From Flavipsychrobacter sp. (GTDB taxonomy: Bacteria; Bacteroidota; Bacteroidia; Chitinophagales; Chitinophagaceae): a stretch of 64,000 nucleotides of DNA. This document shows, piece after piece, positions 1 through 64,000 of this stretch. Numbering within the stretch: the stretch's first letter is position 1; each line of letters opens with the position of its first letter. Location of the stretch: positions 62,001 to 126,000 of the forward strand of contig JAEUVX010000015.1 in NCBI GenBank assembly GCA_016786615.1, in the 5' to 3' direction. The translations under genes and the position numbers were made by a program. The notes below the pieces were generated by a model. It searched no databases and was not told where the DNA came from. It worked only from the letters and a program-made list of their open reading frames with translations.

Positions 1-1191
1 CGTTTTTTTCAGTTCATTAATCTTTGCCTCCCTTTCCATATTCGTGACCTTACTTTCCAGCTCAATATGTTCGAGGCTATTGTTACGTTGGTCTATGGTA
101 TCCTTAAGGTTAATATATTTCGTAAGATATATTACAGCTTCCCGGTTATCATTTAAAGTATTGTAATATTTAGACATTACTTTGTACCACCTGAGTTTAG
201 GTTCCACTCTGTTAAGTTGTGCTGATATTATTGCAGCAGTATCTAACTCTGCTTTTGCTTTGTTCAACATTTGCTTATTAATATACAGGTCTGCAAGTTT
301 TATCCTCGTGTACAAGGCATCTGTCATGTCGTATTCCGGTACATTGTTAATAGCAATACTTTGTTCATACAACTTATGTGCTTGCTCCCAGTTTCCCAAT
401 TCCTGGTATGCACTACCCATATTACCCAGAATTACGCCTTTTGCCTTATCAAGCAATAATTGCTGATCTGCTGCATATAGTTTATACCCATCATTCAGGT
501 AATTAATTGCCTTATTATAAAATGCTAGTGCACTATCATGTTCGCCAATTTTCGCAAAGCATAAACCTATATTATCGTATATCTCCTGAGTACGGTAAAA
601 AGAACCAAAATCATTACACGTACTTAAAAAATTTCGTGAATCATTAAAGTTTTTGATTGCTTCCTTGTATTGTGCAGAAGAATAAAAAACCTGAGCCAGT
701 TTATGACTGTAATACCCCATCAGGCAACTGTCACCACTTGTATAAGCTTGTTGTTTTGCAATAAAATAATGCTTGTACGCATCCTTATATTTCCGAGTGT
801 TATATAGCCAATCTGCTTTGGCATAGTTTGCTCTGATGCTGTATGTTTCATATACTTCTTGCTTCCAATCAGCATTATCTATTAATGCCAACATACTATC
901 AGCATATATGCCAACACTATCGATTTTACCCAAACCATAATATGCATCATACTTAAACTGGTAATAATCGAATCTATCAATGTTACCAACCGTATTTGTG
1001 TTATATGCAGAATCAACATACTTAATCGCCGCTTCCTTATTACCGGACCGATACATAGACTCTGCTGTTTTCCTTATTTGTGCTAATAAAGAAGAAGGTG
1101 TATCTACAGATAGGTTATCATTATTACAGGAGAGTGTATATAGGGCTACATACAGTAGTATATTTACTTTTATCAATGGGTTCTTCGTCAT
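1..1191 (-). CDS. TPR-repeat lipoprotein, probable sensor kinase N-terminus (partial)
   Basis: An open frame runs from ATG at 1191 down to base 1 without a stop (397 codons), so the C-terminus lies outside the window. The N-terminus (MTKNPLIKVN...YTLSCNN) is a lipoprotein-type signal with a lipobox-like TLSC at about residues 17-20. The rest is helical repeats with TPR spacing (for example the stretch beginning ILGNMGSAYQELGNW and the one beginning IYDNIGLCFAKIGEH). The visible end (ELESKVTNMEREAKINELKK) is a charged helix of the kind that, in Bacteroidota TPR proteins, precedes one transmembrane helix and a histidine kinase or DNA-binding domain. That downstream domain is inference. Short plus-strand frames here are antisense shadows. 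Confidence 0.8.
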   Translation of the reverse strand, partial: MTKNPLIKVNILLYVALYTLSCNNDNLSVDTPSSLLAQIRKTAESMYRSGNKEAAIKYVDSAYNTNTVGNIDRFDYYQFKYDAYYGLGKIDSVGIYADSMLALIDNADWKQEVYETYSIRANYAKADWLYNTRKYKDAYKHYFIAKQQAYTSGDSCLMGYYSHKLAQVFYSSAQYKEAIKNFNDSRNFLSTCNDFGSFYRTQEIYDNIGLCFAKIGEHDSALAFYNKAINYLNDGYKLYAADQQLLLDKAKGVILGNMGSAYQELGNWEQAHKLYEQSIAINNVPEYDMTDALYTRIKLADLYINKQMLNKAKAELDTAAIISAQLNRVEPKLRWYKVMSKYYNTLNDNREAVIYLTKYINLKDTIDQRNNSLEHIELESKVTNMEREAKINELKKT

Positions 1192-1315
1192 ATACACTGT
1201 TAATATATAAAAGGATTGATTAAATCTCATATATATTAATACGATTTTTATCTTTTATTTTCTTTGCAAAAATTGAGTGCGATTAATGAATGATTTCTTA
1301 TTTTCGCTGCCCGCT

Positions 1316-1387
1316 GGTCCCGTAGTTCAATGGATAGAATAGAAGTTTCCTAAACTTTAGATACAAGTTCGATTCTTGTCGGGACTA
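1316..1387 (+). tRNA. tRNA-Arg (anticodon CCU)
   Basis: A full cloverleaf can be folded: acceptor GGTCCCG/CGGGACT (first pair G-U), D-stem GTTC/GAAT with loop AATGGATA, anticodon stem GAAGT/ACTTT with loop TTCCTAA (anticodon CCT), variable loop AGAT, T-stem ACAAG/CTTGT with loop TTCGATT, discriminator A. The 3' CCA is not encoded. It decodes AGG arginine codons. A rho-independent terminator follows directly. Confidence 0.93.
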
Positions 1388-1398
1388 CTATTATTTTT

Positions 1399-1429
1399 AA
1401 AAGGCAATCTTTCAACTGATTGCCTTTTT
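1399..1429 (+). terminator. terminator of tRNA-Arg
   Basis: Stem AAAAGGCAATC (1399-1409) pairs with GATTGCCTTTT (1418-1428) around an 8-nt loop and ends in a T run, 12 bases after the tRNA. Confidence 0.85.
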
Positions 1430-1593
1430 CGTTTTTACAGCAATAGTTCGATTCAAAACGATTTCACCGAACAACGAGTAGATACAAGTAGTTAGAACTT
1501 AATCCGTTTGCTTGTTTTATACATCATTACCTTCCGGAAATACATCCGTTATTTTAGTTATAGCAAATCCAAATGATAGCATAATAATCTTTT

Positions 1594-1612
1594 ATGATAG
1601 TTTTACTATCAT
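1594..1612. promoter_or_regulatory. operator palindrome of the export operon (probable TetR site)
   Basis: ATGATAGT-TTT-ACTATCAT is a perfect 8-3-8 inverted repeat. A second copy with a single arm mismatch lies at 6776-6794, upstream of the tetR gene that follows this operon. It lies 41 bp before the first start codon and just upstream of a -7-like TATGTTTG (1629-1636), where bound repressor would block the promoter. A left half-site (ATGATAG) also occurs at 1573-1579. Assignment to the TetR protein is inference from the paired sites. Confidence 0.75.
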
Positions 1613-1628
1613 TTAACAATTTACACCC

Positions 1629-1636
1629 TATGTTTG
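1629..1636 (+). promoter_or_regulatory. -7 element of export operon promoter
   Basis: TATGTTTG fits the Bacteroidota TAnnTTTG consensus. It lies 17 bp before the ABC gene and 17 bp after the operator palindrome. No clean TTTG -33 box is seen; that position is taken by the operator edge. Confidence 0.55.
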
Positions 1637-1652
1637 CATTACAAACCAACAA

Positions 1653-3323
1653 ATGCAAAAGAAATCTACTAATACAATAACTAAGTTTCTGAACCTGCTG
1701 AAGTTTGAGAGGGCTGAAATATATGCCATATACATATATGCATTATTGGCAGGTATCATACAGTTGTCTTTGCCTTTAGGTATTCAGTCTATTATAAGTT
1801 TTGTATTAGGTGGTGCTATATCTACATCAATGGTTATTCTGATAATTGTTGTAATTGCAGGTGTACTTGCTGGTGGCCTTTTGAAGGTAAACCAGATGAA
1901 AATTATAGAGAAAATACAACAGCAATTATTTGTACGTTACTCTTTTCAATATGCTAATAATATTCCCAAACTCAACCTGAATGACGTAGATGATTACTAC
2001 TTGCCGGAATTAACAAACCGCTTTTTCGATACTGTAACCCTTCAAAAGGGAATTGCAAAACTTTTACTGGATGTACCTGCTGCTACTATACAGATAATAT
2101 TTGGTTTAATACTCCTATCATTCTACCATCCGGTATTTATCTTCTTCGGTATTTTATTACTATTCATTGTCTACATGATTTTGAGGATTACCGGCAATAA
2201 AGGTTTCCAAACAAGTATACAGGAAAGCGACTACAAATACCAAGTAGCGGCTCATTTACAAGAGCTATCTAGAGTTGTTAGAACATATAAATTCAGCAGA
2301 GATACACAATTACCGCTTACAAAGGCCGACAATCATGTCACCAAATATCTAAGCTCACGAACATCTCATTTCAAAATATTACTATTTCAATACTGGACAT
2401 TGATTGTTTTCAAAGTATTGGTAACCGCGGCAATGCTGATAGTTGGTGCATTTCTGTTAGTAAATCAGCAACTGAATATTGGTCAATTCATAGCAGCAGA
2501 GATAATAATCATTATGATTATTGATTCGGTAGAGAAACTGATTATTAACCTTGACAATGTTTACGATGTACTAACATCGGTTGAAAAAATCACTAAGGTT
2601 ACAGAAAAACCATTGGAAAAGAACGGTACTCTTGAAGTAACAGAGCATGGTGCATTTGCAATAAAAGCACAAAACCTAAGTTTTGGTTATTCAAATGATG
2701 CGCATGTACTCAGGAACATAAACTTCAACATCAGCGCTGGAGAAAAAATATGCCTGCAAGGTCCGTATAGCTCCGGCAAATCTTCTTTATTGAAAGTAAT
2801 AAGCGGCAGCTATAAAGATTTTGAAGGTATATTAAATGTTAATGAAATATCCATACACAACTACAATATGCACTCATTAAGAGCGCGTATAGGTATATTG
2901 CTGAACATACAAGAAATCTTTAAAGGTACATTGCATGAAAACATATGTCTCGGAGACAACTCTATTTCATACAATCATCTGGACAAAATTGCCAGTATCA
3001 CAGGCCTGAAATCATATATCGACAACCTGAAAGATGGCTATGAAACAGAACTGCAACCACTTGGCCAGCACCTTTCTTACAGAGTTATTAAAAAAATACT
3101 GTTGTGCAGGGCATTGATAAATAACCCATCGCTACTATTACTGGAAGAACCATGGATGGGGCTTGAGGATGAATATGCCGCTTCGATACAAAACTACATC
3201 CTTAACGAGTTGAAAGACACTACAGCAGTTGTGGTTACCAGAGACAGTAATTTCGCAGCTAAATGCAATCAAATATTTGTGATTGAAAACGGCGGACTGA
3301 TAACAGTACAAAACAAAAACTGA
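1653..3323 (+). CDS. ABC exporter protein with degenerate ATPase domain
   Basis: 556 aa with an N-terminal six-helix exporter-type membrane domain (about residues 20-310) and a C-terminal nucleotide-binding domain (about 335-550), the half-transporter plan of HlyB/MsbA-type proteins without a peptidase domain. Walker A is intact (GPYSSGKSS, 370-378). The other motifs are not: the ABC signature reads LSYRV (474-478) instead of LSGGQ, Walker B ends EE (498-499) instead of DE, and the H-switch position holds Arg530. ATP binding is plausible; normal hydrolysis is doubtful. It heads an operon with a HlyD-like and a TolC-like gene, so it probably forms the inner-membrane part of a tripartite exporter. 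The substrate is unknown. Confidence 0.9.
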   Translation: MQKKSTNTITKFLNLLKFERAEIYAIYIYALLAGIIQLSLPLGIQSIISFVLGGAISTSMVILIIVVIAGVLAGGLLKVNQMKIIEKIQQQLFVRYSFQYANNIPKLNLNDVDDYYLPELTNRFFDTVTLQKGIAKLLLDVPAATIQIIFGLILLSFYHPVFIFFGILLLFIVYMILRITGNKGFQTSIQESDYKYQVAAHLQELSRVVRTYKFSRDTQLPLTKADNHVTKYLSSRTSHFKILLFQYWTLIVFKVLVTAAMLIVGAFLLVNQQLNIGQFIAAEIIIIMIIDSVEKLIINLDNVYDVLTSVEKITKVTEKPLEKNGTLEVTEHGAFAIKAQNLSFGYSNDAHVLRNINFNISAGEKICLQGPYSSGKSSLLKVISGSYKDFEGILNVNEISIHNYNMHSLRARIGILLNIQEIFKGTLHENICLGDNSISYNHLDKIASITGLKSYIDNLKDGYETELQPLGQHLSYRVIKKILLCRALINNPSLLLLEEPWMGLEDEYAASIQNYILNELKDTTAVVVTRDSNFAAKCNQIFVIENGGLITVQNKN

Positions 3324-4630
3324 TGAAGGAGATAAAAGACACATTAGAAACACAAAACCCCGATATAGGGTTTAAGGCTTTTACTACTGTTTACAGGTCT
3401 GATAAACAAAGCAGAGTAAAATATTGGTTTTACATTATCCTGTTTGCACTCATCATAATAGTATTCTTGCCGTGGACACAGAATATACGCAGTAAAGGAT
3501 ACATAACTACACTAAAGCAGGAACAGCGCCCACAAGAGCTTAATTCTATCATATCTGGCAGAATAATAAAATGGTATGTAAAAGAAGGCGACTATGTAAA
3601 AGCAGGTGATACTATTGCACAACTTGGTGAGGTAAAAGATGCTTACCTGGACCCTGAACTTTTGAAACGTACTGAACAACAAATAGAAGCGAAAAAAGCG
3701 AGTATAGCATTTTACAACACAAAAATATCTGCAACTGATGCACAGTTGGGGGCTATTCAGCAGACACTGCAACTGAAGCTGAAACAACTATCAATGAAAG
3801 TCATCAGTGACAGTATGGATGTCATTGCTGCTACCAACGATATGAAAATAGCTGAAGAGCAATACCGGCGTCAACGTATTATGAGAGACAGCGGCCTGGC
3901 ATCGATGGTACAACTGGAGCAGCGAAACCAATACTACCAATCTGCACTGGCAAAGAAAACAGGTGCTGAGGTCAAATTGATGAATACGAGGATTGAACTG
4001 AATCAGGTAACACAGGAGTATGCTGAAAAGATGTTCAAAGCACAAGGTGAAAGAGCATCTGCACAAAGCGATGCTGCAACAGGTGCTGCTGAAGTTGCCA
4101 AACTCGAAAATCAGTTTTCTAACTACAAAATACGTAATGGCATGTACTTCCTCATAGCACCACAAAGCGGACAGGTGGTACAGGCAAACAAATCGGGTAT
4201 CAACGAAATACTGAAAGAAGGTGAAAAAATTGCGGAGATAGTACCTGATAAGATTGACTATGCTGTAGAACTATTTGTTCGCCCTCTAGATTTACCATTG
4301 CTATCAATAGGTCAGGAAGTGCGTTTTCTATTCGATGGTTATCCTGCCATTGTATTCAGCGGATGGCCGCAGGCATCTTATGGTACATTCAGCGGTAAGA
4401 TTGTAGCGGTAGAGAGCTCTGTTAGCAGTAACGGCCTGTTCAGAATATTAGTAGGTGAAAATACCACCTACAAACCTTGGCCTAAAAACCTGCGTATGGG
4501 TTCGGGCGCACAAGGTATAGCCCTGTTGAAGGATGTACCTATATGGTATGAACTGTGGCGGAACATCAACGGCTTCCCGCCAGACTATTATCAAACAAAC
4601 AATAAGGAGAATGACAAGGCTAAAAAATAA
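3323..4630 (+). CDS. HlyD-family periplasmic membrane fusion protein
   Basis: 435 aa. A short cytoplasmic N-terminus is followed by one membrane helix (about 34-52), a lipoyl-like half-motif (IIKWYVKEGDYVKAGDTIAQL, about 75-95), a long helical hairpin rich in Gln/Ala/Lys (about 110-265), the second lipoyl half (FLIAPQSGQVVQANKSG) and a beta-barrel domain. This is the adaptor that bridges an inner-membrane ABC protein to an outer-membrane channel. Its start overlaps the ABC stop by one base, so translation is coupled. Its end overlaps the TolC-like start. Confidence 0.9.
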   Translation: MKEIKDTLETQNPDIGFKAFTTVYRSDKQSRVKYWFYIILFALIIIVFLPWTQNIRSKGYITTLKQEQRPQELNSIISGRIIKWYVKEGDYVKAGDTIAQLGEVKDAYLDPELLKRTEQQIEAKKASIAFYNTKISATDAQLGAIQQTLQLKLKQLSMKVISDSMDVIAATNDMKIAEEQYRRQRIMRDSGLASMVQLEQRNQYYQSALAKKTGAEVKLMNTRIELNQVTQEYAEKMFKAQGERASAQSDAATGAAEVAKLENQFSNYKIRNGMYFLIAPQSGQVVQANKSGINEILKEGEKIAEIVPDKIDYAVELFVRPLDLPLLSIGQEVRFLFDGYPAIVFSGWPQASYGTFSGKIVAVESSVSSNGLFRILVGENTTYKPWPKNLRMGSGAQGIALLKDVPIWYELWRNINGFPPDYYQTNNKENDKAKK

Positions 4631-6008
4631 AATTCTTCTGCTGTTTTTATTGATTGGCTGTAGCATACAATCCTATGCAACAGATACGACCCGCTATTTA
4701 TCTAAGGACGAATTTGTAAGCATTGTAAAAGCATACCACCCTGTTGTAAGGCAGGCAGATATTGGTGTGGAAAAAGCGAAGTCGCACCTATTGAAATCAA
4801 GAGGTGTTTTTGACCCTGTTGCAGAAGCTGATTTTGACAGAAAGACATTTGACAGCAAACTTTACTATAGTTATTTCAATCCACAGATTACAGTACCTAC
4901 ATGGTATGGCATAGATGTAAAAGCAGGTGTGGAAGAAATAATAGGTGACCGGGTTTCCAGCGAATCTACATTCGGGCAAACAGGCTATGTAGGTGTTAAG
5001 CTATCATCGAACAGTTTATTTTTTGATAGCAGAAGGGCTACGCTGCAACAGGCGAAACTATTCAGGCAGCAGTCTGTAGCCGAAAGAAGGCTGATAATAA
5101 ATGATGTGATGTATGATGCCGTAAGTGCATACTGGAATTGGGTAAGAGAATACAGAAACTACAAAATCATCAGCGATGTAATAGCAGTCAACGAGGCGCG
5201 CCTGTCTTTTACGAGAACAGAATATGAACAAGGGAGCAGGCCTGCCATAGACACCACAGAAGCATTAGCCCAACTGCAGGGTTTTTATGTGCAACAGGAA
5301 GCGGCAAAACTAGCATATACCAATGCAGGGCTTTCACTATCCAACTATCTGTGGGCAGACGGTAATACACCTGTGTTATGGAACGAGTATATACTACCCG
5401 ACACAAATGACATGCAGGAAATAGCTGCACCACCGCTGAACAATTTGCTGACACTTGTAGACAGGCATCCTAAAATAGAAGTACTGGCATCGAAGATTGA
5501 TATACTGAAGGTTGACAAGAAATTGAAACAACAATACTTTATACCTAAACTGTCTGTAAGTGCAAACATGTTGGGCAAAGGATACAACACAGACTTTACA
5601 CTCAGCCAGAGCTTTTTGGAGAACAATCATAAATTGGGTGCTACACTGAACATACCACTCTTTTACAGAGATGCGATAGGTGGGTTCAGAATGGCGAAAC
5701 TGAAAGTTGCTGAGACGGAACTGGAGCAAACCAATCAACTACTACAAATTGAAAATAAGGTACGCAGTTATTACAACGAAGTATTGGCTATCCAAAAGCA
5801 AATAGAGATTTATACCGAAGTATACAAAAACAATCAAAAGCTTTTCTTTGGTGAGCAGTTTCGTTTCAATAACGGAGAAAGCTCTTTGTTCATCCTCAAC
5901 TCCAGAGAAAACAAACTATTAGAGACTTCTCTCAAACTCCTTGAGTTGAAAATGAAACTCCAAAAATCTTACATAGGATTACTTTGGGCTGCAGGCCAAC
6001 TCAGTTAA
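4611..6008 (+). CDS. TolC-like outer membrane efflux protein
   Basis: 465 aa, starting at ATG 4611 (MTRLKNKILLLFL...), chosen because AAGGAG precedes it by 4 bases and it opens a signal peptide ending near SYATDT. An in-frame ATG at 4533 would place 26 extra hydrophilic residues before the signal and is rejected. The mature protein has the two long helical repeats of TolC family channels (for example ASKIDILKVDKKLKQQYF and ETSLKLLELKMKLQKSY). It overlaps the HlyD-like gene by 20 bp and completes a three-component export system. It converges with the TetR gene, whose stop directly follows. Confidence 0.88.
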   Translation: MTRLKNKILLLFLLIGCSIQSYATDTTRYLSKDEFVSIVKAYHPVVRQADIGVEKAKSHLLKSRGVFDPVAEADFDRKTFDSKLYYSYFNPQITVPTWYGIDVKAGVEEIIGDRVSSESTFGQTGYVGVKLSSNSLFFDSRRATLQQAKLFRQQSVAERRLIINDVMYDAVSAYWNWVREYRNYKIISDVIAVNEARLSFTRTEYEQGSRPAIDTTEALAQLQGFYVQQEAAKLAYTNAGLSLSNYLWADGNTPVLWNEYILPDTNDMQEIAAPPLNNLLTLVDRHPKIEVLASKIDILKVDKKLKQQYFIPKLSVSANMLGKGYNTDFTLSQSFLENNHKLGATLNIPLFYRDAIGGFRMAKLKVAETELEQTNQLLQIENKVRSYYNEVLAIQKQIEIYTEVYKNNQKLFFGEQFRFNNGESSLFILNSRENKLLETSLKLLELKMKLQKSYIGLLWAAGQLS

Positions 6009-6698
6009 TTATTTTTTCTTAACCGCTGTATCGAGAGTGCTGTATACTATATGATTAAGATATTTAGTCAATAGTACTACATCTTTAGCATTACCAAAAT
6101 CTGTAAGTCGGGGTAGATTGTCTTTAAAATACATTTGATGGTGTGCTGTTTCTATCAACGTACTTGCAAGTGAATGTGGAAACTGAAAACCGGATTTATA
6201 CTCCAAAAATATTTCAGCTATACGATGGCATAAGTCTTTGTATGGCTTGAACAGCATAGACTTATTGTCTTCTGTTACGTGCTTTGTAAGGTAAGATTTA
6301 TTGCCCTCTGCAATTACAATATGGTGCAGTATATCTTTATTAATGTGCTCTAAAAAAAACTGATCTTTTTCCTGAAATGTCAACAGGTTTATTATTGTGC
6401 TTATTTTTTGTTTGCTATCCTTCAGATTATTGGTATGAAATATCAACTGATATTCCATCCACGTCCAAAACCAGGTAGTGATATACGTAAGCAGACGATG
6501 TTTATTCTCAAAATAACGATATATACTTGCCTCAGTAGTACCGACCTTTTGAGCAAGTTTTTTGAATGTAAAATCTTCGAAGCCTATTTCATGAATCATT
6601 AATATACTATACTTAATGATATTCTTTCCGAGCTCTGATGTTTCAGGGTCTCTGACAAAGAGATTAGGATTCATTTTTATCTGCAATTGTAATTCCAT
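6009..6698 (-). CDS. TetR/AcrR-family transcriptional regulator
   Basis: 229 aa from ATG 6698 (MELQLQIKMNPNLFVRDPET). The N-terminal domain has the TetR helix-turn-helix (FTFKKLAQKVGTTEASIYRYFENK); the C-terminal part is the variable ligand domain. An upstream in-frame start at 6806 would add a hydrophobic leader and run through the operator, so it is rejected. The gene converges on the exporter operon and has a 19-bp palindrome 78 bp upstream that almost repeats the one before the exporter. Autoregulation and repression of the exporter are the simplest reading. A -7 candidate TAATTTTG lies at 6727-6720. Confidence 0.88.
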   Translation of the reverse strand: MELQLQIKMNPNLFVRDPETSELGKNIIKYSILMIHEIGFEDFTFKKLAQKVGTTEASIYRYFENKHRLLTYITTWFWTWMEYQLIFHTNNLKDSKQKISTIINLLTFQEKDQFFLEHINKDILHHIVIAEGNKSYLTKHVTEDNKSMLFKPYKDLCHRIAEIFLEYKSGFQFPHSLASTLIETAHHQMYFKDNLPRLTDFGNAKDVVLLTKYLNHIVYSTLDTAVKKK

Positions 6699-6775
6699 AT
6701 TACCAAATTGAGGCAATAGCAAAATTAACACTTGTAGGTCAGTAGTAAATATAAACAAAACAAATACTCCAATAA

Positions 6776-6794
6776 ATAATAGTATAACTATCAT
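6776..6794. promoter_or_regulatory. second operator palindrome, between tetR and purK
   Basis: Plus strand ATAATAGT-ATA-ACTATCAT; read on the minus strand it is ATGATAGT-TAT-ACTATTAT. It differs from the 1594-1612 site at one arm base and one spacer base, with the same 8-3-8 layout. It sits between the divergent tetR and purK genes and also covers the position expected for the purK -33 box. Confidence 0.72.
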
Positions 6795-6809
6795 AATAGA
6801 TAGCAATAG

Positions 6810-6817
6810 TATATTTG
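6810..6817 (+). promoter_or_regulatory. -7 element of purKE promoter
   Basis: TATATTTG matches TAnnTTTG and lies 14 bp before the purK ATG, giving a very short leader. The -33 region would fall at about 6787-6790, inside the palindrome. Confidence 0.5.
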
Positions 6818-6831
6818 CGAAAAATATATCG

Positions 6832-7971
6832 ATGAGAGAAGGGCTAAAAGTCGGGATACTGGGAGGTGGACAGCTTGGAGCTATGCTTATAAGACATGCT
6901 ATTGACTACGGGCTAAACGTGTCTGTATTAGATCAAGACCCTGCATCACCATGTGCCAGATATTCGAGTTCATTTAAAGTAGGCGACCCGATGAGTTATG
7001 ATGATGTCATATCTTTTGGTAGCAAACTTGATGTCATTACAATTGAAAAAGAGGCAGTAAATACTCAGGCATTGAGAGAGCTTGCGAAAGCAGGTATTAA
7101 AGTATACCCTTCGCCAGATGTTATAGAGCTTATTCAGGATAAATACACACAGAAGAAATACTTAGAAGATAAGGGAATTGCAGTACCTCATTTAATTCAG
7201 ATCAATAATAAATCTGAGTTGGAACATCATACAGAAATGCTACCTGCTTGCCTCAAAAAATGTAAAAATGGTTATGACGGTAAGGGCGTAATGATGCTAT
7301 ATAACCCGACAGACATAAATAATGCTTTTGATGAACCGTGTATTCTTGAAGAATTAGTTGATATTAAGCATGAAATCTCAGTAATTGTGTGTAGGGATGC
7401 AGCAGGAGCCGTAATATGTTACGACCCGGTAATGATGGTTTTCAATAGCCAACATATGGTGCTCGACTATCAGCTTTGCCCAGCAAACATATCAGAAAAA
7501 AAAGCAACAGAAGCCATCAATCTGGCTATTAAAACGGCAGAAGCGATCAATATAGTGGGCATTCTTGCGGTAGAGATGTTCCTCACAAGTGATGATTTAC
7601 TGCTTGTAAATGAGCTTGCACCAAGGCCACACAATAGCGGACATCATACGATAGAATCATGCACTACTTCTCAGTACGAGCAACTATTGCGTATATTAGT
7701 TGGCATGCCGCTGGGAGATACAAAATTGAAAAAAAGCAGTGTGATGATAAACGTGTTTGAACCAGCTGCAAACAAGAAGAACAGTATTGAAGACGCTATG
7801 AAAGCAATACTGAAAACATCTGATGTACATTTACACTGGTATGGAAAAAGTAGCGGGAAAGCTGGCAGAAAGATGGGGCATATTACGATAACAGAAGACA
7901 CAGTAGAGAATGCAATTACAAAAGCAACAATAATTCGCAACATATTAAAAGACTCATATGGCCAAGAATAA
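6832..7971 (+). CDS. purK: N5-carboxyaminoimidazole ribonucleotide synthase
   Basis: 379 aa ATP-grasp enzyme of purine synthesis that carboxylates AIR to N5-CAIR using ATP and bicarbonate. The N-terminus has the dinucleotide-like VGILGGGQLGAMLIRHA motif typical of PurK; the ATP-grasp centre includes KKCKNGYDGKGVM and the metal/ATP residues in LLLVNELAPRPHNSGHHT. Length is normal for the family. It overlaps purE by 14 bp, so the two consecutive pathway steps are translationally coupled. Confidence 0.96.
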   Translation: MREGLKVGILGGGQLGAMLIRHAIDYGLNVSVLDQDPASPCARYSSSFKVGDPMSYDDVISFGSKLDVITIEKEAVNTQALRELAKAGIKVYPSPDVIELIQDKYTQKKYLEDKGIAVPHLIQINNKSELEHHTEMLPACLKKCKNGYDGKGVMMLYNPTDINNAFDEPCILEELVDIKHEISVIVCRDAAGAVICYDPVMMVFNSQHMVLDYQLCPANISEKKATEAINLAIKTAEAINIVGILAVEMFLTSDDLLLVNELAPRPHNSGHHTIESCTTSQYEQLLRILVGMPLGDTKLKKSSVMINVFEPAANKKNSIEDAMKAILKTSDVHLHWYGKSSGKAGRKMGHITITEDTVENAITKATIIRNILKDSYGQE

Positions 7972-8461
7972 AGTAGCTGTAATTATGGGCAGCATATCAG
8001 ATGCTGATATTATGCAGAAAGCAGTAAGTGTGCTTGAGCAATATAAAATAGACTACGAGTTTATGGTAGTATCAGCCCACCGCAGCCCCGATTGGATGTA
8101 TAAATATGCATCTGAGGCTGATAAGAAAAATATTAAAGTAATAATAGCTGGTGCGGGTGGAGCGGCTCATTTACCAGGCATGATGGCAGCACTTACTACA
8201 ATACCAGTAATAGGTGTCCCTATTAAATCCTCCAATTCTTTAGATGGATGGGACTCCTTGTTATCAATAGCCCAGATGCCTAATGATATTCCCGTAGCAA
8301 CGGTAGCTGTTAATGGTTCTCACAATGCCGGTGTGCTGGCAGTAGAAATATTAGCTATCGGTGATAGTAAATTAAAGAAAATGCTGGCTGAGACTAAGAA
8401 GGAAAACAACCTGAAAGTGCAAAAACAAAATGAAGAATTGAAACAAAGAAGAAAACAATAA
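7958..8461 (+). CDS. purE: N5-CAIR mutase, catalytic subunit
   Basis: 167 aa. It converts N5-CAIR to CAIR. Family motifs visible: VIMGSISDADIMQKA at the N-terminus, VSAHRSP (catalytic His region), AGAGGAAHLPGMMAA, and MPNDIPVATVAVNGSHNAG. Typical class I PurE length. A charged Lys/Gln-rich tail (KENNLKVQKQNEELKQRRKQ) is common in the phylum. The start lies inside the 3' end of purK. Confidence 0.96.
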   Translation: MAKNKVAVIMGSISDADIMQKAVSVLEQYKIDYEFMVVSAHRSPDWMYKYASEADKKNIKVIIAGAGGAAHLPGMMAALTTIPVIGVPIKSSNSLDGWDSLLSIAQMPNDIPVATVAVNGSHNAGVLAVEILAIGDSKLKKMLAETKKENNLKVQKQNEELKQRRKQ

Positions 8462-8660
8462 CATAGCAGAAGTTAATCCTCTAAAAAGACTCATTATCAA
8501 GATGTTCGAAATTCAACCATTTTGTTTTTGAAAGAGCGAATCCAATCATTAACATCGGGGGTTTCAGTTCTTGATTAAGATTGATATGTCCTACATTACT
8601 GTAATATCAATAATAAATCCTGCTTAAGATAGTTAGAACTAAGGGTAGTAAAGTCTACCA
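8462..8660. other. intergenic DNA after purE with small inverted repeat
   Basis: No reading frame of note. An inverted repeat ATTGATAT (8580-8587) / ATATCAAT (8604-8611) encloses 16 nt. The long hairpin at 8661-8704 follows. A short non-coding RNA is possible but nothing recognisable was found. Confidence 0.3.
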
Positions 8661-8704
8661 TTAAAAGATAATAGCTGCTTTATGAAGCAGCTATTATCTT
8701 TTAA
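8661..8704 (+). terminator. 20-bp perfect hairpin, probable terminator
   Basis: The arm 8661-8680 is perfectly complementary to 8685-8704 around the tetraloop TATG. The outer pairs are A/T-rich (TTAAAAG...CTTTTAA), so it can act on either strand. It lies 200 bp beyond purE. Confidence 0.6.
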
Positions 8705-8739
8705 CACAAAACGCTTTTCTTTATACATAAAGTATAAAT

Positions 8740-8767
8740 AAAAAGGGCATCATACGATGCCCTTTTT
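8740..8767 (-). terminator. terminator of small lipoprotein gene
   Basis: AAAAAGGGCATC (8740-8751) pairs with GATGCCCTTTTT (8756-8767), loop ATAC. On the minus strand it ends in a T run, 14 bp after the stop of the 70-aa gene. It can also act on the plus strand. Confidence 0.8.
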
Positions 8768-8781
8768 ATTATTTGAATTCA

Positions 8782-8994
8782 TTACTTCAAACTGCAAGTG
8801 CCACCAACAGGCTTAGCAGCATCGTTTAAAGTTGAACACTTAGTTTCAGCATCTTTCTTAGTAGTTTTAATTGTACTTGTGCTGTTCACACTTGGATTGT
8901 TAGCATAAGTACATGTGCAAGTGTAGTCTTTCTTGCAAGAAGTGAAGGCAATAGCCATCAGAGCTACACCAGCAATTAGGATTCTTTTAGTCAT
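8782..8994 (-). CDS. small Cys-rich lipoprotein, unknown function
   Basis: 70 aa. The signal MTKRILIAGVALMAIAFTSC ends in a lipobox (FTSC, Cys20), followed by KKDYTCTCTYANNPS and two more Cys (residues 53 and 67). Four Cys after the lipid-modified one could form two disulfides in the periplasm. Upstream on the minus strand TTTG (9044-9041) and TATATTTA (9021-9014) are 19 bp apart, a good promoter fit. It has its own terminator, so it is a single-gene unit. Similar short lipoproteins are common in Bacteroidota; no function is known to me. Confidence 0.8.
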   Translation of the reverse strand: MTKRILIAGVALMAIAFTSCKKDYTCTCTYANNPSVNSTSTIKTTKKDAETKCSTLNDAAKPVGGTCSLK

Positions 8995-9109
8995 AGTTTT
9001 TTTTATTTAGACGTAAATATAATTAGTATGAAATAACAAACAAAACATAACAATACATTCAAATTACACATATGTATATCATTTAGCTGTACACATTTGC
9101 TGCACTAAC

Positions 9110-9139
9110 TTTGATATAAAGCCTAAATCGCTATTTTTG
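9110..9139 (+). promoter_or_regulatory. promoter of isocitrate dehydrogenase gene
   Basis: TTTG (9110-9113), an 18-bp spacer and TATTTTTG (9132-9139) form a near-consensus Bacteroidota promoter 26 bp before the ATG. Confidence 0.65.
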
Positions 9140-9165
9140 CAATCCCTCAGATAATATACTATAAT

Positions 9166-10395
9166 ATGAGCAAAATTAAAGTTGTAAATCCCGTAGTGGA
9201 GCTTGATGGCGATGAAATGACACGCATCATCTGGAAATTCATCAAAGACAAACTGATAACTCCTTACGTAGAAGTTGATATAAAGTACTACGACCTTGGT
9301 GTTGAGTACCGTGATCAAACGAACGATCAGGTAACTATTGATGCTGCAAATGCAATTAAAGAATATGGTGTAGGTATCAAATGTGCTACTATCACTCCGG
9401 ATGAAGATCGAGTTAAGGAATTCAACCTGAAACAAATGTGGAAGAGCCCTAACGGCACTATCCGTAATATTCTGGATGGTACAGTATTCCGCGAACCGAT
9501 TGTTATAAATAATATACCTCGTTTGGTAACTACATGGGATGCGCCTATCATTGTTGGCCGTCACGCATTCGGCGACCAATACCGCGCAACTGACTTTACA
9601 ACAAAAGGAAAGGGTAAACTAACTATAAAATTTGAAGGTGAAAACGGCGAAGTGATTGAACATGAAGTCTTCAACTTCAAAGGTGATGGTGTTGCATTAG
9701 CAATGTATAATACAGATGAATCAATAAAGGGATTTGCACGTGCATGCTTCAATATGGCATTGCAAAAGAAATGGCCTTTGTACCTGTCTTCTAAAAATAC
9801 CATCCTTAAAAAATACGATGGCCGTTTCAAAGATATTTTTGAAGAAATCTATCAAAACGAATTTAAAGCACAATTTGATGCAAATGGCTTGGTGTATGAA
9901 CACCGCCTGATTGACGACATGGTTGCCAGCGCCCTTAAATGGAATGGCAATTTTGTATGGGCTTGTAAAAACTATGACGGTGACGTACAAAGCGATACGG
10001 TAGCCCAAGGCTTTGGGTCGCTTGGCCTGATGACTTCTGTACTGATAACACCTGATGGCAAAACAATGGAAGCAGAAGCTGCGCATGGTACTGTAACACG
10101 CCATTATCGCGAACATCAGAAAGGCCGCCCTACATCTACAAACCCTATTGCATCAATCTTCGCGTGGACTCGTGGCCTTGCATTCCGTGGCAAGCTCGAT
10201 GGCAATCAGGAATTGATAGACTTCTGTAATGCGCTGGAAGCAGTATGTATTGAAACTGTTGAAAGCGGCAAGATGACTAAAGACCTTGCAGTATGTATCC
10301 ATGGCAATAAAGTAAATCATGGAGAACACTACCTGTACACTGAAGAATTTTTGGATGCTTTAGACCAAAATCTCAAAACAAAACTTGGGAAATAA
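9166..10395 (+). CDS. icd: NADP-dependent isocitrate dehydrogenase, type II
   Basis: 409 aa. It oxidatively decarboxylates isocitrate to 2-oxoglutarate in the TCA cycle. The sequence is of the eukaryotic-like homodimeric type [21 protein letters not shown] at the start, [28 protein letters not shown] (substrate loop), and [16 protein letters not shown] (NADP-binding Arg/His). Length fits the family (about 400-415 aa). It is a single-gene unit with its own promoter and terminator. A second, unrelated-subtype isocitrate dehydrogenase lies at 35122-36393. Confidence 0.96.
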
Positions 10396-10412
10396 ATATT
10401 AATTAAGTAAGC

Positions 10413-10438
10413 AAAGGCCGGCTCAAACCGGCCTTTTT
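10413..10438 (+). terminator. terminator of icd
   Basis: AAAGGCCGG (10413-10421) pairs with CCGGCCTTT (10428-10436), loop CTCAAA, then T run. 18 bp after the stop. Confidence 0.88.
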
Positions 10439-10477
10439 ATATATATATTCAGTTTTAAGAAAATCGGCATAAAACCT

Positions 10478-10485
10478 TAACTTTG
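10478..10485 (+). promoter_or_regulatory. -7 element upstream of SDR reductase
   Basis: TAACTTTG matches TAnnTTTG, 77 bp before the ATG at 10563, implying a leader of about 70 nt. Confidence 0.4.
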
Positions 10486-10562
10486 CCGCTCAATAATTTA
10501 AAATTCACTAATTTATAATATCTTGGCTCAGGCTGAATATTATAGAGTGTCGAGACTCATTT

Positions 10563-11723
10563 ATGAATGTATTTCTTACCGGTGCAACCGGACTTGTGGG
10601 TGGAGAATTGCTTGTAACACTATCCAAACGTAGCGAAGTAAATAAAATCTATTGTTTGCTGCGTTCGCAAACAGTAGAAGAAGCTGAAGCCAGACTTCAA
10701 AAGGTTTTCTGTCTGCACGATGACCACTATGATGCTAATAAAATAGTACCGGTACTTGGAAATCTTTTTGATGATAACCTTACTGAAAGCCTGAAGGAGA
10801 ACAAAATACTGAACGATGTGGACGTAATACTCCACTCTGCTGCAAACACATCCTTTTCAAGGTTTAATGACGACCTGGTAGAAAAAGCCAATATCGGTGG
10901 GTTGACAAAAATATTGCAATGGGCTAAAGACTTACCTCATTTACAAACCTTTTTATATATAGGCACTGCTACAATTTGTGGCAAAGATGTAAAAGACCGT
11001 GTAATATTGGAAGACGAATCGCCGAACCTCAATGCAACACACCTTGTAAAATATACCTACACTAAAATGAAAGGTGAACTGCTGATACGCGAGCATTTAC
11101 CTGAAGATAAAATACTGATTGCACGCCCTTCTATAATTATGGGAGACAGCAGGCCTATTATGCCTCGCTCTCCGGTAATACTGTGGGCTATGGCAACTAT
11201 CAATCATCTGCGCCTGATACCCGTTAACGAACATGCACAGCTCGACATAATACCTGTAAACTATGCAGCTGAATCTATAGTAAAGCTATTGTTTGCAAAA
11301 CGCAAACATCATGTTTACCATATATCAGCTGGCGAGAATGGCTCAACAACTGCATTGAGACTATCAAAGACATTAGAATCTTACTTTGATGAAATGCCGC
11401 CGTTCAATTTCATCAGCAAATCATTGCTGAACCAAGTAAAACATTGGACAAAAGGCAGATTGCAACCGGATAGCGAGTTATATGCCTATCGCAATTACCT
11501 TGACTACTGGAAAGAAACTTTTGAGGATAAAAGCAAACTTCGTGTATTATTCTCAGGACTCGACCCGTATCTTGATTTTATGGAACTAGGACATGTCTTT
11601 GATAATACCCGGCTTTTGGAAGATGTTGGCATTGAAAACTCCGAACCAGCCGATGTTTATATGGCAAAATCAATGAACTTTGTAGAAAAAATAGATATAC
11701 TGGAAGGGGCAATAGACCCATAA
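10563..11723 (+). CDS. SDR-family NAD-binding reductase (thioester-reductase/FAR-like)
   Basis: 386 aa. Rossmann glycine motif TGATGLVGGELL at residues 7-18, later SAANTSF, and a YTYTK (YxxxK) catalytic signature. ARPSIIMGDSRPIMPRSP resembles the male-sterility/NAD_binding_4 branch that includes fatty acyl-CoA reductases and thioester reductase domains. The C-terminal third is unlike simple epimerases and ends with a helical cap. The substrate is not determinable; an acyl thioester is the best guess. It is a single gene between two terminators. Confidence 0.8.
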   Translation: MNVFLTGATGLVGGELLVTLSKRSEVNKIYCLLRSQTVEEAEARLQKVFCLHDDHYDANKIVPVLGNLFDDNLTESLKENKILNDVDVILHSAANTSFSRFNDDLVEKANIGGLTKILQWAKDLPHLQTFLYIGTATICGKDVKDRVILEDESPNLNATHLVKYTYTKMKGELLIREHLPEDKILIARPSIIMGDSRPIMPRSPVILWAMATINHLRLIPVNEHAQLDIIPVNYAAESIVKLLFAKRKHHVYHISAGENGSTTALRLSKTLESYFDEMPPFNFISKSLLNQVKHWTKGRLQPDSELYAYRNYLDYWKETFEDKSKLRVLFSGLDPYLDFMELGHVFDNTRLLEDVGIENSEPADVYMAKSMNFVEKIDILEGAIDP

Positions 11724-11741
11724 TAGTTATAAAAGAACAGG

Positions 11742-11777
11742 ACAACGGGGCTACGAAAGTGCCCCGTTGTGATTTTT
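11742..11777 (+). terminator. terminator of SDR reductase gene
   Basis: ACAACGGGGC (11742-11751) pairs with GCCCCGTTGT (11761-11770), loop of 9, then GATTTTT. Confidence 0.85.
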
Positions 11778-11849
11778 AACAAATAAATGATACCTATAAA
11801 ACGCTAACTTCGCAACTGCTTGTTTACCTTTTACATTTAGAACATAACT

Positions 11850-12827
11850 ATGGGTTTATTTGACAAACTCTTTAAGCGCAATAAAGAACAACAGGAACAA
11901 AAAGAAGCTCTGGATGAAGGGCTGAAAAAAACCAAAGAAGGTTTCTTTTCACGCATTACAAAAGCTATTGCCGGTAAAGATAAAGTTGATGAGGAAGTTC
12001 TTGACCAACTGGAAGAAGCACTTGTTGGTGCAGACGTAGGTATAGATACTACCGTAGCAATCATCAACAGAATAGAGGCACGTGTAGCAAAAGATAAATT
12101 TTTAGGCACATCTGAACTCAACCGAATACTACAAGAAGAAATAATGGGAATGCTAACAGCTGCCCCAAGTAATGAGTTTGAGCGTTTTGATATTCCTGCA
12201 GGTAAAAAACCATATGTAATACTGGTAGTGGGCGTGAATGGTGTAGGCAAAACAACTACAATAGGTAAACTTGCATACAACTTTAAAAAGAATGGCAAAA
12301 AAGTGGTACTGGGGGCTGCAGATACTTTCAGGGCTGCAGCGGTTGACCAGTTAACCATCTGGAGTGAGCGTGTAGGTGTTGATATAGTTAAGAAAGAAAT
12401 GGGCAGCGACCCGGGCTCAGTAGCATTCGACACTGTTCAAAGTGGTATTGCCAAAGACGCTGACGTAATAATAATTGACACTGCAGGCAGATTACATAAT
12501 AAGGCGTACCTGATGGACGAGTTAGGTAAAATACGCCGTGTAGTAAGTAAAAAAATGCCTGATGCCCCACACGAGGTATTATTGGTACTGGACGGCAGTA
12601 CCGGACAAAACGCACTGGAACAGGCTAAGCAATTTACTGCAGCAACAGATGTTACCTCATTAGCAATTACAAAACTTGATGGCACTGCGAAAGGCGGTGT
12701 CGTACTTGCAATAGCGAACCAATTCAAAATACCTGTAAAATACATTGGCGTAGGAGAACGAATGGAAGACCTGCAAATATTCAATAAAGCGGAGTTTGTT
12801 GACAGTCTCTTCAGTCTTGAAGGGTAA
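11850..12827 (+). CDS. ftsY: signal recognition particle receptor FtsY
   Basis: 325 aa SRP-receptor GTPase that docks SRP-ribosome complexes at the membrane. A short charged N-terminus (KLFKRNKEQQEQKEALDEG), a four-helix N domain, then the G domain: GVNGVGKTTTIGKLA (G1), DTFRAAAVDQL, DTAGRLHNK (G3), TKLDGTAKGG (G4) and KYIGVGERMEDL (closing motif). The length is of the compact type lacking the long acidic A domain of E. coli. Confidence 0.97.
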   Translation: MGLFDKLFKRNKEQQEQKEALDEGLKKTKEGFFSRITKAIAGKDKVDEEVLDQLEEALVGADVGIDTTVAIINRIEARVAKDKFLGTSELNRILQEEIMGMLTAAPSNEFERFDIPAGKKPYVILVVGVNGVGKTTTIGKLAYNFKKNGKKVVLGAADTFRAAAVDQLTIWSERVGVDIVKKEMGSDPGSVAFDTVQSGIAKDADVIIIDTAGRLHNKAYLMDELGKIRRVVSKKMPDAPHEVLLVLDGSTGQNALEQAKQFTAATDVTSLAITKLDGTAKGGVVLAIANQFKIPVKYIGVGERMEDLQIFNKAEFVDSLFSLEG

Positions 12828-12850
12828 CCTTCTCTTTCACAGAAGCAAAA

Positions 12851-12875
12851 ATTAATGTTACTTTATAACATTAAT
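12851..12875 (+). repeat. inverted repeat over the start codon of the next gene
   Basis: ATTAATGTTA (12851-12860) and TAACATTAAT (12866-12875) are perfect complements around CTTTA. The ATG at 12874 sits in the right arm, so in mRNA the hairpin would hide the start. Confidence 0.5.
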
Positions 12876-13254
12876 GAAATCATTTTTCATCATAGTAGCC
12901 ATATGCCTATCGGTTATTGTATCTGCATTTTATTTCAATAATAAAATTGCGGGGCAAACAGATGAAATTGATATCATTGAGAACGGCTTTTCAAGTGCTG
13001 CGAAAATAATAAAGCCTAACAGCACCCTACTCTTTGTTGGACAGGCGGATTTAGTGCAGCTTTTTTCAATCTCCAGATTTGTATTAGCACCTGCATTGCT
13101 GCAACCATATGCTACAGATAAAAACGACACCTTAATCACTATACAAAAGAATACAAACAACGATAGTACTATCCGTAGTATTATGCAAAACAGGGAAGCA
13201 ATATGGTCTGTAACAGACAGTATATATACATATATAATTAGCGTACCCAGATAA
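12874..13254 (+). CDS. membrane-anchored periplasmic protein, unknown
   Basis: 126 aa with one N-terminal membrane helix or uncleaved signal (MKSFFIIVAICLSVIVSAFYF) and a small soluble domain. The segment SRFVLAPALLQPYATDKNDTL resembles the periplasmic tail segment seen in some ArnT/PMT-like membrane proteins of the phylum (impression, not proven). Its stop overlaps the start of the following multi-membrane gene by one base (TAATG), so the two are coupled and probably act together. A 10-bp hairpin covers its start codon. Confidence 0.65.
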   Translation: MKSFFIIVAICLSVIVSAFYFNNKIAGQTDEIDIIENGFSSAAKIIKPNSTLLFVGQADLVQLFSISRFVLAPALLQPYATDKNDTLITIQKNTNNDSTIRSIMQNREAIWSVTDSIYTYIISVPR

Positions 13255-14477
13255 TGCAAAAAACAGGTTTGTACATATTATCATGGGGGCTATTAACCGG
13301 CATAATCAGTATTCTTTACTTCTTTGGACTACTATCCGGATTACCATTCTTTATCACTTTATTTATAAGCATTGCTGCATTTATCCTTGCAATATTTCAG
13401 TTTAGAAAATTAAAGACAGAAACTACGCCGATAACTATTTTACCTAATGCGCTTATGTTATTAGCTATCTGCCTGATAGGACAGAAAGCTGTTTTATTAA
13501 CAGAAAAGCACGGTGTATGGGATGCCTGGGCTATGTGGAATATGCATGCCAAATACCTTACCGATGCTGATAATTGGCTGACATTATTTAATAATACAGA
13601 AGCTGCCCATACCGATTATCCACTACTGCTACCTGCAAACATTGCTTTTTTCAATAAGCTAACTGGTGAGAATAACCTATTATTAATTACATACATTTTT
13701 CATCTTATCACTACTATTTGCATCCCTGTATTAATATTCATCCAAACTCAAAATAAAAACATACTATTTGCCGCCATTGGCCTTTTCTGGCTTAGCATAA
13801 GTGAATATTATATCACAATCGCTTCCTATCAACTTGCAGACAATCTTATTGCTTTCTTTTTGCTATGCGCTATGATAGCTGCTGACAATTGCGAGGCAGA
13901 TAAAAAACATATAACTATATCCACAGCAATGTTGGGGCTATGTATGTGGACTAAAAACGAAGGCATAATGCTTTCATTGCTCTTTGTTCTGTTTTACAGA
14001 AAAGAGTTTTTTCAAAAAGCACACATCAAATACTCCCTTACTGGCTTTGCTTTACCAATTATTACATTGTTAGTTTTTAAAACTTTCTATGCCCCGTCGA
14101 ATGACATTGTATCAGGGCAAGGTGATAATACTATTCAAAAACTATTAACACTGAACAGGTATGACACAATTTATACGGCAATAAAAAAACTTGTACTTGA
14201 AAACTATTATGCACTTACATGTTTAATGGCATTGCACATACTCATTAGAGTAATTACAATGCGTTTGCCCGACAAACGCATATTATTCATCTTAAGCGCA
14301 TGTTGTGCATATTTTTTAGTCTATGTAATTACTCCGTTAGATTTGAATTGGCATTTATTTACTTCACTAAACAGGATAATACATCAAATAATACCAATTA
14401 CAGTTTATACGTTAATAATCATCTATTCCGAGACTTTTAATTTCCGTTTCCGTACAGCATTTGCAGCAAATCCTTAA
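13254..14477 (+). CDS. multi-pass membrane protein, ArnT/PMT glycosyltransferase-like
   Basis: 407 aa with roughly ten membrane helices. A periplasmic loop after the second or third helix carries GVWDAWAMWNMHAKYLTDAD and HTDYPLLLPA, an acidic/aromatic loop of the kind found in GT-C glycosyltransferases that use polyprenyl-phosphate sugars. No family-defining motif is certain. It follows the 126-aa gene with a one-base overlap, and its 3' end overlaps the convergent sirtuin gene by 41 bp. Confidence 0.65.
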   Translation: MQKTGLYILSWGLLTGIISILYFFGLLSGLPFFITLFISIAAFILAIFQFRKLKTETTPITILPNALMLLAICLIGQKAVLLTEKHGVWDAWAMWNMHAKYLTDADNWLTLFNNTEAAHTDYPLLLPANIAFFNKLTGENNLLLITYIFHLITTICIPVLIFIQTQNKNILFAAIGLFWLSISEYYITIASYQLADNLIAFFLLCAMIAADNCEADKKHITISTAMLGLCMWTKNEGIMLSLLFVLFYRKEFFQKAHIKYSLTGFALPIITLLVFKTFYAPSNDIVSGQGDNTIQKLLTLNRYDTIYTAIKKLVLENYYALTCLMALHILIRVITMRLPDKRILFILSACCAYFLVYVITPLDLNWHLFTSLNRIIHQIIPITVYTLIIIYSETFNFRFRTAFAANP

Positions 14478-15132
14478 CTCCTTCAGTTGCTGTTTTTTCA
14501 ATAGGTATAACATTACTATACCTGTTAATTGGAGGGATATTTTTATCTATAACATACTTTGGTATACCATCAGGTACATAGTCTACCAATCCGGCTGCAG
14601 GATATACTACCAAAGACGTACCTATCAACAAGAATATATCGGCATCGTACATTATCGGGACGGCTTGTTCTATCATCGGCACCGGTTCTTCAAACCAAAC
14701 AATATGAGGCCTTAGCTGAGCGCCATCATCTGCCACATCACCAAGCTTTATGTCAGTATTAATATCATAAATCAAATGCGGTGTTTTTTCGCTACGCATT
14801 TTCAATATCTCGCCATGCAGATGCATTACGTAACTGCTACCTGCCCGCTCATGCAAATCATCGATGTTTTGTGTAATAATTCTGACTTCAAAATCAGACT
14901 CAAGTGCTGCCAATGCTAAATGAGCAGCATTAGGTTGCGCGTCAAGCACACCTCTTCGACGTGTATTATAAAAGTCTAAAACTAATTGCGGATTTTTTCT
15001 CCAGGCACGCGGAGTAGCAACATCTTCAATATTGTAACCTTCCCACAGGCCATCGCTATCCCGAAAAGTTTTAAGGCCACTTTCTGCACTGATACCTGCA
15101 CCGGTAAGTACAACTAACTTAGGTTTTGACAT
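14437..15132 (-). CDS. cobB: Sir2-family NAD-dependent protein deacylase, cysteine-free
   Basis: 231 aa. NAD-binding GAGISAESG (11-19), TFRDSDGLW, QNID (88-91) and catalytic HGE (His106) are intact. Tyr55 and Arg58 in FYNTRR match the Tyr/Arg pair that gives class III sirtuins (SIRT5, E. coli CobB) desuccinylase activity. The protein has no Cys at all, so the usual zinc tetrad is missing; the segment KMRSEKTPHLIYDINTD replaces the zinc loop. It removes acyl groups from lysines. It is last in a minus-strand run after carA, tdh and a 50-aa peptide gene, and overlaps the convergent membrane gene by 41 bp. Confidence 0.92.
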   Translation of the reverse strand: MSKPKLVVLTGAGISAESGLKTFRDSDGLWEGYNIEDVATPRAWRKNPQLVLDFYNTRRRGVLDAQPNAAHLALAALESDFEVRIITQNIDDLHERAGSSYVMHLHGEILKMRSEKTPHLIYDINTDIKLGDVADDGAQLRPHIVWFEEPVPMIEQAVPIMYDADIFLLIGTSLVVYPAAGLVDYVPDGIPKYVIDKNIPPINRYSNVIPIEKTATEGVKDLLQMLYGNGN

Positions 15133-15169
15133 AATGATATATGCTTTACACTAAGTTAAACTAATGATA

Positions 15170-15322
15170 CTATCCTGCGAAGTATAGTATATAAACAGGA
15201 ATTGACAAAACCAATGCCGAACCCGCAATAGCAATGAATCTTTGCATGCGTTTCCTTCGATTAGAACTATGGTGTTTGTCCAGCTTACGCTGTCTGTCTG
15301 ACCGTGTTCTTTTTTGTTTCAT
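15170..15322 (-). CDS. 50-aa single-pass membrane peptide
   Basis: ATG at 15322, stop TAG at 15172-15170. The N-terminal half is strongly basic (MKQKRTRSDRQRKLDKHHSS, then NRRKRMQR); the C-terminal half is one hydrophobic helix (FIAIAGSALVLSIPVYILYF). The basic-then-hydrophobic layout gives an N-in topology. It lies 37 bp before the sirtuin and 77 bp after tdh, on the same strand, consistent with one transcript. Function unknown. No strong ribosome site is visible, so this is a moderate call. Confidence 0.5.
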   Translation of the reverse strand: MKQKRTRSDRQRKLDKHHSSNRRKRMQRFIAIAGSALVLSIPVYILYFAG

Positions 15323-15399
15323 ACAGTAAATATGCGATGAATACTATATAACGGAAAGTTTTTAAAACCCTTTAACCTCTGATTAACAAAAGCAAGAGA

Positions 15400-16344
15400 T
15401 TACCCTTTCAGATGCATTAACATATCAGCGGTCATTTTATCAAGGTCAAATTCATGTTCCCAGCCCCAATCAGTACGCGCTGCACTATCATCTATACTTT
15501 GTGGCCAACCATCAGCTATTTGTTGACGAAAATCAGGTGAATAACTTATTTCAAATGAAGGTATGTGCTTTTGTATTGAAGCTGCAATCTCCTTGGGCGA
15601 AAAACTCATTGCGCTAAGATTATATGCCATACGCGATTTTATTTTATCTACCGGTGACTCCATAAGTTCAATCGTACCACGGATTGCATCATCCATATAC
15701 ATCATCGGCAGGTAAGTATTCTCTGACAGGAAGCTGGTATATTTACCTTGCTTCAGCGCTTCATGATATATTTCAACCGCATAGTCTGTTGTACCACCAC
15801 CAGGTTCTGATTTCCAGCTAATTAAACCCGGATAACGAATACTGCGTACATCCAGCCCCCAACGCTGATTATAATACTGACACCAAAGCTCGCCTGCGTA
15901 TTTACTAATACCGTAAACCGTCCTTGGCTCTACAACTGTTTTTTGAGGTGTATCCTGCTTAGGTGTAGTAGACCCAAATACAGCTATAGAACTTGGCCAA
16001 TATATCTTTGTAAGTTTTTCCTGAACTGCAATGTCTAATACCTGCAGCAAACTCTGCATATTAATATCCCAAGCACGTTTAGGGTCTTTCTCGCCGGTAG
16101 CAGACAATAAAGCTGCCAACAGGTATATCTGTGTAATACCCTCTTTTTTAACAAGCTCTAAAGTAGCTGATGCGTCCATAGCATTTAACGTTACATATGG
16201 ACCCTTGCCGGCTAATAATGGGTGAGCTTCTCTTATGTCACTGGCAATTACATTCGCTTCGCCATATACATTGCGTAATGCCAGTGTAAGCTCAACACCT
16301 ATTTGCCCGCAGGCACCCATTATCAGTACTTTCTCTTGCTTCAT
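15400..16344 (-). CDS. tdh: SDR-type L-threonine 3-dehydrogenase
   Basis: 314 aa. It oxidises L-threonine to 2-amino-3-oxobutyrate with NAD+. Rossmann GACGQIGVELT (residues 10-20), LAALLSATGEKDPKRAWDIN (typical of epimerase-like threonine dehydrogenases), SSIAVFG, YGISKYAGE (YxxxK) and SIRYPGLISW. This short-chain form replaces the zinc Tdh in many Bacteroidota. Length fits (about 310-320 aa). It lies 49 bp downstream of carA on the same strand. Confidence 0.9.
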   Translation of the reverse strand: MKQEKVLIMGACGQIGVELTLALRNVYGEANVIASDIREAHPLLAGKGPYVTLNAMDASATLELVKKEGITQIYLLAALLSATGEKDPKRAWDINMQSLLQVLDIAVQEKLTKIYWPSSIAVFGSTTPKQDTPQKTVVEPRTVYGISKYAGELWCQYYNQRWGLDVRSIRYPGLISWKSEPGGGTTDYAVEIYHEALKQGKYTSFLSENTYLPMMYMDDAIRGTIELMESPVDKIKSRMAYNLSAMSFSPKEIAASIQKHIPSFEISYSPDFRQQIADGWPQSIDDSAARTDWGWEHEFDLDKMTADMLMHLKG

Positions 16345-16393
16345 TAAAGGGAATACTTATTGAAATTAATTTATAGATTGTAGTTGACGGCTT

Positions 16394-17515
16394 TTAATTC
16401 AGGTTATTTTCTTTTTTTATCAGCGCAATAAAATCATCAAAAAGATAGCGTGAATCATGTGGGCCGGGTGTACTTTCAGGGTGGTATTGAACTGAAAATG
16501 CCGGTTTATTTTTCATTCTTATTCCTTCTATTGAACCATCATTCAGGTTGATGTGCGTTACCTCTACCTTGTCAGAATTCTGAGCAGCCTCAGGCACAAC
16601 GCCAAATCCATGATTCTGAGTAGTTATCTCACTTTTCCCTGTTATTAGGTTTTTTACAGGATGATTTAACCCCCTGTGGCCATGGTGCATTTTAAAAGTA
16701 GGAATATCATTTGCCCTTGCAAGTAATTGATGCCCCAGGCAAATACCGAACAATGGCTTATCATCTGCTACTATTTCCCTCACTGTATTTACAGCATAAT
16801 CCATTGATGCCGGATCTCCGGGACCGTTACTAATAAATACACCATGTGGCTCAAACTGTTTTACAGTCGCATAGTCTGTTTTTGCAGGGAACACTTTAAG
16901 ATACGCTCCCCTGTCGGCCATACATTGCAAAATATTACGCTTAACACCAAAATCCATTACAGCTATGCGTATAACAGCATCCGGATTGCCGAATGTATAT
17001 GCTTCATTAGTGCTGATGATTGATGAAAGCTCCAAGCCATCCATATCCGGCACTTTTGCCAGCTCTGCCCTTAATGATTCGACGTCACTGAATTCAGTAC
17101 TTATGATACAGTTCATCGCTCCTTTATTACGAACATGCTGTACAAGCGCGCGTGTATCAACATCGTAAATTGCAACTATGTTGTTTTTGATAAAATAGTT
17201 CTCCAGGCTGTCGTCTGCTGTCATCCGGCTATATCGGTGAGAAATATTTTTACATATTACTCCTTTCACCTTTACAGAGTCGCTTTCAACATCTTCTTCT
17301 TTCACACCGTAATTACCAATGTACACGGTATTCATAATAAGTGTTTGCCCTGTATATGAAGGGTCAGTAAAAACCTCTTGGTAGCCGGTCATTCCGGTAT
17401 TAAAACATATCTCTCCCCCACTGGTTCCCTTTGCTCCGAAAGCCTTTCCTACAAGGAAAGTTCCATCTTCCAATAACAAATATGCAGGTGTAATTACTGA
17501 TTGTGTAGCAGGCAT
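16394..17515 (-). CDS. carA: carbamoyl-phosphate synthase small subunit
   Basis: 373 aa from ATG 17515 (MPATQSVITPAYLLLEDG). A start 12 codons further upstream would lie between the -7 promoter box and the normal start and is rejected. It is the glutaminase subunit that supplies ammonia to CarB for pyrimidine and arginine synthesis. N-terminal CPSase domain, then class I amidotransferase: SNGPGDPASMDY, FGICLGHQLL (catalytic Cys), and HPESTPGPHDS (catalytic His/Glu). carB is not in the window. Confidence 0.96.
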   Translation of the reverse strand: MPATQSVITPAYLLLEDGTFLVGKAFGAKGTSGGEICFNTGMTGYQEVFTDPSYTGQTLIMNTVYIGNYGVKEEDVESDSVKVKGVICKNISHRYSRMTADDSLENYFIKNNIVAIYDVDTRALVQHVRNKGAMNCIISTEFSDVESLRAELAKVPDMDGLELSSIISTNEAYTFGNPDAVIRIAVMDFGVKRNILQCMADRGAYLKVFPAKTDYATVKQFEPHGVFISNGPGDPASMDYAVNTVREIVADDKPLFGICLGHQLLARANDIPTFKMHHGHRGLNHPVKNLITGKSEITTQNHGFGVVPEAAQNSDKVEVTHINLNDGSIEGIRMKNKPAFSVQYHPESTPGPHDSRYLFDDFIALIKKENNLN

Positions 17516-17531
17516 AAAAAAACAAATTGTG

Positions 17532-17539
17532 CAAAGGTA
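17532..17539 (-). promoter_or_regulatory. -7 element of carA
   Basis: TACCTTTG on the minus strand (17539-17532), 16 bp before the carA ATG. Confidence 0.5.
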
Positions 17540-17622
17540 ACAATTTGGCAAGAATTTTACGGACTTAATACCCTATTTATTGCGCAACAATGCCTATTTG
17601 TGAATAACTTTTTGTTCTATAC

Positions 17623-17651
17623 AATAAAAGGCACTATACGTGCCTTTTATT
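17623..17651 (-). terminator. hairpin between DUF2147 gene and carA
   Basis: AATAAAAGGCAC (17623-17634) pairs with GTGCCTTTTATT (17640-17651). It follows the DUF2147 stop by 18 bp on the minus strand. Confidence 0.75.
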
Positions 17652-17669
17652 ACCTAAATATCAATACAA

Positions 17670-18113
17670 TTAATCTGCTAATGTCCAAACTGATGTTCGT
17701 CCAATTAGTGATATCCCAACAAATCCACGTAAATCCAGCGAATTGCCATTATGTGTTATTTTACATGAGTAGGTTTTTCCATTCTTAGGATCATATATTT
17801 TACCACCATCATATCCTTTATCTCCATCTTTCTCCAAACCGGTTAGTAATACGAGCCCGATTAGCGGGTTGTTTCTTTTCTTTGCATCCGGATTCTCTTT
17901 ATCAACCTTAGGCTTTCCATTTTCCAACGGATCTTTCAACCAGACCATTTTCCCGTAAAATTTTCCATTTTTTGCTTTGTAAACCTGGATTTTGGCTGTT
18001 TTTTCCTGGTTGTACCAAACTTTTTCTATGGGGTCTGCCTGTGCATGAGCAGACATATTCACACCCAAGAAAACCAAACTGAGAATTAGAAATTTTGAGA
18101 ATAATCTATGCAT
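17670..18113 (-). CDS. DUF2147 exported protein
   Basis: 147 aa. A cleavable signal peptide (MHRLFSKFLILSLVFLGVNMS...HAQ) precedes a DUF2147 domain: the line KVWYNQEKTAKIQVYKAKNG, the central GKIYDPKNGKTYSCK (lipocalin-like strand pair) and the closing LRGFVGISLIGRTSVW are family hallmarks. These are small periplasmic beta proteins of unknown ligand. Single gene with own terminator. Confidence 0.88.
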   Translation of the reverse strand: MHRLFSKFLILSLVFLGVNMSAHAQADPIEKVWYNQEKTAKIQVYKAKNGKFYGKMVWLKDPLENGKPKVDKENPDAKKRNNPLIGLVLLTGLEKDGDKGYDGGKIYDPKNGKTYSCKITHNGNSLDLRGFVGISLIGRTSVWTLAD

Positions 18114-18175
18114 AACGGGTAATATTTTACTACCGAATATACATATTTTTTATAACAGTATTTTACAGGAAGTAT

Positions 18176-18904
18176 TTAGTTTACCTTCTCAATAGATCCA
18201 ATACCATTAATATCGGACTGGACTGTAGGATTGCCTTTGTAGTTAATTGAACCTGCACCATTAATAGTAGCATCTATTGATTCCGATGCCGAAACTTCTA
18301 TATCACCGGCACCTGAAAGACGGGCCTTCATTTTTTTCACTTGTAAACCAAAAGCATCTACATCGCCTGCACCTGCAACATTAAAACTTGCAAAGTTCAC
18401 CGAACCTGATTTTACTGTCAAATCACCTGCACCTGATACAGAGCTTTCAAATTTTTCAGTATATAACTCATCTATCTCTACATCACCCGCACCCTTTACA
18501 TTCAAACTAAAAGAGCTACCGGCCAACTTACCTATAATTTTAGCATCTGCTGCTCCTTTGATAGTTAAAGCTGTTAATGCAGGCATGGTCACCTCTGCAA
18601 CAATATCTTTATCTGTATAAAAAGTAATAATCCCCTCTTTAGATATATCCAACACGCCATTCTTTACTTCGCATTTTATCTTTTCAAGAAGGTTGCCGTA
18701 GCCTTTGATTGAAACTGTTGGCTGAGTAACATTGGCTATTTTTATTTCAATATCAACAGGCGCATTTACATCTATTGATGTGAAGCCATTGACAGCATAA
18801 CTCTTGGTTGTTATCTGCCCCTTTCCTTCCTCAATGTTTCTTTTGCATGAAAACAACAATACAGTTGCAATCAATACAAGCAAAAAATACCCGAAACGCT
18901 TCAT
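18176..18904 (-). CDS. DUF2807 (GIN-domain) lipoprotein
   Basis: 242 aa. Lipobox LLFSC (Cys20). The rest is a right-handed beta-helix-like domain with repeating GAGD turns (SGAGDLTVKSGS, AGAGDVDAFGL, SGAGDIEVSASE), the signature of head-GIN/DUF2807 proteins. They are surface or periplasmic beta-solenoids that are frequent in Bacteroidota; the role is unknown. It ends with GIGSIEKVN. Confidence 0.88.
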   Translation of the reverse strand: MKRFGYFLLVLIATVLLFSCKRNIEEGKGQITTKSYAVNGFTSIDVNAPVDIEIKIANVTQPTVSIKGYGNLLEKIKCEVKNGVLDISKEGIITFYTDKDIVAEVTMPALTALTIKGAADAKIIGKLAGSSFSLNVKGAGDVEIDELYTEKFESSVSGAGDLTVKSGSVNFASFNVAGAGDVDAFGLQVKKMKARLSGAGDIEVSASESIDATINGAGSINYKGNPTVQSDINGIGSIEKVN

Positions 18905-18930
18905 GCTAAACTTATTAGTTGTAAGATGTC

Positions 18931-19149
18931 TTATTTTTCCAACGGTTTATTGTGCCTCCACCAGATATAACCTACTGTACCTAAAATACTAAGTGGCAGC
19001 ATAGCTAAATACAGGATACCACTGTTAAGGCCTCTGGCACTCTTTTCATCCAAACCTGCGGCAGTTTTGGTACACATTGCACACCCCTGAGCATTTGCCG
19101 CTTTATCAGCAGCAAATAAGAGGAAACAAACCAATACCAGCTTTTTCAT
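18931..19149 (-). CDS. small membrane protein of the oxidase cluster
   Basis: 72 aa. A signal-like N-terminus (MKKLVLVCFLLFAADKAANA) is followed by QGCAMCTKTA, a CxxC close to the processed end, and a membrane helix (GILYLAMLPLSILGTVGYIWW). It is the last gene of the caa3 oxidase assembly run, 31 bp after the DUF420 gene. A periplasmic CxxC in this setting may handle copper or redox transfer (inference). Confidence 0.75.
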   Translation of the reverse strand: MKKLVLVCFLLFAADKAANAQGCAMCTKTAAGLDEKSARGLNSGILYLAMLPLSILGTVGYIWWRHNKPLEK

Positions 19150-19180
19150 CTTGTAAAGTTACAGCTTTTACTAATTAAGA

Positions 19181-19723
19181 TTAACTATAATAAGGAGAAA
19201 TCATCAGATAAACGATAACACCTGTCACACTCACGTAGAGCCACAAAGGCCAAGTATAACGTGCTAGTTTTTTATGCTTTTCGTACTCACCGGTTAACGA
19301 ACGATAAGCAGTAAATAGTATAAATGGCAATATCACTGCAGCCAAAAAGATATGCGTTATCAGTATAATAAAATACACAAGCCTTATCGTGCCTTCACCA
19401 CCAAATTTAGTATCACCAGACAACAAGTGATGTGCAATATATGATACAAGAAATAATACCGATAGCACTATAGCAGACATCATGATGTTTTTATGCCTTA
19501 CATAGTTTTTTTGTTTAACAGCCATTAAGCCTGCAACTAACAATATCGATACAGTGGAATTTATTATCGCATTAATCAGCGCAAAAATATGGATATCAAA
19601 ACCAAGGTCAGCTTCTAATTTCACCCTTGATAGTATTACTACCGCTGCAAATACTACAAAAGATACTGTAAGTATCAGCAACCTTGCCTGTTTATCATTC
19701 TTCTTAAGTACGGGAGTCAGCAT
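19181..19723 (-). CDS. DUF420 membrane protein (oxidase assembly)
   Basis: 180 aa with five predicted membrane helices. The motif IAHHLLSGDTKFGG and the His in FIILITHIFLAA are typical of DUF420 (CtaM-like) proteins, which accompany haem-copper oxidase genes and are linked to oxidase maturation. It lies 8 bp after the SCO1 gene. Confidence 0.85.
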   Translation of the reverse strand: MLTPVLKKNDKQARLLILTVSFVVFAAVVILSRVKLEADLGFDIHIFALINAIINSTVSILLVAGLMAVKQKNYVRHKNIMMSAIVLSVLFLVSYIAHHLLSGDTKFGGEGTIRLVYFIILITHIFLAAVILPFILFTAYRSLTGEYEKHKKLARYTWPLWLYVSVTGVIVYLMISPYYS

Positions 19724-19731
19724 AATAATGA

Positions 19732-20436
19732 CTATTTCTTTTTCTTCTTTTGTCGTGTAAGTATTACTATATCATCAGCACAGCGTATAATATCTGCTGT
19801 ATCTCTGCCATTATAATAGCCGCGTATATACCTGTTACTATCAAGCAGCACCAGCTTTTCTGAATGTATAAAATCATCCATTCCGCCTGTACCTTCTTGC
19901 ATGGTTACAAACAATTGTTTGCGTGCAAAGTTGTAAATGGCTTGCCTGTCTCCTGTTAAAAACCACCAATGATCAGGATTTGCCTTATATCTGTCTGCAT
20001 ACTTCCTGAGTGCAGGAAATGAGTCTCGCTCAGGGTCAACAGAAATAGATATAAAATGTATGGCAGTATCCAATGTTGTCTTCTTTTTGGGGTCTTTTTT
20101 AAAAGCATCCTGAAGCATCTCCATATTATTGCTTATCTGCGGACAAACAGTTGGACAGTTTGTAAAAAAGAAGTTTACTAACACCATCTTCCCTTTCAGG
20201 TCGTTATTCAATGACACATGCTCCCCAAACTGGTTGGTAAGTATTATATCTGCTACCTGGTGGTATATGCTATCTCTATTAGCTGCATCATACCCTTCAG
20301 CTATATAGTACTTTGGGAGTTTGGGCATCTTGTCTTTCGACATGAGGTTGATAACCAACCAAAAAGATAGCGGTAACAATAATGCTACCGCTATGCCTAT
20401 TAAAAATTTCGAACTTTTCGATTTTTGATTCATCAC
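19732..20436 (-). CDS. SCO1/SenC copper chaperone
   Basis: 234 aa. One N-terminal membrane anchor (FLIGIAVALLLPLSFWLVINL) then a thioredoxin-fold domain. Copper ligands are present: CPTVC (CxxxC) in FFFTNCPTVCPQIS and the distal His in DDFIHSEKLVLLD. It delivers copper to the CuA site of cytochrome oxidase. The Lys-rich tail (RQKKKKK) is unusual but short. Confidence 0.93.
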   Translation of the reverse strand: MMNQKSKSSKFLIGIAVALLLPLSFWLVINLMSKDKMPKLPKYYIAEGYDAANRDSIYHQVADIILTNQFGEHVSLNNDLKGKMVLVNFFFTNCPTVCPQISNNMEMLQDAFKKDPKKKTTLDTAIHFISISVDPERDSFPALRKYADRYKANPDHWWFLTGDRQAIYNFARKQLFVTMQEGTGGMDDFIHSEKLVLLDSNRYIRGYYNGRDTADIIRCADDIVILTRQKKKKK

Positions 20437-20460
20437 TTAATCTGAAACACTTCTTAATGC

Positions 20461-20877
20461 TTACCTGATAGGAAAACTGCTATTCATTTCTAACCAAAAG
20501 CCACCATCGAACAAGAAGGCAATGATAAACCAAATGAATAATACCAATGGTATCAGCACAGTTATCATAAAACTCTTTACTTCATCGCCGAGGTGCATGA
20601 AAACAGAAACGATATACCCTGCTTTCAGCAATGTAAGTGCAAGGAAAAAGAAATTGACTAGAGCACGAGGCATTGATGCACTGAAGAACATACCTACTAC
20701 TACTTCAACTACTGTGATAACGAGCAGTATCCAAAACACTTTCCAGATACGGCCTACTTGTTTCTTACTTTCTGTAGATTTAATATCGGTGTGATGAGCC
20801 ATAACACCCGAATATAGTTTAGACTGATCGCCTTCGTACAGGTGTTGTATATTATCGCTAGTATGATGAGCTGACAT
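20461..20877 (-). CDS. cytochrome c oxidase subunit IV (caa3 type)
   Basis: 138 aa with three membrane helices (FWILLVITVVEVVVGMFF, FFFLALTLLKAGYIVSVFMHL, FMITVLIPLVLFIWFIIAFLF). The pattern with Gly-Tyr/Met-His at the end of helix two is that of bacterial subunit IV. It sits between subunit III and SCO1. Confidence 0.88.
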   Translation of the reverse strand: MSAHHTSDNIQHLYEGDQSKLYSGVMAHHTDIKSTESKKQVGRIWKVFWILLVITVVEVVVGMFFSASMPRALVNFFFLALTLLKAGYIVSVFMHLGDEVKSFMITVLIPLVLFIWFIIAFLFDGGFWLEMNSSFPIR

Positions 20878-20925
20878 TATAATAAATATTTTAAGGTTGT
20901 GATTACAGTTTAATTCAAGTTAGTA

Positions 20926-21663
20926 TTATAGCAGGTAGAAGCAAGTGAATACGAATACCCATACCAGATCTACAAAGTGCCAGTAAAGGCCTACTTTTTC
21001 AATCATTTCGTAATGGCCGCGCTTATCGTACGTTCCATTTACAGTATTGATTAAAGCCATAATCAATAATACCACACCGCTTGCAACGTGACCACCGTGG
21101 AAACCGGTGATTGTAAAGAAGTAATTATAAAAACTATGTGATGCTTCTAACGCTGCATTTGTATTTGCGGCAGTAATAGTACCGTGTTTAAAGAAATGTT
21201 CAAACTTATCTAACGGAGTTGCAGGATCTGTAAAAGTACCCCACAAACCACCTGTATTGTGCGCAAGGTGCGTCCATTCCCAAGCCTGACAGCTAAGGAA
21301 GGCAATACCACCTACTATAGTCCACAACAACCATTTGATAACACCCTGACGGTCTCCGTAGTGTCCGCAATGTACTGCAAGCACCATTGTTACCGAACTC
21401 ATGATAAGTATGAATGTCATCAAACTCACAAACAGTAATGGCAAGTTTGCATGACCCATAAAAGGGAATGCATGGAATACACTGTTTGCATCGGGCCAAA
21501 CTTCACTGAAGAAACGTTTGGTACCATAAGAAATCAGGAACGCGCTGAAAGTGAAAGCATCGGAAAGCAGGAAGAACCACATCATCATTTTTCCGTAGCT
21601 CACATTGAACGGTGAACGTCCGCCTCCCCATGTTTTTGTTTCTGCTGTTGTAGCGTGTGACAT
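20926..21663 (-). CDS. cytochrome c oxidase subunit III
   Basis: 245 aa, about six helices. The subunit III hallmarks GFHGGHVASGVVLL and the C-terminal YWHFVDLVWVFVFTCFYL are present, as is the helix-two acidic motif WEWTHLAHN. The second of two subunit III-like genes in the run. Confidence 0.93.
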   Translation of the reverse strand: MSHATTAETKTWGGGRSPFNVSYGKMMMWFFLLSDAFTFSAFLISYGTKRFFSEVWPDANSVFHAFPFMGHANLPLLFVSLMTFILIMSSVTMVLAVHCGHYGDRQGVIKWLLWTIVGGIAFLSCQAWEWTHLAHNTGGLWGTFTDPATPLDKFEHFFKHGTITAANTNAALEASHSFYNYFFTITGFHGGHVASGVVLLIMALINTVNGTYDKRGHYEMIEKVGLYWHFVDLVWVFVFTCFYLL

Positions 21664-21727
21664 AAATTGACTGAATTACTATTTTTAATTGGTTAGTTGT
21701 GAATTGTGCGCAAATTTCGAAACAATT

Positions 21728-22300
21728 TTATTGATTTGCCAGAAAGAAGACAAATAAATAAATCCACAATACATCTACAAAGTGCCAATATGCACCCGCT
21801 ATCTCCAAACCTGTTGCATTGTAGAGCTTTACATTTGTCCTAAAAGCCTTGAAAAATACAATAATTAATGTAATTATACCACCCAAAATATGCAAAAGGT
21901 GTAAGCCGGCAATTATAAACAAAAAAGATTCGCTTGGATTGCCATCCACCCTAATATTTTGAGCATAAAGTGTCTGAAAGCCAACATATTGCAAAACCGC
22001 AAATGAAACACCTAGTAATATAGTGGTAATCATCAGGGCCTTAAACCTCGGCATCATCCTGCTTTTAAATGCACGGATACTGAAAATCATGGTTATGCTG
22101 CTGAGAAACATTGCAATAGTTGAAACCCAGAATACAGGTGGCAGGTGATAATCAACCCAGTTACCCTGCGATTTTCGTACAATATATGCACTTGTAAGGC
22201 CTGCAAACATCATGATGATGCTGCCCATTGCTACCCACAGGGCAAATTTGTGCGGATGTATTTTTCTTCTTTCTACGTTTGGTTGCATAGTTCCTTCCAT
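21728..22300 (-). CDS. second cytochrome c oxidase subunit III-like protein
   Basis: 190 aa from ATG 22300 (MEGTMQPNVERRKIHPHK). Upstream in-frame codons overlap the end of ctaB, and the alternative ATG at 22288 has an AAGGA only three bases away. Five helices, with GLHLLHILGGIITLI and YWHFVDVLWIYLFVFF matching subunit III. The shorter form lacks the first two helices of full-length subunit III, as in other two-subunit-III caa3 loci of the phylum. Confidence 0.9.
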   Translation of the reverse strand: MEGTMQPNVERRKIHPHKFALWVAMGSIIMMFAGLTSAYIVRKSQGNWVDYHLPPVFWVSTIAMFLSSITMIFSIRAFKSRMMPRFKALMITTILLGVSFAVLQYVGFQTLYAQNIRVDGNPSESFLFIIAGLHLLHILGGIITLIIVFFKAFRTNVKLYNATGLEIAGAYWHFVDVLWIYLFVFFLANQ

Positions 22301-22310
22301 CTTTTCTTGT

Positions 22311-23210
22311 TTACATCTTATCAAACAACAAAGCGAGCAATACAATTGGTAAATATATAAATGATGCGAACATCACTCCTTTCGCAGACTTATAGTCATT
22401 CTTAATATAGAACCTGACTGATGCCAGAAAATATAGTATACCACATGCGATAGCTATCCACATACCTATATTGCCAGTAATACCTACTACACGCGGAATA
22501 ATAGCCAATGGAATAAGCACAATACTATAGAACATGCTTTGTAAAGCAGTAAAACGAGAGGTGCGTTCCTGTGAAGGCAGCATACTGATACCCGCCTTGA
22601 TATATTCGTCGTAGCCTACCCAACCAATAGCCCAATAATGCGGGAACTGCCAAAAAAACTGGATTAAAAACAATGTCCAGCCCCCTACGCCTAATTCGCC
22701 GGTAGCTGCCACCCAACCTAATAATGGTGGTAAAGCCCCCGGAATTGCACCTATTAATACAGCTACAGGATGTACGCGCTTCATTGGCGTGTAAGCAAAT
22801 CCGTATAACATCAAAGATGTAAAACTGAGAAAGCCGGTAAGCGGATTGAAGAAATACCCTAGTAATAATGCGCCTCCTAAACCTGCAATAGCCGCTATGG
22901 CCCAAGCTTCGGTAGTACCCATACGCCCCTCCGGCAAAGGGCGTATCATTGTGCGTTTCATTTTAGCGTCACCTTCCTTCTCCAATATCTGGTTGATAGT
23001 ATTGGCTCCTCCGGTGACCATTATACCACCAATAAACAGTATCAGTATTTTATCCCACTCGAAGCTGATACCCGGTGCCAGTAAATAACCAATAACGCTG
23101 GAAAAAACCACCATGAAGCTGAGATTAGGCTTCAGTAACTGGCTGTAATCTTTAACTTTACCGCTCAGCATAATTTGCTTCTTTGCCTTAACAGGCGCTT
23201 CCTGAAACAT
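22311..23210 (-). CDS. ctaB: protoheme IX farnesyltransferase (haem O synthase)
   Basis: 299 aa, UbiA-type prenyltransferase with about nine helices that makes haem O for the oxidase. The polyprenyl-diphosphate site reads NQILEKEGDAKMKRTMIRPLP, with Glu where many homologues have Asp, and the second site reads HYWAIGWVGYDEYIKAG. It is the first gene of the oxidase run: a -7 box and a terminator of the preceding unit lie directly upstream. Confidence 0.93.
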   Translation of the reverse strand: MFQEAPVKAKKQIMLSGKVKDYSQLLKPNLSFMVVFSSVIGYLLAPGISFEWDKILILFIGGIMVTGGANTINQILEKEGDAKMKRTMIRPLPEGRMGTTEAWAIAAIAGLGGALLLGYFFNPLTGFLSFTSLMLYGFAYTPMKRVHPVAVLIGAIPGALPPLLGWVAATGELGVGGWTLFLIQFFWQFPHYWAIGWVGYDEYIKAGISMLPSQERTSRFTALQSMFYSIVLIPLAIIPRVVGITGNIGMWIAIACGILYFLASVRFYIKNDYKSAKGVMFASFIYLPIVLLALLFDKM

Positions 23211-23245
23211 TAAAATTTAACAGTGGCTTAATGAAAAAAGTGGGA

Positions 23246-23253
23246 CAAAGGTA
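23246..23253 (-). promoter_or_regulatory. -7 element of oxidase assembly operon
   Basis: TACCTTTG on the minus strand (23253-23246), 36 bp before the ctaB ATG. The operon therefore appears to start here and does not continue from upstream subunit I/II genes. Confidence 0.5.
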
Positions 23254-23259
23254 ATACAA

Positions 23260-23287
23260 AAAGCATCAATGCGTACATTGATGCTTT
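23260..23287 (-). terminator. terminator of lemA-TPM operon
   Basis: AAAGCATCAATG (23260-23271) pairs with CATTGATGCTTT (23276-23287), loop CGTA, followed by T residues on the minus strand, 38 bp after the TPM stop. Confidence 0.85.
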
Positions 23288-23325
23288 GATATTTACAAAC
23301 AATATTAACTGCAATAAAAGAATTG

Positions 23326-24114
23326 CTACCAACTACCGCTGGCACCGCCACCACCAAAACTACCACCACCGAAACCACCAAAACCTCCTCCGCTACTGCG
23401 TCCGCCACCAAAGCTACTGCCGCCACCGCTGAAACCACCAAAACCACCGCCCCAGCCATGGTACCCCCTGCCACTCATATATGAGCCACCACCGCCGCCG
23501 CCAATCTTACTTAACACCCAGAGTATTATATAAACAATTACTATTAATAAGACAATTGCAAATACCCCCGGTTTGCTGCCTTTAGCAGGTTTATCATCTA
23601 CTGTATATTCGCCTTTTGTTGCAAGTATTATGGCATCCGCTGCCTCTGTAAAACCACTATAATAAGCTGCATTTTTGAAATTGGGTACTATTTCATTTCT
23701 GATGATTCGCCCGCACATTGCATCTGTTAATGCACCTTCCAACCCATAACCAACCGATATATTTACCTTTCTATCATCTCTAGATGCTAGAATTAACACC
23801 CCATTATCTTTCCCTTTTTGTCCTACTCCCCACCTGTTACCCAGTTCAATAGCGTATTGTGCAACCTCATAAACACCAATACTTTTTACAGTTACAATCG
23901 TTATTTGTGTCGAGGAAGTTTTTTCATACTCCAGTAGCTTTGCTTCCAGTTGTGCAGTATCTGCCTCATTCAGCATACCTGCAAAATCATTTACCAGTCT
24001 GGGCGGATTAGGTTTGGCAGGAAAGTCATCATCACTTGCCCATACATTGGCTATTGCCAGGATACTGAGCAGGACAGTAAAAAGAATTCTGAATGATGAT
24101 TGTATACGAGCCAT
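23326..24114 (-). CDS. TPM-domain exported membrane protein, Gly-rich tail
   Basis: 262 aa. Signal peptide ending at VWAS, TPM (Psb32/MOLO-1) domain (about 35-165; LVNDFAGMLNEADTAQLEAKL, GKDNGVLILASRDDRKVNISVGYGLEG), one membrane helix (FAIVLLIVIVYIILWVLSKI) and a Gly/Ser-rich C-terminus. This layout is the standard partner of LemA. Its ATG overlaps the stop of the preceding TPM gene by one base. Function in envelope maintenance is not settled. Confidence 0.9.
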   Translation of the reverse strand: MARIQSSFRILFTVLLSILAIANVWASDDDFPAKPNPPRLVNDFAGMLNEADTAQLEAKLLEYEKTSSTQITIVTVKSIGVYEVAQYAIELGNRWGVGQKGKDNGVLILASRDDRKVNISVGYGLEGALTDAMCGRIIRNEIVPNFKNAAYYSGFTEAADAIILATKGEYTVDDKPAKGSKPGVFAIVLLIVIVYIILWVLSKIGGGGGGSYMSGRGYHGWGGGFGGFSGGGSSFGGGRSSGGGFGGFGGGSFGGGGASGSW

Positions 24115-24572
24115 TATTTACCAAATACTATTTCGTCAGGTAGTTCGTTCTTCGTTATTGTAGGGTCGTATGGAAAATGAGCTGCCATTGCATCACCCAA
24201 TTCGTTTACGCAATTAGATAAGCCGACTGCTATCTCACCTTTTTTCAAATGTTCTCTCAGCTTTTCAGATGCTTTTTGCCAAAAAACAGGTCCACCTGCC
24301 TGCTCGTATATTTCCTTATCTCCTACAATGGCATATTGATGATCTTCTAATGCCAGATACACCAAAACAGCATTACGTTTTTCTGTTACATCCATACCCA
24401 ACTCATGAAATAACTCCCATGCTCTATCTATAGCATCCATATAGCTGCAATTGCTTTCTACAAAGACGCGTAGTTCTCCGGTAGTTCTATTCTCAGCCTC
24501 TCGGATACAAACCACTACCTGCTCCTGATCTGCAGAAGAAAGTAGTGGCTTCTTTTTAAAGAAAGATAACAT
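24114..24572 (-). CDS. TPM-domain protein without signal peptide
   Basis: 152 aa. The core EAENRTTGELRVFVESNCS and KRNAVLVYLALEDHQYAIVGDKEIYE identify a second TPM domain. No signal peptide or clear membrane helix, so it is probably cytoplasmic. It lies between lemA (8 bp upstream) and the larger TPM gene. Confidence 0.88.
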   Translation of the reverse strand: MLSFFKKKPLLSSADQEQVVVCIREAENRTTGELRVFVESNCSYMDAIDRAWELFHELGMDVTEKRNAVLVYLALEDHQYAIVGDKEIYEQAGGPVFWQKASEKLREHLKKGEIAVGLSNCVNELGDAMAAHFPYDPTITKNELPDEIVFGK

Positions 24573-24580
24573 GCTGATAA

Positions 24581-25171
24581 TTAAAATTGTACTGTTGGTG
24601 CTTTCTGTGCAGCTGCATCAGCCTCAAACATACCTTTTGTATTGAAGCCCATCATGCCGGCGAATATGTTATTCGGAAAGATACGTAGCTGTGTATTATA
24701 TGACTGCACTGCATCGTTGAAGTTTTTACGCGCAACAGTAATACGGTTTTCTGTGCCTTCCAGTTGGTCCTGCAATGCCAGGAAGTTCTGATTTGCTTTA
24801 AGTTCAGGATACGCCTCCGATACTACCATCAGTCGGCCTAATGCCTGGCTCAATTCGCCTTGTGCAGATTGAAATTCACGCAGCTTCTCAGGTGTCAGAT
24901 TTTCAGGATTTACCTGTATTGAAGTCGCTTTTGCACGTGCATTAATTACATCTGTTAAGGTCTTTTGTTCAAAGTTTGCAGCGCCCTTTACTGTATTCAC
25001 CAGGTTCGGTACAAGGTCTGCACGGCGTTGGTATTGGTTTTGTACTTCTGCCCATTTGCTTTTGGCATTTTCGTCAAGTGTTACCAGTGATTTTTGCACG
25101 TTGCAGGTCATACAACCACCAATAAGCAATAAACCCAGCAATACGACTAATAGAAGTGTACCTTTTTTCAT
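24581..25171 (-). CDS. lemA: LemA family protein
   Basis: 196 aa. An N-terminal membrane helix with a lipobox-like IGGC precedes the LemA helical bundle: QYQRRADLVPNLVNTVKGAA and the later YPELKANQNFLALQDQLEGTENRI and YNTQLRIFPNNIFAGMMGF blocks are diagnostic. First gene of lemA-TPM-TPM; a TACTTTTG -7 box lies at 25196-25189. Confidence 0.94.
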   Translation of the reverse strand: MKKGTLLLVVLLGLLLIGGCMTCNVQKSLVTLDENAKSKWAEVQNQYQRRADLVPNLVNTVKGAANFEQKTLTDVINARAKATSIQVNPENLTPEKLREFQSAQGELSQALGRLMVVSEAYPELKANQNFLALQDQLEGTENRITVARKNFNDAVQSYNTQLRIFPNNIFAGMMGFNTKGMFEADAAAQKAPTVQF

Positions 25172-25284
25172 TGTTTACGAATTTTAACCAAAAGTAGCAT
25201 TTACAAATAAATAAATGACAAGGCTTTCGGCCATTGCCATTTAACAGTCAGCAAACGTCCTGTTTCAGTCGGTAAACGAAACAA

Positions 25285-25803
25285 TTATTTAAAATAGAAC
25301 CTTGCCGACAACCCAACCATATTGTGGCTGAAAAACTCAGCTTCGCTAAGGAAATTGATTGCAGGCTTAATGTCAGCACTAAGACCTAATGGTATTTTCT
25401 TGAATACATATTCTACGCCACCTATTCCATCAACACCTAATATACCTCTATTATCATCCATATATCTACCCTCACTGCTCACATACCGCCATCCTCTATC
25501 CCATACACCGGCATGAACACCTCCACCCATAAATATTCTCCATGATGGGTCCGGGAGTATTATGTGATAAGTCAACAGCCCCACCGCATTAAAGCTTGGG
25601 CCTCCCCACCCACCATTAATGCCACCTGCATTTAGCTGCCCTTCAAAAGCAAGGTACTTATCAAAAAACAATTTTGCAGTAAAACCTCCACCGTCTGGCG
25701 TAGCACGTAGGCCCAAGCCTGCTTTTCCTCCTTTTGCAGACGCAATCTGTCCATTTAGTGCACAAACTAAAGCCATACCGAAAAACAACAATAATTTTTT
25801 CAT
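25285..25803 (-). CDS. small outer-membrane beta-barrel-like protein
   Basis: 172 aa with signal peptide (MKKLLLFFGMALVCALNGQIASA). The mature part is short amphipathic strands with aromatic ends and Gly turns (GGGVHAGVWDRGWRYVS, GIGGVEYVFKKIPLGLSADIKPA) ending in Phe-Tyr-Phe-Lys, as in 8-stranded OmpA/W-like barrels. No specific family recognised. Confidence 0.7.
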   Translation of the reverse strand: MKKLLLFFGMALVCALNGQIASAKGGKAGLGLRATPDGGGFTAKLFFDKYLAFEGQLNAGGINGGWGGPSFNAVGLLTYHIILPDPSWRIFMGGGVHAGVWDRGWRYVSSEGRYMDDNRGILGVDGIGGVEYVFKKIPLGLSADIKPAINFLSEAEFFSHNMVGLSARFYFK

Positions 25804-25906
25804 ACAATTAGTGTTTGGTTCAACTATTCAAACACAATAATGAAACCAATGTTGGAGATATTAGCCCTGTAACTTTCTTTTTTAAAGAAGTTTAACTGGT
25901 GAACAC

Positions 25907-25914
25907 TATTTTTG
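25907..25914 (+). promoter_or_regulatory. -7 element of kynU
   Basis: TATTTTTG, 21 bp before the ATG at 25936. Confidence 0.5.
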
Positions 25915-25935
25915 CTAAAATTTTCAAAAAATACA

Positions 25936-27198
25936 ATGCAATCATACGAAGCTACACGGGAGTTTGCTCAATCATTAGATAATACAGATACACTTTTCCC
26001 ATACCGCGAAAGGTTTCGCTTTCCGCAACATGAGGATACAGATGTACATTATTTCTGCGGCAATTCCCTGGGGCTGCAACCCAAAAGTGTTAGCTACCTG
26101 ATGCAGCAGGAACTGGAAGACTGGGCTCGTTATGGTGTTGAGGGCCATTTTCAGGCTCGTAACCCATGGTTTTCTTACCACCATTTGTTCACTGACAGGC
26201 TTGCAAAAATAGTAGGTGCGAAAAAGGATGAAGTTGTTGCCACAAACACACTTACAGTAAACCTGCACCTGTTAATGATATCATTTTATCGTCCTGAAGA
26301 CAAGCGATACAAGATACTAATGGAAGCAGGTGCATTCCCTTCTGACCAGTATGCTGTAGAAACACAGGTTCGTATGTATGGTTACGACCCTGAAGACGCT
26401 ATTATAGAAATATCTCCTAAAGAAGGTGCTCACATTATAGAAGAAGACGATATCATAAAAGCCATTGAAGACGCGGGTGATACACTTGCATTGGTGATGC
26501 TTGGAGGTGTAAACTACTACACCGGCCAGTTATTCGATATGAAACGCATTACAGAAGCAGCACATAAAGCCGGAGCTTATGCAGGCTATGATCTTGCACA
26601 TGCTGTTGGGAATGTTCCTTTGCACCTGCATGATTGGGCTGTTGACTTTGCATGCTGGTGTTCTTACAAATACCTGAACTCAGGTCCGGGTGGTGTTGGC
26701 GGTATATATGTTCATGAACATCACTGCAGCAATCCTAAAATTTTCCGCCTGGGTGGCTGGTGGGGCAATGATGAAAAAGACCGCTTCAAAATGAAGAAGG
26801 GCTTTATACCACAGCACAATGCAGGAAGCTGGCAAATGAGCAATGCGCCTGTTTTTAATATGGTTGCACATAATGCTTCATTGGATATATACGATAAAGT
26901 AGGGATGGTTGCCCTGCGTGAAAAAAGCATCAATCTGACAGGTTACATGGAATGGCTGCTGAAAAGGATAACACACTTACCGTTTGTTATTATTACGCCA
27001 TCACATCCTACACGCAGGGGATGTCAGTTATCATTGTTGTTCAGTGACCGAGGGCGTGAAGTATTTGATGCTTTGACAGCTAATGGTGTAGTAGCTGACT
27101 GGCGCGAGCCTAACGTGATACGTATAGCCCCTGTTCCACTATATAATACATACGAAGACTGTTACCGTTTCTATGAGATATTGATGGGGATTCAATAA
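25936..27198 (+). CDS. kynU: kynureninase
   Basis: 420 aa from ATG 25936 (MQSYEATREFAQ); an upstream in-frame TTG at 25912 lies inside the -7 promoter box and is rejected. PLP enzyme that splits kynurenine to anthranilate and alanine. Visible: YFCGNSLGLQPKS near the N-terminus, YDLAHAVGNVPL (Asp binding the PLP ring) and CSYKYLNSGPGG (Schiff-base Lys). C-terminal IRIAPVPLYNTYEDCYRF is also family-like. No other kynurenine pathway gene is in the window. Confidence 0.95.
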   Translation: MQSYEATREFAQSLDNTDTLFPYRERFRFPQHEDTDVHYFCGNSLGLQPKSVSYLMQQELEDWARYGVEGHFQARNPWFSYHHLFTDRLAKIVGAKKDEVVATNTLTVNLHLLMISFYRPEDKRYKILMEAGAFPSDQYAVETQVRMYGYDPEDAIIEISPKEGAHIIEEDDIIKAIEDAGDTLALVMLGGVNYYTGQLFDMKRITEAAHKAGAYAGYDLAHAVGNVPLHLHDWAVDFACWCSYKYLNSGPGGVGGIYVHEHHCSNPKIFRLGGWWGNDEKDRFKMKKGFIPQHNAGSWQMSNAPVFNMVAHNASLDIYDKVGMVALREKSINLTGYMEWLLKRITHLPFVIITPSHPTRRGCQLSLLFSDRGREVFDALTANGVVADWREPNVIRIAPVPLYNTYEDCYRFYEILMGIQ

Positions 27199-27210
27199 GA
27201 ATGATAATTA

Positions 27211-27260
27211 TATGACAATGACGCCTAACATTTACTAAATGACGGGCGTCATTGTTATTA
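27211..27260 (+). terminator. terminator of kynU
   Basis: ACAATGACGCC (27215-27225) pairs with GGCGTCATTGT (27245-27255), then A/T-rich sequence. The ATG at 27239 lies in its loop, which argues against that codon as the start of the next gene. Confidence 0.7.
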
Positions 27261-27292
27261 TATTATTTAACTTATCATTAAACCTCTGCCTT

Positions 27293-29395
27293 ATGCAAAA
27301 GTTATTTATTGCCTTTCTGTTGAATCTGGCAACAGCTTGCGTTGCATTTTCTCAAACAAAAATTGATATCCTCAGGCCTCATATTAACACATGGGCAACT
27401 ACCAAAGGGATTATTACAGAACCCGTAATAGAAGTAACACCTAACGGCTTGTATGCTCAGATTGACATGACTTTCAAAATCAATGCACAGTCTACATATA
27501 GCACCAGCGATACTATGGAAGCCATTTTGTATTTTGACCTTCCCGAACATTCATTCATTCACGACTCCTGGCTATGGTTAGATGAGACAAATATCATCAA
27601 AGCAGCAATAATTGACAAAGGACGCGCGATACAGATATACGAAGGCATCGTAAAAAGAAGACGCGACCCGTCTCTGCTTATCAAAACAGGACCAACCAGC
27701 TATAAACTGAACGTATATCCATTAAAAACTACCTATCCGAGAAAAGTAAAAATTTCTTACTCTGTGCCATTTAACTGGCAGAACAACAAGGTTAATTGCG
27801 AACTACCACTTCATATTTTCGATGCATCTTTTGTAAAACCGGATATCACACTGAAGTTTAAAAAAGATGCTACATTCTCCAACCCGGTATTTACCGAAAC
27901 TCACGACATCAATAATTATACAACATCTAACAGCGCATTCGAAACAGTGGTAACAATCCCCAATTTACTCTATAGCACACATAATACTGATTTTAACCTC
28001 GCATACAATATACCTGCAAACAATGGCGTATTTGTGACAACATACCAAAACACCGCAAATACAGGAACGTACCAATTGGCCGTAAATTCTACAGCACTGA
28101 TGGGCAATAACGGCAGACGTATAGTTTTTGTGCTGGATGCCCCTGCAACTAATGCCATAGTAGCATTTTCTCAGGTCAAATACCAACTAAAAAGGTTTAT
28201 TATCAACCACCTTGGCAACAATGATTATTTCAACATTTTTTATACAGATGGCAATTCGGTAATACAAGCGAGTAGCAATTGGATACCGGCAGATTCGTCA
28301 AATGCTATGAATTATATCAATGGGCTTCCTGCGGCTATTTCAAGTGATGCAGGACAATATGAACAGTTACTCAAAACATCATTAGCATATTGCCAAACCC
28401 AGCCTCATAACATTGCAAATACTATCATTATAAGCAATGGAAACCACCTTAAGAATCAGGCTATTGTCGATACAATGTTTAAAAACATAGATACACATCT
28501 TGGTGGCATCAAAAACAAAATTCACATAATCAATAATTGCTCTGCAGTAAATTACGTAGTCGGCACCAGCTTCACAGGCAATGAACTGCTATTTAATAAA
28601 CTCTCATTAGCTTCATCAGGCAGTTATTTCGAGAATAGCTATATATACGGGATGTCCAATAATATTGATGTAAAAACTCAATTAAAATACATCATCCCCA
28701 ACTTAGGCTATAGTACCACTGCATATTCTATCGGCTTACCTGTATCTGGTGGTTTTACCCACTCCGCATATGATATTAGCGGCACTAAACGATTTAACAC
28801 TACAGCATATTATCTTGAAGTGGGTAAATATGTAGGCACCATCAATAATGCTAATATGAATATCCAGATACTGACAAGTTCTGGTGTGCAGGCTTACCAA
28901 CCAGCTATCTCACAATATATTGCTACTGAGCAGGCATCAAAATCATGGATAAACAAACACATATTGAACCTTGAAGGCAATAATGCTAATAATATCAATA
29001 CGACAGAAATTATTGATTCAAGCATTAACAACAGGGTATTGTGCAACTACACTGCGTTCCTTGCACTTGAAACGGGCGATACTATTAATGAAAGTAAAAA
29101 CGAAAATACAGCTACGGCTATACCACAAACCATTACTGAAAACGAAAATACAGTAAAAGCATACCCTAACCCATTCTCTGGAAGCATCAGTATTGAATGT
29201 ACATCCGGAATTGATGAAGTTGAGGTATATGACATAATGGGCAAAAAAATACATTACAGAAAGTTGGATAACCATACTCGTATATATACATGGAATGGCA
29301 CGAACCAAAACAATACAGAATTACCTTCGGGTATATACATTGTAAAAATCCGATCTGGTGAGAAAATCAGCATATTACGGGTTGTAAAGCAATAA
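27293..29395 (+). CDS. VIT/VWA-domain protein with T9SS type A sorting domain
   Basis: 700 aa from ATG 27293 (MQKLFIAFLLNLATACVAFSQ, a signal peptide). A VIT (inter-alpha-trypsin N-terminal) domain covers about 25-200 (AILYFDLPEHSFIHDSWLW, IYEGIVKRRRDPSLL). A VWA-like domain follows (RRIVFVLDAPATNAIV), but its metal site is degenerate: DxSxS reads DAPAT. The last 80 residues (VKAYPNPFSGSISIE ... GIYIVKIRSGEKISILRVVK) are a type A C-terminal sorting domain, so it is exported through the outer membrane and anchored or released. Role unknown, possibly adhesion. Confidence 0.88.
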   Translation: MQKLFIAFLLNLATACVAFSQTKIDILRPHINTWATTKGIITEPVIEVTPNGLYAQIDMTFKINAQSTYSTSDTMEAILYFDLPEHSFIHDSWLWLDETNIIKAAIIDKGRAIQIYEGIVKRRRDPSLLIKTGPTSYKLNVYPLKTTYPRKVKISYSVPFNWQNNKVNCELPLHIFDASFVKPDITLKFKKDATFSNPVFTETHDINNYTTSNSAFETVVTIPNLLYSTHNTDFNLAYNIPANNGVFVTTYQNTANTGTYQLAVNSTALMGNNGRRIVFVLDAPATNAIVAFSQVKYQLKRFIINHLGNNDYFNIFYTDGNSVIQASSNWIPADSSNAMNYINGLPAAISSDAGQYEQLLKTSLAYCQTQPHNIANTIIISNGNHLKNQAIVDTMFKNIDTHLGGIKNKIHIINNCSAVNYVVGTSFTGNELLFNKLSLASSGSYFENSYIYGMSNNIDVKTQLKYIIPNLGYSTTAYSIGLPVSGGFTHSAYDISGTKRFNTTAYYLEVGKYVGTINNANMNIQILTSSGVQAYQPAISQYIATEQASKSWINKHILNLEGNNANNINTTEIIDSSINNRVLCNYTAFLALETGDTINESKNENTATAIPQTITENENTVKAYPNPFSGSISIECTSGIDEVEVYDIMGKKIHYRKLDNHTRIYTWNGTNQNNTELPSGIYIVKIRSGEKISILRVVKQ

Positions 29396-29401
29396 ATTAA
29401 A

Positions 29402-29430
29402 AAAAACAGGGGGCGATGCCCCCTGTTTTT
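29402..29430 (+). terminator. terminator of VIT/VWA gene
   Basis: AAAAACAGGGGGC (29402-29414) pairs with GCCCCCTGTTTTT (29418-29430) around GAT. Confidence 0.9.
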
Positions 29431-29458
29431 ATGCATATCCCTATCTTTACCAATAAGC

Positions 29459-30391
29459 ATGGCAGTATATTATAACACAGACGAACTGACGGCCTTCAGC
29501 AATGCAGTAATAACCATAGGCACTTTTGATGGGGTACACTTAGGGCACCATACTATTTTACAACAAGTAGTATCTCACGCAAAGGAATTAGGCGGCGAAA
29601 GTATTGTTTTAACATTCGAGCCGCATCCACGAAAATTACTCTTTCCCGATCAGCCTGTAAAAATCATAACACCTCTCGAAGAAAAGATAAAACTGATAAA
29701 CAATGCAGGTATAGACCACGTATTTGTTGTGCCATTTACTAAGGAATTTGCATCACTATCTGCCGAAGCATACATAAAAGACTTTCTTGTAAAATACCTG
29801 CATCCCAAAGGAATTGTCATTGGCTATGACCACCAGTTTGGCCATGACAGAACGGGAGATATCAGACTATTAGAAACACTAAAATTTGAATCAGGCTTTG
29901 AAGTATATGAAATACCAGCAAAGCAAATTGAGGATGCTGCAGTAAGCTCTACTAAGATACGTAACGCCTTGGGCAATGGCAATATCAATGAGGCGAATCA
30001 AATGCTTGGAAGACAATACTCACTGAAGGGTAACGTAATATCGGGTTCTCAAATAGGAAGAACTATAGGATTCCCTACAGCAAATATCAAGCCATTAGAT
30101 AGCGAACAAATAACACCCGGCAATGGTGTGTATGCCGTAAAAGCAATCGTTGACAATGCTCCTTATAATGGCATGATGAACATTGGCATCCGCCCTACAG
30201 TTAGTAACGAATTGAGCCTGCATCTTGAAGCACATTTATTTGACTTCAATCAGGATATTTACAATAAAGAAATAGAAATCATTTTCATTGCAAGACTTAG
30301 AGACGAACAAAGATTTTCTTCATTGAACACACTTAAAGGACAATTAGCTATTGATGCCATAAATGCGAGACAGGTATTAGGTGTGTTGTAA
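29459..30391 (+). CDS. ribF: bifunctional riboflavin kinase/FAD synthetase
   Basis: 310 aa. N-terminal adenylyltransferase domain (TIGTFDGVHLGHHTIL, nucleotide-binding; EPHPRKLLFP) and C-terminal riboflavin kinase domain (GRTIGFPTANI, PTVSNELSLHLEAHLFDFN). It makes FMN and FAD. Its 3' end overlaps the convergent holA by 15 bp. No RFN riboswitch is visible in the 63 bp upstream. Confidence 0.96.
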   Translation: MAVYYNTDELTAFSNAVITIGTFDGVHLGHHTILQQVVSHAKELGGESIVLTFEPHPRKLLFPDQPVKIITPLEEKIKLINNAGIDHVFVVPFTKEFASLSAEAYIKDFLVKYLHPKGIVIGYDHQFGHDRTGDIRLLETLKFESGFEVYEIPAKQIEDAAVSSTKIRNALGNGNINEANQMLGRQYSLKGNVISGSQIGRTIGFPTANIKPLDSEQITPGNGVYAVKAIVDNAPYNGMMNIGIRPTVSNELSLHLEAHLFDFNQDIYNKEIEIIFIARLRDEQRFSSLNTLKGQLAIDAINARQVLGVL

Positions 30392-31390
30392 CGCCTCAAG
30401 CCTGCCTATCATTTCTTTCAACAGTTCAGTACCATCAGTGTTGCTATCTATACCTACGGCCTTGTTACTGTATTCACCCAACAGCATCAATGCGTGTTCT
30501 ACTTTTGACAATTGCCATCTGGCAGCTACTCCCATTATTTCGCGCACTTTAGATGGCCAAGTCCCCAAAGCAGCCGCCACATCTTTGTCTGGTTTACCAT
30601 GCAGAAAATGAGCCTGGTATAAGCGATTGAATTGGTTATAAAAAGAACCGACAATCAGCACCATAGGTGCCACTTTAGGATTAGCAATAAAATAGGCCAG
30701 CATACGATACAGTTTATCCTTATCGCCGCTGGTTAACGCTTCCGGGAACTCAAATACATTATATTCTCTGCTGATACCAATATACTTTTGTATCAGCTCT
30801 GCTGTGAGTTGTTTTTCGTCCGGCACATTAATACGCACCTTCTCTATTTCATTAGCAATTTTTTGCAGGTCGTTTCCTAAATATGTTGCCAGTATCTGCG
30901 ATTCCCTTTCTCCTACATGAAAATTAATCTCTACACCGTAATTCTGTATCCATGTCGGCACCATATCATCCTTTATTTTATCGGATGTGAAATGTATGCC
31001 CTTGTCTTTTGCAAATTTCACCAGCTTACTACGCCCATCAGCTTTTTTAAACCGATGTTCAATAAGAAATATCGTTGTAGGTGCAGGGTTTTCAAGGTAT
31101 CCGGCAAGCTCTGTTAATGAACGCATTTGTGCTGCGTCTTTCAATATTACAACCTGACGCTCTGCAAACATCGGGAACCTTCGACATGCATTCACCACAT
31201 CTGCCCATTCTACATCTTTACCATACAACACCATCAGGTTGAAATCACGTTCATGTGGTTCCAGTATTTTTTCCTCAAAATAATTTGTAATCATATCCAG
31301 ATAATATGGTTCTTCTCCATCTATCAGATATACAGGTGCGTATTGCTTATTCTGTAAAGATTGTATCAGTTTCTTAAATTCTGCAGTCAT
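30377..31390 (-). CDS. holA: DNA polymerase III subunit delta
   Basis: 337 aa clamp-loader subunit. N-terminal YAPVYLIDGEEPYYLDMITNYFEEK and the AAA+-like core LMVLYGKDVEWADVVNACRRFPMFAERQVV match HolA; C-terminal collar helices include ALMLLGEYSNKAVGIDSNTDGTELLKEMI. Length is typical. It directly follows the exonuclease gene (1-bp gap), an arrangement that suits shared replication/repair roles. Confidence 0.92.
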   Translation of the reverse strand: MTAEFKKLIQSLQNKQYAPVYLIDGEEPYYLDMITNYFEEKILEPHERDFNLMVLYGKDVEWADVVNACRRFPMFAERQVVILKDAAQMRSLTELAGYLENPAPTTIFLIEHRFKKADGRSKLVKFAKDKGIHFTSDKIKDDMVPTWIQNYGVEINFHVGERESQILATYLGNDLQKIANEIEKVRINVPDEKQLTAELIQKYIGISREYNVFEFPEALTSGDKDKLYRMLAYFIANPKVAPMVLIVGSFYNQFNRLYQAHFLHGKPDKDVAAALGTWPSKVREIMGVAARWQLSKVEHALMLLGEYSNKAVGIDSNTDGTELLKEMIGRLEALQHT

Positions 31391-31391
31391 A

Positions 31392-32117
31392 CTATTCGTT
31401 CACGTAAACCGGTTCAGGATTGATATCAGTTATACCTTTAAGCCTTAAAAATACTCTGGCACTGGTTAACACATCCTGCATACAGTATTTGGATATTCTT
31501 TGAAGGTCTTTATCCTGCCAATACACTTGCCCGACCATGCTGCCATCCATATCATCCTTCGGCGAAGGTATCCCTAATATTTCGGCAAGCAAAGCTAAAG
31601 ATGTGAAATGCTTATAGTCGCCAAACTTCCACATATCCAACGTATCATGATGCGATATTTCCCAAGGCTTTTTACCACTCAGATTCATACTATCCGGCAA
31701 CTGTATGCCATTTATCAGCATTCGCCTGCATAAAAACGGGATGTCGAACTCTTTTATATTATGGCCGCAAAATTGCAGATTTGGATAGTATCCCCCAAAC
31801 CTGTTTATAACCTCCTTGTAATCCTGCAACAACTGTTTTTCATCATCGTTTGCAATAGCTTTCAAGCGTAGGCTCCATTTATCTCCCTGTTGTTGCAGGC
31901 TACCTACTACAATACATACTACTTTTGCAAATTCAGAAAAAACACCTGCTTTTTCTTCAAAAAGCATAGAAGGCTCAGAATTTTCTACTATATTACTTTT
32001 AAGATATTTTGCCTTTTTTGCCCATTCGTTTTGCAAAACTTCTGTTAAACGGCCATATTCCGGCACAACAGGCACTGTTTCAATATCAAGAAATAAGATT
32101 TGTTTAAGAAACTCCAT
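31392..32117 (-). CDS. predicted 3'-5' exonuclease (DnaQ/PolB-like)
   Basis: 241 aa RNase H-fold exonuclease. The acidic motifs can be read: Exo I LFLDIETVP, Exo II GHNIKEFDIPFLCRR, and Exo III-like YCMQDVLTSARVF; HDTLDMWKFG lies between. This belongs to the predicted PolB-like 3'-5' exonucleases of Bacteroidota. It is co-transcribed with holA. Confidence 0.88.
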   Translation of the reverse strand: MEFLKQILFLDIETVPVVPEYGRLTEVLQNEWAKKAKYLKSNIVENSEPSMLFEEKAGVFSEFAKVVCIVVGSLQQQGDKWSLRLKAIANDDEKQLLQDYKEVINRFGGYYPNLQFCGHNIKEFDIPFLCRRMLINGIQLPDSMNLSGKKPWEISHHDTLDMWKFGDYKHFTSLALLAEILGIPSPKDDMDGSMVGQVYWQDKDLQRISKYCMQDVLTSARVFLRLKGITDINPEPVYVNE

Positions 32118-32175
32118 GAAAAGGGTTATTATATTTGTAACCGAAATCTAAAGTAATAATTAAACCAACATTTTT

Positions 32176-33138
32176 ATGAGCCAGGAAATGAACAATCCAA
32201 CATCTTCGACTCCGTTGCAACCTATGCAACCGCAACAGCCTAAGAAAAATAATACCTGGATATATGTTGGTATTATTGCAGCGTTGTTAGCAGGAAACAT
32301 TTATTTGTTTACAAATAACAATAAGCTATCAAACAAGCTTGAAGCTTCTCAACACGAGTTTAATGCTGCTGATTCATCAAGAAGAGCAGTAGAAGCAGAT
32401 TATCAGGCAGCATTGGTACGATTAGATGAATTAGTATCTAAAAACAACGTAATGGATAGCCTCATCAACGATCAGAATGGTGAGATTGCGAAATTGAAAA
32501 ACCAGATTAATGCTATCGTTCGTAATGGCAATGCCACAAAAGCAGAACTGGGTAAAGCGAAAAAACTCATTGCACAACTTAACACCAAAGTCAGAACATA
32601 TCAGGAACGTATTGCTGAGCTTGAATCGCAAAATGCAGACCTGACTGACCAGAATACAGTATTAACTGTAGAGCGCGACCAGGCAGTTACTGAAAATATA
32701 GGACTACAACAAAAAGCCAGATTAGGTGCTGTATTACATGCATCTAACATCAGGCTCACACCGATAGACCTTCGCAGGAATGGCAAAAAAGAAAAAGAAA
32801 CCGGCAAAGCAGGTCGTGTTGATGTAATGCGTGTAACATTCGATATTGACGAAAATCGTATTGCAGAAAGCGGAACAAAGCAAATACACATACGTATTTC
32901 AGACCCTTCAGGCAACTTGCTCAGCAATGCTGCATATGGGTCGGGCGTATTGACGGATGCTGAAGGAAACGACATTAACTATACCTTGCTGAAGCAAATT
33001 GCATTGGAAACTAACAGCCCTGTGAAAGACCTGACAGCAGACTGGAAACAAGATAGCGACTATCAAAAAGGAACTTATACTATAGAACTGTATAATGACG
33101 GATACAAAATAGGAGGCGGTTCTGTAACGCTGAAATAA
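32176..33138 (+). CDS. single-pass coiled-coil protein, unknown function
   Basis: 320 aa. A Pro/Gln-rich N-terminus (STPLQPMQPQQPKK), one membrane helix (TWIYVGIIAALLAGNIYLF), a long coiled coil (about 50-180) and a compact C-terminal beta domain (about 190-320; VMRVTFDIDENRIAESGTKQIHIRISDPSG). The layout suggests the C-terminal domain is displayed in the periplasm on a stalk. I know similar proteins in Bacteroidota only as uncharacterised. The two-component pair follows after a terminator. Confidence 0.8.
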   Translation: MSQEMNNPTSSTPLQPMQPQQPKKNNTWIYVGIIAALLAGNIYLFTNNNKLSNKLEASQHEFNAADSSRRAVEADYQAALVRLDELVSKNNVMDSLINDQNGEIAKLKNQINAIVRNGNATKAELGKAKKLIAQLNTKVRTYQERIAELESQNADLTDQNTVLTVERDQAVTENIGLQQKARLGAVLHASNIRLTPIDLRRNGKKEKETGKAGRVDVMRVTFDIDENRIAESGTKQIHIRISDPSGNLLSNAAYGSGVLTDAEGNDINYTLLKQIALETNSPVKDLTADWKQDSDYQKGTYTIELYNDGYKIGGGSVTLK

Positions 33139-33168
33139 GCTATTCTTCAATAAATCAGACGTAATACG

Positions 33169-33224
33169 CAACTGCTGCATTGTCATGTTTTTGGTAACAA
33201 TTTGATAATGCAGCAGTTGTTTTT
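33169..33224 (+). terminator. terminator after coiled-coil gene
   Basis: CAACTGCTGCATT (33169-33181) pairs with AATGCAGCAGTTG (33207-33219), loop of 25, then TTTTT. Confidence 0.8.
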
Positions 33225-33270
33225 AGTTCACATAAGCTGATATAATATTGTGCCGGATTTAGAAGAACAT

Positions 33271-33957
33271 ATGGAAGTATTACCAGGTAAAATATTGATA
33301 GTAGATGACGAACCGGATATAGTCGAGTTTATCAGCTACAACCTTAAGGGAAAAGGCTATCTCATCTCTACTGCAAGGGATGGCGTAGAAGCTATACGAA
33401 AAGCTAAGGACTTCCGTCCCGACCTGATATTGCTCGACATAATGATGCCGAATAAAGATGGCATACAGACTATTAAAGAGTTAAGAATGATGCCAGAGTT
33501 TGAAGAAACTGCTATCATCTTCCTGACAGCTTTAAGTGATGAAAAGTCTGAAATTGAAGGACTGAAAGTAGGTGCCGACGATTATATTGCAAAACCGATA
33601 AAACCTGAGTTGTTAGCAACTCGTATCAGAACAGCATTACGAAGGTTTCGTAAAGATGATGACCAAGATCAGAAACTTACTTTCGGTGAACTTGAAATCA
33701 ACAAAACTAAATTCACTGTTTCCTATAAAGGCACTGAAATAATACTTGCAAAGAAAGAATTCGAATTACTATCATTACTGGCCTCAAAACCCGGACGTGT
33801 GTTTCTTCGAAATGAAATATTGCAACGTGTATGGGGAACTGATGTAATTGTAGGAGACCGTACCATAGATGTACACATCCGTAAAATACGCCAAAAAATA
33901 GGTATTGACCTGATAAGCACTGTAAAAGGCGTAGGTTATAAGTTCGAAATGGTGTAG
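33271..33957 (+). CDS. OmpR/PhoB-family response regulator
   Basis: 228 aa from ATG 33271 (MEVLPGKILIVDDEPD), preceded by AGAAG; an in-frame GTG at 33250 is less likely. Receiver domain with acidic pocket DDE, phosphoacceptor Asp in LLLDIMMPNKDG, Thr/Ser in FLTALSD and Lys in YIAKPIKP. C-terminal winged helix (LLSLLASKPGRVFLRNEIL, VWGTDVIVGDRTIDVHIRKIRQK). It pairs with the kinase 10 bp downstream; the pair resembles PhoB/PhoR. Confidence 0.95.
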   Translation: MEVLPGKILIVDDEPDIVEFISYNLKGKGYLISTARDGVEAIRKAKDFRPDLILLDIMMPNKDGIQTIKELRMMPEFEETAIIFLTALSDEKSEIEGLKVGADDYIAKPIKPELLATRIRTALRRFRKDDDQDQKLTFGELEINKTKFTVSYKGTEIILAKKEFELLSLLASKPGRVFLRNEILQRVWGTDVIVGDRTIDVHIRKIRQKIGIDLISTVKGVGYKFEMV

Positions 33958-33967
33958 TTTAGTAACT

Positions 33968-35026
33968 ATGTCATCGGTACTTAATACCAAAAATCTCTCA
34001 CCAAGGCTGCTATCTTTCATTACAGCGATGGTAATGTCTACCATCAATGCCTTGCTTAGCCTGTTGTTAAGGCCACAGTGGCAGGTAACCCTTATTGTAT
34101 TTCTTATTACATTTCTGATTACATACTGGATATATTATTATACCCTGCAACGCTTCATATACAGGAAAATAAAACTGATATACAAGCTGATATACCAAAC
34201 AAAAGCCACCAAAAAAGAAGAGTTTTTTTACAACAACATCCTGCCTCAAAAATCTATTGAAGAAGTTCGCGCAGATGTGGAGCGATGGGCAATTCAGAAA
34301 CGTGATGAAGTGGAGATGCTACGTGCAAATGAAAAATTCAGAAAAGAGTTTTTGATGAACCTTGCACACGAATTACGCACACCTGTCTTTACTATTCAAG
34401 GATATGTAGATACATTATTGAATGGAGCTTTGGACGACCCGAATGTAAACCGTAAGTTTTTGGGTAATGCCAATAAAGGTATTGACCGTTTGGTTCAATT
34501 ATTAGATGACCTTGATGAAATATCAAAACTGGAATCGGGAAGGATACCTATCATCCAGGAATCATTTGTTATTCAGGAACTTGTAAAAGATGTATTTGAA
34601 GAACTTTCTTTGAAGGCAAAAAAGAAAAACATCGAATTACTCATTAAAAAAGGCACAGAACGCCCGCTTGAAGTTTATGCTGATAAGCCTAAAATCAGGC
34701 AAGTGCTGGTAAACCTGATTGAAAATGCAATAAAATATGGCAATGAAGATGGCACTGTTACTGCAGGCTTCTACGAGGTTGATGACAACCATATATATAC
34801 CGAAATATCTGATGACGGGCCGGGTATAGGTGAAGAACACCTCTCTCGTATATTCGAACGTTTTTACCGTGCAGATAGGAGCAGAAGCAGAGAAATAGGT
34901 GGTACAGGGTTAGGACTCGCTATAGTAAAACACATCATTGAAGCACACGGGCAATCTGTGACAGTACGCAGTACATTAGGTGTCGGCTCTTCCTTCGGTT
35001 TCTCATTAGAGGAAGGCAAAGAATAA
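33968..35026 (+). CDS. PhoR-like sensor histidine kinase
   Basis: 352 aa. Two membrane helices near the N-terminus (about 15-60) with almost no periplasmic loop, a linker helix, then HisKA (NLAHELRTPVFTIQGYVDTLL, phosphorylated His) and HATPase: NLIENAIKYG (N box), EISDDGPGIGEEHLSRIFERFYR (G1/F boxes), GGTGLGLAIVKHI (G2). No PAS, HAMP or extracellular sensor domain is seen, so it may sense the membrane or a partner protein. Confidence 0.94.
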   Translation: MSSVLNTKNLSPRLLSFITAMVMSTINALLSLLLRPQWQVTLIVFLITFLITYWIYYYTLQRFIYRKIKLIYKLIYQTKATKKEEFFYNNILPQKSIEEVRADVERWAIQKRDEVEMLRANEKFRKEFLMNLAHELRTPVFTIQGYVDTLLNGALDDPNVNRKFLGNANKGIDRLVQLLDDLDEISKLESGRIPIIQESFVIQELVKDVFEELSLKAKKKNIELLIKKGTERPLEVYADKPKIRQVLVNLIENAIKYGNEDGTVTAGFYEVDDNHIYTEISDDGPGIGEEHLSRIFERFYRADRSRSREIGGTGLGLAIVKHIIEAHGQSVTVRSTLGVGSSFGFSLEEGKE

Positions 35027-35083
35027 CAAAAATATCTATACCATTTTAGCCATTATATAAGCAGTCATATACCTGTTTTGGTT

Positions 35084-35091
35084 TATCTTCG
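35084..35091 (+). promoter_or_regulatory. -7-like element upstream of type I icd
   Basis: TATCTTCG, 30 bp before the ATG at 35122, close to TAnnTTTG. It is followed by an uncommon CGCGCGCG stretch at the expected start of transcription. Confidence 0.4.
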
Positions 35092-35121
35092 CGCGCGTAA
35101 TATTCCCAAAAAACAAAAAAG

Positions 35122-36393
35122 ATGACTCCTCAGAAAATAACAATGGGTGGCAATGACCAGTTAAACATCCCTGATAATCCTATAATTCCTTTTATTGAGG
35201 GTGATGGTATAGGACCCGATGTATGGAGCGCCAGTAAAATAGTAATAGATGCCGCAGTTGAAAAAGCATACAACGGCAAACGTAAGATAGAATGGAAGGA
35301 AATGCTTGCTGGTGAAAAAGCATTTAACCAAACCGGTGAATGGCTGCCTGTTGAAACACTTGATATAGCAAAAGAATACATTGTTTCGATAAAAGGTCCG
35401 CTTACTACACCTGTAGGCGGAGGTATTCGCTCACTAAATGTAGCTATGCGTCAGGAATTAGACTTGTATGTATGTCTTCGCCCGGTGCAGTGGTTTCAAG
35501 GTGTGCCTTCTCCGGTTCGTCATCCTGAGAAAGTAGATATGGTTATCTTCCGTGAAAATACAGAAGATATTTATGCCGGTATCGAATTTAAAACAGGTAC
35601 ACCTGAAGCAAAAAAAATGCTTGACTTCCTGACCAATGAAATGGGAGCAGGTAAAAAGATACGCTTTCCGGAAACAACATCTTTTGGCATAAAGCCGGTA
35701 TCAAAAGACGGAAGCGAAAGACTGGTACGTGCTGCTATAAAATACGCAATAGAAAACTGCAGGCCTTCCGTAGCATTGGTGCATAAGGGCAATATTATGA
35801 AGTTTACAGAAGGTGGCTTCAAAATGTGGGGATATGAGCTAGCCGAACGCGAATTTGGCGACAAGGTGTACACATGGGAACAATGGGAAAAAACGAAGAA
35901 AGAACAGGGAGAAGAAGCTGCCAATAGCGAAATGAAACTTGCCCAGGCAAGCGGCAAACTCATCATCAAGGATGTTATTGCAGATAACTTCCTGCAACAA
36001 ATATTATTAGCGCCTCAAGACTATTCTGTAGTAGCAACATTAAACCTGAATGGCGACTATATTTCAGATGCATTAGCAGCGGCTGTGGGTGGCATTGGCA
36101 TAGCACCGGGTGCTAATATCAATTACCTGACAGGACATGCAGTATTTGAGGCTACGCACGGCACAGCACCACGTTTTGCAAATACCAATACTATGAATCC
36201 ATCATCCCTGCTGCTGAGTGGTGTAATGATGCTTGAGTATATGGGTTGGAAAGAAGCTGCAGACAGCATCACCAAAGCATTGAGCGATACTATCAAACGC
36301 AAACGTGTGACAATTGACTTCTACAACCTGATGCATGATGCAACTTTGCTGAAAACAAGCGAATTTGCATTAGAAATCGTCAAAAACTTATGA
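35122..36393 (+). CDS. icd: isocitrate dehydrogenase, type I (E. coli-like)
   Basis: 423 aa. All substrate and metal residues of the E. coli-type family can be read: [17 protein letters not shown] (Ser104 aligns with E. coli Ser113), [10 protein letters not shown] and [10 protein letters not shown]. Cofactor residues differ: E. coli Lys344-Tyr345 become Arg351-Phe352, and Tyr391 and Arg395 become Ile398 and Asn402. It lacks the Asp/Ile of known NAD enzymes, so NADP use is likely but weakened or mixed specificity is possible. It overlaps deoC by four bases. The window also holds a type II enzyme (9166-10395). Confidence 0.94.
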
Positions 36394-37055
36394 TGTCTGC
36401 TATAGCAAAATACATAGACCATACAATTCTAAAAGCCACTACAACCGAACAGGACGTAGTGGTTTTGTGTAATGAAGCAATTAAGTACGGTTTTGCAGCA
36501 GTATGCATACCTCCCGTATATATTGAATATGCGAAGAAGCTATTGGTTGGTACTGACGTACAAATAGCGACTGTTATAGGCTTTCCTTTAGGCTACAACA
36601 GCATACCTGCCAAACTAACTGAGATAGACGATGCCATACAACATGGTGCGCAGGAAATAGACATTGTACATAATATTGCTGCAATAAAAAATAATCATTG
36701 GGAATACGCGGTTGCAGAGGTGAGGGCATGTACAGAATTGGTACATAGCAAAGGAGGAATTATTAAAATCATTATTGAAAGCGGCGTACTTACAGACGAC
36801 GAAATTATTGCCTGCTGCAAAGCATATGCTCTTCTTGGTATAGACTTCATCAAAACATCAACCGGATTTGCAGAAACAGGGGCTACAATACATGCAGTAG
36901 AACTTATCAGAAAAAATACACCGAACACTATCGGTATAAAGGCGTCAGGTGGTATTAAAACTGTAGTATTCGCCAAAGAGCTACTTGCTGCAGGTGCTGC
37001 TAGATTAGGATGCTCAGCAAGCGTAGCTATAGTAAAAGAGGATAAAGTAGCGTAG
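36390..37055 (+). CDS. deoC: deoxyribose-phosphate aldolase
   Basis: 221 aa TIM-barrel aldolase that splits 2-deoxyribose-5-phosphate to glyceraldehyde-3-phosphate and acetaldehyde. Visible: [28 protein letters not shown]-like segment, [10 protein letters not shown] (Schiff-base Lys) and [10 protein letters not shown]. The start ATGA overlaps the icd stop, so it is translationally coupled; a second ATG three bases later is an equal alternative. Confidence 0.95.
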
Positions 37056-37068
37056 ATTAGCACCCTGA

Positions 37069-37527
37069 ATGAAAGTGTTTATTTACAACATATTATTGTT
37101 TACCTGCATTTTAAACTGCAATCTTGCCAGCGGGCAGATAATTGTAGATGAAAACGCACAAGATGATGATGACACAACGGCCACTACAGTAGGTGTAACT
37201 TTGTATGCAGACCCAAGATTGGATGTATTGCTAAAAAAATACCGCAATGTGCAGCTTGGTGTTATACGTTCAGGGCAAGGATTCAGAGTGCAGATATATA
37301 ATGGCAATGACCGGGTAAAAGCCAATCAGGTAAGAGTAGATTTCATACGCCGTTTCCCGGGCATACGTACTTATCTTACGTATGTGCAGCCTCAGTTTCG
37401 TGTAAAGGTTGGCGACTTTCGTACACGTGCTGAAGCACAAAAAATGTACGATGAAACAAGCGCAGTCTATACCCCATGCATGATAGTACCCGATATTGTT
37501 GTTATTAATACAATGAATGATGATTAA
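37069..37527 (+). CDS. exported SPOR-domain protein
   Basis: 152 aa. A signal peptide (MKVFIYNILLFTCILNCNLASG), an acidic linker (DENAQDDDDTT), and a SPOR domain (about 70-148; GFRVQIYNGNDRVKANQVR, PQFRVKVGDFRTRAEAQKMY). SPOR domains bind glycan strands lacking stem peptides at division sites. It overlaps the amidohydrolase gene by 11 bp. Confidence 0.88.
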   Translation: MKVFIYNILLFTCILNCNLASGQIIVDENAQDDDDTTATTVGVTLYADPRLDVLLKKYRNVQLGVIRSGQGFRVQIYNGNDRVKANQVRVDFIRRFPGIRTYLTYVQPQFRVKVGDFRTRAEAQKMYDETSAVYTPCMIVPDIVVINTMNDD

Positions 37528-38704
37528 CCTGATTCGCGAAAAAGCAGCAAAATATTATCCTGAAGTACAGGCGATACGCCATCATATACATTCCAACCCG
37601 GAGTTATCGTTTCAGGAATACAAAACATCAGCTTTTATTTCAGAGAAACTGACTAATTGGGGTATCGAGCATCAAACGGGAGTAGCCGGTACGGGTGTAG
37701 TTGCTTTGATAAAAGGAAAGAATCCTGAAAAGCGCTGTATTGCATTGCGTGCAGATATGGACGCATTACCTATACATGAAGCAAATGATACATCTTATCG
37801 TTCTCAAAACGATGGCGTAATGCATGCCTGCGGCCATGATGTGCACAGCAGTTGTTTGTTAGGCACAGCAAAAATATTGAGCGAACTGAAAGACGAATTT
37901 GAAGGGACGGTAAAACTGATATTTCAGCAAGGAGAAGAAAAACACCCCGGTGGTGCTAGCCTCCTGATAGCTGCAGGTGTACTGGAAAACCCAAAGCCTG
38001 AAGCAATCTACGCACTGCATGTATATCCGCATTTACCTAGCGGTACAGCAGGTTTCAGAGCAGGACAATATATGGCCAGTGCTGATGAAATATATATTAC
38101 AATTGAGGGTAAAGGCGGACATGCAGCACTACCACACCAAACTATAGATCCTATAGCAACTGCAGCGCAAGTGATCGTAGCACTTCAACAAGTGGTAGCG
38201 CGCAAAGGGAATCCACTTATTCCTACCGTGCTGACTTTTGGCAAAATAGCAGGTGGGTTTGCTACAAACGTTATCCCCGACAAAGTAGAGATTCTCGGTA
38301 CATTACGCACAATGGATGAGAAATGGCGTTACGAAGCTCATAAATGGATTGAAGACATCATCCACCAAACATGTGAGGCATACGGCGCAAAAGCTACAGT
38401 AGAAATACCCAAAGGCTACCCTGCTCTGTACAACGACCCGACACTTACTACCTTTGCGGAAGACTGGGCAAAAGACTATATAGGTGGTGAAAATGTACAC
38501 ACCTTAGATATGCGCATGGCTGCCGAAGATTTCAGTTTCTATGTACAGCATATACCCGGTTGTTTCTTCAGAATAGGTACAAACCAGAACAACGAAAAGT
38601 TTACTGCACCTGTACACAATGCAAAATTTGACATTGACGAGCAGGCAATGGAAACAGGAATTGGTTTATTTAGCTGGATTGCTGTGAATGCTTTAAATAA
38701 ATAA
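37517..38704 (+). CDS. M20-family amidohydrolase
   Basis: 395 aa. Metal-ligand motifs of the N-acyl-amino-acid amidohydrolase/hippuricase group: HACGHDVHSS, QQGEEKHPGGASLLI and EGKGGHAALPHQTIDP (dimerisation domain), with RMAAEDFSFY at the end. It cleaves an N-acyl amino acid or similar amide; substrate not determinable. It ends two bases before the convergent ketosynthase gene. Confidence 0.92.
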   Translation: MMINLIREKAAKYYPEVQAIRHHIHSNPELSFQEYKTSAFISEKLTNWGIEHQTGVAGTGVVALIKGKNPEKRCIALRADMDALPIHEANDTSYRSQNDGVMHACGHDVHSSCLLGTAKILSELKDEFEGTVKLIFQQGEEKHPGGASLLIAAGVLENPKPEAIYALHVYPHLPSGTAGFRAGQYMASADEIYITIEGKGGHAALPHQTIDPIATAAQVIVALQQVVARKGNPLIPTVLTFGKIAGGFATNVIPDKVEILGTLRTMDEKWRYEAHKWIEDIIHQTCEAYGAKATVEIPKGYPALYNDPTLTTFAEDWAKDYIGGENVHTLDMRMAAEDFSFYVQHIPGCFFRIGTNQNNEKFTAPVHNAKFDIDEQAMETGIGLFSWIAVNALNK

Positions 38705-38706
38705 GA

Positions 38707-39843
38707 CTATACCCTACCCCATATTGCTGTTGCATTGCAACCACCAAAACCGGATGCAGTCTTGAGTACATATTTTATATCTGCTTGCTGCATGTCTTTT
38801 GTAACATTTAACGGAACAGAAACTCCGAGTGTATTAAAGCCTAATGACGGTATTAATTGTTGCTGACGGATACTTTCAATTATCATAGCACTTTCCAATA
38901 TACCTGCAGCGCCCAATGTATGGCCTGTATATCCTTTAAAACTATGTACCGGTTTTTCGGAAAGATCACATGTATTGAACGCCTTTGCCTCCATCTCATC
39001 ATTATAAGAAGTAGCAGTACCATGAGCAGAAATCATATCAATATCAGCAGCAGTAATTCCTGCCTGACTAATCGCAGCCTTAATGGCCAAGGCCAGTTCC
39101 TCTCCTGTACGAGAAGGGCCAGATATATGATTGGCATCATTTGAACTACCGCCAGCGTACAATCTGGCCAAAGCTCCATCTCCCGGTTCTGTCGTCAGCA
39201 CTATTGCAGCGCCACATTCACCAAGATTAATACCTTTTCTATCATTATCAAAAGGTTTACATGGTTCATCTGCAATCGCCTGAAACGATTGGAACCCACT
39301 TAATACAAACCTCGAAAACCTGTCGCAACCTATAACTACTGCATGCTTGTGAGTGCCTTGCTGCAACCTGCGCATTGCATATACCAGTGCTAATACACCC
39401 GATACACATGCATGTGATACAACAATTGGTTTATGGTACGTGAACCCCAACGTTTTTGATATCACCTTTGCACTATTATACAATGTAAGCCTTTCGTCAT
39501 CCTGCGCACCCAACCATTCTATATTGCCTTTGGTAGTCGATAATACTACAAGTGTATCAGCTACACTTAACTGTCTGTTAGAATCTGCCAGAGCTTGTTT
39601 AGCAGAAAATATTGCTAGTTGTTCAAAAGGAGAAAGCGGTATATCCGCTTTTGTATTTGCCTGAATATACTGCCACTGCAAAGCATCAATCTTTGCACCC
39701 CAAAATGGCGAGGCACTCAATGAAGCGTCATCGTATTGTCTGATGCCGCTTTTTTGCTGCTTAACTGCGTGCCAATGTGCGTTAACGTCCAATCCCAAAG
39801 ATGAGATAGTATTAGTGGCTATTGCGTAAACAGGTAGCATCAA
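38707..39843 (-). CDS. beta-ketoacyl-ACP synthase
   Basis: 378 aa thiolase-fold condensing enzyme, shorter than FabF (about 410). Cys-His-His triad present: VSHACVSGVLAL, SAHGTATSYNDEMEA and GYTGHTLGAAG, with the Lys in HSFKGYTGH. Last gene of the six-gene ACP operon; it overlaps the thioesterase by four bases. In flexirubin and aryl-polyene clusters such enzymes extend polyene chains on a dedicated ACP. Confidence 0.9.
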   Translation of the reverse strand: MMLPVYAIATNTISSLGLDVNAHWHAVKQQKSGIRQYDDASLSASPFWGAKIDALQWQYIQANTKADIPLSPFEQLAIFSAKQALADSNRQLSVADTLVVLSTTKGNIEWLGAQDDERLTLYNSAKVISKTLGFTYHKPIVVSHACVSGVLALVYAMRRLQQGTHKHAVVIGCDRFSRFVLSGFQSFQAIADEPCKPFDNDRKGINLGECGAAIVLTTEPGDGALARLYAGGSSNDANHISGPSRTGEELALAIKAAISQAGITAADIDMISAHGTATSYNDEMEAKAFNTCDLSEKPVHSFKGYTGHTLGAAGILESAMIIESIRQQQLIPSLGFNTLGVSVPLNVTKDMQQADIKYVLKTASGFGGCNATAIWGRV

Positions 39844-40265
39844 TTAGTAAGCCATTTATTTTTCCAGTCAATCATAAACTGTGGTAATGTCCACATCAAC
39901 TCCAGACTTTCACGCTCCATGAATACCTGCATAGAGCTACCTGTAGCTACCTGCTCATTTGTTCTTGCATCATATATGGCATAATGAAAGAGCAGCTTTG
40001 CAGCAGCACAATCTTCATAAGTTGTTTCTAAACGTATTTTATGACCGTAACGCAATATGCGTTTGTAGTTACAATCTATCTTAATGATTGGAACAACAAT
40101 ATCACTCCTGTAAAAATCAAGATATTTCAATCCGTATGCATTACCAAATGCTTCTCTTCCATCTTCGAAATAACGTATGAAATGACCGTGCCAAACAATA
40201 CCCAATGGGTCTGCTTCGCTGAATTTTACCTCAAGTTCCGTAGTGTGAGTTAGTGTTTTTTTCAA
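39840..40265 (-). CDS. 4-hydroxybenzoyl-CoA-type thioesterase
   Basis: 141 aa hot-dog fold. The catalytic segment FSEADPLGIVWHGHFIRYFEDGREAF contains the Asp of the DxxG motif and the family-specific Trp-His. It would release or proofread acyl chains from the cluster ACP or CoA. Sits between the exported protein and the ketosynthase gene. Confidence 0.88.
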   Translation of the reverse strand: MKKTLTHTTELEVKFSEADPLGIVWHGHFIRYFEDGREAFGNAYGLKYLDFYRSDIVVPIIKIDCNYKRILRYGHKIRLETTYEDCAAAKLLFHYAIYDARTNEQVATGSSMQVFMERESLELMWTLPQFMIDWKNKWLTN

Positions 40266-40274
40266 ATGGTTGTT

Positions 40275-40904
40275 TTATTTACTCCAGCTTTTCCAGTCCG
40301 ACTTAATTGTTTTCAAAGCATTTACAAATGTCTTTGCCCAATAATTTCTGAATCCAAAACCACCGGCTTTACCTTCTACACGTTTTGTCAGCAACACAGT
40401 TTTCGATTTCATATCCACAAATGTAATCCACATAGAGCCATGTTCTCTTCCCTTACTCATACCTTCTACAAAGAACATCATGCCAATGCCGGCATTACCT
40501 TTGAAATCATATTTTTTAACAAGTGTTGTCACTTTTTGTTCATCTAGCAACTGATATTTATTACCATCACTTTCAAAAAAGTTTCCTTTCAGACTGTTGT
40601 TAGCTTTTTCTGTAATCTCTATTGCATAAGCAACTTCTGTGCGACGTACGGCATCAGCCACTTTGTATTTATCTTTTTCTACGATGAACAGGTTATTCCA
40701 AGATGGGAAATACTTATCGCGCATCTGACTGTTCGTGATTTCACCTGCATCCTGCCACTGGGATGCGTCGCCAATAAATTTCAGCTGCGAAAAATCAAGC
40801 CCTAACCATGTAATAGGTGTGTTATCATTAAACACATCTGCTTTACTTTGTGCAAATACAGTAAATGAAAGCAGCACTGCTGCCAAAACAAGTAGCTTCT
40901 TCAT
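40275..40904 (-). CDS. exported protein of the ACP operon, unknown
   Basis: 209 aa with signal peptide (MKKLLVLAAVLLSFTVFAQS). Mixed alpha/beta sequence with IVEKDKYKVADAVRRTEV, a conserved-looking FFVEGMSKGREHGSMWITFVDM and an aromatic end FGFRNYWAKTFVNALK. No domain recognised. Its placement inside a lipid-type operon suggests a periplasmic or outer-membrane carrier or acceptor (inference). Confidence 0.75.
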   Translation of the reverse strand: MKKLLVLAAVLLSFTVFAQSKADVFNDNTPITWLGLDFSQLKFIGDASQWQDAGEITNSQMRDKYFPSWNNLFIVEKDKYKVADAVRRTEVAYAIEITEKANNSLKGNFFESDGNKYQLLDEQKVTTLVKKYDFKGNAGIGMMFFVEGMSKGREHGSMWITFVDMKSKTVLLTKRVEGKAGGFGFRNYWAKTFVNALKTIKSDWKSWSK

Positions 40905-40914
40905 GACGTAAAAT

Positions 40915-41340
40915 TTAAGATTCCTGTAAAAATATTTTCAGTTCACAATTTGCTATCTCATTACCATTATTGAACACCCTACCCTGCACGATGTGCACAT
41001 TCATAACCTGCATTTTAAAACTCACTTCGGTAGTAATAGTATCACCAACAGTTGGCAAATCTAAAATATTCAATGCCTTCAATGCTCCTATAAAGCCTAC
41101 CGGTACTTCTTTACCCTGCTGTTGTAAACTAAAACCTGTACCAGCTGCTGCAGTTTGTGCCATGTTCTCTACCAAACCCGGCTCGGTAAACTTGCCATCT
41201 TCAACAAACAAATGCCCTTCTCTTATAGTAAAATTAGTTTCTGATATAGTTCCGTCTGCCTTAACAATATTGTCTATCATCACAAAAGGCGGACGTTGAG
41301 GTATGTACTGCAAAATATCCTGAGCGCTCATTTCTTCCAA
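40915..41340 (-). CDS. 3-hydroxyacyl-ACP dehydratase-like protein (FabZ/ApeP type)
   Basis: 141 aa hot-dog protein. IPQRPPFVMIDNIVKADG at the N-terminus, then FTIREGHLFVEDGKFTEPGLVENMAQ, where the FabZ His (EGHLF) and Glu (VENMAQ) can be aligned. The loop between differs from FabZ and resembles the dehydratase of aryl-polyene/flexirubin clusters. It overlaps the acyltransferase gene by 13 bp. Confidence 0.85.
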   Translation of the reverse strand: MEEMSAQDILQYIPQRPPFVMIDNIVKADGTISETNFTIREGHLFVEDGKFTEPGLVENMAQTAAAGTGFSLQQQGKEVPVGFIGALKALNILDLPTVGDTITTEVSFKMQVMNVHIVQGRVFNNGNEIANCELKIFLQES

Positions 41341-42215
41341 AAGTCAAAATAATTAAACCATTGTTCGGGGTATTGTTTCAGCATTTTTTCTACCAGTGCC
41401 GTATAATCATCCAGCATAACCTCCATCCCGGCAGTACCTCTGCCTTCGTAAGTTTTACTTTTAAAGGCATAAAAATGATAGTGAAAATTACTCTCTTTAA
41501 ATGCAAAAACAAAGCAAACCGGTGCTTTTAGTTTAGATGCCAATATAAATGGCCCGGCAGGAAACAATGCATCTTCACCAAGAAAACTATGTGTCATTGT
41601 ACGATTTCCCGGGCGATACCTGTCTGCGTGCAGGCATATCAACTCGTTGCGGTTCAATGCGGCAGACATTTCGTAGATATGAGATTGGTCTTCCCGTATA
41701 TAAATAATATTAAATGAACGTTGGCTATCAAATCGCTCCATGTAGGCTTTCATTTGTTCGCCCTCGCCATCATACATTACAATATTAATTTTCGCCTGTA
41801 CCCTTTTCAGTAAGTGTCCGGCTGTTTCCCAATTACCGAGATGTGCACTAACCAAAATACCACCCTTGCCATCTTTTACCAATTCTTCAATATATTCTAC
41901 CCCTTCATGCGCAAAACTGAGTTCCTTGCCGTGTCCTGACAGAACAGCTATCTTATCAATAAGCGTTTGACCGAATATGACCAGATTTTTTCGAATCATC
42001 CTGCCGGCATCAGCGTTGCTATACCCTAAACGTTTTGTATATAAATAGCGCAGCGGGTTTGTTGCAGACTTTACAAACAACCTGTAATAAAGCGTAACAA
42101 AATGTAACAATGTATATGCCGGCTTGAGGCCACCGGCTTTCAGTAACCATACAAATATCCTGTAACCTAAAGGAGTACCCCGCGAGCGTCCTTGCCAGGT
42201 TTCAGTATCAGGCAT
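41328..42215 (-). CDS. LpxL/HtrB-like lysophospholipid acyltransferase
   Basis: 295 aa. The HxxxxE acyltransferase motif is HLGNWE in GGILVSAHLGNWETAGHLL; LICLHADRYRPGNRTM and LFPAGPFILASKLKAPV follow, as in lipid A late acyltransferases. It would transfer an acyl or polyene chain from the cluster ACP to a lipid acceptor. It overlaps both ACP (8 bp) and dehydratase genes. Confidence 0.88.
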   Translation of the reverse strand: MPDTETWQGRSRGTPLGYRIFVWLLKAGGLKPAYTLLHFVTLYYRLFVKSATNPLRYLYTKRLGYSNADAGRMIRKNLVIFGQTLIDKIAVLSGHGKELSFAHEGVEYIEELVKDGKGGILVSAHLGNWETAGHLLKRVQAKINIVMYDGEGEQMKAYMERFDSQRSFNIIYIREDQSHIYEMSAALNRNELICLHADRYRPGNRTMTHSFLGEDALFPAGPFILASKLKAPVCFVFAFKESNFHYHFYAFKSKTYEGRGTAGMEVMLDDYTALVEKMLKQYPEQWFNYFDFWKK

Positions 42216-42462
42216 TGGCAGACTGCAAACGGTTGGAAACGTAATCGTAGAAATCCTGCATTGTAGTCATAGTCTGGAAATCTTCGGGTTTCACTTTGAA
42301 ACCGAAGTTTTGTTCTATAACTACTACCAGATCTATATAGTCAAGGCTATCTAAATCCAGCGTGCTTTTCAAATCTGCATTAGGTAGAATTGTAGCTTCA
42401 TCCACTTCAAAATCTTCTACCATAAAAGCCTTTATGCGGCTGATTATTTCCTGCTGATCCAT
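42208..42462 (-). CDS. acyl carrier protein
   Basis: 84 aa four-helix ACP. The phosphopantetheine Ser lies in LDLDSLDYIDLVV (about residue 36). The acidic helix two and length match specialised ACPs of polyene clusters rather than primary AcpP (which is nearly always DSLD-TVELVM). First gene of the six-gene operon. Confidence 0.92.
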   Translation of the reverse strand: MDQQEIISRIKAFMVEDFEVDEATILPNADLKSTLDLDSLDYIDLVVVIEQNFGFKVKPEDFQTMTTMQDFYDYVSNRLQSANA

Positions 42463-42586
42463 ATTGATGTTTAGAAAAAACGTAGGGGCATTACGTTTTA
42501 AATTAATATTAACCTGATATATTAATATATAACAGTTTGCAAATTTAAGAAACTTATTCGGATTAGCAGATACTAATCAGTATTAA

Positions 42587-42853
42587 TCAGAAATGCACCT
42601 CAATAATACTGTTCAACGGTATATTCATACCACCCTTTATTTGCAAATACTTATCAGTAACAGACCAAACTGTAGTACTGATACTTCGCGGGCCTTGAGT
42701 GGTTTCAAATGTTATCGTCGTCTTGCCCTTGAATTCGTTGCCGAGGCGGGTTGCATACTGCAGTTCTTTCTGCCAATGTTCGGTATTATCTACAAATGCA
42801 GGAACAATGGTGTAATTAGATACTTCTTCTTTTGCTATTAGGGTTGCCATCAT
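42587..42853 (-). CDS. conserved small protein, unknown
   Basis: 88 aa, soluble, no signal. Central GNEFKGKTTITFETTQGPRSI and TTVWSVTDKYLQIKGGMNIPLNSIIEVHF are beta-rich. It resembles small hypothetical proteins widespread in Bacteroidota. Start is 42853 or the next codon (42850). It lies between a bidirectional terminator and the ACP operon promoter region, so probably a single gene. Confidence 0.75.
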   Translation of the reverse strand: MMATLIAKEEVSNYTIVPAFVDNTEHWQKELQYATRLGNEFKGKTTITFETTQGPRSISTTVWSVTDKYLQIKGGMNIPLNSIIEVHF

Positions 42854-42895
42854 ACACTTTAATCTTTACTTAAATATACATATTTATGATAAAAC

Positions 42896-42930
42896 AAAAT
42901 ACCCATATCTGATGATACGGGTATTTTTAA
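42896..42930 (-). terminator. terminator of metal-uptake operon
   Basis: AAAATACCC (42896-42904) pairs with GGGTATTTT (42919-42927); an inner TATC/GATA pair strengthens it. T runs follow on both strands. 24 bp after the lipoprotein stop. Confidence 0.75.
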
Positions 42931-42953
42931 TTCCGAAACGGCAAAAGAGGTTC

Positions 42954-43529
42954 TTATTGCAGTTTTACGTTAAATACAGCTTCAACATCTGTTTCGCCAC
43001 CTGCTGCATCCGGTGTGGCAGCAGCCTTATCAGTTGGTTCGTGCTTCAGGGTAATGGTTACAGCACCTGTACCTGCTCCACCTGCCTTAAACTTAATTTT
43101 CTGGTTAAAGGCATTTCCATTACCATCTTTATTTCCCTCGTTGAAAGTAATTGAACCTGAACCTGCCGCAGGTACTGATTGAAACAAAAACAAATGGTCA
43201 TTGCTTTCTGCCTTTACTTCCTCCGTAATATCTTCAGAAGGGGTTTTCTTTTCATTCAGCAATTGAACCTCTACATCATATTGCTTATCAGATGCCAGTA
43301 CTATATCATCTTTAGTAACAATACCCTGTGTAGTACTACCGAATCCATTTTCTACTTTATAAATAAAGGTTTTATTAAACCCTTCATTATTAGTCACAGT
43401 CAACCTTAAGGTAGTAATAAGTTCCTGCTCTACAGGCGTTGGTGTTATTACTTCATCTTTTTTACATGCAATAAAAAAAACTGTAGCTATTGCTGCAATC
43501 AATGCATATTTCATCATATTATTCTTCAT
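42954..43529 (-). CDS. lipoprotein partner of TonB receptor
   Basis: 191 aa. Lipobox IAC (Cys22) in AIATVFFIACKKDE. The mature part is beta-sandwich-like with repeating TLRLTVTNNEGFNKTF and a Gly/Ala-rich C-terminal third (KAGGAGTGAVTITLKHEPTDK). This kind of lipoprotein regularly follows ZnuD-like TonB receptors in Bacteroidota and is often mis-titled periplasmic-binding-fold protein. 22 bp downstream of the receptor gene. Confidence 0.78.
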   Translation of the reverse strand: MKNNMMKYALIAAIATVFFIACKKDEVITPTPVEQELITTLRLTVTNNEGFNKTFIYKVENGFGSTTQGIVTKDDIVLASDKQYDVEVQLLNEKKTPSEDITEEVKAESNDHLFLFQSVPAAGSGSITFNEGNKDGNGNAFNQKIKFKAGGAGTGAVTITLKHEPTDKAAATPDAAGGETDVEAVFNVKLQ

Positions 43530-43551
43530 GCTATTTAATGTTTTTTTGATT

Positions 43552-45888
43552 TTAATTTTTTGATATTAATCCGTAAAAGTTGAATGGCACACGTAGTCGT
43601 AATACCACATTTGTGCCGGGTTGGTTAATAAAATACCGAAACGCATCCAGATAATCGCGGTATTGTTTATTGAGAGCATTCATCACAGTAACACTGAAAT
43701 AGACAGGGTGCCCGTTTAGTATAATAGTAGTACCGGCCTCTGCATCGAGCACTATATAGTCTGCAGGCGGACGTGGATAATCTACCATATCAAAATTTGC
43801 AGGAATACGCCATTGCCTGAGTATATACCTGCCATCAATTCCCGCAAATACCTCTCTAAAGGTTTTACTGATATTGAATGTGTACTTTACCCCGGCAGAT
43901 ATTCTGTCCGCAGGCATTAGTATCAACCAATCATTTTGCTTTATGTCTCTTGCAAACAAGAAAGACGCTTTCAGGTGTGCTTCAAGCGGTTTAGTAATAT
44001 TATACTTTACAGAAGCATCAGCACCATTCAACCATGCATTGGTCTGCTTGTAGTTGAAGCTTTTAAAGTAACCCCGTATCGTCAATACATCAGCACCGGG
44101 ACTCAGGTAGATGAAATCATTAATATACTGTGTGTACAAAGAAAGTTCCACATGCAGTTTCTCAGGCACATTATAAGCTGTTTCAAAGTTCAGGCTATAC
44201 GCTTTTTCCGGTTGCAGGTTTTTATCACCCAGTTCTATACGTGCCGAACCATGATGCAAGCCTGCACTGAAGAGCTCATTTGCCTGTGGTGCACGCCATG
44301 CATTGGCAAGCGTTACAGTCCATTCCCAGTTGGGTTTGACTTTATGCCGTAACCCGATAGTACCTGATGCATTACTATAATCAAAATCGTAGCGAACAAT
44401 CGTTTGATTATTTCCTTCGGGATTATACACTTCATAATGCCTGTAGTCGTAACGTAGCCCTGCTTCCAGTGTAAGTTTGCGGAAACGATATCGTTCTATG
44501 ATATATACAGCAACGCCGGGGCTGCGATAGTTGGGGATAAACAACCTATCCCCATCCTGCATAAAGTTCTCCTGATAAACACCATCAATACCTGCTTGTC
44601 CTGTAAAATCACCAATTGCTTTATGGTCAAAATTAAGGTTCATTGTTTGTGTATTGAGTGTCAGGTTCAGTTGTGCTTTATCGCTGTTGCTCCTTATCAC
44701 ATCGTACTCCTGTCTGTAGTTGTGCTGGTAGGCATATACAAGACTAAAAGCTCCGGCCCTGTTATCAGTATTCAGTTTCAGTTTCAACAGGTCGTGTTGT
44801 ACCTGCTGCATCGGACGGTCAATACTGTATGTAAAGCCTGTATGAATGCGTGGTGTATCGCTATCGATAGCTGCCATCAAATCAGCCTGGTTACCGGTAT
44901 GCGCACCTCGATAAACACCTAGTTGCGTATTAAAATGGCTATAGAATACCTCTGCACCAAAATGGGCTCTTTTATAAGCCACCGTTGCCGAATAGTTATT
45001 TTCTTCCGTACCGGTGTTGGCTGCCCAATAACCGGGGATGCGGTAATTACCTCCTTGTTTGAAAGTACCCTGCAACCTGACACCTAACCCCTTGATGTAT
45101 TTAAACCCATGCTCTACTACTGCAGATGCAACACCCATACGATTGTTGCTGAAACCTGCAAGATTAACTTCGCCTCCCCAGCCCTGCATTGTCCTTACTG
45201 CTGATGGCTCCACCAATACCACACCACCTATTGCATCTGTACCATAACGTACACCTGAAGCACCTTTCAATACAGTGATATTGTTTGCAAGAAACGGGTC
45301 TATATTAGGTGCATGTTCTCCACCCCATTGCTGGTCTTCCTGACGGATACCATTGTTGAGAATAATAATACGATTGCCGTACAAACCATGTATAACAGGC
45401 TTAGCTATAGTTGCTCCGTTAGACAGTACAGATACACCATTTACACCTTGCAACATATCGCCCAGTGTCTTACCACTGTTAGCTGTTATATCAGCACGCT
45501 TCATAGAACTTTTGCTCTGTATAATGATTTTTGTTCGTTCATCTGCTACTACTACTTCATCCAGTTCTTTATTAATATGTGCCAAACTGAACCTGAGTAT
45601 AGCATTAGCTTCCAATTTCACTTCCTTTACCAGATGTTCGTAACCTGCAGCATGAAAATGAATATGATAAGTACCTGCACAAGCATTGGCTATCTGAAAC
45701 CTGCCATCTTCATCGGTTTCAAATTCACGTTTCATTTCATCTATATATACTGATACAGCAAACAGTGGTTGCAGGTTATGTGTTTCCACAACTCTGCATT
45801 CGACAGTTATATTACAACTATCCTGCGCGCCTGCATAATGCAAGCCTATACATAACCATACACCTATGGTTACTAATACACGATTCAT
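43552..45888 (-). CDS. TonB-dependent receptor, ZnuD-like
   Basis: 778 aa. Signal peptide, a carboxypeptidase-like beta domain (about 25-110), plug domain (KTLGDMLQGVNGVSVLSNGATIAKPVIHGL, NNGIRQEDQQWGGEHAPNIDP, VLKGASGVRYGTDAIGGVVLVEP) and a C-terminal barrel. The EHAP-type plug sequence is characteristic of receptors of the zinc/copper group related to ZnuD. No SusD partner is present. Metal transport is inferred from this and the His-rich upstream protein. Confidence 0.9.
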   Translation of the reverse strand: MNRVLVTIGVWLCIGLHYAGAQDSCNITVECRVVETHNLQPLFAVSVYIDEMKREFETDEDGRFQIANACAGTYHIHFHAAGYEHLVKEVKLEANAILRFSLAHINKELDEVVVADERTKIIIQSKSSMKRADITANSGKTLGDMLQGVNGVSVLSNGATIAKPVIHGLYGNRIIILNNGIRQEDQQWGGEHAPNIDPFLANNITVLKGASGVRYGTDAIGGVVLVEPSAVRTMQGWGGEVNLAGFSNNRMGVASAVVEHGFKYIKGLGVRLQGTFKQGGNYRIPGYWAANTGTEENNYSATVAYKRAHFGAEVFYSHFNTQLGVYRGAHTGNQADLMAAIDSDTPRIHTGFTYSIDRPMQQVQHDLLKLKLNTDNRAGAFSLVYAYQHNYRQEYDVIRSNSDKAQLNLTLNTQTMNLNFDHKAIGDFTGQAGIDGVYQENFMQDGDRLFIPNYRSPGVAVYIIERYRFRKLTLEAGLRYDYRHYEVYNPEGNNQTIVRYDFDYSNASGTIGLRHKVKPNWEWTVTLANAWRAPQANELFSAGLHHGSARIELGDKNLQPEKAYSLNFETAYNVPEKLHVELSLYTQYINDFIYLSPGADVLTIRGYFKSFNYKQTNAWLNGADASVKYNITKPLEAHLKASFLFARDIKQNDWLILMPADRISAGVKYTFNISKTFREVFAGIDGRYILRQWRIPANFDMVDYPRPPADYIVLDAEAGTTIILNGHPVYFSVTVMNALNKQYRDYLDAFRYFINQPGTNVVLRLRVPFNFYGLISKN

Positions 45889-45954
45889 ATCGCATCTTAA
45901 TAAATAACAAAATAGCCCGGCCCGATTCAGGCAAAGCTTTTACAACAACAAGTA

Positions 45955-46290
45955 TCAGGAAAGAATAGCAGGCGGCCCGCGCAGATATGCGGTAATCGGG
46001 TTGTTATGTGTGTATGTAACAGCAATAAAGCTAGTGTAAACAGGATACACCATACGTATTGAATACAGCTTTATTACCTGTACATCATTAATGAATAATG
46101 GTAATGCGTAGCTTAGAAAACTACAGTGGTGGTGTTCAGGCTCTATAACCAGTCCGTCTTTTTCCAGGTGGCTGTGTACCGTATCCTGGTGGTCTGCAAA
46201 AATGTGTATATACTCTTTAGATGTACTGCCAAACAATAATAGTATGGCCAGCCAAGCAGTAAGAATTATATGTGAACCTCGTTTCAGCAA
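45955..46290 (-). CDS. His-rich small membrane/exported protein
   Basis: 111 aa. One N-terminal helix (ILTAWLAILLLFG), then a His-dense stretch (HIFADHQDTVHSHLEKDG and EPEHHHCSF) well suited to bind zinc or copper, and a C-terminal RGPPA motif. It precedes the ZnuD-like receptor (66-bp gap). A TAATTTTG -7 box lies at 46317-46310. Small proteins with this pattern recur next to such receptors in the phylum; biochemical role unknown. Confidence 0.75.
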   Translation of the reverse strand: MLKRGSHIILTAWLAILLLFGSTSKEYIHIFADHQDTVHSHLEKDGLVIEPEHHHCSFLSYALPLFINDVQVIKLYSIRMVYPVYTSFIAVTYTHNNPITAYLRGPPAILS

Positions 46291-46309
46291 ACTATTTTAA
46301 ACAGAAATG

Positions 46310-46317
46310 CAAAATTA
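46310..46317 (-). promoter_or_regulatory. -7 element of metal-uptake operon
   Basis: TAATTTTG (minus strand) 19 bp before the ATG of the His-rich gene. No obvious Zur-type palindrome is visible around it. Confidence 0.45.
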
Positions 46318-46324
46318 CAAAAGA

Positions 46325-47176
46325 TTATGGTTTATCTGCTACCGCAGCACCACGTGGTTTACGGCGACGGGCATCTTTATCAAAGTTGATATCATAACCA
46401 ATCAAACCTATTATCTCACCATACCAGAAATTGTGTTTTATCTTACCCCCGTCTCCTACTGTCAGTACATTCAGGTAATTAGCAAAACCACCCTTTACAT
46501 TCACCTCTGCAAAGAAATTGCGGAAGGGGTAATAGCGTGCTCCTCCTTCTAACCCCAATACATAACCTGCTACATGAAACTCATTATCAAGTCGTTTGCC
46601 CATCAGGTATATATCCGAACGCGGAATAACCAAACCTGCACCTGCCTTGTACAGCAAGCTGGCACGCCTGTAGTCTTTCTTTTTATGGCGCAGCAATTCG
46701 TGATGCCCTACATAGTTTATCATCCAGAAGTTGGCACCGTTGGTATGCTCTACATGCAGGTAAGTAGGATGAAGTACTGTATCCTGCCAGTTTACCTGCT
46801 GACCATTTATCTGCCCTGTAATATCGTATGGCTGATAATCTACCAATACATATTTGGTATGGTCATAGTTCAGCTCTATGGAGTGTGTTTTTTTCTTATT
46901 CAGATAGAAGCCTATACGGAAAGAGTTTTGCGGTATAGTAATATCAAGCGGATTGGTAAGAAAACCCGAAAAATCCGGTTTGTCTTTTGCCTTTACTTTA
47001 TGTGCCGTAAAATTATATTTGCTGCCATTAATGAAATGCATATCGCTACGGGAATACACATCCCTATTATAGCCCCATTGCAGATACATACCCGTAAGTA
47101 CAGGTTTCTTAATTAATTGTGCCTGTGTACTGATACCTCCCGACAATACTAAAGCCAATAATGCTAAACGACGCAT
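46325..47176 (-). CDS. outer-membrane beta-barrel-like protein, unknown
   Basis: 283 aa from ATG 47176 (MRRLALLALVLSGGISTQAQ, a clear signal peptide); in-frame codons upstream run into the thiolase gene and are rejected. The mature protein has alternating strands with aromatic ends (GMYLQWGYNRDVYSRSDM, SIELNYDHTKYVLVDYQP, FFAEVNVKGGFANYL) and ends with a basic tail (ARRRKPRGAAVADKP). Function unknown. A TAGCTTTG -7 box lies at 47205-47198. Confidence 0.7.
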   Translation of the reverse strand: MRRLALLALVLSGGISTQAQLIKKPVLTGMYLQWGYNRDVYSRSDMHFINGSKYNFTAHKVKAKDKPDFSGFLTNPLDITIPQNSFRIGFYLNKKKTHSIELNYDHTKYVLVDYQPYDITGQINGQQVNWQDTVLHPTYLHVEHTNGANFWMINYVGHHELLRHKKKDYRRASLLYKAGAGLVIPRSDIYLMGKRLDNEFHVAGYVLGLEGGARYYPFRNFFAEVNVKGGFANYLNVLTVGDGGKIKHNFWYGEIIGLIGYDINFDKDARRRKPRGAAVADKP

Positions 47177-47234
47177 AAATAATATTCTGAAACTTTGCAA
47201 AGCTATCGTAAAAACAAATACAAATAATTTTCTA

Positions 47235-48410
47235 TCATAGTTTTTCGATAACACCGGCTATGCCCTGCCCGCCACCTACACAGGCCGTAACGATGCCGTA
47301 TTTCTTACCAAGCCTTTCCATATCATTCAGCATCTGTATGGTCAGTTTGGCGCCACTGCACCCCAACGGGTGGCCTAATGCTATAGCACCGCCATTTATA
47401 TTTACTATATCGGGGTTCAGTTCCAGTTCGCGTATCACTGCAAGAGATTGTGATGCAAATGCTTCGTTCAGTTCTATAAGATCTATCTGCCCGAGGTTCA
47501 GGCCTGTTTGCTTCAATACTTTTGGTACAGCAGCCACAGGGCCTATACCCATAATGCGTGGCTCCACACCTGCTACGGCACAGCCTGCCAGCCTGCCCCA
47601 TGGCTTAAGGCCCAGTTGGTTCATCAGCCTTTCGCTCATTACTATTACAAATGCAGCACCGTCTGATGTTTGAGAAGAGTTGCCCGCCGTTACCGTACCA
47701 CCCTGTGCAAACACTGCGGGTAGTTTTGCCAATGCTTCCACACTGGTATCGGCACGTGGTCCTTCATCGGTATCAACTATTATCTCGCGTTCTGCGCGTT
47801 TATTCTTTTCATTCAGGTACACTTCTTTTACAGTAATGGGTAAGATGCCTTTTTTGAAGTAACCTTCTTTGATGGCTGTTATTGCTTTCTGATGAGAGTA
47901 GTATGCAAATGCATCCTGCATATCACGTGGTACATTGAAGTCTTGTGCAACCTGCTCAGCAGTAAGCCCCATGCTCAGGTAGTAGTCTCCGTTCTCTTTT
48001 ACAATATCGTAATTGGGCATCGTACGCCAACCTGCTGTTGGTACAAGGCTCATACTTTCGGTACCGCCTGCTATAATACACTCCGCCTGCCCCATCTGTA
48101 TTTTTGCAGTAGCTATTGCTATGGTTTCAAGCCCCGATGCGCAATAACGATTGACTGTAACACCCGGTGCCCACTCGCCCACTGCACGGTTGGCAATGAT
48201 ACGCCCTACCTGCAATCCCTGTTCTGCCTCGGGTACGGCATTACCCACTATCACATCATCTATCAGTTTGGTATCCAGCTGGGGTACGCTTGCCAGTAAG
48301 CCGCGTATCACATCTACCGCCAAATCATCGGGGCGAGAATTGCGGAGTGCACCTCTTTTAGATTTACCTACTGCTGTACGGTAGCCTGCTATGATGTATG
48401 CTGATTGCAT
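47235..48410 (-). CDS. acetyl-CoA acetyltransferase (thiolase)
   Basis: 391 aa. Active-site Cys in NRYCASGLETIAIA (about 91), GHPLGCSGAKLTIQM, and closing Cys in CVGGGQGIAGV; His in NGGAIALGHP. It either condenses or cleaves acetoacetyl-CoA/3-ketoacyl-CoA. Length is standard. Chain-length preference cannot be told; no beta-oxidation partner is adjacent. Confidence 0.94.
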   Translation of the reverse strand: MQSAYIIAGYRTAVGKSKRGALRNSRPDDLAVDVIRGLLASVPQLDTKLIDDVIVGNAVPEAEQGLQVGRIIANRAVGEWAPGVTVNRYCASGLETIAIATAKIQMGQAECIIAGGTESMSLVPTAGWRTMPNYDIVKENGDYYLSMGLTAEQVAQDFNVPRDMQDAFAYYSHQKAITAIKEGYFKKGILPITVKEVYLNEKNKRAEREIIVDTDEGPRADTSVEALAKLPAVFAQGGTVTAGNSSQTSDGAAFVIVMSERLMNQLGLKPWGRLAGCAVAGVEPRIMGIGPVAAVPKVLKQTGLNLGQIDLIELNEAFASQSLAVIRELELNPDIVNINGGAIALGHPLGCSGAKLTIQMLNDMERLGKKYGIVTACVGGGQGIAGVIEKL

Positions 48411-48536
48411 ATGAAAATGCTAATTAGTTATTACTAAAGTTACCAAATATCCTGCGCAATACATTGTTAAACTATCCATAAGCGATGATGATACATGTAT
48501 AAAGTGCAAGGCAGCAGAATGATGTAATTTTACAGC

Positions 48537-48896
48537 ATGAAAAAGACAGTGGTATTAGGCGCATCTGAAAATCCATCACGTTATAGTTTTCTTGCTACAA
48601 CAAAACTTGTTGCACATGGGTATCCGGTTGTTGCAATCGGCAACAAAGAGGGACAAATCGGCAACACAAATATCACCAAAGAACATCCTGCAATGGATGA
48701 CGTAGATACGGTGACCCTGTACCTGAACCCTACCAACCAGAAACCTTACTACGATTATATACTATCACTGAAACCGAAGCGTGTGATATTCAACCCCGGT
48801 ACGGAGAATGAAGAACTGGAAGATATGATAACGGCACAAGGTGGCAAAGCTATGGAAGCTTGTACATTGGTGTTGCTTAGCACGGGACAGTATTAA
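48537..48896 (+). CDS. CoA-binding domain protein
   Basis: 119 aa single Rossmann domain of the YccU/CoA-binding type: KKTVVLGASENPSRYSFLAT, HGYPVVAIGNKEGQIG, VTLYLNP and VIFNPGTENEELEDM. Function unknown beyond nucleotide or CoA binding. Confidence 0.92.
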   Translation: MKKTVVLGASENPSRYSFLATTKLVAHGYPVVAIGNKEGQIGNTNITKEHPAMDDVDTVTLYLNPTNQKPYYDYILSLKPKRVIFNPGTENEELEDMITAQGGKAMEACTLVLLSTGQY

Positions 48897-48991
48897 GAAA
48901 ACCCGGATTTAATGGAGTAAGAGATTTACCAAGATTTTTTTGATAAACCCGTGGCAATATGGCTACGGGTTTGTTGTATCTTAGAAGTAAG

Positions 48992-49744
48992 ATGCCGAGA
49001 CCAAAGCCCATACAAATATCCATACCCAATCCTTGTACAGAGGACTGGAACAAAATGACACCTGCGGAACAAGGACGGTTTTGCAGCAGTTGCCAGAAAT
49101 GTGTGATGGACTTTACAACTTTTAGCGATAAGCAGTTGTATGAATATATGCTGGCTCATAAAGAGCAAAAAATATGTGGCAGGTTTCTCGACACACAACT
49201 GAACCACCCCATACACATACCCCCACAACCACACAGCAGGCTATATAGGTATTTTATTGGTTTAGGATTGACACTGATACTTGCGCAAATACCTATAGAG
49301 GAAGCCAAAGCAAAAGCTCCATATACTTATGCTTCAATAATTAGCAGCAATTCATTACAAGAAGAAAATACCAGTGAGGATAGCATTACAATAAAAGGCA
49401 GAGTATTAGATGAAAATAAAGAGCCTCTCTATGGAGCTATTGTTCAAATTTACCAAGACACACTGGCTGTTGCTGGTACTATTACAGATAACAATGGCGA
49501 ATATTCACTAACAGTTCGTCAAAATGGTATTACTAATTTGTTGTTATCAGTAAAATGTGCAAGCTATAAACCTCAAAAAATATCAGTCGCTTCAAATACT
49601 AATTCTATCAAAAACTTCAAGCTTGCACCGAACGCAACACTTGGTTTGTCAATTATTGAAATACAAAATTACAAAGTACCCTTACTCGATGAAGGCAACC
49701 GCAGGGTTATAACAAGTGATGAAATAGAGAAAATGGCACATTGA
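48992..49744 (+). CDS. Cys-motif membrane protein with carboxypeptidase-like domain, short version
   Basis: 250 aa from ATG 48992 (MPRPKPIQISIPNPC). N-terminal motif C...W..M....GRFCSSCQKCVMDFT is a Bacteroidota-specific putative zinc site. One membrane helix (RYFIGLGLTLILAQIPI) leads to a CarboxypepD_reg-like beta domain (TIKGRVLDENKEPLYGAIVQI). It stops at RRVITSDEIEKMAH, just where longer relatives enter a TonB-plug-like tail, so it may be a natural short form or truncated. Converges with the zinc-ribbon gene. Confidence 0.75.
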   Translation: MPRPKPIQISIPNPCTEDWNKMTPAEQGRFCSSCQKCVMDFTTFSDKQLYEYMLAHKEQKICGRFLDTQLNHPIHIPPQPHSRLYRYFIGLGLTLILAQIPIEEAKAKAPYTYASIISSNSLQEENTSEDSITIKGRVLDENKEPLYGAIVQIYQDTLAVAGTITDNNGEYSLTVRQNGITNLLLSVKCASYKPQKISVASNTNSIKNFKLAPNATLGLSIIEIQNYKVPLLDEGNRRVITSDEIEKMAH

Positions 49745-49761
49745 TATTTACAACAGCTCAT

Positions 49762-50226
49762 TTATATTTTTGACAATAAGTGATTTATTGCTTTTAGTAT
49801 AGCTTCCTTATTCTTTGACGATGTCATCCATTGTGGCAACCTGCTTGCAAGGCTACCATTATACATTTCCCGAATATCTCTTTCCCTATGCTTTGCCTCA
49901 ATAAAGTTTTTCAGAAAATCAAGGTGAGACTCATTATATGCCCATAGTATATGTCCGCCACACTCTGTCATAAGCCATAGCGGTAGTTGGAAATACGGGT
50001 CTATACCTGTCCGATGTATATTATAATATTTGTATTGCTTCATCTTACTATAACCACAGTATACACAAACTATTCTTGCATACTTACTAATATTATCATC
50101 AGCATTTACTGCATTGGTAACAATAGCTTTTTTACTACATGATGGACATACAACATATAGATTCTTATCGGTAATAAACTCACCTAAAAAGGTAACATAT
50201 CCATATTTGCTTCGACGTGGATACAT
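49762..50226 (-). CDS. zinc-ribbon protein, unknown
   Basis: 154 aa. CPSC and CVYC (about residues 28-31 and 54-57) make a four-Cys zinc ribbon. The C-terminal half (YFQLPLWLMTECGGHILWAYNESHLDFLKNFIEAKHR) is alpha/beta. Similar zinc-ribbon proteins are found scattered in Bacteroidota, sometimes beside toxins, but no toxin is seen here. 14 bp downstream of anmK. Confidence 0.7.
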   Translation of the reverse strand: MYPRRSKYGYVTFLGEFITDKNLYVVCPSCSKKAIVTNAVNADDNISKYARIVCVYCGYSKMKQYKYYNIHRTGIDPYFQLPLWLMTECGGHILWAYNESHLDFLKNFIEAKHRERDIREMYNGSLASRLPQWMTSSKNKEAILKAINHLLSKI

Positions 50227-50240
50227 AATGGATTTCAGTT

Positions 50241-51332
50241 TTAATAACTATGCCCCATCCATAGTGCACCACTTATGCTATCGCGGCTGGCACCTGTTAC
50301 ACTACTCAGTACGTTTGTTTCTTCCCTCCAGCGCAGTGCGCCTATCAGTGCCATTACTACAGCTTCTTTATACATCACCGTATCGGCATCGGGCACTACT
50401 ACACTCACATTGTTTTGGGCTAATGCGTGTTGCAGCTTCTCTATCAGGAAGGTATTGAAAGCACCGCCACCAGTTACCAGCATCTGCGGTTGTTCTTTAT
50501 CGCTCGGGTATTTGCGTACGGCATCGCACACCTGCTCTGCTATGTGCAACACAACGGTATGCAGCATGTCCTCGGTACTATGCGCACTCTCCAGCAATGC
50601 AGGGAAGGCCATGTTTATAGCAGCCTCATTGCTCAACGATTTAGGGGCTTGCTTTGCATAATACTCATGTTTGTTCAGGTTCACCAATACATCAGTCAGC
50701 ATCACACCGCTTGCAGCCATCACACCATTTTCATCATACATCTTACCTGCTTTTTCTGCCAGTGTGTTCAGCACCTGGTTGGCGGGACATACATCAAATG
50801 CCAGTGGTTTGCCTTCGTACTGTACGGTTATGTTGGCTATACCACCTATGTTCAGATGATAGTCGTAGTTGCCGAACAACAGCTTATCGCCAATGGGTAC
50901 TATTGGTGCGCCCTGCCCGCCGAGTGCTACATCAAGCGCACGTAAATCACTTATAACAGGCAAGCCTGTAATGGCAGCAATAGCGGCACCATCTCCTATT
51001 TGTGTGGTAGTATAGTTGGCGGGCTCATGCAGTACAGTATGCCCGTGGCTTGCTATAAACTGCACCTGCAATTCTATCTGCTTATCTGCAATAAATTTAT
51101 TAACGGCATCGCCCATATACCTGCCGTATGCGGTATGCAACCTCAGAAAATCGGGGACAGACAGTTGTTGAGCGTGTTTCAGGTTATGTGCCATATCATC
51201 TGTATAGGGAACACAGTCAGCAGCAAGCACCTGATAGCTCCATTGCCCGCGCACTTCTTCCAACTGCACGAAAGCTATATCCAATCCATCTAACGAACTG
51301 CCCGACATCAGGCCGATAACCTTATAAATCAT
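50241..51332 (-). CDS. anmK: anhydro-N-acetylmuramic acid kinase
   Basis: 363 aa. It phosphorylates and opens 1,6-anhydro-MurNAc in peptidoglycan recycling. Motifs: IGLMSGSSLDGLDIAFVQ at the N-terminus, SHGHTVLHEP, INGIPQTRIGDGAAIA-like TQIGDGAAIAAITGLPVISDLR, GGIANITV and the late VTGGGAFNTFLIEKL. Full length. Confidence 0.95.
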   Translation of the reverse strand: MIYKVIGLMSGSSLDGLDIAFVQLEEVRGQWSYQVLAADCVPYTDDMAHNLKHAQQLSVPDFLRLHTAYGRYMGDAVNKFIADKQIELQVQFIASHGHTVLHEPANYTTTQIGDGAAIAAITGLPVISDLRALDVALGGQGAPIVPIGDKLLFGNYDYHLNIGGIANITVQYEGKPLAFDVCPANQVLNTLAEKAGKMYDENGVMAASGVMLTDVLVNLNKHEYYAKQAPKSLSNEAAINMAFPALLESAHSTEDMLHTVVLHIAEQVCDAVRKYPSDKEQPQMLVTGGGAFNTFLIEKLQHALAQNNVSVVVPDADTVMYKEAVVMALIGALRWREETNVLSSVTGASRDSISGALWMGHSY

Positions 51333-51345
51333 GGGTGCGAAATTA

Positions 51346-51437
51346 GTTGATTAGTTCATTAGTTGAGTAGTAGCTTTTATTCTCTATAGCCCCGGATTAT
51401 TGTTAATATGAACCGATTAACTGATAAACTAATCAAC
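51346..51437. repeat. imperfect 19-bp inverted repeat between anmK and FMN-binding gene
   Basis: GTTGATTAGTTCATTAGTT (51346-51364) and AACTGATAAACTAATCAAC (51419-51437) are complementary at 17 of 19 positions, 54 bp apart. The left arm is itself a near-tandem TTGATTAGTTCATTAGTT. It lies in the divergent promoter region. Confidence 0.6.
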
Positions 51438-51457
51438 AAGTCAAGTAAATTTGAAGT

Positions 51458-52078
51458 ATGTATAAAATGCCCGAGTTCACAGAAGATAATAAGCAGGCAA
51501 TGCTGGACTTTATGCACGAACACCCTTTTGTAGTGCTGACAGGTTGCCACAACAACACAACGGTTGCCACACAAGTGCCCGTACTGATACACGAACACGA
51601 AGGAAAAATAGTACTACGCGGACACATTATGCGCAAGACAGACCACCACATTGCTTTTGAGGCCAACCCGCAGGTACTGGTACTATTTACAGGCCCGCAA
51701 TGCTATGTGAGTGCAAGCTGGTATAACGAACGCAATATTGGCAGTACGTGGAACTATATGACCATCCACGCACGCGGCACGATACACTATAAAGATGAGG
51801 CACATTGTCTGCAATTGCTCACCGACCTTACACATAAATACGAAGACCCGCAAGCACAACCAGAACTGCTAGAATATATGAGCATGGAAAACTATGTAAA
51901 ACCCATGATGAAAGCCATTGTAAGTTTCGAGATACCGCTCGACAGCATCTACCCCCTGTTCAAACTAAGCCAGAACAGGGATGAAGAGAGTTATTCACGT
52001 ATAATCACAGAACTACAGGCTCGTGGCGATAGTAACAGCACCGAGATTGCCTGGGAAATGAAGAAGCGTTGGAAGTAG
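51458..52078 (+). CDS. FMN-binding negative transcriptional regulator (PaiB-like)
   Basis: 206 aa split-barrel flavoprotein fold. YKMPEFTEDNKQAMLDFMHEH, ATQVPVLIHEHEGKIVLRGHI, ASWYNERNIGSTWNYMTIHARG and MMKAIVSFEI are the PaiB signature. In Bacillus PaiB acts with PaiA in sporulation and protease regulation; in Bacteroidota the role is open and binding of haem or flavin is just as possible. No PaiA partner here. Confidence 0.9.
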   Translation: MYKMPEFTEDNKQAMLDFMHEHPFVVLTGCHNNTTVATQVPVLIHEHEGKIVLRGHIMRKTDHHIAFEANPQVLVLFTGPQCYVSASWYNERNIGSTWNYMTIHARGTIHYKDEAHCLQLLTDLTHKYEDPQAQPELLEYMSMENYVKPMMKAIVSFEIPLDSIYPLFKLSQNRDEESYSRIITELQARGDSNSTEIAWEMKKRWK

Positions 52079-52137
52079 AATTACTCTATTACTGTTATTT
52101 TATTGTAAGGAAAATTAATAATACAATCCCAAAAGCA

Positions 52138-52626
52138 CTACTGAAATACTTCAGTAAATTTATACAAAGCTGTATCTGCTATACTAGTACCATCATATAA
52201 TACCAGATTAATACTCACTCGCCATTCACTTGTATTAATAAGTGCGCCAGTAATATTGCCTGTAGTAAGGTAGTGTGTCTTCATATTTGTGCCATTACCT
52301 GTATATTGTATACAGTTATTGTCGCGCATTTCATTGTTGGTATAATTAAAGCCCCCTAAAAAATCATCCGCCTGAAAGAGTATAATACTATAAGTATCAG
52401 GATTATTCAGCTTGCCCTCTGTTTTGCTGTGATACTTAAACACAAAGTTATTCCCCCCTATGATAGTAAAGCTGAGCAATCCGTCTGCGGATGCAGTGGT
52501 TACAATTTGTTTTTGGATTATGTACTGTCTGTAAACAGTTTTATCAGATGGCACGATGACTACATCATCGTATTTCCTACATGCCTGCAACCACAATAAC
52601 AGCAGCACTGCAACTATTTTTTTCAT
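52138..52626 (-). CDS. lipoprotein, unknown
   Basis: 162 aa. Signal with lipobox LQAC (Cys16) in AVLLLLWLQACRKYDD, as in RagB-like small lipoproteins. The mature part is beta-rich with FTIIGGNNFVFKYHS. No domain recognised. Confidence 0.72.
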   Translation of the reverse strand: MKKIVAVLLLLWLQACRKYDDVVIVPSDKTVYRQYIIQKQIVTTASADGLLSFTIIGGNNFVFKYHSKTEGKLNNPDTYSIILFQADDFLGGFNYTNNEMRDNNCIQYTGNGTNMKTHYLTTGNITGALINTSEWRVSINLVLYDGTSIADTALYKFTEVFQ

Positions 52627-52693
52627 AGTATTAACGGTTCAAGTCATAACGTATCACCGTTCCATATTATTATTGAAGATTGCATTAGCAAAC

Positions 52694-52721
52694 AAAAAAG
52701 GCTACCTATTCGGCAGCCCTT
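52694..52721 (-). terminator. terminator of sucD
   Basis: GGCTACC (52700-52706) pairs with GGCAGCC (52712-52718) with one G-U, loop TATTC; the minus strand then has a six-T run. 28 bp after the sucD stop. Confidence 0.7.
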
Positions 52722-52748
52722 GATGTGTGTGTTTTAATATAATGTAGC

Positions 52749-53630
52749 TTATGCTAATTCTTTCTTCATAGCAGCAGCCATTGTCTTGCCGATATCGGCA
52801 GGGCTCGCAACTACGTGTATGCCGCATTCAGCCATTATTTTCATTTTAGCAGCAGCTGTATCTTCTGCACCACCTACGATAGCACCTGCGTGGCCCATAC
52901 GGCGTCCCGGAGGCGCTGTTTGGCCAGCGATGAAGCCTACAACAGGTTTGCGCATATTGTCTTTCAGCCAGCGTGCAGCCTCAGCTTCCATACCGCCACC
53001 TATTTCGCCTATCATAATGATGCCTTCTGTTTCAGGATCATTCATCAACAGCTCAACTGCTTCTTTAGTAGTAGTACCTATAATAGGGTCTCCACCAATA
53101 CCGATAGCTGTTGTGATACCGAAACCAGCTTTTACTGCCTGGTCTGCGGCTTCGTATGTCAATGTACCGCTTTTAGAAACGATACCAATAGTACCTTTCT
53201 TGAAGATGAAGCCCGGCATGATACCCACTTTAGCCTCTTCAGCAGTAATAATACCCGGACAGTTAGGACCTATCAGGCGGCAATCTTTACCACGCAGATA
53301 GTCGCGCGCCTTAATCATATCCTGTACAGGAATACCCTCTGTAATACAGATAATAACTTTGATACCTGCATCAGCAGCTTCCATCACAGCATCAGCAGCA
53401 AAAGCCGGTGGTACAAATATGATAGATACATCTGCACCTGTTGCATTTACAGCATCCAATACAGTATTGAACACAGGACGATCTAAGTGTGTAGAACCAC
53501 CTTTACCCGGTGTGATACCGCCTACTACGTTGGTACCGTATTCTATCATCTGGCTAGCATGAAAGGTACCTTCTGTACCTGTAAAGCCCTGTACTATTAC
53601 TTTAGAATTTTTATTGACTAAAACAGCCAT
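52749..53630 (-). CDS. sucD: succinyl-CoA ligase, alpha subunit
   Basis: 293 aa. It makes ATP or GTP from succinyl-CoA in the TCA cycle. CoA-binding [17 protein letters not shown] and the phosphorylated His in [13 protein letters not shown] are present; [21 protein letters not shown] is typical. sucC is not adjacent, as often in Bacteroidota. A TATTTTTG -7 box lies at 53667-53660. Confidence 0.96.
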
Positions 53631-53659
53631 CGGAATATTGTTTTTTAGAATAACGGGGG

Positions 53660-53667
53660 CAAAAATA
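53660..53667 (-). promoter_or_regulatory. -7 element of sucD
   Basis: TATTTTTG on the minus strand, 29 bp before the sucD ATG. Confidence 0.5.
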
Positions 53668-53891
53668 AGCTTTAATCAGCTAAATAGGTAATTATCTTAT
53701 AAGTGGGTGAAAAAGCCTGCCTGTAAAGGGTTTTCATATTAATGAAATTGTCATGACAAAAATTTTCTGTTCTTTACCAACCTTTATAGCGTAATCGTCG
53801 TCTTATTTATCAGCAAGCGATAATAAATACAGTTTTTTCATACTGTATTCCACGATACTAAAGTTTGTAATGGGTAATCAATTCTAGATTT

Positions 53892-53917
53892 CGAAGGACG
53901 GTTTCTACCGTCCTTCT
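53892..53917 (+). terminator. orphan terminator-like hairpin
   Basis: GAAGGACGGT (53893-53902) pairs with ACCGTCCTTC (53907-53916), loop TTCT, followed by TTGCATTTT. No gene precedes it on the plus strand. Confidence 0.55.
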
Positions 53918-54037
53918 TGCATTTTATAACTCTTGCTTAAAGAATAAAATAATTACGGTTCAACTCTAACAATACACAGCATCGCTGCGTCATCTATTAC
54001 GACAAGCTTTTATTCTTAACCTTAAATTTCCTTTCTT

Positions 54038-55720
54038 ATGAAAAAGCTATTTACATTTTTTATCGTACTAACCACCTTTCTGTTCTCATCCTATCAAAGC
54101 AAAGCACAGTCATTGGATTCTGCTGGAATAAATCAATACTGTAGTCTTGATACTGCCATTATGTTCTATGGCTTTTCAGCAATCGGCATTGTACCAGGCA
54201 CTACAGCCACTGTTTATTACGGAGATGGCAGCAGCACGGTTTACAGCCCGCTGACTTCAGGCCAAAAATGGGGTTCTCATAAATATGCAACCAATGGTAT
54301 CTACACGGCCAAGATAATGCTGCGGGTTGGTAGCACAGATGTTGACTCTGAAGTAGTAACAATTCGCGCCTATTGCAGCCATGTTTCCTTTAGTATTTAC
54401 AGGGACAATAACAGCAATTGTGTAAAAAACACCAGCGAGCCTCTTATGACAGCCTTTCCTGCAAAAATCGAAATCACGGAAAACAGTATTATAATAGATA
54501 CAATAGTGGCCTATGGTATAGCTAACTTCCGTGTACAAGCGAGCACACCTTATGTATTCAAATTACTGAACACACCACTCGGCACATCTGCTACCTGCCC
54601 GTCAACAGGCCAATACAGCTTTACAACACCTGCAAGTATCAGCAATACACCATTCGCCTTCGGTATTCAATGCGGCACTACTTCGCAATACGATTTGATG
54701 GCTACCGTTACAGGCAACTTCAGGCCGGTAAGTTGGTCGCGCATCATTGTGAATGCTGCAAACCTCCAAAGCTGCGGCACACAAAGTGGTGTACTTACTC
54801 TCAACATCAGCCCTAAATATACTTACTCTACTGCTACAGTTACACCAACCAGTATTAGCGGAAATACAGTAACATGGAACCTGACAGGCCTTAATAGTTT
54901 GACTACGCAAACAATAGTTGTGCAAGTAACACCAACAACCACTGTTTCACTGGGCGATACGATATGTAATTCAGTGAGCATCACACCTACATCGGGCGAT
55001 GTGAATACGGCCAATAATACAGATAGCAGGTGCAACACAGTTGTATCATCATTCGACCCTAATGCTAAAACAGTAAAACCTGAAGGCTATTTCTTCCCAG
55101 GTGACTGGTTTACATACCGAATAGATTTTGAAAACTTAGGTAACGACACGGCTTTCAACATACATATCCTTGATACCCTCTCTACACACCTCAATGAAAA
55201 CTCTATAGAAATAATAAACAGCACGCACGCCATGACCCACAAACTAGTAAAGAGTGGTACGTTGAATATATTGAAGTTTGAATTCCCAGACATTATGCTA
55301 CCTGATAGTAATTCAAAACTGTACAACAAGGGTTATGTCGAGTTCCGCATACGTACTAAAATAGGTATAGCCCCAAATACTACCATTTACAACAAAGCAG
55401 GTATATACTTCGACATCAACCCTGTAGTAATGACTAATGCTACTGAAAACACCTACTACTTCACCGGCATTAAACAAACACAGAAAGATGGAGATGTGAG
55501 TGTATATCCTAATCCTGCAAATGATGTACTGCACGTGAATACAGCAAGCAATAACTATATAGAAGCAGACATACTGAATACACTAGGACAGATACTCATC
55601 AGCCAACCTATACAAAGCGGTAATAATACAATAGACATGAAACAACTGCCAGCAGGCATCTACCAACTATTACTTAAAGGTAATAACGGCTCGAAGGCAA
55701 TAAAAATTGAGAAATTATAA
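54038..55720 (+). CDS. secreted T9SS cargo protein with DUF11-like domain
   Basis: 560 aa. Signal peptide (MKKLFTFFIVLTTFLFSSYQSKAQ). PKD-like N-terminal part (YYGDGSSTVYSPL, YATNGIYTAKIML), then SSFDPNAKTVKPEGYFFPGDWFTYRIDFENLGNDTA, the DUF7619/DUF11-like domain that closes many Bacteroidota cell-surface proteins, and a C-terminal type A sorting domain (VSVYPNPANDVLHV ... GIYQLLLKGNNGSKAIKIEKL). Probably a cell-surface or released protein; role unknown. Confidence 0.88.
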   Translation: MKKLFTFFIVLTTFLFSSYQSKAQSLDSAGINQYCSLDTAIMFYGFSAIGIVPGTTATVYYGDGSSTVYSPLTSGQKWGSHKYATNGIYTAKIMLRVGSTDVDSEVVTIRAYCSHVSFSIYRDNNSNCVKNTSEPLMTAFPAKIEITENSIIIDTIVAYGIANFRVQASTPYVFKLLNTPLGTSATCPSTGQYSFTTPASISNTPFAFGIQCGTTSQYDLMATVTGNFRPVSWSRIIVNAANLQSCGTQSGVLTLNISPKYTYSTATVTPTSISGNTVTWNLTGLNSLTTQTIVVQVTPTTTVSLGDTICNSVSITPTSGDVNTANNTDSRCNTVVSSFDPNAKTVKPEGYFFPGDWFTYRIDFENLGNDTAFNIHILDTLSTHLNENSIEIINSTHAMTHKLVKSGTLNILKFEFPDIMLPDSNSKLYNKGYVEFRIRTKIGIAPNTTIYNKAGIYFDINPVVMTNATENTYYFTGIKQTQKDGDVSVYPNPANDVLHVNTASNNYIEADILNTLGQILISQPIQSGNNTIDMKQLPAGIYQLLLKGNNGSKAIKIEKL

Positions 55721-55740
55721 CTCAGTACTGGCATCCAATA

Positions 55741-55771
55741 GAAAAGCCCCTTTAAACTAGGGGCTTTTTTC
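55741..55771. terminator. bidirectional terminator between T9SS gene and mlaF
   Basis: AAAAGCCCCT (55742-55751) pairs with AGGGGCTTTT (55759-55768), T runs on both strands; both converging genes end within 25 bp. Confidence 0.88.
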
Positions 55772-55777
55772 TTTTTA

Positions 55778-56560
55778 TTATTTTTTCATCTCTGCTTCAG
55801 CTTCTTTACGGCTTATTTCTTTGGCCTTGTAGAAGAAGTCTGATGCGAATATAAAGTCATTTAGTAGCTGGTCGTCGCTAAAGATGATGTCTTTGCTGCT
55901 ACCCTGCCATTGCTTGCGTCCTTTGTACATATAGAGTATGTTATCGCCGCTTTCCATAACGGTATTCATATCATGAGTATTCACCACAGTAGTCATGTTA
56001 TACTCCAATGTTATTTCTTTTATCAGCTTATCAATAACCAGAGATGTCTGTGGGTCTAGGCCGGAATTGGGTTCATCACAAAACAGGTATTTAGGGTTCA
56101 TAACTATAGCTCTGGCCAATGCCACACGTTTTTTCATGCCACCACTCAGCTCAGCAGGAAACTTCTTATTTACACCTTCAAGGTTTACACGTTGCAGCAC
56201 TTCGTCCACACGCTTACGCTTTTCTGCCAATGTCATTTTGGTAAACATATCCAGCGGGAACCGGACATTGTGTTCTACATCCATACTATCAAACAAAGCA
56301 CCACCCTGAAACAGCATACCTATCTGTGTACGCACATCTTTCAGTTGCCTGTCGTCCATAGTGGTCAGGTCTTTGCCTTCATAAAACACCTGCCCGGAAT
56401 CGGGTTTGTACAAGCCTATCATACACTTCATCAGTACCGTCTTGCCACTACCGCTACTACCTATTATCAGATTGGTTTTGCCGGGTAGCATTGTTGTCGA
56501 TACATCTTCGAGTACCACCTTATCGCCAAAAGCCTTTTTTACGTTTCTGACCTCAATCAT
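55778..56560 (-). CDS. mlaF: MlaF-type ABC ATPase (lipid transport)
   Basis: 260 aa. Walker A GSSGSGKTVLMK, Q loop FQGGALFDSM (the FQxGALFDSxxVxENV style is MlaF/Ttg2A-specific), signature LSGGMKKRVALARA, Walker B LFCDEPNSGLD, H switch VVNTHD. It energises MCE-type phospholipid transport with MlaE and MlaD, which are not adjacent. A Lys/Glu-rich C-terminal tail is common. Confidence 0.94.
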   Translation of the reverse strand: MIEVRNVKKAFGDKVVLEDVSTTMLPGKTNLIIGSSGSGKTVLMKCMIGLYKPDSGQVFYEGKDLTTMDDRQLKDVRTQIGMLFQGGALFDSMDVEHNVRFPLDMFTKMTLAEKRKRVDEVLQRVNLEGVNKKFPAELSGGMKKRVALARAIVMNPKYLFCDEPNSGLDPQTSLVIDKLIKEITLEYNMTTVVNTHDMNTVMESGDNILYMYKGRKQWQGSSKDIIFSDDQLLNDFIFASDFFYKAKEISRKEAEAEMKK

Positions 56561-56707
56561 GTGGTAAAAGTAAATAAAAGCCCTATACCAATACAGGTGG
56601 TATTGACCAATATCCTAAAAAAGGTGTGAAAATTCGTTTGTATTAATAGGCTTTTAGATTATTTTAGCTGTTATTATATACAGATTAACACGCAAACTTT
56701 CTGTTAG

Positions 56708-57508
56708 ATGAGAATAAAATTTACCGCTTTAGCGTTGGTAGCATCGCTTGCAGCTTTTAAGGCCGATGCCCAACTAAACAGGGTGAACAAGCGTATAGAA
56801 TATAACGGCAAACGCCAGAATGGCCTCAAATATCCATTGTGGCAAAGAATAGGTATCGGTTATGGTACCCATTTCCTATTCAACAGAGCGGATTTTACCT
56901 ATCGTACCGTTAACCAACAGGTATATAGCACTTCGGCTGCACTTAAGTCAAGCCCGTCTATGGTAGGTTCCTTAGACATCTACCTGCCCGTATCTCACTA
57001 TAGCGACCGCTCTTGCTTTGCAATCGGCATAGGTGTAAACTACATTGCATCTACACTTACGCATGATACTATTTCTCTTAGTAACACTTCATTGCAAAGA
57101 GATTTGAAAGCTGCTATCATTGGCGTACCTATCAGTCTGGAACTGAAGACAGGTGGCGACGCTGCACAAAGCAAGGCTTATGGCACTATGTTTACTATAG
57201 GTGCCGGCATACAGCCTATGTATATACAGTCTGAAGGCTTTGAATCTGAGGGTTCTAAAAGTATAGACCAGGACGCCAAAATTCTGTCATTCATCAAAGC
57301 TGAAGCCGGATTCCGGGCAGGGCTTGCGTTCAAATTACGTGCAATGGCATACATCGGTAGCCTTACACTTATTGATAAGCAGGAAACAATCATAAAAGAA
57401 GGTACTACAGAAACCATCCTTGGCTACAGGAGAACGACTTCTACAGGGCCATTGGGCTACACGCTGCAACTGATAGTAATGCCGGGTGCATTAGGCTGGA
57501 GAAAATAA
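56708..57508 (+). CDS. outer-membrane beta-barrel-like protein, unknown
   Basis: 266 aa with signal peptide (MRIKFTALALVASLAAFKADAQ). The mature sequence alternates strands with aromatic caps and ends (YGTHFLFNRADFTYRTV, CFAIGIGVNYIAS, YTLQLIVMPGALGW). The pattern fits a PorT/OmpA-type 8- to 10-stranded barrel. No family recognised; divergent from mlaF. Confidence 0.7.
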   Translation: MRIKFTALALVASLAAFKADAQLNRVNKRIEYNGKRQNGLKYPLWQRIGIGYGTHFLFNRADFTYRTVNQQVYSTSAALKSSPSMVGSLDIYLPVSHYSDRSCFAIGIGVNYIASTLTHDTISLSNTSLQRDLKAAIIGVPISLELKTGGDAAQSKAYGTMFTIGAGIQPMYIQSEGFESEGSKSIDQDAKILSFIKAEAGFRAGLAFKLRAMAYIGSLTLIDKQETIIKEGTTETILGYRRTTSTGPLGYTLQLIVMPGALGWRK

Positions 57509-57532
57509 TACCTGATAATTCAACTATACAAG

Positions 57533-57555
57533 AAAGCCCCTAGATGAGGGGCTTT
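57533..57555. terminator. bidirectional terminator between barrel gene and carboxylase
   Basis: AAAGCCCCT (57533-57541) pairs with AGGGGCTTT (57547-57555), loop AGATG; converging genes end on both sides. Confidence 0.85.
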
Positions 57556-57576
57556 TATATTATCTGCTAAAAAAGA

Positions 57577-59205
57577 TTAAACCTGAAAAACACCTGTTTT
57601 AAAATCTTTAATATCAGGATTGTGATTAGCAGCATTGATACCCTCGCTGATAACACGGCGTGTTTCAGCCGGATCTATTATCTCATCTACCCACAAACGA
57701 GCCGCTGCATAATAAGATGATGTTTGAGCAGTGTACTTATCTGTAATTACTTTCAACATTTCTTTTTCTTTCTCCGCATCTATCTCCTGCCCTTTGCTCT
57801 TCATTGCTGCAACCTGTATCTGCAATAATGTTTTAGCTGCCTGCTCGCCACCCATTACGGCTATCTTAGCATTTGGCCATGCGTAAATGAAACGAGGATC
57901 ATAGGCCTTGCCACACATTGCATAATTACCTGCACCATAAGAATTACCTATCACAATAGTAATCTTAGGCACAACACTATTTGATACAGCATTCACCAAC
58001 TTTGCACCATCTTTAATAATGCCACTCTGCTCGCTGCGTGTACCAACCATAAAGCCGGTAACATCTTGCAGAAATACTAATGGGATTTTCTTCTGATTGC
58101 AGTTTTGTATAAAGCGTGCTGCTTTATCTGCGCTATCGTTATAGATAACACCACCCAACTGCATTTCACCTTTACCACTCTTCACAATCTTGCGTTGATT
58201 GGCAACAATACCTACAGCCCATCCGTCAATACGAGCATACCCGCATACTATTGTTTTGCCATAATCTTCTTTAAACTGATCAAATTCTGAATTATCTACA
58301 ATGCGTTCTATCACTTCTACTACATCGTAAGCCTTCGTATTATCTACTGATACCAACCCATAGATATCTTTGGGATCTTTCTTTGGCATCGAAGGTGCTA
58401 TTCTGTCAAAACCTGCACGAGGTTGCTCTCCCATCTTGTCGATGATACGACGTACCTGATCCAGGCATTCCTGTTCAGTATCAAATTTATAATCTGCAAT
58501 GCCGCTCACTTCGGTGTGCATTTTTGCACCACCCAAAGACTGCAGGTCTGCATCTTCACCTATCGCTGCTTTTACAAGATATGGCCCGGCCAGGAAGATA
58601 GAACCGTTACCTTCTACCATTAGTGTTTCATCGCTCATAATCGGCAGATAGGCACCACCTGCTACACAGCTACCCATTACGGCAGCTATCTGACTGATAC
58701 CCATTGCGCTCATCTGTGCATTGTTGCGAAAAATGCGGCCAAAATGTTCTTTATCCGGAAATATCTCATCCTGCATAGGAAGATATACACCGGCACTATC
58801 TACTATATAAACTACCGGCAGCCTGTTCTCCATGGCTATCTCCTGCAAACGCAAGTTTTTCTTACCGGTAATAGGAAACCATGCGCCTGCTTTCACAGTA
58901 TTATCATTAGCAACTATCACACACTGACGGCCATGTATATAACCCAACCCTGCAACAGTACCTGCAGCCGGGCACCCCCCATGTTCCTGATACATTTCCC
59001 ATCCGGCAAATGCGCCTATTTCAGTAAATACACTGTCTTTATCAACTAAGTATGCAATACGCTCACGAGGGGTCATCTTTCCCTTTTCACGTGCTTTTTC
59101 AATCGCTTTTTTGCCACCACCGAGGCTTACCTGTGCGTGGCGTTGTTTCATCTGGCTTACTGCCAGTTTCATAGCATCTTCATTCTTGTTAAATTCAAGG
59201 TTCAT
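57577..59205 (-). CDS. acyl-CoA carboxylase beta subunit, methylcrotonyl-CoA carboxylase-like
   Basis: 542 aa carboxyltransferase. Crotonase-fold halves with PVVYIVDSAGVYLPMQDEIFPDKEHFGRIFRN and MGSCVAGGAYLPIMSDE, then GNSYGAGNYAMCGKAYDPRF in the C-terminal half. These regions follow MccB more closely than PccB. It transfers carboxyl from biotin to an acyl-CoA in leucine degradation or related routes. The biotin-carrying alpha subunit is not in the window. A 16-bp palindrome lies 28 bp upstream. Confidence 0.92.
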   Translation of the reverse strand: MNLEFNKNEDAMKLAVSQMKQRHAQVSLGGGKKAIEKAREKGKMTPRERIAYLVDKDSVFTEIGAFAGWEMYQEHGGCPAAGTVAGLGYIHGRQCVIVANDNTVKAGAWFPITGKKNLRLQEIAMENRLPVVYIVDSAGVYLPMQDEIFPDKEHFGRIFRNNAQMSAMGISQIAAVMGSCVAGGAYLPIMSDETLMVEGNGSIFLAGPYLVKAAIGEDADLQSLGGAKMHTEVSGIADYKFDTEQECLDQVRRIIDKMGEQPRAGFDRIAPSMPKKDPKDIYGLVSVDNTKAYDVVEVIERIVDNSEFDQFKEDYGKTIVCGYARIDGWAVGIVANQRKIVKSGKGEMQLGGVIYNDSADKAARFIQNCNQKKIPLVFLQDVTGFMVGTRSEQSGIIKDGAKLVNAVSNSVVPKITIVIGNSYGAGNYAMCGKAYDPRFIYAWPNAKIAVMGGEQAAKTLLQIQVAAMKSKGQEIDAEKEKEMLKVITDKYTAQTSSYYAAARLWVDEIIDPAETRRVISEGINAANHNPDIKDFKTGVFQV

Positions 59206-59233
59206 TCCTTATGCCTGTTTGAGGGGGCAAAGA

Positions 59234-59249
59234 TGCTCATAAATGAGCA
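59234..59249. promoter_or_regulatory. 16-bp palindrome upstream of carboxylase gene
   Basis: TGCTCAT-AA-ATGAGCA is a perfect 7-2-7 repeat. On the minus strand a CATCTTTG (59233-59226), close to the -7 consensus, follows directly, so a bound factor would cover the core promoter. Confidence 0.55.
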
Positions 59250-59391
59250 AATTCTGAAATTCGTAACCATCTATGTTCTTTAATTATTAATTACATATAA
59301 CATTCATTGAATTGTAAAAATCAACCCATCTCATGAATTTTACCTTAAAGTGACCTAAATTGCACAAACCCCTATGTTGCAATTATGAAAT

Positions 59392-61596
59392 ATGCGGAAC
59401 AAACTGACAATAGCGGTAGTGGGCTTTTTGCTGTCATTCTTTATTCTAAATAAGGGGTATGCCACGCATACGTATGGCGGGGAATTACTTTACACACATC
59501 TTTCGGGTAATACTTACCAACTGAAACTAACCATATATGGCGATTGTGCAGGACAGGCTTACCCCACACTTATAAATGCCAAACCTATCATATTTATCTA
59601 CAACAATACAGTATCTATCGATACAATCCAGATGAAGCTGGACTCGCTGAATATAAAGGAAGTGACACCGGTTTGTGCAGAACAAGCAAACAAAACGACA
59701 TGCAAGGGCGGGAATATACCAGGCATTACTCAATATGATTACTATGTAGAATACACACTGCCGACTACATCCAGCAACTGGCGTTTTGTATTCAATGGCA
59801 ATATGACCTCAACCTCCGCAGGCCGAACCAATGCTATTACCAATCTGAGCAATGTGGGTATTATGCACTTAGTTGCTTCGCTGAATAATATTAATGGTCA
59901 AAACTCATCACCCAGATACACCTCAGTACCTACCCCATTTTTCTGTACTCATAAGCATCAGGAATATAATCAAGGAGCGATTGATGACAATAATGATTCA
60001 CTTCATTTTTCGCTAACTGCAGCATTAGTAAGTCCTGTAGCACCAGCTTTGTACAGAACAGGTTACAGTGCAACCAAACCATTATCAGTAATTGATAGCA
60101 CGTTCAACTTTAATAGCGAAAACGGCCAACTGTCTTTTACACCCGATATAGCACAAACATCTGTAGTTGTAAACAAAGTAGAAGAATATATAAATGGTGT
60201 ATTGGTAGGCACAAGCATGAGAGAAATGACCTGCATTGTATTTAACGACTGCTACAACACGCCACCAGAAGGCAAAATAAATAAGAATATAAAAGGAGCA
60301 GGCTTCGACAACAATACTGTTTATGTTTGTCTGGGAACTGAATTTATATCATTTGATATTGATGCCTCTGATACAGACGGAGACTCTGTCAGCATTACAA
60401 CAAACAGTGCACCGTCAGGAGCCAGTGTAAGTATAAAAGATAATAATACCCGCAAACCGGTTGTGAACTTATATTGGAATACAAAGAATCAGGCATTGGG
60501 CACTTATTACTTGTATCTGAATTTAAAGGATGATGGTTGTCCGTTATCAAGCAGCCAGACGATAGCATATACTATAAAGATTGTGCCTCCATTCAGCATT
60601 TCACACGAAGTACTTTATCCTACAAATTGCTATCATAAGCAGTATATCCAATTTAATATATCTAACGGTATTGAGAAAAAAACACTCAGTATACTGAAAG
60701 GGAATGCAATTATTGCTACACATACAGATACAAGCGGAGCACCATATATCAGAGATAGTGTTGCAAAGGGAACATATATAGCCAGAGTATTTTCGCCCTA
60801 TCTGCAATGCAGTGTCGACTATCCATTTGAAGTAGCCGACAGTGGCACTTATCCTATACCTCCATATTTACGCCCTGAAAGCCTATGCATTGGCGACCCG
60901 ATAGTTGTGATACCAGACTATACACATGATGGCAACCCTATTACATGGTTCAGAGAAGATGGCAGTCCTGCTCACCCTACTGAAGAATACAATACCAATA
61001 CGGCTCATACATACCGTTGGTTCATGACTCAAAAAGTGAGTGTATGTGAATCTGTCAAGGGAGATTTTAAAGTCATTGTAAATGATAACCCTATTGTCAA
61101 AGCACTTACTACAGGTGGTCAAAAATGTCTTGGCGATACCGTAGAACTGATTGCAACAGGTGCTGCAACTTATCAATGGCTGCCAACATACAGGGTAAAA
61201 CATAAAGGGGATATTGCATATACAAGAGTGATGGAACCGGATGTATATATAGTAATCGGCAAATCGTACGAGGGATGTATCAATACAGATACTGTACTAA
61301 TTAGTGGTCTGGAAGATTGCTGTACTTTTTCTTATCCAACGGCTTTCACCCCGAATGGTGATGGCATCAATGACGGATATAAACCCATCATGTATGGCAA
61401 TGAAGGAGAATACCTGTTTGCAGTGTACAACAGGTGGGGGCAGCGCGTATTCATTACCAGTAACCCGCGCCAGTATTGGGATGGCACATTCAATTCGCAA
61501 AAATGCGATGTCGGAGTTTACTTCTATAAGTTCAGAGCTACATGCCTCACCGGACACAGCGAAGTAAAGGCAGGGGAATTTATGCTTGTTCGCTGA
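59392..61596 (+). CDS. secreted protein with T9SS type B (CHU_C) sorting domain
   Basis: 734 aa. Signal peptide (MRNKLTIAVVGFLLSFFILNKGYA), then THTYGGELLYTHLSGNTYQL, the opening of a large Bacteroidota surface-protein family with PKD/Ig-like domains. The C-terminus (YPTAFTPNGDGINDGYKPIMYG ... VGVYFYKFRATC) is the gliding-motility-associated CHU_C/type B sorting domain, which leads to secretion by T9SS and usually surface retention. Start ATG 59392 is chosen because ATG at 59385 is in another frame. Confidence 0.88.
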   Translation: MRNKLTIAVVGFLLSFFILNKGYATHTYGGELLYTHLSGNTYQLKLTIYGDCAGQAYPTLINAKPIIFIYNNTVSIDTIQMKLDSLNIKEVTPVCAEQANKTTCKGGNIPGITQYDYYVEYTLPTTSSNWRFVFNGNMTSTSAGRTNAITNLSNVGIMHLVASLNNINGQNSSPRYTSVPTPFFCTHKHQEYNQGAIDDNNDSLHFSLTAALVSPVAPALYRTGYSATKPLSVIDSTFNFNSENGQLSFTPDIAQTSVVVNKVEEYINGVLVGTSMREMTCIVFNDCYNTPPEGKINKNIKGAGFDNNTVYVCLGTEFISFDIDASDTDGDSVSITTNSAPSGASVSIKDNNTRKPVVNLYWNTKNQALGTYYLYLNLKDDGCPLSSSQTIAYTIKIVPPFSISHEVLYPTNCYHKQYIQFNISNGIEKKTLSILKGNAIIATHTDTSGAPYIRDSVAKGTYIARVFSPYLQCSVDYPFEVADSGTYPIPPYLRPESLCIGDPIVVIPDYTHDGNPITWFREDGSPAHPTEEYNTNTAHTYRWFMTQKVSVCESVKGDFKVIVNDNPIVKALTTGGQKCLGDTVELIATGAATYQWLPTYRVKHKGDIAYTRVMEPDVYIVIGKSYEGCINTDTVLISGLEDCCTFSYPTAFTPNGDGINDGYKPIMYGNEGEYLFAVYNRWGQRVFITSNPRQYWDGTFNSQKCDVGVYFYKFRATCLTGHSEVKAGEFMLVR

Positions 61597-61599
61597 TTA

Positions 61600-62610
61600 T
61601 CAATCTTTATAAATTTTCGCATCTGTTTCACCCGTAGATTTTTTATACCCTCTGAACATACTGCGGGTATTAAATGGCATAGTAATATTTGCTTGTTTGT
61701 CAATACCTATCATCCCACCATCACCACCTAACACAGGCAGTTTTTGCATAATCATTTCATTGGCAGCATCATTCAGACTCATTCCTTTGAACTCAATTCT
61801 ATCACTAACGCTTTTGGCCACTACCAATCTGATAAAATATTCGCCCCAACCTGTACAACTTACAGCACAAATATCATTTGCATAAGTACCTGCACCTATT
61901 ACAGGAGCATCTCCTATTCTGCCAAATCGCTTATTACTCATACCACCTGTGCTGGTAGCAGCAGCAAGATTCCCATTTTTATCTAAGGCTACAGCACCAA
62001 CAGTTCCATACTTTTCGTCATAATTATCCGGCTGCAACATAGATTTCTTTTTGCTGTTCTCTTTCTTTTCCGTTTCTTGTTTCAAAGCCCGCTGCAGCGC
62101 ATCCCAACTATGGTGCGTAAAGAAATACGAAGGTTCAACAATTTCACAACCGCTTTGTTCTGCAAATTTTTCAGCACCCTTACCTGCCATCATCACATGC
62201 ATGCTTTTGTCCATCACAGCACGTGCAGCAGTTACAGGGTTCTTTACGGTAGTAACGCCAGCTACTGCACCTGCTTTCATATTACTGCCATCCATTATTG
62301 CCGCATCCAGCTCATTCTTACCTTCATGCGTAAAAACAGCCCCTTTACCTGCATTGAATAAAGAGTCGTCTTCCAGTATCATTACAGCTTTTGCAACTGC
62401 ATCTACTGCCGTACCACCCTTACTTAGTATATCATAACCTGCATCAATCGCTCTCTGCACCGATGCTTTATATATGGCCTGTTTTACCTCAGATAGATTA
62501 CCTGCATCACCGGCACCTCCATGCACTGCAATAGCAAACAAGGCTGATGACTGCGCAAAAGATGAGAATGCTGCGGTCAACAAACCAGCACAAATGAAGA
62601 TATATTTCAT
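61600..62610 (-). CDS. iaaA: isoaspartyl peptidase / L-asparaginase
   Basis: 336 aa Ntn-hydrolase precursor with signal peptide (FICAGLLTAAFSSFAQS). N-terminal IAVHGGAGDAG, GTAVDAVAKAVMILEDD, then the autocleavage site before Thr in KYGTVGAVALDKNGNLAAATSTGG and IGDAPVIGAGTYAND. It splits isoaspartyl dipeptides and asparagine, here in the periplasm. Ends four bases from the T9SS gene. Confidence 0.94.
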   Translation of the reverse strand: MKYIFICAGLLTAAFSSFAQSSALFAIAVHGGAGDAGNLSEVKQAIYKASVQRAIDAGYDILSKGGTAVDAVAKAVMILEDDSLFNAGKGAVFTHEGKNELDAAIMDGSNMKAGAVAGVTTVKNPVTAARAVMDKSMHVMMAGKGAEKFAEQSGCEIVEPSYFFTHHSWDALQRALKQETEKKENSKKKSMLQPDNYDEKYGTVGAVALDKNGNLAAATSTGGMSNKRFGRIGDAPVIGAGTYANDICAVSCTGWGEYFIRLVVAKSVSDRIEFKGMSLNDAANEMIMQKLPVLGGDGGMIGIDKQANITMPFNTRSMFRGYKKSTGETDAKIYKD

Positions 62611-62653
62611 TTATACAAGATAGTAAATTAACCCAAATTCATTTTTTCGGGAC

Positions 62654-63754
62654 TTATTCCCACTTAAACACCCTACCTGCTATTACATAGAGTACTACTC
62701 CCCATAAGAGCAACAACAGTATATCAACTTTCACATCCCAGAATGAAGCACCGTCGAATGCGATTTTACGCATTGCATCGTTGAGGTATGTCAGTGGCAA
62801 AGCTTTACAGAAGGGCTGCAACCACTTAGGAAAATTATCAATAGAAAAAAACGTACCTGCTAACAGGAACTGAGGCAAGGTTATCATATTTGCAAATGGT
62901 GGTATCGTAGCATCGCTTTTGGCAATACCGCTGACAATAAAACCAAAACCCATAAAAACAAGTATCGCTAAGGCACTGAGACTTATCAATTCAAGGAAAG
63001 TAATAATCCCGTTTACCAATGTATAACCAAAAACAAAATGTCCTACAGCAATAATAATAGATGCGCCTAACAACTGGAATATCATTCGTGAAATACCTTC
63101 GCTCAACACAATAAACTCTCTGCGAACTGGTGTTGCAAAAAAACGTTTCAGTACCAGTGTCTGCCGCAGGTTGAAGAATACAAAAGCAGTACCAAACACA
63201 CTACCCGCAAGCAATGAAAAACCCAACTGACCCGGCAGAATAAAGTCTATCATTTTAAACTCCCTCACTTTACTCTCTTCTACCTTTATTGATGCTAACG
63301 CCATACTTCTGCTGGATATTTCAGGATCCATTGTCTGCACTACAGCATTAATAATAGCTTTTAGCTGTGGTATGGATGCCATTTGTGACGATGCGGCATG
63401 TAACAATATATTATATCGGGGCTGAATACTATCTGCATTTTGTATTATGGCTATCGTTGCAGTCAGCTCACCTTCTTTTAATTTTTTATTTATTAAAGCA
63501 CTATCCCCCTTTACCCACTTCAATTCCGGTATATTACTCAATATCGCGTACAACTTGCCTGATGTATCGCTGCCGGGAGCTACAGCTACCTTAATACTGG
63601 CGTGTCCGCCACCATTGCCCAGAAAGCCGAACACCAATATAAATATTAACGGGAACGCAATACTAAATACAATAGCCGAGGGGCTTTTGAGTATCGATTG
63701 TAAACTGGCTTTGATTAGTGCACGCATAGCACGCACATTGCTGTATTGGCTCAT
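62654..63754 (-). CDS. ABC-2 type transporter permease
   Basis: 366 aa from ATG 63754 (MSQYSNVRAMRALIKASL); the codon at 63772 is TTG and is less likely, and ATG 63727 is another option. One N-terminal helix, a large periplasmic domain (about 60-180) and five C-terminal helices with FILPGQLGFSLLAGSVFGTAF and FLLAGTFFSIDNFPKWLQP, typical of DrrB/YhhJ-type permeases. Its ATPase is not adjacent in the visible part. Confidence 0.88.
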   Translation of the reverse strand: MSQYSNVRAMRALIKASLQSILKSPSAIVFSIAFPLIFILVFGFLGNGGGHASIKVAVAPGSDTSGKLYAILSNIPELKWVKGDSALINKKLKEGELTATIAIIQNADSIQPRYNILLHAASSQMASIPQLKAIINAVVQTMDPEISSRSMALASIKVEESKVREFKMIDFILPGQLGFSLLAGSVFGTAFVFFNLRQTLVLKRFFATPVRREFIVLSEGISRMIFQLLGASIIIAVGHFVFGYTLVNGIITFLELISLSALAILVFMGFGFIVSGIAKSDATIPPFANMITLPQFLLAGTFFSIDNFPKWLQPFCKALPLTYLNDAMRKIAFDGASFWDVKVDILLLLLWGVVLYVIAGRVFKWE

Positions 63755-63840
63755 ATTGTAACGAATGGGCAAAAATACTTGTTAAAAATGAAGTACATTA
63801 TATTTTATGGGGGCTAATGCTGTAAATTACAGTATCGAAT

Positions 63841-64000
63841 ATGTTTAGTAAACTATTAAAATATGTAAGCATCAGTGTGGGTATATTACTCTGCAGCGAA
63901 GTATATGCAGCTAAACTGTTTATACCTATGGATGCCGATAATCAAACCAACCACCTGAAAGCATATGGTGTAGCCTTTGCTGCATTGAAGGGGGGACTGG
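63841..64000 (+). CDS. exported conserved protein (partial)
   Basis: 53 codons from ATG 63841 to the window end. Signal-like start (MFSKLLKYVSISVGILLCSEVYA) followed by AKLFIPMDADNQTNHLKAYG, an opening I recall from exported Bacteroidota proteins that databases title asparagine synthetase B-like. Divergent from the ABC-2 permease. The function cannot be told from this piece. Confidence 0.65.
   Translation, partial: MFSKLLKYVSISVGILLCSEVYAAKLFIPMDADNQTNHLKAYGVAFAALKGGL

Follow-up and report, generated by a model that had tools for sequence, protein, structure and literature searches.

Candidate operators of a TetR-family regulator join an ABC-derived envelope machine to bicarbonate genes in Bacteroidota

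The 64,000-nucleotide stretch of Flavipsychrobacter sp. DNA that was analyzed (the window) holds two palindromes that, judged from sequence, are very probably operators of the adjoining TetR-family regulator. One stands before an ABC/HlyD/TolC exporter operon and the other between the divergent tetR and purK genes. Together with the genes that carry the operator in relatives, they point to an inorganic-carbon regulon under repression, a reading that is moderately favored. The explanation as a whole, in which TetR sits on its operators, represses the target promoters, and is released when inorganic carbon is short, is considered fairly probable. Computation established the operators and how far they are conserved, their tie to tetR, the geometry of the promoters, and the gene content.

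The locus and its two palindromes

The exporter genes form a single operon (1653–6008) with a gene set that is complete for a tripartite exporter according to Pfam. It encodes an ABC subunit with transmembrane (TM) and nucleotide-binding domains (1653..3323, + strand; PF00664, ABC_membrane, and PF00005, ABC_tran), an HlyD-type periplasmic adaptor (3323..4630, +; PF13437, HlyD_3, and PF13533), and a TolC-type outer-membrane protein (4611..6008, +; PF02321, OEP). The gene of the 229-residue TetR-family regulator follows on the opposite strand (6009..6698, −), and its start is set at 6698 because the orthologues align from that residue. Beyond it lie purK (6832..7971, +), encoding the bicarbonate-using 5-(carboxyamino)imidazole ribonucleotide synthase (NCBIfam PRK06019.1-5 and TIGR01161 above cut-off; Pfam ATP-grasp and PurK_C), and purE (7958..8461, +), encoding the mutase that acts on the PurK product (NCBIfam TIGR01162 above cut-off; Pfam AIRC).

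The regulator carries an N-terminal TetR_N domain (PF00440, 32.7 bits against a cut-off of 24), and no listed NCBIfam model matches it at or above the model's own cut-off. Its AlphaFold2 model (mean pLDDT 93.7, ten helices) predicts an all-helical fold, in which a helix-turn-helix is followed by a helical ligand domain. Nine solved chains match the protein by sequence with E values of 7e-9 to 8e-6, over profile positions 16–126 of 222 only.

The main predicted exporter operator (1594..1612, +) reads ATGATAGT-TTT-ACTATCAT and is a perfect 8-3-8 palindrome. The predicted operator common to tetR and purK (6776..6794, +) reads ATAATAGT-ATA-ACTATCAT, matches in seven of its eight arm pairs, and has its center 87 bp upstream of the tetR start. 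With a matrix built without the window sites, they score 25.3 and 24.8 bits, respectively. Compared on the same strand, the two show two spacer differences; the single arm and single spacer difference described in the initial annotation is confirmed when they are compared on opposite strands. A Bacteroidota-type −7 box of the exporter operon, TATGTTTG (1629..1636, +), lies 26 bp from the center of the first operator, and the −7 box of purK, TATATTTG (6810..6817, +), lies 25 bp from that of the second. The purK promoter has no TTG −33 element, and an operator arm stands in its place. A degenerate operator copy with the left arm ATGATAGC (1573..1591, +) is found 21 bp, or two helical turns, upstream of the main operator. 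The same left arm is present in L036 and L037, and weak copies at ±21 bp form a clear peak over all other offsets around 113 strong sites.

Exact matches to ATRATAGTNNNACTATYAT are confined to these two sites, whether the window or the whole 2.96-Mb genome to which it belongs is searched. Up to three mismatches, the window holds five matches against 2.69 expected, a number that was reached in 12 of 100 shuffles. In the whole genome, the motif is found 9 times at up to two mismatches (backwards control 24) and three times at up to one (backwards control 2). Since the backwards control is equally rich, the own-genome count was rejected as proof; it is weak, and the case for the sites is carried by position and conservation. 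Two further matches were set aside as operators. The one-mismatch match G000:C14:334298 is located where a metallo-beta-lactamase-like ORF (L003) has its start codon, and its letters, which recur in G007, G009, G010, and G014, probably reflect coding conservation. An 18.4-bit match at window position 19627 lies within an ORF.

The operator and the regulator gene in relatives

Orthologues of tetR were gathered from 59 genomes including the present one (of which 17 long matches, spread over 16 of the other genomes, were fetched together with two fragments) and from GTDB contigs (the best 80 of 150). Once five duplicates had been removed, 95 distinct loci remained, the window and 94 others. At 81 of these 94 loci, the 400 bp upstream of tetR contain the window pattern with up to three mismatches, compared to 6 of 94 for the reversed control. 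This count is an independent test because the pattern was derived from the window alone, although the loci share descent and are not 94 independent events. A matrix trained on 79 tetR-upstream sites, from which the window was left out together with its two 97% relatives, gives at least 10 bits at 84 of the 94 loci (reversed, 3). The ten loci below that score (L036, L037, L050, L053, L054, L064, L066, L080, L094, and L123) include two at which tetR is a fragment (L053 and L054) as well as the two 97% relatives of the window, which reach 8.5 bits.

Among the genomes and contigs examined, the TetR clade belongs mainly to Bacteroidota, with a few Proteobacteria and one Bdellovibrionales contig. 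The operator is kept in the beta- and gammaproteobacteria and on the Bdellovibrionales contig (L099, L103, L105–L108). Its consensus approximates ATRATAGTAWTACTATYAT, and weaker copies frequently accompany it 21 bp off on the same DNA face. It is also kept at loci in which an exporter was not found close to tetR, namely in Chitinophaga (L075–L079), methanotrophs (L106 and L107), and Nitrotoga (L099). When ATRATAGTAWTACTATYAT was searched with one mismatch in 24 genomes that have tetR (about 130 Mb), 18 matches in 17 genomes were obtained, against one for the backwards pattern. By contig coordinates, 16 of the 18 are the tetR site, and the other two lie at G063 C3 and G080 C4; the scatter over many unrelated loci that the initial annotation had named as counterevidence is not seen.

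The operator also tends to go where an intact tetR goes. G014 (L054) has kept the exporter and purKE, its tetR is a fragment, and both operators are lost (best promoter scores 1.4 and −3.1 bits). Exporters that lie away from tetR in genomes with the gene score 23.9 (G056), 13.3 (G046), 11.6 (G048), 10.9 (G051), and −4.3 bits (G007), so that four of five exceed 10 bits. Against a null of 600 reversed windows (95% level 4.5 bits, maximum 12.8), only G056 stands far outside, and the other three above 10 bits are near or below the null maximum. The tetR gene of G048 is a fragment at a contig end. The ten exporters of genomes lacking tetR reach 3.3 bits at best, and none of the 11 exporters without an intact tetR has an operator above 10 bits. 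Relatives that keep the exporter without the motif, a second objection anticipated in the initial annotation, thus also lack an intact tetR, with the exception of G007, where tetR is present and a 56% exporter relative elsewhere has no operator. G009 shows operators and no tetR match; the gene may lie in a gap, because the exporter is cut by the contig end. The conservation at tetR loci, the operators of exporters away from tetR, and the tracking of tetR together support the proposal that a single regulator would serve both window sites and is tied to the exporter.

The suggested inclusion of purK fares differently across the order. In the group of the window, own operators stand before purK or an ICDH-purKE unit away from tetR in the same stretch (L058, L059, L063, L064, and L069), at the second purK copies of G002 and G006, and at the purK of G009. 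Order-wide, none of nine purK genes away from tetR in genomes with tetR exceeds 10 bits (best 5.1, one above the 95% level of the null), which is no different from the 21 purK genes of genomes lacking tetR (best 5.8 bits). Consequently, purK was rejected as a universal target.

A quick tree of 92 TetR rows counts at least 12 changes of exporter linkage and at least 17 of carbon-gene linkage; its labels denote presence in the fetched stretch, some of the exporter labels stem from distant ABC proteins, and several long branches meet. The changing linkage implies that the operator remains as its partner module is swapped.

Promoters and target genes

The promoters were scanned for the first TAnnTTTG box within 120 bp of the operator center. 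A box is found in 27 of 30 ABC promoters (24 of them at 25–28 bp), 14 of 15 PurK promoters (11 at 24–25 bp), all three ICDH promoters (at 25 bp), and all six promoters of TM-HlyD fusions (five at 25 bp), whereas the shuffled control gives 9 of 113. For SbtA and SulP, the numbers are 3 of 5 and 3 of 16, and for tetR itself 53 of 77, of which 33 lie at 57–59 or 32–35 bp. The trinucleotide TTG stands at −33 in none of the 59 operator promoters, compared to 27 of 166 other genes and 10 in the shuffled set; these 59 were preselected for a box at 22–30 bp, and the operator letters alone exclude TTG at that place. In five proteobacterial SulP promoters (L099, L103, L105, L106, and L107), the operator arm TACTAT was seen by eye 17–18 bp after TTTACA, which is the −10 place; the arrangement was not seen in the L108 promoter.

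The operator thus covers the −33 region in Bacteroidota and the −10 region in Proteobacteria, which points to repression, and the tight spacing between operator and box leaves room for activation. An activator that replaces −33 recognition and turns its targets on would account for the box at 24–28 bp from the operator center in most ABC, PurK, and ICDH promoters and for the missing TTG. However, the latter is subject to the preselection described above, and the −10 position behind TTTACA is that of a repressor. TetR proteins mostly repress. Activation was first suggested by the fixed spacing and is now regarded as unlikely; the proteobacterial promoters would shift the reading back to repression, though not decisively.

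The genes behind the operator were tallied in 1.50 Mb of the 95 loci, which, on the matrix trained solely with tetR-upstream sites, contain 113 sites of at least 17 bits, 81 upstream of tetR and 32 elsewhere. The latter precede ABC genes (20), ICDH-purKE (3), SulP (3), SbtA (2), purK (2), and a large surface-protein gene (1, L039), and one lies inside an ORF. Across the 81 tetR operators, the divergent gene is SulP (15), purK (13), ABC (10), a TM-HlyD fusion (6), CutA1 followed by a fusion (3), SbtA (3), carbonic anhydrase (CA, 2), carB (2, about 230 bp off), DedA (2), a Zn-ribbon gene (1), or another gene (6), and 18 have none within 250 bp. Individual arrangements include tetR divergent from carB-accB-accC (L091 and L092), tetR divergent from bestrophin and then CA (L096), an exporter operator between the exporter and an acyl-CoA carboxylase gene (G056), and genomes in which a purK-ICDH-DUF6671-tsaC array, sbtA, and the exporter each have an operator (G002, G006, and G009). 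ORF clustering and Pfam around tetR in the 95 loci gave PurK and PurE in at least 26 each, beta-CA in at least 22, SulP in at least 20, SbtA in at least 14, DUF6671 in at least 13, TsaC/Sua5 in at least 11, ICDH in at least 8, NhaD-like proteins in at least 6, two TerC clusters in at least 4 each, and DedA-like proteins in at least 3, all of which are lower bounds because the fetched stretches differ in length.

Relatives therefore carry the operator before genes of bicarbonate transport or hydration (SulP, SbtA, CA, and bestrophin) and before carboxylases, and it persists where the exporter was not found near tetR; the self-contained exporter system of the initial annotation is not supported. 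SbtA and SulP are transporters of bicarbonate, a transporter and CA can each take over for the other, and bicarbonate is consumed by acetyl-CoA carboxylase and in purine carboxylation (PMC6689103). Within the present genome, the bicarbonate theme is carried by purKE only, since its SulP-CA pair (C14) and second CA (C7) have no operator and an SbtA relative was not found in a search run without a positive control.

Several genes near tetR would suit a response to alkaline pH or sodium of which the bicarbonate genes are a part, namely TerC (8 loci, two clusters), the DedA-like protein with its VTT domain (3), and the NhaD-like CitMHS protein (6). CarB and TsaC are bicarbonate users. Since these two, PurK, AccBC, and acyl-CoA carboxylase, which stand beside operators, spend bicarbonate and are not pH devices, such a signal in place of CO2/bicarbonate is given only a small chance.

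The exporter and the proposed carbon response

The ABC subunit has its best profile matches among type I secretion proteins, with TIGR03375 (LssB, E 6.7e-52) and TIGR01842 (PrtD, E 3.9e-48), and falls far short of both cut-offs (176.7 of 693.1 bits and 164.3 of 510.15 bits). Unlike LssB and PrtD, it has neither the LSGGQ signature nor the H-loop histidine, so the canonical ATPase motifs are missing. The alignment of 41 ABC rows comprises, besides two window duplicates and the unrelated canonical ABC protein of L108 (22%), 37 other related rows; LSGGQ occurs in none of these and the aligned H-loop histidine in one (L088). In ten loci (L112–L117, L119, L121, L124, and L127), the nucleotide-binding domain is absent: the ABC membrane half, delimited by tblastn against the window protein, is joined directly to HlyD in one ORF of 744–836 residues, and a Walker A motif is missing from all ten. 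Pfam scans of six fusions found HlyD domains and a weak ABC_membrane match in all six and no ABC_tran at E values up to 1. A CutA1-like gene lies between the operator and the fusion in L112, L124, and L127. Among the papers listed in a search of one open-access library, none used the phrase "degenerate nucleotide-binding".

A regulator gene beside an efflux operon is the usual arrangement for TetR proteins, and a local efflux repressor would control only the exporter and itself, sense the exported compound, and have purK and the carbon genes as accidental neighbors. The exporter is indeed the only partner in view in 33 of the 92 tetR rows, and the SulP-CA pair of the own genome lacks the operator. 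This is nevertheless improbable in view of the separate operators away from tetR at purK, ICDH-purKE, SbtA, and SulP, of the loci where operator and bicarbonate genes occur and the exporter was not found (L075–L079, L093, L094, L106, and L107), and of an exporter apparently devoid of working ATPase motifs. An origin of the palindromes as remnants of terminators or as AT-rich inverted repeats formed by chance can practically be dismissed: such repeats are common at two mismatches in the backwards-pattern controls, but 81 of 94 tetR loci against 6 of 94 reversed and the joint loss of operators and tetR in G014 speak against it.

For the TetR-controlled carbon response, the following course is proposed. 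A TetR dimer, or neighboring dimers, would most likely occupy the −33 region at target promoters, repressing them. When inorganic carbon is short, a signal would free TetR from the operator, and bicarbonate transporters, CA, and bicarbonate-using enzymes would then be made. Here, the units under its control would be the ABC/HlyD/TolC operon, purKE, and perhaps the regulator gene. What we infer is the binding of TetR, its action as a repressor and not an activator, CO2/bicarbonate as the signal, and any part that the exporter has in the response.

The system resembles TetR/AcrR-type efflux repressors in its TetR_N domain, its palindrome over a promoter, and its regulator beside an export-type operon, and differs in that the operator also serves bicarbonate transport, CA, and carboxylase genes in relatives. 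The cyanobacterial regulators CcmR/NdhR and CmpR belong to the LysR family, have operators of their own, and act in autotroph hosts, in all of which they differ from the present TetR. The likeness lies in their control of inorganic-carbon uptake genes (compare PMC3401165). The MpsAB bicarbonate system of Staphylococcus is comparable in that it belongs to a non-autotroph whose acetyl-CoA carboxylase and purine synthesis depend on bicarbonate; its transporter differs, and the available part of the account does not mention a TetR circuit (PMC6689103). An open-access literature search found no TetR-family regulator of bicarbonate genes, though one may be in print elsewhere. In our judgment, bicarbonate sensing and defence in heterotrophic bacteria are poorly understood.

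As a tentative extension, this undescribed TetR might act in many heterotrophic Bacteroidota, and also in some methanotrophs and nitrifiers, as a general switch of the bicarbonate economy that couples supply to the spenders PurK, CarB, AccBC, and TsaC. Its ABC-derived HlyD/TolC machine might then be a trans-envelope conduit that works without ATP hydrolysis and serves the carbon response, not drug export. An envelope machine under such an operator, with its ATPase degenerate or missing, raises the question of how it is powered. If the explanation is true, one regulator and one operator would form a small regulon whose targets include both suppliers and users of bicarbonate, an unnamed TetR clade would gain a function, and purine synthesis would be linked to CO2 status.

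Exporter subunits and fusions

The ABC subunit of the window exporter (1653-3323) is characterized by degenerate ATPase motifs, which it shares with 37 related rows in the alignment. LSGGQ occurs in 0 of these 37 rows and is likewise absent from the window subunit, and the H-loop histidine is missing from the window subunit and from 36 of the 37. In loci L112-L117, L119, L121, L124, and L127, the exporter is a single ORF that joins HlyD to the ABC membrane half (for example L116 6638-8881, minus strand). This fused ORF lacks a nucleotide-binding domain and is positioned either after the predicted operator or after a CutA1-like gene.

In the window, a tRNA-Arg (CCT, 1316-1388) lies a short way 5′ of the exporter promoter. 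An 18.4-bit match to the operator matrix (19627-19645), located within a minus-strand ORF (19181-19723), is probably due to chance.

Predicted operators at other genes

In genomes G002 and G009, a strong predicted operator (25.8 bits) distant from tetR is followed 33 bp on by a gene for a secreted fn3/Por_Secre_tail protein (L182 5408-7111 and L184 3442-5145, respectively). In L039, purE adjoins a very large surface-protein-like gene with a predicted operator upstream (6021-6039, 28.5 bits); the first 998 residues of its product gave no Pfam match. Genome G056 harbors a predicted site (L191 2503-2521, 26.4 bits) 33 bp upstream of an ECF sigma factor gene. Its predicted exporter operator (L198 566-584) lies 187 bp from a divergent acyl-CoA carboxylase gene (Carboxyl_trans).

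Further partners of tetR

Genes for Zn-ribbon, DedA-like, and TerC proteins constitute a third sort of tetR partner (L041, L111, and L125), in which the predicted operator is placed between tetR and the divergent gene. A DUF6671 protein is encoded at 13 tetR loci (L062 508-1365 and 12 others), in several of which it adjoins tsaC, and is a candidate member of the bicarbonate theme, the proposed TetR control of genes for bicarbonate import, interconversion, and use.
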